Shown here: positions 1-22,186 of the stretch, piece after piece | How positions within the stretch are numbered: position 1 is the stretch's first letter | How the letters are laid out: each line of letters starts with the position of its first letter | Assembly (NCBI GenBank): GCA_026770585.1 | Contig: MU646386.1 | Span: 175,925 to 198,110, forward strand | Length of the DNA stretch: 22,186 bases | Direction: 5' to 3' | DNA from: Baffinella frigidus | Taxonomy: Eukaryota > Cryptophyceae > Cryptomonadales > Baffinellaceae | Program-made: the position numbers and the translations under genes | The notes under the pieces: model-generated | Seen by the model: only the letters and a program-made list of their open reading frames with translations | Told to the model about the DNA's origin: nothing | Databases searched by the model: none

Positions 1-63
1 TGTGTTAGTTATTTATGCGGTAAAATCTTCTGAAAACCGCTCTAGGAAGGTTGGGAGGCGCAC

Positions 64-153
64 CGTGCCGACGTACACGATGGTCTCGCGAAGCTGCCGC
101 GCGACGTTCGGGTCTTCGAGGAAATTGCCCATGTCTTCTGCGCTCCCTTTCGC
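64..153 (-). CDS. Exon 26 (or terminal exon extending to 13)
   Basis: Acceptor GAGCAG|GCG in phase 0, reading AKGSAEDMGNFLEDPNVARQ then LRETIVYVGT. Two endings are possible. A donor ACG|GTGCGC at 62-63 gives 30 codons and fits the donor style of this gene. Alternatively the frame continues 16 more codons (VRLPTFLERFSEDFTA) to a TAA at 13-15, making this the last exon. The extension is AT-richer than other exons, so I favour the donor slightly. Confidence 0.75.
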
Positions 154-3100
154 CTGCTCGACCACGCCAGGTCACACGCGGGAATTCGCCTGAATCAATC
201 CTGGAGATTTATGCCAGACGTTTTTGCGAGAAATACGTCAAACGTCAACAGCCCAACTGAAATTCCCACTTGTGATCTGGCGTGAGAAAGCCGCTGCACT
301 AAAAACACACAGCTTCGTGGAACTTTCGAGGCCCAAGATTTGGGGGTCACGTGACAAATGTATACTAGAATCCCCTGAAGTCAATTTTCTCGGGGCAAAT
401 TGACTTTTGCAAAAGAAGTTTTGTAGTCCACTGAGTGGTAGGACGCTCACCAACTCCAGTAGCTTCGCGGGGTTGTTAACCGCAGCCTGGTTCTCGACAG
501 TGATGAACGATGCAAAGATCAGCTTCCGTTTGTACTGCCGATGCAGGCTCTTGATTATCGCCTTTTCCCTGTTTAGGGTTTAGGGTTTAGGGTTTAGGGT
601 TAAGGGTTTAGGGTTTAGGGGTTAGGGTTTAGGGTTTAGGGTTTAGGGTTTAGGGTGTATGGTTAAGGTGTAGGGCCCCGCCTTCCGCAGGTTTACCGCG
701 GGTTGAAGCAGAGGGTTTGGGGTTTGGGGATTGATATGTCACAAGCGCCGCAGGGGGTTGAGGGTTGAGGGTCTGGGGTCTAGGGTCTCAAGTTTACCAC
801 GGCTTCAAGGCGCAGAGGGTTCAAGGTTTGGGGGGTGGGATTTCTTGGAGGAGTCAAGTTACCACGGGTTGAAGCTTAAGGTTGAGTGTTCAGAGTTTCA
901 TATGTCGCACCGCGTAGGGTCCAAGAGTTAGGGTCCTGGGTTTAGGGATTACCAAGGGTTGAAGCGGGAGAGCTGGACATCAACCAAAACCACGATGCGG
1001 TCGACCAGCCCTCCGAACCGCGTCGTGGCCTCCATCTGGGTAAGTTGACATCCATAAGTTGACATCTCGGGGCTATGGTAGAGCGGTGTGCTGAGACGTT
1101 GGTCGCCGAAAACAATGAAAAATTGGTGGTGGACGTTTTTGTACCAGCACCGTCAATTTTACCCAATTCCTCGTTATTTCCGTGGCCAACTTCGCTGCAC
1201 ATCGCTCTCTGTGGGAATCGGAGTCTGGTTAGGAGCAACTCGGAGGCTGGTTGTGAGGAACGTTCCTCACAACCAGCCGGTAAGGAAGTTGATGGGGAAC
1301 GCGAATCGCCTCCGTCTGGTACTTCTTCTTCTCTTCGTTATTACTCTCGATACAGGTCGTAAATGAGGCCCTTGAGCCTTGAGTTGAGTGATGAAAAAGT
1401 GGATGGGCCTTAAGAAACGGGCCCGCCTCAGAGACAAGAGCTATAATGGCTCCAGCGTCAAAAGCAATGCCGTCTAGTTATGTGGAAATCGGAGATTCGC
1501 AGGAAACGGGGGATTGGGGATCGACCTCCCGTCTATGCACTCATCAACACAAAAAAAATAAAAACACCTCAAGTGGAAGGGCCTGCACTTGGTCGGGGTC
1601 CGAGGGCCTCCCCATAACATAGCACCCTCGTGAAAAAATCTTTTTGAAAAAAACAGAAGACATCAAGGGGAAGGAGTGGACGGGCCGTGACCATAACCTC
1701 TAGATTTAGGGGTCCCGAAAGTTCCGTAGTCCACTGAGTGGCGAGCGGACGGCCGTGCACTTGGCCGTAGGGGCGTGGTAGGGTCTTCCCACGCAATAGT
1801 ACCCTCATCAAAACAAACCGAACCAAATCAAAATGGCCGTGACTTGGTCGTAGGGTCTTCCCATACAATATAGCACCCTCATCAAATCAAAACAAAACAA
1901 AACAATTCAAATGGGGGGGGGGCTTTACTTGGTCGTAGGGGCACTCGGAGCCGCGCGGCTTGATTACCGCCGCGAGCTCTTGTACCTAGTTTCGGGTTTG
2001 GGGGTTAGGGTTTCTAGTTTCGGGATCCGGGTTTCATGGTTGGGGGAAAGCCAGGTTCAATGATTTGTCAAACACGACCGATACACGGCAGGAGGCAAGG
2101 TGAGACGTAGAGCCATGCGGCTTGATCACCTCCACAAGCTCTTGCAACGGGTTTCAGGCTTCGGGCTTCAGGTTCCGGGTTCTGTGCTCCGGGTTCCGTG
2201 CTCCGGGTTCCGGGTTTTGGGTTCCGAGTTCCGGGTTTCGGTTTTCGGGTCTCGAGTCTTGGGTTTCGGGTCTCGGGGTTGGTTCTATTAAACACACCAG
2301 CGTTTCGGGGTTTGTCAAACCTCAATGGTGCCGGAGCCGTCAACATCGATGCGCCCGATGAGGCAGTCCATCCTCCAACCCCCAAACTCTAAACCCGAAA
2401 CCCGGGATCAACCTTTTTCTGGTTGCGGGTTCCAGGTTTCGAATTTAGAATGTCGGGTTCCGGGTTTCGGATTTCGGGTTCCAGGTTCTGGGTTTCAGAT
2501 TTCGGGTTCCGGGTTTCGGGTTTGAACGACCTCGATAGTGCCGGAGCCATCAACGTCGAGAAGTTCGATAAGGCAGTCCATCTGCGCGGGCGTCAGCCTC
2601 TCCTCGCCCTTGTTCACTGTCACTTTCAGGAGGTTCTTGAATTCGCCCTTGTTCAGCGTCCCGCTCTTGTCGACATCCACCTATTTCGGGTTTAAGGTTT
2701 GGGGTTAGGGTGTAGGGTTTAGGGTTTAGTGTTTAGGGTTTAGGGTTTCGGGTTTAGGGTTTAGGGTTTAGGGTTTAGGGTTTAGGGTTTAGGGTTTAGG
2801 GTTTAGGGTTAAGGTTTTGAGGGTCGGGGTCGTGGAATTCAGGGTAACGTCGACACCCACCTGCGGTTACGTTCCAGGGGTTAGGGGTTAGGAGTTAGGG
2901 TTTAGGTGTTGGGGTTTAGGGTTTAGGGCTTAGGGGTTTAGGGGTTAGGGTTTAGGGGTTACAGGTTGGGGTTTGAGGTTCAGGGTTCAGGGTTCAGGGT
3001 TCAGGGTTTAAGGATTAGGGTTTATGGTTTAGGGTTTAGTGTTCAGGGGTTGGGGGTTGGGGGTTGGGGGTCGTCGAACGCAGGTCAATTTACCATCAGG

Positions 3101-6100
3101 AAATATCTACAGTGGAGTCGGACAGAGTGGATTCCGAAACGACTAGAGGGGATTCATAAATGACTAGAGTGGGGCCGTAGGGCTTCTGAGCAAAACACGC
3201 CGGTCTTTGTTGTCGAGTCCGAGGACTGGTCAAACGTGGTGGTCAAACATATGCGTTTTTTTTCGGGGTCGGAGTGGTCAGACCTCGTCGAAACGCGCCC
3301 TGATTTGCTTCTCGAGGGGATACCTGTGACCCAGAGTGCAGGGTTCAGGGGTTTGGGTGCAGGGTTTGGAGTCACACCCGAACTAGAGGCATGTCATTAT
3401 TCTCTGAAAACAGCTGTGCTCCTGCAGAATTCTGACGGAGATTGTGAGGGGTCATTATTTGGGGTTTGGGGTTTGGGGTTTGGGGTTTGGGGTTTGGTGT
3501 TTGGGGCTTGGGGTTTGGGGTTTGGGGTTTGGGGGTTTGGGGGGAGGAGCTGACAGTTCTGGATCCTTGCGCGGGTCTGCGAAGAAGAAGCGCACTGTCT
3601 TGAGGATGTCCGACACCCCCTCCTGCAGTTTAAACCGGGAACAGGTTCAATTAAAACAAATGGACCTCTATGTGTTCATAGGAGTTGGAAGAAGATCAAT
3701 TAGGGCCCGAAGTAAATTTAATTAGGGCATGATCCGGTTTGATAGTCCAGTTTCTTTTGATTTAAACATGTTCCCGGATGAAGTTGCGTTGAGGGGTTCG
3801 GGGACAGGGTTCAGAGTTGAGAGTTAATAGTTGAGGGTTCAGGGTTAAGGACGTCCGAAGCTTCCTCCTGCATGCAGCCACCAGCCCCTCCATGAACGCC
3901 CCCCCCCCCATCGATTTAATCGCGGCGAGTATTTATGATAAATGTGAGCGGGGATCTCCGATCCGATTTGCAATCAAAATTACTACACACCCGGTTTGGG
4001 ACGTGACCGTCACGTGACCGTCACGTGACCGGAAAATCCAGGTGTGTAGTAATTTTCATTAAAAAACGGATCAGAGATCCCCGCTCACATATTCACCATA
4101 AATACTCGTCCGGATGAGATTCACGGCACTTCCTCCTCCTTGAACAGCACTTCTCCCGAATAGACTGAGACAGAGCTACACATCAGGGGGTGGGAGGCAC
4201 CTCGGTAGGGTAGTTAACAGCGAAGAACTCGGGGGCTTGGATGAGGAGAGGGCGGTAGGCGCGGCTTGGCGCGTTCTTCAGGGAGAGGTGCACCTGCGTG
4301 TGATAAGAAACAAGGCGTGTTTGCGAAGAGAAATGGCGTGCGTGATAAGAAGCAATGTGTCTGATAAGAAACGAGGTGTTTTCCTCAAGACACCAGGAGT
4401 GTTTGCTGAGAGACAACCCGGTGTGCGTTGGATGCGGCGCGGGCAGTAGGCGCGGCGTGGGGCGTTCTGAAGGGAGAGATGCACCTGCCCCGCATCGACA
4501 CATTCATGCTCAAACAATGTTAAGTTGACAGATACTCTAGTGTATTTCACAAGAAACAGTCTATTTTGTATCTCCGATTTGGTGAGACCGGGCGCGTTTT
4601 CGCTCCAAAGTTGACGGATTTGTACCACAGCCCCGGAACTTCAACTTGAGGATAGTCCGTCAACCCAACTGAGGCAGAGCTCGAGCTCTGTTCTTCAGGG
4701 AAAGGTGCACCTGCTCTGTGTCGTGTGTTTGATATGACAAGGTGGGATTGATACGTGTTTGATAAGAACCCAGTCGGATTTTCTCACATTGTTTGATGAG
4801 AAACTAGGTGGGTTTGCTGAGCGTGATTGAGAACAAAACAGGTTTGTTTGCTAAGAGACAAGGCGTGCGGGTTAAGCGAAGTGGAGTGTTTGTGAAGAAT
4901 CATGGTGTGTCTGTCAAGACATATAGCGCGTATGTTGATCAATTTTCAGGGTAAGAATGTGTTGCATGCACCTGCCCCGTGACGAAGGAGTCCATAGGTT
5001 TCGGGTTCAGGGTGTGAGGTTCCGGGTTCACGGTTCAGGGTTTCGAATTCCGGGTTCCGGTTCCGGGTTCCGGGTTCAGGGAGAGAATTGTTGAAGGGTT
5101 AAGGGTTTGAGTGTGTCCGGCTATGGCAGAAAACACAGTGTATTCGCAAAGAGACACGGTGTGCGTGTGAAGAGATGCAGTGTGTTTTTAAGGAAGGGTT
5201 TAGGGCGAAACTTGGGGGTTTGAATGAGCCACGGTGTGCGTGTGAAGAGATGCCGTGTGTTTGTGAAGAAGGGTTTAGGGCTCATTCAAACCCCCAAGTT
5301 TAGCACTAAACCATAAAGGGTTTATGGAGAGAACCTGCCCCGTGATGAAAGCATCCATGGGTTTAGGGTTTAGGGTTTCGGGGGTGAGGTTCTGGGTTCC
5401 GGGTTCCGGGTTCCGGGTTCCGGGTTCCGGGTTTAGGGAGAGAATCGTGTAAGGGTTAGCGGTTAGGGCTTTGAGTGTGTCGGCACCTGCCCCGTGATGA
5501 AGGCGTCCATGGGGGCCTGGCTCTGGCACGCTCTTGAGAGCCCTGAGAGCGTCCCCAACCCGCTCTTCCGCTGCGTCTGCCAGGGTTGAGTGTTGAGTGT
5601 TGAGTGTTGAGTGTTGAGTGTTGAGTGTTGAGTGTTGAGTGTTGAGTGTTGAGTGTTGAGTGTTGAGTGTTGAGTGTTGAGTGTTTAATGTTTAGTGGGT
5701 GGGTTCACTATTTAGGTTTAGGTTTGTTAAGGGTTTGGGTTGAAGGTTTTAAGGTTTGAGGCTCAGGGGTTAGGGGTTAGGGGTTAGGGGTTAGGGGTTA
5801 GGGGTTGGGGTTTTGGGTTTGGGGTTTGGAGTTTGGGGTCTGGAGTTTGGGGTATTGGGTTTGGGGTTCGGGGTTTAGGGTTCGGGGTTGAGGGTAGACG
5901 CCGTCAGTGCCCCGAACCCGATCTGCAACCTAGCAAAAACACCTATCAACAGCAGGAAGAAAGACAGGGTGCCACGACGGCTAGTCCTGCAAACATCTAC
6001 CACCTAGTAACAGCACCTAGTAACAACTATCACTAAACCGACAGTTGTTCCACGCCAGGTTCTTGGGTAGGGTATTCCAGGTGCGGTCTTGGAGCCATTG

Positions 6101-9100
6101 GTGCGTTCTTTGAGCCGTCTTCCTCCACAAAATGACTTTTGAATACCGTTTGCCCTAAAAAAATGACTTTCGAATACCTCCCCCTCCAGCCCTGTGTGGG
6201 TTACGAGCCTCGGCTGCCGCAGCCTCATCAATGCGAGCAACCTACTTGGTGATGTCACAAAACTGAGTACTAGGTGTTGTTGCACCTGGTACTAGGTCTT
6301 GTTGCAACACACCTTACTAGGTGTGTTCCTGGTAACAACACCTGGCAACACACCTACCAACAGCAGGAGGCAACACAGGTTATCACCTCAACGAGCGCCG
6401 CAGCCTCGTCAACGCGCACGCGCAGCATGTGCAGGTCGAAATCCGAGAGTCCCTCCTGATTTCCCGTGCGGAGTTTGTGGTTCAAGTTTTCAGGTTTCGG
6501 GTTTCAGCGTTTCAGGTTTCGGTTTTCAGCGTTTTTCAGGTTTCGGGTTTCAGAATTCGAGTCTCGGGTGGCAGCATGTGCAGGTCGAAGTCCAACAGTC
6601 CCTCCTAGTGTGTGGGGTTTCGGGTTCACGGTTTAGGTTGCGGGTTGAGAATGTGGGGTGCAGGGTTGAGGGTTCAGGGTTCGAGGCAGATCAACGTCGA
6701 TGAGGTCCTCTTGGTTTCCCGTTCGCGGACCCCAAACCCCAAACCCGTGTGTGGGGGTTTACTAACCCCGAAAGGGGTAAGGCTAACCCCGAATGCCTAA
6801 CCTCGAAGGGGTTTTGCTAAACCCGAAAGGGGTTTGGGGGTCAGGGTTTGGGGTTCAGGGTTTAGAGGTGAGGTTGTCCTATTTCCCCGCATGGTTTACG
6901 GTTCGCGGTTCAGGGTGCAAGGTTCATGGTTTAGGGTTGAGGGTGTGGGGTGCAGGGTGTAAGGTTTAGAGTTCAGGGTTTGGGATGTGGGGTGTAGGAT
7001 TCAGGGTGCAGGGTTCATGGTTCATGGTTCATGGTTCAGGCTTCAGGTGTCAAAGATTAAGGTTCAGGGATTAGGGTGTAGGGTGTCGCGTGGGCGAGTG
7101 CCCTCGGCGGGAGGTGCTTGTTGTCTAAGGCTCAGGGTTCAGAGTTTAAGGTGCAGGGTACAGGGTTGAGAATTGGGGTTTGAGATTGCAACGTTTGGGG
7201 TTCATGGTTCAGGCTTCATGCTTCAGGTATCAGAGTTTACGGTTTAGGGTTGAGGGTGTAGAGTGTCACGTGGGCGAGTGCGCTCGGCTCGAGGTGCGCA
7301 TTATCGTCGAAGATGCGCAGGAGGCCGTGACTCGGGTCATGGAGCATCGCGTGACGGCTCGCCTGGTGGTGTGGGGTTAAGTGTTTAGTATTTAGGGTCC
7401 ACGTTGAAGGTGTACGGTTGTGGGGTTTGGGGGTTTGGGGCTTGGGGGGGTTGGGGATTGGGGGTTTGAAGATGCGTAGGAGGCCGTGAGATGGGTCATG
7501 GAGCATGGAGTGGCGACTCGCCTGCGGGGGGTTTTGTATGTGTAAGTTTTTCGGGGTTTGGGGGTGTGGGGTTGGGTTCTGAGGTTTGGGGTTGGCGGTT
7601 TGGGCGGTTGGGGTTTGGGATTTGGGGTTGATGGGGTGAGGGTGAGGAGGCCGTGGGATGGGTCGTGGACCATCGAGTGACGGCTCGCCTGCGGATTTGG
7701 AATTTGGGGGTTTGGGGATTTCCATGGGCTATTCACGAAATCCCTTCGTAGCCCGCTGTGTGGAGTACTAGCGGACATCAAGAAGCGGGCACTTGAGGGT
7801 TTAGGGTTCAGGGTTTAGGGTTTAGGGTTTAGGGTGTGGGGTTTGGGGTTCAGGTTTCGCGCAGCGTGCTGATCTCAGCGGCGAGGTCTGTACCCCGAAA
7901 GGGCGATACATCTACATATTCCACTGTTACCTACAATTAACAGAGGTTCCACGTTTGCTTTAAGACGTCCCACTCTCGACTTTTGTCTGGGTGGGCAGCG
8001 CTCTTCGAGAAGCAAGAGGAACAAGTCAACACATCAAATGCACGTTCCCTTCCTGGCGCAAAAACACGCACCCCAGAGTAAAGCGATCGGAGGCCCATAA
8101 CTTAGCGTGCCGTCTGATGTTTCGTCTCGCCAATTTGGTGAGACCGGGCGCTTGTACAACCAAAAGTTGACGGATGTGTACCGGCACACCCAGCGTGTAA
8201 ACTTGGGAATAGTGCGTGGAGGCAAGTGATGCAGAGGGAGATAACCTGTGAGCTCACTGGTTATTCTTAGTATACGGTGTATACTTGGTGATATACGCCT
8301 CTGGGTAGGTGACCTTTCGACATCTTCTTGTCTCGTGTCGCCTTCCCTGAGTGTATCACTACCGAAAACCCCATCCCAGAGTAAAACGATCGGGGGCCCA
8401 TAACCTAGCTCTGTCCCACTTAGAAGAGCTGGCCATTATTTCGCCCCCCCCCCGAAATTTCACAGGTAAATTTTGACCACCCCCCTATGAAATTTACCTG
8501 CAAAATTTCGGGGGGAGGCCAAATAATGGCAAGCCCAAATTGCACTGGGACAGAGCCAGGCTTCCTTTCGCGTGCAAGAGGAAGCCACTTGACTGACCAC
8601 ACAGCGGACTTCGAGGGGATTTTGAAAAAACCCTAAGCGATAAGACCTGGAAACCTACGGTAGGCAACCCGTAGGGGCATAGGCCCATAACCTGAGTCGG
8701 GGCATAGGCCAATAACCTGAGAGCGTGCCACTGCGATGCGCCGGGTGACGTCCTTCTCCTGGTCCTTGCCCTGCACCCTGCAGTAGGGTTTGTGTGGTTA
8801 GTCAACCGTGGTATGTGTATTATATGGGATATGTATTATAATGTATTATATGGGATATGTATTATAATGGTATATGTATTATATGGGATACGCATTATAA
8901 TAGTATATGTATTATATGGAATATGTATTGTAATGGTATGTGTATTATACTGGTGTGTGATTTCTGCTCTCGCGATCCGCCGGGTCACGTCCCTCTCCTG
9001 ATCGGTGCACTGCACCCTGCCGTAGGGTTTGTGTGGTTAGTCAACCGTGGTATATGTATTATATGAGATGTGTGTTATAATGGTATATGTAATATACTGG

Positions 9101-12100
9101 TGTGTGCATGTTAGTATAATATAAAGAATGAATTCAAAGTGTGATATGGAAGAAGTAAAGGAACAATATACCGAATTAATAGAGCAGTCTATCTGCGTAT
9201 TTCCGGATACATCAGAGTAGATTTTACACACCGCAATAATAGACCTCCGCTCTCGCGATGCGCCGGGTAACGTCCTTCTCATTGTCCGTGCCCTGCAGCC
9301 TGCTGTTGGGTTTGGGGTTTGAGGTTTGGGTTTAGGGTTTAGGGTGCAGGGTGTAGGGTGTAAGGTTTAGGGTTTAGGGTTTAGGGTTTAGGGTTTAGGG
9401 TTTAGGGTTTAGGGTTTAGGGTTTAGGGTTTAGGGCTTAGGGTTTAGGGTTTAGGATTTAGGGTTTATGGCTTCAGATTTAGGGGTTCCTTGCCGTGGTG
9501 TGTGGTTAGTCACCACTGGTGTGTGAGCTCCGCCCTCGAGCGACCTCGGCACATAACACGCCCCTATGTGGCTTAATGTTTCGGCTTCAGGGTTTAGCGT
9601 TTAGGGTTTAGGATTCATGGTTTAGCGTTTAGCGTGTGAGTGATCGGGGGTTAGGGTTGAGGGGTACGCACCTGGCTGGGATGGCGCGTAGGAGGGCTCT
9701 AATCAGCGTGCACTGCTGGGTGTGGAGGGCGTGGAGGGTTGCGTGCGTGTACGCCACCCCCGCACCCCTGCAGGCAGAACCCACACACCCCACCCCCCAA
9801 CTTCCCAACCCCCCTTCAAGGTTCAGGGTCAATGGCTAGCCTTTGTCAGGGTGTAGGCCGTTGTCAGGGTTTGGAAGAGAGAGATTCGGACGGGCGCCTC
9901 GCAGGGATCGCGTGGGTTTAGGGTTTGGGGGTACGCACCTGGCTGGGATGGCGTGGAGGAGGGCCTCGATGAGCGTGCGTTGCAGGGTGTGGAGCTCGTG
10001 CAGGGTGGCGTGTGTGTACGCCACCGAGGCGGGCACGGGCAGGACTAGCACAATGTCGTCCGCCCTGCCATGCGGGGGTTAGGGGTTAGGGGTTAGGGGT
10101 CAGGGGTGTGGGGTTTGGGGTGCGGGGTGTGGGGTTTGGGGTTTGAGGTTTGGGGTTTGGAGTTTGGAGTTCGGGGTTTGGGGTTTCGGGTGTGGGGTTT
10201 GGGGGTTTGGGTTTGGGATTCAGGGTGTGGATATTAATGGTGACTAGGAGAAGGTTCATGGTTCATGGTTTAGGGTTTCATCGTTTCCCAGGAGTTGAGG
10301 GTCGAGTGGCAGACCCGCAGCGCCCGTCCCACAACGCGCGCTGCGGTTCTAATATCCACGGCAGGTCGTAAACGGGAATTTCAGAACGCAACGGTTCGTT
10401 TCGCGGTACTAAATTGTACGTACTGAGCCGGTGACATGCGACGGTTCGTCCTTTGCACATCGTCCCTCTTCCAAACATCATTCTTTCCATGTCCGTGTGG
10501 TATCAAATTAACAAAAAGACTCATAACTGAAATTCCAGTTTACGTTCCAGTTTACGGACTTTTTACGGACGGCCGATGCGGTACACACCCTGAAATATAG
10601 TATCTGCGGATGGGCGCTGCGGAAACAGTGGCTATTTTTCCGACCTGGAGACTTGGGTGACGGTGTACACAATCGAGGGGATGTCGGAGAAGTGCTTGTG
10701 CAGGAAGTTCTGGCTCTGTCTCAGTCTATTTGGGCTCAACATTTGGGCGAGCCCGGGCTCGTTTCCGCTCCAAAGTTGACGAATTTGAACCACACAACCA
10801 GCATGTCAACTTAGGAAAAGCCAGCCACGCGGACTGAGGTAGAGCTGGAATTTCGACCTGGTGACTTGGGTGACGGTGTACACAGTCGAAGGGAAGTCCG
10901 AGAAATGCTTGTAGAGGTATTCGCTCGGCTCCGAGGCTCTCGCGAGGGGGTCCGCCCGCACGTGCGTGAACGTCACCTGATAACGCGACGGTTCGCTGTT
11001 AAAAGTGTTTCGTGGTACAAACCCGTACAAATCGTAAATCCTAAAGTTGATTCCGCGATTTTGTGCCTGGGAATCACGCAAAAGTGATCACCCGGCCGGC
11101 GGAGAACACTCGTGTGTGCCAAGTACAATCTTTTAGACGAAACGTTGCGTGTGAAGTAGAGGTATTCGCTCGGCTCCGAGGCTCTCGCGAGGGGGTCCGC
11201 CCGCACGTGCGTGAACGTCACCTGATAACGCGACGGTTCGCTTTAAAACGTGTTTCGTGGTACAAAATCCACATTGTTGCGGCAGAGCCTATTGACTTTT
11301 GGCGTGATTCTGGTACACATCTGGAATTTGACATGTGGTTATATTTGGTGATTCCTGATGCAATTATGTTCGATGTCCCACTCGAGGCTGGAAGTGGGAC
11401 TATTTTAAAAGTGGGGATTTTATATTTAGTACCAGTCACGGGCATGCTTGGTCACGTATCTCAAGTTATAACTTGAGATACGTGACCAAGCATGCCGGTA
11501 TTTTTGTAAAAATACTACACAATTCTTTTTTTTCTTCACTTGTAAAAGAATGACTATTTTAAAATAGTGACATTTCTAGCCTCGAGTGGCCTGGCGATGA
11601 TGCTCTCGGAAATCAGTCAAGTTTCCCCGCAACCGTTCCAGCACCCCACAGAATGCCGTGATTAAACCGGTGCCAAAAACACGGAACCCAAAGTCCCCCG
11701 CACTCAAAACTCAATGATTATGCATTATGCGAAACATAAACACGTCCCCGGGAGAACCTAGCTCTGACCCAGTCTATTTGGTCTCACCAATTCGGTGAGA
11801 CCAGGCTCTGTTCTGCTCCAAAGCTGACGGATTCGTACCACACTCCCAGCACGTCAACTTAAAAATAGTCTGACAGCCAACCCGACTGAGGCAGAGCTGG
11901 AGGACCTGGTATCGACCCTGGACGTCCCCCTCAGTGCGCTTGCCGAGCACCCCCTCGTACATGCGCCCGACAGCTAGGTAGTCCTCCGAAGGGACCGGAG
12001 TCCAGCTCTTGATCTCTCCGTTCTGCCGTCAGGAGACAACGTTATTATCCGTGAGGTTATGAGGCATCAGAGAGAGAGACCTTTGTTCTCGAATAAAGGT

Positions 12101-15100
12101 CTCAGCTCTTGATCTCTCCGTTCTGCCGTCCGTGATTTGGGGGTCAGAGTTTCAGAGTTTAGGGGTTAGGGGGAGCAACCAGGCTGTGTTCCCCTGCCGA
12201 GAGAGAGAGAGAGACCGTGATTAACACCAACGCGGCCGCCATGTATGCACCCCCACACAGGCTATGTCTGGCACCTGTGAGAGAGATTCTTGCGCGACAA
12301 ACGCAAGGGGAGGGGGTCAGGAGGGCTTTTTGTATGTGCTTTACACGAGTGGATTTGGAAGGCGTGATGCTTTACACAAGTGGGTTTAGGGTCAAGCGAG
12401 TTACGGTGTCGAGCATCAAGCGCCGTTCAGTCTTCCCGTGTTAACAACACAGGGCGACACCTGAACGCGGTGTCAAGCTTTCACGAGAGGAGTGGGCACG
12501 AACATTAGAGATAGGACCCTACGGTAGGCAATCGCGTAGGAGCATAGGGGGTTTCCTACGGATAAGGTAACGGAAAGTCGGTGGATTATCCACCAAACAT
12601 CCCTTCGTAGCCCGCTGCTTGTGGGCACGAACCTGGGACGTGAACACCTTGGCGGCGCCTCGGTACACCGCGCGGCACGGCAGCCCGTCCAGCGACGCTG
12701 CAGCCCTGTGAGAAGGCACGACGCTCTCACTTAGAGGTCGCTGAAAAGAGAGGAAGGAAATCGAGTAGTCTTTTAGTCCCGACTCTGTTCTCGGAGCCGA
12801 AGCGATGGATGGGTTGTTCTTCTTCACAAGAAATCCTGCAACACTGCAGAGTACGGCAGCCCGTCGAGCGACGCTGCAGCTCTGCGGTCACGGGCAGAAT
12901 CTGAGACTTTCTAAACCCTTGGTTTCACGGACACACTCGAAAAGAATCTCAACCTTCCCCGGCCCTGTTGCAGCAGCCTAAAAGACCGAAAAGAGTTTCA
13001 AAACTTTACAAAGAATGTTGTTCTACACGAATGTTTGAATGTGTACAATACTTGCAGACCGCCGCGGTACACTGCGCGGCACGGCAGTCGAGCGACGCTG
13101 GAGACCTATTCCCGATCGGTACGGACAGGGGATACTCGCCAGGAATGACACGCGCCGTGTTTTCGCCAGTTGCGTTACACGTGACCCGGGGTTTGGGGTT
13201 TGGGGTTGGGAGTTTGGGGTTTGGGGTGCGAAGGTTGGGGTTTAGGATTGAGGGTTGCGGGTTTAGGGCTTACTAGGGTTTGGGGTTTAGAGTTTAGAGT
13301 TTACCGGCGGAGTTTGGCGTCCTCGGAGTCGTCGAGGTGGAAGAGAAACTCGTCGAGTGAAACGAACCTGCGTTCAGGATACAGGTTGTGAGGACTACGC
13401 AACGATGACCTGTGCACCAAATCCCTCTGTTTTTAAAGTCAACTCGCCTTCAATCGCCCACAAATCTGTCAACTTATCCGGATTCCGGATTAAAATATTT
13501 TTTAGAAGTGCAGGAATAATAGACAGACTCAACTAAAATACACCTGTTTGATACACAGGCCATCGTTGCGTGGGATGATACAGGCCATGAACATCATACA
13601 GGTTATGAGCTCCTAAAGCTTAACCACTCTTACCCCTAACCCCTCAACGCTCAACCCGAAGTATCCTGAACAGGTGATAAAGAGTCTACAGGTTATGAGG
13701 TCCTTTACCCTGCACCCTAACCCCGAACCCCTATCCCTTAACCCTCAACCATAGCCCCTAACCCCAAAACCTAAACCAGACGCACTGAACCTGCGAGGAC
13801 GCGAGGTCAGTAGGTTAAAACCCAAACCCTAAACCCTACCACTTGGTAGGCTACGGGGCACGTCCCTCCCCGGAAATCTAGAGAGGGACGTGACACATTT
13901 CTGGCTTTTGGCGTGTTTCTTGGGCAAGAATTCAATAATTAACTTAGGCATGGTTCCTCGTAGTGTTCCGAGCGGTGCTGAGTGGCCCCGACATCGACAC
14001 GTTTCCCGAACAACGTCTCCACCGATTCGACCGAGACGGGCGGGGCGTGTTTGTACCACCACACAGCGGGCTACAAGGGGATTGTCGGGCTCTGAGAGCC
14101 CGATTTTCCGTTCCGTAGGAACCCCCCCCATGTCCCTACGGATTGCCTACCGTAGGGTCCTAGGTCTTATCGCTTAAGGGTTATTCGAAATCCCTTCAAC
14201 GCCCGCTGTGTGGTAGGGTGACTAAACCAGAAAGGGTGTGAAACAGCTAAAGATTAATTTAGTCAACATGCGTCACGCAATTCAGCGGATGGGTCGTGTT
14301 TGGCAACTTTCGACAAGGAAGGGCCCAAAACTTTTGAATGTTGACTTTTGAATGACCCCCCTTAGAGCCCTGAGTGGGGCCGCACCCGTCACTGTTGACG
14401 TCCATGCGGTTGACTATTTCCCCCAGCATGCCAGGCCCGACCACCAGTCCTGCGACCGTTGGAGTCAAAACGTCAGTCCTGCGACTGTTCGAGTGGAAAC
14501 GCCAGCGTACAGGTTATGAGGTCCTTTCCGCTGCGACGGTTCGAAGACGTCGCTTTCGGACACTACTTTAGACGTGATGGTGGTCAATCAAAAGTTGCCG
14601 TAAGGGCAGGTTCCCGGAAATTCCGGGAAGTTGGCAAAAGTTGACTCGAGGCCTCATGGGAGTGAACTTTTGCGATTGACCCCCTTCCCGTCTAGCGTAG
14701 CGTGACCCACGAACGAGATGTAACCCAACGTTTGAAACGGCAGCGCTGCAACGCTTCGGATCGAGAGACGTCAGCTCTGCACCGATTTGGGTCCAAACGG
14801 CAGTGCGGCGACTGTCCAGCTCTGCCTGAGTTTCATTCCGGCCCGTCCTTGCAACTATTTAAAAACAGAAATCCAGTACAAAAGGACGAACAGAAAGCCT
14901 TTTGGACGAGCCAGAATAAAACTGAGACATACCTAGACTGTTCGGGCTCAGGGGTCGCCGGATTGGCGGAGGAGCTCTTCAAGACCCTGGCGGCACTCGG
15001 CGCCAGACGGCCATCCCTCACTCGGGTTGGCAGACTATTCTGGAGTGGACACGCCGGGGTTCCGGTGCAAACCAGTCACGTTTTCCCGTGCTCGCCAGAT

Positions 15101-18100
15101 TGGCGAGCCCAAACAGACTGCGACAGAGCTACCCAACGCACCGGATTGGCGGAGGAGTTGTTCGAGGCCCTGGCGGCACTCGGCGCCAGACAGCCGTCCG
15201 TCCCCGTCGGTGTCCATTGACGCGAATGACTTGTACAGAGCACGTGCCCCTGCCCCAACCCTTCGTCAGTGCATTGCTAAATTTGGCCGGAAGTTTGGTG
15301 CCAAAGTCAACCCCCATGCAAACTGTCAACTTCGGGATTTGAAGACGCCAGATTGGAATGACTTGTACAACGCGCGCGCCCCTGCCCACCGCACCGTCAG
15401 TTAGCAAAAGACCCACACCTGGTAAAGTATTCGGGGGAAACTGTGGGAAGGGAATGGAGTGTGAATGTTGGGAAGCATCTAGTGGCACTCGGATCTGAAG
15501 CCCGCGGTAGTGCGGTTATCAGATCTAGTGCGGTTTTCGGACCGGTTGGCCACAAAAATAATCAAACCGGTCTCAAACAGTGGCAACTTGACAGTCTAGT
15601 ACCAGCATGGTCAACTTTTGGCGTTGCTCCATTCTTTTCACGCGGCCAACAGATGCGAAAACCACGCTACCTGTTTCGCCCTCGGCCGTCTTGAGCGATC
15701 GGCCCTTGAGGGACGCAACCTCCGTGCACACCTGCACAGCACGGCACACACCCGGGTTGTCAACGTCGTATCGCCGTTGGACTACGGTTCCTAGGCCCAC
15801 GTCGCTTGTAGGTGTTGGACTACGGTTCCTGTGCCCAAGTCGCTTGTAGTGTTGACAATCCGAGTGTACGCCGCACAACTAGCACCACATGAGCCTGGAA
15901 AATCGTCCACAGTCCTGCGGTGGCCTAAACCCTGACCCTTGCTCCTTAAACCTAAACCCTCATCCCTAATCCCCAATCCCTGAACCCCACAAATCCATAA
16001 GCCTCGTAACCTGGCGAAGCTTCTTCTCGATCTCAGCGACTGTCTCCATCTCCCGGCACGCCTCCCCCCCCCCTAAACCCTAACCCCTAACCTCCAACCC
16101 AAAACCCCTAAACCCTGGGGGGCATAACCCTAAATCTCGGGCCTCGTAACTTGACATAGCTTCTTTTCTCAAAAATAGCACCACAGAAGCCTGAAACGTG
16201 TCAACAGTCCTACCCTAGACCCTAAATCCATGAGCCTCGTAACCTGGCGAAGCTTCTTCTCGATCTCAGCGACTGTCTCCATCTCCCTGTACGACCCCCC
16301 CCCCGACATTTCGGAGAAAAAAACGTTTTTTTAAATTGACGGGAAAAGCCAATTGGGCTTTCTAGAATGTTCTTACGACCCGGAGGAAAATCCCCCCCGA
16401 CAAGGTGTCGGTTGCAGCTCAGCAGTTCCGCGGACTCATAACCCTAGACCCTACACCAATGAGCCCAGCAACCTGGCGAAGCTTTTTCTCGATCTCAGCG
16501 ACTGTCTCCATCTCCCGGTACGACGCCCCCCCCGACTCCGCCTGGGATTAAGGTCGAGGGCTCAGAGTTTCGCCCACAGAATCACCTGCGCCAGCCCGAC
16601 CAAAAATCCGCGCGAAATGTCGGTTAATAAGATGTTTTTGTAACTGCACAGAGCATTTGTAATTATTAGTGTTCGTGGAACTGATAATTAGTGTTCGTGG
16701 TACTAATTATTGGTACCACAAACATGAATGGGCCGACTGCCTCCATCTCCCGGTACGACGCACTCCCCGACTCCGCCTGGGATTAAGGTTGGGGGTTCAA
16801 GGTTTCGACACCGTAAGGGTTTAGGTTAAACACCGTAAGGTTTTAACACCGTACGGTTTTAGGATTCGAACACCGTAGGGTTTTAGGATCTGAACACCGT
16901 AAGGTTTTAGGTTTCAACACCGTAAGGTTTCAACTCCGCAAGGTTTTAGGATAAATGGTTCAGGTTTCAGGGTTTGGGGTCTGGGGTGTAGGGTTTGGTG
17001 TTTGAGGTTCAAGGTTTGGGCCTCCCGGTACGCCCCCCCCCCCCGACTCTGGCTGGGATTAAGGCTTGGGAGTTAGGGTTTCGCACACAGAATCGCCTGC
17101 GTCAACCACGCGGTGGGCTTCGAAGGTCGACCGAAAATCCGCGCGAAATCTCGGTTAATAAGATGTCCTTGTACTGTACAGAGTAATTGTGAATTAGCAC
17201 CACGAACATGGATGGGCCGACTTCATCCGGGAACAAGTATTTTGAATTTTTAAAATATGAACGAAAATTACGACACAATTGCTTCGGACGTGACCCGTTG
17301 TGTAGTAATTTTCATATCCGGCTTTTAAGATAAAAATCCTTGTTCCAGGATGAGACTGTCTCCATCTCCCGGTACGCACCCCCCCCCCCACCGAATCCGC
17401 CGGCATTAGTGTTGAGGGTTTGGGGCCTAGGGTTGAGGGTTTATGTCGCATCTCTCCCCCTAGCGTGAAGCGGTCGTGTTTGTCAACTTATTAAATCTCG
17501 CTTTTCACCGTTTGGGGTTTGAGGTTTGGGCCTCCCGGTAGTCATTCCCGCAGGAATCTCCTTGGGATTTAGGGTGTCAGTTGTTTCGAGTTTGGGGTTT
17601 GGGGCGGACGCCGGCATCCGTGTTGATAAATGTGGGCTACACGCTGTTTTGTGACTTAACTTTTACGCCTACTTCCGGCAACACAGTGAGCTTCGAAGGA
17701 AACTTCGACCGAGACTCCGGTCGAAATACCGATGGATAAGATGTCTTCGTACTGAGCGATTCTCAATTAGTACCACGAAACTGGATGGACTGATGTGCGA
17801 AGCCCACTGTGTGGGTGTTCAGGGTTTCGGGTTTCGGGTTTAGAGGGTTGTCTCTGCGGCGCGGAAAATGACGGTTTTGGGGGGTTATAGGGTTGAGGGT
17901 TAGGTGTTTAGGGTGTGGGGTTGGGGGTTTGGGTTGTAGGGGGTGTCTCTGCGGCGCGGAAAATGACGTGGTTTGGGGGGTATAAGGTTCAGGGTTTCGG
18001 GTTTCGGGTTTCGGGTTTCGTGTTTCGTGTTTCGTGTTTCGTGTTTCGTGTTTCGTGTTTCGGGTTTTGGGTTTCGTGTTTCGTGTTTCGTGTTTCGTGT

Positions 18101-21100
18101 TTCGGGTTTCGTGTTTCGGGTTTCGTGTTTCGTGTTTCGTGTTTCGTGTTTCGGGTTTCGTGTTTCGGGTTTCGTGTTTCGTGTTTCGTGTTTCGTGTTT
18201 CGGGTTTGAGGGGATTGCCTCTGCGGCGCGGAAAATGACTTCGACTGCCTCGTCGTGCTGCTTTTGCGCCATGTCCTGGTTTAGGGTCGAGGGTTTAGGG
18301 CTTAGGGCTTAGGGCTTAGGGTTCAGGGTTTAAGGTTTGGGGGTTAGGGGTTAGGGGTTAGGGGTTAGGGGTTGAGGGTTCGGAGTTAGGGTTTAGGGTT
18401 TAGGGTTTAGGGTTCAGGGTTGAGGGTTGAGGGTTGAGGGTTTAGGGTTTAGGGTTTAGGGTTTAGGGTTTAGAATTTAGGGTTTAGACGCCAGCAAAAC
18501 AACCTCTTGACGAATCGTGAAAGCGGATTCAGACCCCTAGTCGCAGCGTGAAGGTGGCTCTCGTTCACAGGCTGGAGCTTCACCAGCCTCTTGACACTAG
18601 CTACTGAGCCCTTGACTGGGGGGGGGGCAATTGATGGGTGCCCCTGCGAGCTGGCGTTTCACCAAAGCTTCAATTATGGTTCAGGGGTTGGCGTTTCGGG
18701 TCTAGGGTTCAGGAGTTAGGTTCAAGGATTTGGGGTTCAGGGGTCAGGGTTAGGGTTTGGGGTTTGGGGTTTGGGGTTTGGCGGCTAAGGTTCAGGGTTT
18801 AGGCTGGTGAGGGAGGGTTCAGGGTTTAGGGTTTAGGGTTTAGGGTTTAGGGTTTCGGGTTCTTTCTCACCAGCTGGAGCCTGGCAAACGCGACGTCCTT
18901 CACCGCGTCGGAGGGTTAGGGGGTAGGAGGTAGCGTTTGGGGGCTCGGGTTTGAGGTTTGGGGTTTAGGCTACATGGTTTAGGGTTTAGGGTTTAGGGTT
19001 TAGGGTTTAGGGTTTAGGGTTTAGGGTTTAGGGCTTAGGGTTTAGGGTTTAGGCAAAAGGGTTTGGGGTTTAGGGTGTGATCACCAGCTGGAGCTTGGCA
19101 AACGCGACGTCCTTCACCGCGTCGGAGGGTTTGGGGGTAGGGGGTGGCGTTAGGGGGCTCGGGTTCGAGGTTTAGGGTTTAGACTACAGGGTTTAGGGTT
19201 TAGGGTTTCGGGTTTCGGGTTTAGGGTTTAGGGTTTAGGATTTAGGGTTTAGGTTTTAGGGTTTAGGGTTTGGGGTTTAGGGTTTGATCACCAGCTGGAG
19301 CTTGGCAAACGCGACGTCCTTCAACGAATCGGAGGGTGAGGGGGTAGGGGGTAGCGTTAGGGGGCTCGGGTTCAAGGTTTAGGGTTTAGACTACAGGGTT
19401 TTGGGTTTGATCACCAGCTGGAGCTTGGCAAACGCAACGTCTTTGACCGCGTCGGCGATTCCCTTATGTGCCTTCTTGAGCGCCTAGTTTAGTGGTGAGG
19501 GTGTGGTGTTTAGGGTGTAGGGTTCAGGGTGTAGAGTTTAGGGTTGAACGTGTGGTATTTATGGTTTGGGGGATTGGGTGTGGGGTTTGGGGTTTGGGGT
19601 TTGGGGTTTGGGGTTGAGAGTGTAGAGTTTGGGGGTTTGGGTTTGGGTTTAGGGTTTAGGGATTGGTGTTTAGGGGCTGCGGTTTAGGGTTTTGGGTTTT
19701 GGGTCAGGGTTTAGGGTTGATGGTCGAGGGGTTCGGGGTCAGGGTTCAGGGTTCAGGGGGTTAGGAGTGCCTTGGCGTCCGCGGCAGGAGAGTCGATAAT
19801 CGTCTTGTTAATGCGGATAGCCTTCTCCGCCCCGTCCATCTTGCTCTGCGCGAAATAGCATATACTAGTTAGCGTTGGGGGAAATATATGAAGGTTTGGC
19901 GTTGGGGGAAATATATGAGGGTTTACGGTTAGAGGACATATATTAGGGTTTAGGGTTAGGGGGTGAGGGTTCAGGGTTTTGACATCGGATAAAGGAGAGT
20001 CGATCATCGCCTTGTTGGTGCGGACTGCCTTCTCTTCCTCTATCCGTTAAGTGGCCAGGGGGTCTTAAAACACCCACGCCAGGTCCTAGGCAGGTCCTAG
20101 GGCCATACGGTAGAGCGTATGAGCCTACTGGCCACTTCAGGGATAAGGCAACATGGTGTTGGATGAGCACATTGGCGGCGGTCTCCTACCCCCTACCCCC
20201 AACAACCCACCCCCCACCCCCTACACCTTCCACCCTACACCCTACACCCTGCACCCAGAACCCTACACCATACACCCTACACCCTGCACCCTACACTCTA
20301 CACCCTACACCCTACACCCTGCACCCTACACCCTGCACCCCACACCCCCACACCCCTACACCTTCCACCCTACACCCTACACCCTACACCCTACACCCCG
20401 CACCCTACACTCTACACCTTACAAACGTACACCCCAACGCCACCGGCGCGGATCGTGTGGCATCCGCGCTCTCGGACTATCCTTAAGTTGACACGCTGAT
20501 TCCATCGTACACATCCGTCAACTTTAGAGCGGGAAACAGTCCGGGAAGGCCAAATTGGTGAGACAAAATAGACAGAGACAGAGCTAGAAATCTCCACCCC
20601 CTCAAACGCCACCTGCGCAGATTCTCAAGTTGACACGCTGATTTACTCGTACAAATTCGACAACTTTGGAGCGAAAGGGTGCAAAGTGGACAGATGAAAT
20701 AGACTGAGACCTGCGCGGATCCGGCGGCGGCCTGAAACTTTGCGCGGAGCCACACAGCGGGCTACGAAAGGCTTTTCGGCCCAAATCGGGCCACCTTTCC
20801 GTTACCTTATCCGTAGAAACCCCCCTATATCCCTACGGGTTACCTACCGTAGGGTCCTAGGTCTCATCGCTTGGGGCACCTGCGCGGATCTGGCGGCGGC
20901 TTGGAACTTAGCGCGGAGCAAATTCGCGGCGGCCTCCACTTTCTTCTTCGCCTCCTTTGCGTGCACGTTCGACAACTCTTTCGTGGCGCTGTCCTGCACC
21001 ACCTGATTTAGGGTTTAGGGTTTACATATGGTGGATTTGTTAAGGGTGTATGAGCGTACCGGCATGGGATCAGGGTGTATGGTTTGGGGTTTAGGGTTCC

Positions 21101-22186: not shown

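What the first reader, a model, noticed from the sequence alone, without database searches (positions are those of the whole stretch)
451..22186. Exon half-copies with strict polarity: 5' halves upstream, 3' halves downstream
Seen directly at least 16 times. In introns upstream of an exon, the degenerate copies keep its acceptor AG and first part (exons 3, 7, 9, 10, 12, 13, 14, 17, 18, 20, 21, 22). In introns downstream they keep its last part and often the donor GT (exons 2, 3, 5, 6, 7, 9, 14, 15, 17, 18, 19, 22, 23, 24). Exons 14 and 17 are flanked by both kinds at once. The exceptions are the near-full copy of exon 4 at 19983-20044 and full-length copies of exon 16. Ordinary whole-exon duplication would not give this polarity. 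It implies repeated duplication of segments straddling exon-intron junctions, and hence intron growth from the splice sites inward. I know of no description of this pattern as a gene-wide rule.
Basis: partly seen in the sequence, partly recalled or inferred. Interest (0 to 1): 0.92.

Follow-up and report, generated by a model that had tools for sequence, protein, structure and literature searches.

The report
Half-exon copies beside their own exons
In this unnamed eukaryote, stretches of DNA spanning exon-intron borders have repeatedly been copied next to themselves, so intact exons are flanked by broken half-copies on the side that geometry dictates, a fossil record of how introns grew.

Summary
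In a minus-strand EF-hand gene with 29 small exons (drawn by eye) I found 34 copies of exon pieces in the introns, 0 antisense. Of 31 that keep an exon end, all 16 upstream copies keep the 5' end and all 15 downstream copies the 3' end; 3 are internal, 0 wrong-side. A transcript-derived protein supports five exons and lacks two copies. In seven other stretches an ab initio test gave 32 pairs for this polarity, 1 against, 21 undecided. No special rule is needed: any direct local duplication with one end in an exon and the other in the adjoining intron leaves an intact exon plus a half-copy on exactly that side; duplications inside or across whole exons would be selected away. Homology runs into the intron in part of the pairs, so DNA was copied. 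Most young pairs are spaced, not abutting, which suggests error-prone break repair with filler, though the spacers are not distinctive. The kind of duplication is known; its density here, about one half-copy per exon, and its polarity across a gene are what I did not find described. Organism unidentified; most exon borders lack RNA support.

The parts
22132..22186 (-). E1, exon (5' end outside the window)
   Evidence: read by eye, donor GTATGT
21831..21893 (-). E2, exon
   Evidence: AG..GT, open frame
21727..21750 (-). copy of E2 3' part + donor, downstream
   Evidence: 88%
20880..21002 (-). E3, exon
   Evidence: AG..GT, open frame
21266..21317 (-). copy of acceptor + E3 5' part, upstream
   Evidence: 83%
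20711..20750 (-). copy of E3 3' part + donor, downstream
   Evidence: 90%
20751..20877 (-). spacer between E3 and its downstream copy: part of a dispersed element (E1-type)
20135..20185 (-). E4, tentative exon, no clear donor
19771..19845 (-). E5, exon, GC donor
19993..20034 (-). internal/near-full copy of E5, upstream (unresolved exception)
   Evidence: exon bases 19-60 of 75, 86%
19415..19483 (-). E6, exon
19292..19332 (-). copy of E6 3' part + donor
   Evidence: 85%
18871..18911 (-). copy of E6 3' part + donor
   Evidence: 90%
18219..18275 (-). E7, exon, GC donor
17947..17967 (-). copy of E7 3' part, donor lost
   Evidence: 100% over 21 bp
17852..17872 (-). copy of E7 3' part, donor lost
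   Evidence: 100% over 21 bp
16473..16541 (-). E8, exon
16734..16776 (-). copy of acceptor + E8 5' part, upstream
   Evidence: 93%
17022..17049 (-). copy of E8 5' part, upstream
   Evidence: 93%; intron homology continues
17354..17391 (-). copy of E8 bases 6-42, upstream (classed internal)
   Evidence: 95%
16244..16307 (-). copy of E8 bases 6-69 + donor, downstream
   Evidence: 95%
16011..16069 (-). copy of E8 bases 11-69 + donor, downstream
   Evidence: 93%
15671..15731 (-). E9, exon
15142..15249 (-). E10, exon, EF-hand
15356..15381 (-). copy of acceptor + E10 5' part
   Evidence: 85%
14959..15019 (-). copy of E10 3' part, donor now GC
   Evidence: 89%
14386..14449 (-). E11, exon, EF-hand
13305..13367 (-). 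E12, exon, EF-hand
12633..12705 (-). E13, exon
13060..13103 (-). copy of E13 5' part
   Evidence: 91%
12853..12880 (-). copy of E13 5' part
   Evidence: 96%
11906..12022 (-). E14, exon
12103..12122 (-). copy of acceptor + E14 5' part
   Evidence: 28 bp incl. 8 bp intron, 100%
10858..10976 (-). E15, exon
11156..11266 (-). copy of 45 bp intron + E15 5' part (66 bp), upstream
   Evidence: 97%, spacer 134 bp
10645..10699 (-). copy of E15 3' part + donor
   Evidence: 89%
10717..10850 (-). MITE-like element E2 filling the spacer downstream of E15
   Evidence: 8-bp target duplication read by eye
9939..10064 (-). E16, exon
9672..9758 (-). copy of E16 3' part + donor
   Evidence: 86%
8717..8777 (-). 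E17, exon
9255..9297 (-). copy of E17 5' part
   Evidence: 91%
8972..9016 (-). copy of acceptor + E17 5' part, intron homology continues
7856..7887 (-). E18, tentative exon
7270..7362 (-). E19, exon
7469..7521 (-). copy of acceptor + E19 5' part
   Evidence: 85%
7645..7688 (-). copy of acceptor + E19 5' part
   Evidence: 84%
7090..7117 (-). copy of E19 3' part, intron homology continues over 142 columns
6387..6455 (-). E20, exon
6571..6604 (-). copy of acceptor + E20 5' part
   Evidence: 91%
6216..6235 (-). copy of E20 bases 40-59, downstream (classed internal, weak)
   Evidence: score 30
5487..5576 (-). E21, exon, frame uncertain
5335..5358 (-). copy of E21 3' part + donor
   Evidence: 92%
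4972..4995 (-). copy of E21 3' part + donor
   Evidence: 92%
4201..4293 (-). E22, exon
4428..4484 (-). copy of acceptor + E22 5' part
   Evidence: 84%
4690..4710 (-). copy of acceptor + E22 5' part
   Evidence: 95%
3550..3622 (-). E23, exon, 3' end uncertain
3284..3323 (-). E24, exon; an EF-hand match begins here and runs into E25
2531..2680 (-). E25, exon, EF-hand; 3' end supported by transcript protein P0001
2321..2372 (-). copy of E25 3' part + donor, absent from P0001
1929..1985 (-). E26, exon, supported by P0001
2110..2144 (-). copy of E26 5' part, absent from P0001
953..1035 (-). E28, exon, supported by P0001
451..568 (-). E29, exon, supported by P0001
64..153 (-). E30, exon, supported by P0001, which continues past it

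Best explanation
The half-copies are relics of many local, same-strand DNA duplications, tens to somewhat over 100 bp long, that straddled an exon-intron junction. If the duplicated segment X begins in an exon and ends in the next intron, the first X completes an intact exon and the second X is left downstream as '3' half + donor'. If X begins in an intron and ends in the next exon, the second X completes the exon and the first is left upstream as 'acceptor + 5' half'. So the polarity is automatic (inference from geometry). Duplications inside an exon or of a whole exon change the mRNA and are removed by selection (inferred). The half-copies then drift (shown: frameshifts, lost splice sites). 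Most young pairs are X-spacer-X rather than abutting; in five inspected cases the spacer is largely a piece of a dispersed element, in others a telomere-like array. The likeliest source is error-prone repair of staggered or paired-nick breaks with filler DNA (inferred; about 0.45 within this explanation, against 0.3 for tandem first). Each event lengthens an intron without touching the protein.
For: Polarity in 31 of 31 end-keeping copies, 0 wrong-side, 3 internal, 0 antisense of 34. Ab initio test in 7 other stretches: 32 agree, 1 against, 21 undecided; opposite strand 6, 3, 27. Local repeats within 1 kb are mostly direct: 94 against 6 inverted in 20 stretches, 11 of them all N; in the window 43 against 6. 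Intron-side extension beats the 95th percentile of mismatched flanks in 9 of 34 copies (E6 x2, E7, E8, E15, E17, E19 x2, E25) and is present in 30 of 67 junction-bearing pairs, so DNA and not spliced RNA was copied. P0001 lacks the two copies it spans. Pfam EF-hand pairs run across E10-E12 and across E24-E25-E26 when these exons are joined. All 5 indels in 32 copies shift frame. Of 31 repeat families at >=95% identity none has a gap <=30 bp; abutting ones found by another program number 8, of 23-32 bp. A dispersed element fills the spacer nearly end to end in 5 cases.
Against: Spacer make-up does not differ from control intervals (76 spacers: 17 heptad, 19 dispersed, 40 other; 760 controls: 157, 159, 444), so the filler step is weakly supported. 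Downstream of E15 the element has, by eye, its own 8-bp target duplication, as if it had entered an already abutting pair. 25 of 34 copies do not extend into the intron beyond the null's 95th percentile (telomere-like arrays inflate that null); 37 of 67 pairs lose homology at the splice site, 10 of 26 even at >=90% identity, which random breakpoints do not predict well. Copies differ from exons more at codon position 3 (17.5%) than at 1 and 2 (7.9, 6.3%), N:S 67:73, somewhat more than exon-side synonymous drift alone would give. No ortholog or strain without a duplication was available.
Confidence: 0.78

Rival explanations
1. A variant inside the same frame: plain abutting tandem duplication first, spacers inserted or expanded later.
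For: Abutting repeats exist: 8 at >=95%, 18 at >=90% matches. The element downstream of E15 carries, by eye, its own 8-bp target duplication, and without it the two copies nearly abut. Telomere-like arrays can expand.
Against: 0 of 31 families at >=95% identity have a gap <=30 bp, though this search misses offsets under about 50 bp. Abutting pairs at >=95% are short, 23-32 bp.
Confidence: 0.3
2. Copying of a nearby segment into a break some distance away (template switching), so that the spacer is the original intron.
For: Direct orientation, short distances, many non-abutting pairs.
Against: It would place 3' halves upstream and 5' halves downstream about as often; seen 0 of 31 in the window and 1 of 33 decided pairs elsewhere.
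Confidence: 0.05
3. The copies are functional: alternative or decoy exons kept by selection for splice-site-bearing half-exons.
For: Splice dinucleotides are kept in many copies; third-position excess; homology often stops at AG or GT.
Against: 5 of 5 indels shift frame. P0001 contains neither of the two copies it spans. Some copies have lost AG or GT, for example both of E7.
Confidence: 0.07
4. Assembly or gene-model artefact.
For: Many N gaps in this assembly; exons drawn by eye.
Against: Repeat identities are spread from 75 to 100%; a transcript protein confirms five exons and EF-hand pairs span several joins; same pattern in unselected stretches.
Confidence: 0.03

Closest known systems
[quoted passage not shown] PMC4974935, passages seen)
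   Same: Direct duplication of a segment with an intron-exon border; splice signals inherited from the parent.
   Different: There a new intron arises, reported as single cases; here existing introns carry inert half-copies, about one per exon.
Patch-mediated double-strand-break repair duplications in rice (Vaughn and Bennetzen 2014; paper not held, known here from a passage of PMC7407515)
   Same: Insertions of 10-1000 bp as tandem or non-tandem local duplications, ascribed to asymmetrical nicks and end joining.
   Different: That passage says nothing of polarity around exons; the cause was not tested here.
Interstitial telomeric repeats inserted at breaks (PMC7215372, passages seen)
   Same: Telomere-type repeats inserted at breaks, with direct duplication of the target at 3 of 66 horse loci.
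   Different: Here the arrays are abundant, degenerate and strand-biased, and the duplications go beyond 100 bp.
Introners (PMC9860276, passages seen)
   Same: Short elements with TIRs and TSDs beside splice sites (element E2 here).
   Different: A family of similar introns was not shown here.
Direct repeats near intron borders (Rogers and Bendich 2025, PMC11782384, abstract seen)
   Same: Direct repeats at exon-intron borders explained by break repair.
   Different: Theirs are 4-30 bp; here 20 to over 100 bp, recognisable as exon halves.

Membership tests
[quoted passage not shown]
[quoted passage not shown]
   no ortholog or strain found
Patch-mediated break-repair duplication | Local, direct orientation | tested here: met
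   94 direct against 6 inverted; 43 against 6 in the window; exon copies 34 against 0
Patch-mediated break-repair duplication | Duplicates abut or flank filler DNA | tested here: inconclusive
   spaced pairs dominate, but spacers are not distinct from background
Patch-mediated break-repair duplication | Derived from an empty single-copy site | not testable with these tools
   no second strain
Introner | Many similar introns with shared ends at splice sites | tested here: inconclusive
   E2: 12 copies aligned, TIR; 8-bp TSD at two sites and nearness to donors read by eye
Interstitial telomeric sequence | Telomere-type repeat arrays inside chromosomes | tested here: met
   119 TTTAGGG/CCCTAAA heptads in the window; that TTTAGGG is this species' telomere repeat is assumed

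The most novel reading that the evidence does not exclude
The duplications are not random in place: breaks or insertions are aimed at splice junctions, perhaps through transcription- or splicing-linked nicks, so that introns in this lineage really grow from their splice sites and leave half-exons as time-stamped layers.
Probability: 0.2. Interest if true: 0.85.

Novelty: new variant of a known kind. Interest (0 to 1): 0.5.

Why it matters
Half-exon copies are datable relics of single duplication events: the conserved exon serves as the reference. A genome with about one per exon would let one count, age and map break-repair duplications inside genes, separate mutation from selection (the missing whole-exon and in-exon classes), and test how introns grow. 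It also warns gene finders: splice-site-bearing half-exons can be mistaken for exons.

Tried and rejected
Homologs: one search gave one transcript-derived protein (P0001); two searches gave none. P0001 residues 135-552 were not found in the assembly; the window is bounded by N on both sides. Pfam scan of L024 in six frames found nothing at E 0.01.

Simple abutting tandem duplication was my first model; moved me to X-spacer-X, then one search showed that the BLAST searches miss short abutting repeats, so I report both. An excess of junction-straddling duplications over uniform placement (20% straddling, 65% intron-only, 15% full or other expected; detected 100 of 110 and 102 of 110 simulated) was not used as proof, because intron lengths at the time of the events are unknown. 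'Spacers are special DNA' was rejected by the control. Retro-copying of mRNA was rejected because homology runs into introns in part of the copies. E27, first drawn as an exon, was dropped because P0001 joins E26 to E28 directly. E21's 2 copies were left out (frame unsure). Organism: Chromera velia (recalled) and Amorphochlora amoebiformis (abstract: 214 Mb against 382 Mb) were considered without support; the rRNA search did not complete.

Full report
What the window is. The window is G000:C84:175925-198110 of an unnamed 382-Mb assembly. It holds part of one minus-strand gene. I drew 29 exons (mean 81 bp; introns mean 706 bp) by eye from three-frame prints, choosing AG/GT borders and frames that fit. 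Joined peptides of E9-E14 and of E24-E30 match Pfam EF-hand pairs that run across E10-E12 and across E24-E26, which also supports those joins; the coiled-coil reading of the first part is by eye. A search of 5.8 billion proteins gave one hit, P0001, named as an MMETSP transcript. It matches E25 (3' part), E26, E28, E29 and E30 in order and lacks the two half-copies in that interval. The rest of P0001 is not found in the assembly, and the window is bounded by N on both sides.

Noticed in passing
window, introns; also L014, L016, L017, L024, L027: Telomere-like heptads are strongly strand-biased: on the coding strand CCCTAAA 112 against TTTAGGG 7; 55 C-rich arrays against 7 G-rich, no intron with both. 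L014, L016, L017, L024 and L027 are also one-sided, while L008, L019 and L025 are mixed. The canonical C-rich heptad has no AG or GT, so it is splice-inert; selection or a transcription-linked bias could explain it.
   Followed up: partly
window 4557-4685, 8120-8213, 10710-10862, 11758-11910, 20479-20579: A ~135-bp MITE-like element (E2) with terminal inverted repeats and, by eye, 8-bp target duplications at two sites; by eye several copies sit within about 11 bp of a splice donor, introner-like.
   Followed up: partly
window 14059-14175, 20750-20872: A second dispersed element (E1), often truncated, ending in CCCGCTGTGTGG.
   Followed up: partly
window 20041-20146: By eye, a palindromic insertion between E4 and the exception copy of E5; the two flanks might once have been one open frame.
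   Followed up: no
window 19765-19771 and 18213-18219: Two exons appear to use GC donors (E5, E7).
   Followed up: no
G000:C84:148001-175924 and 198111-216917: The window is bounded on both sides by N, so the rest of the gene is not readable.
   Followed up: yes
L016, L024, L025: Stretches chosen without looking carry coding-like pieces with the same kind of half-copies; peptides of L016 and L024 found no homolog.
   Followed up: partly
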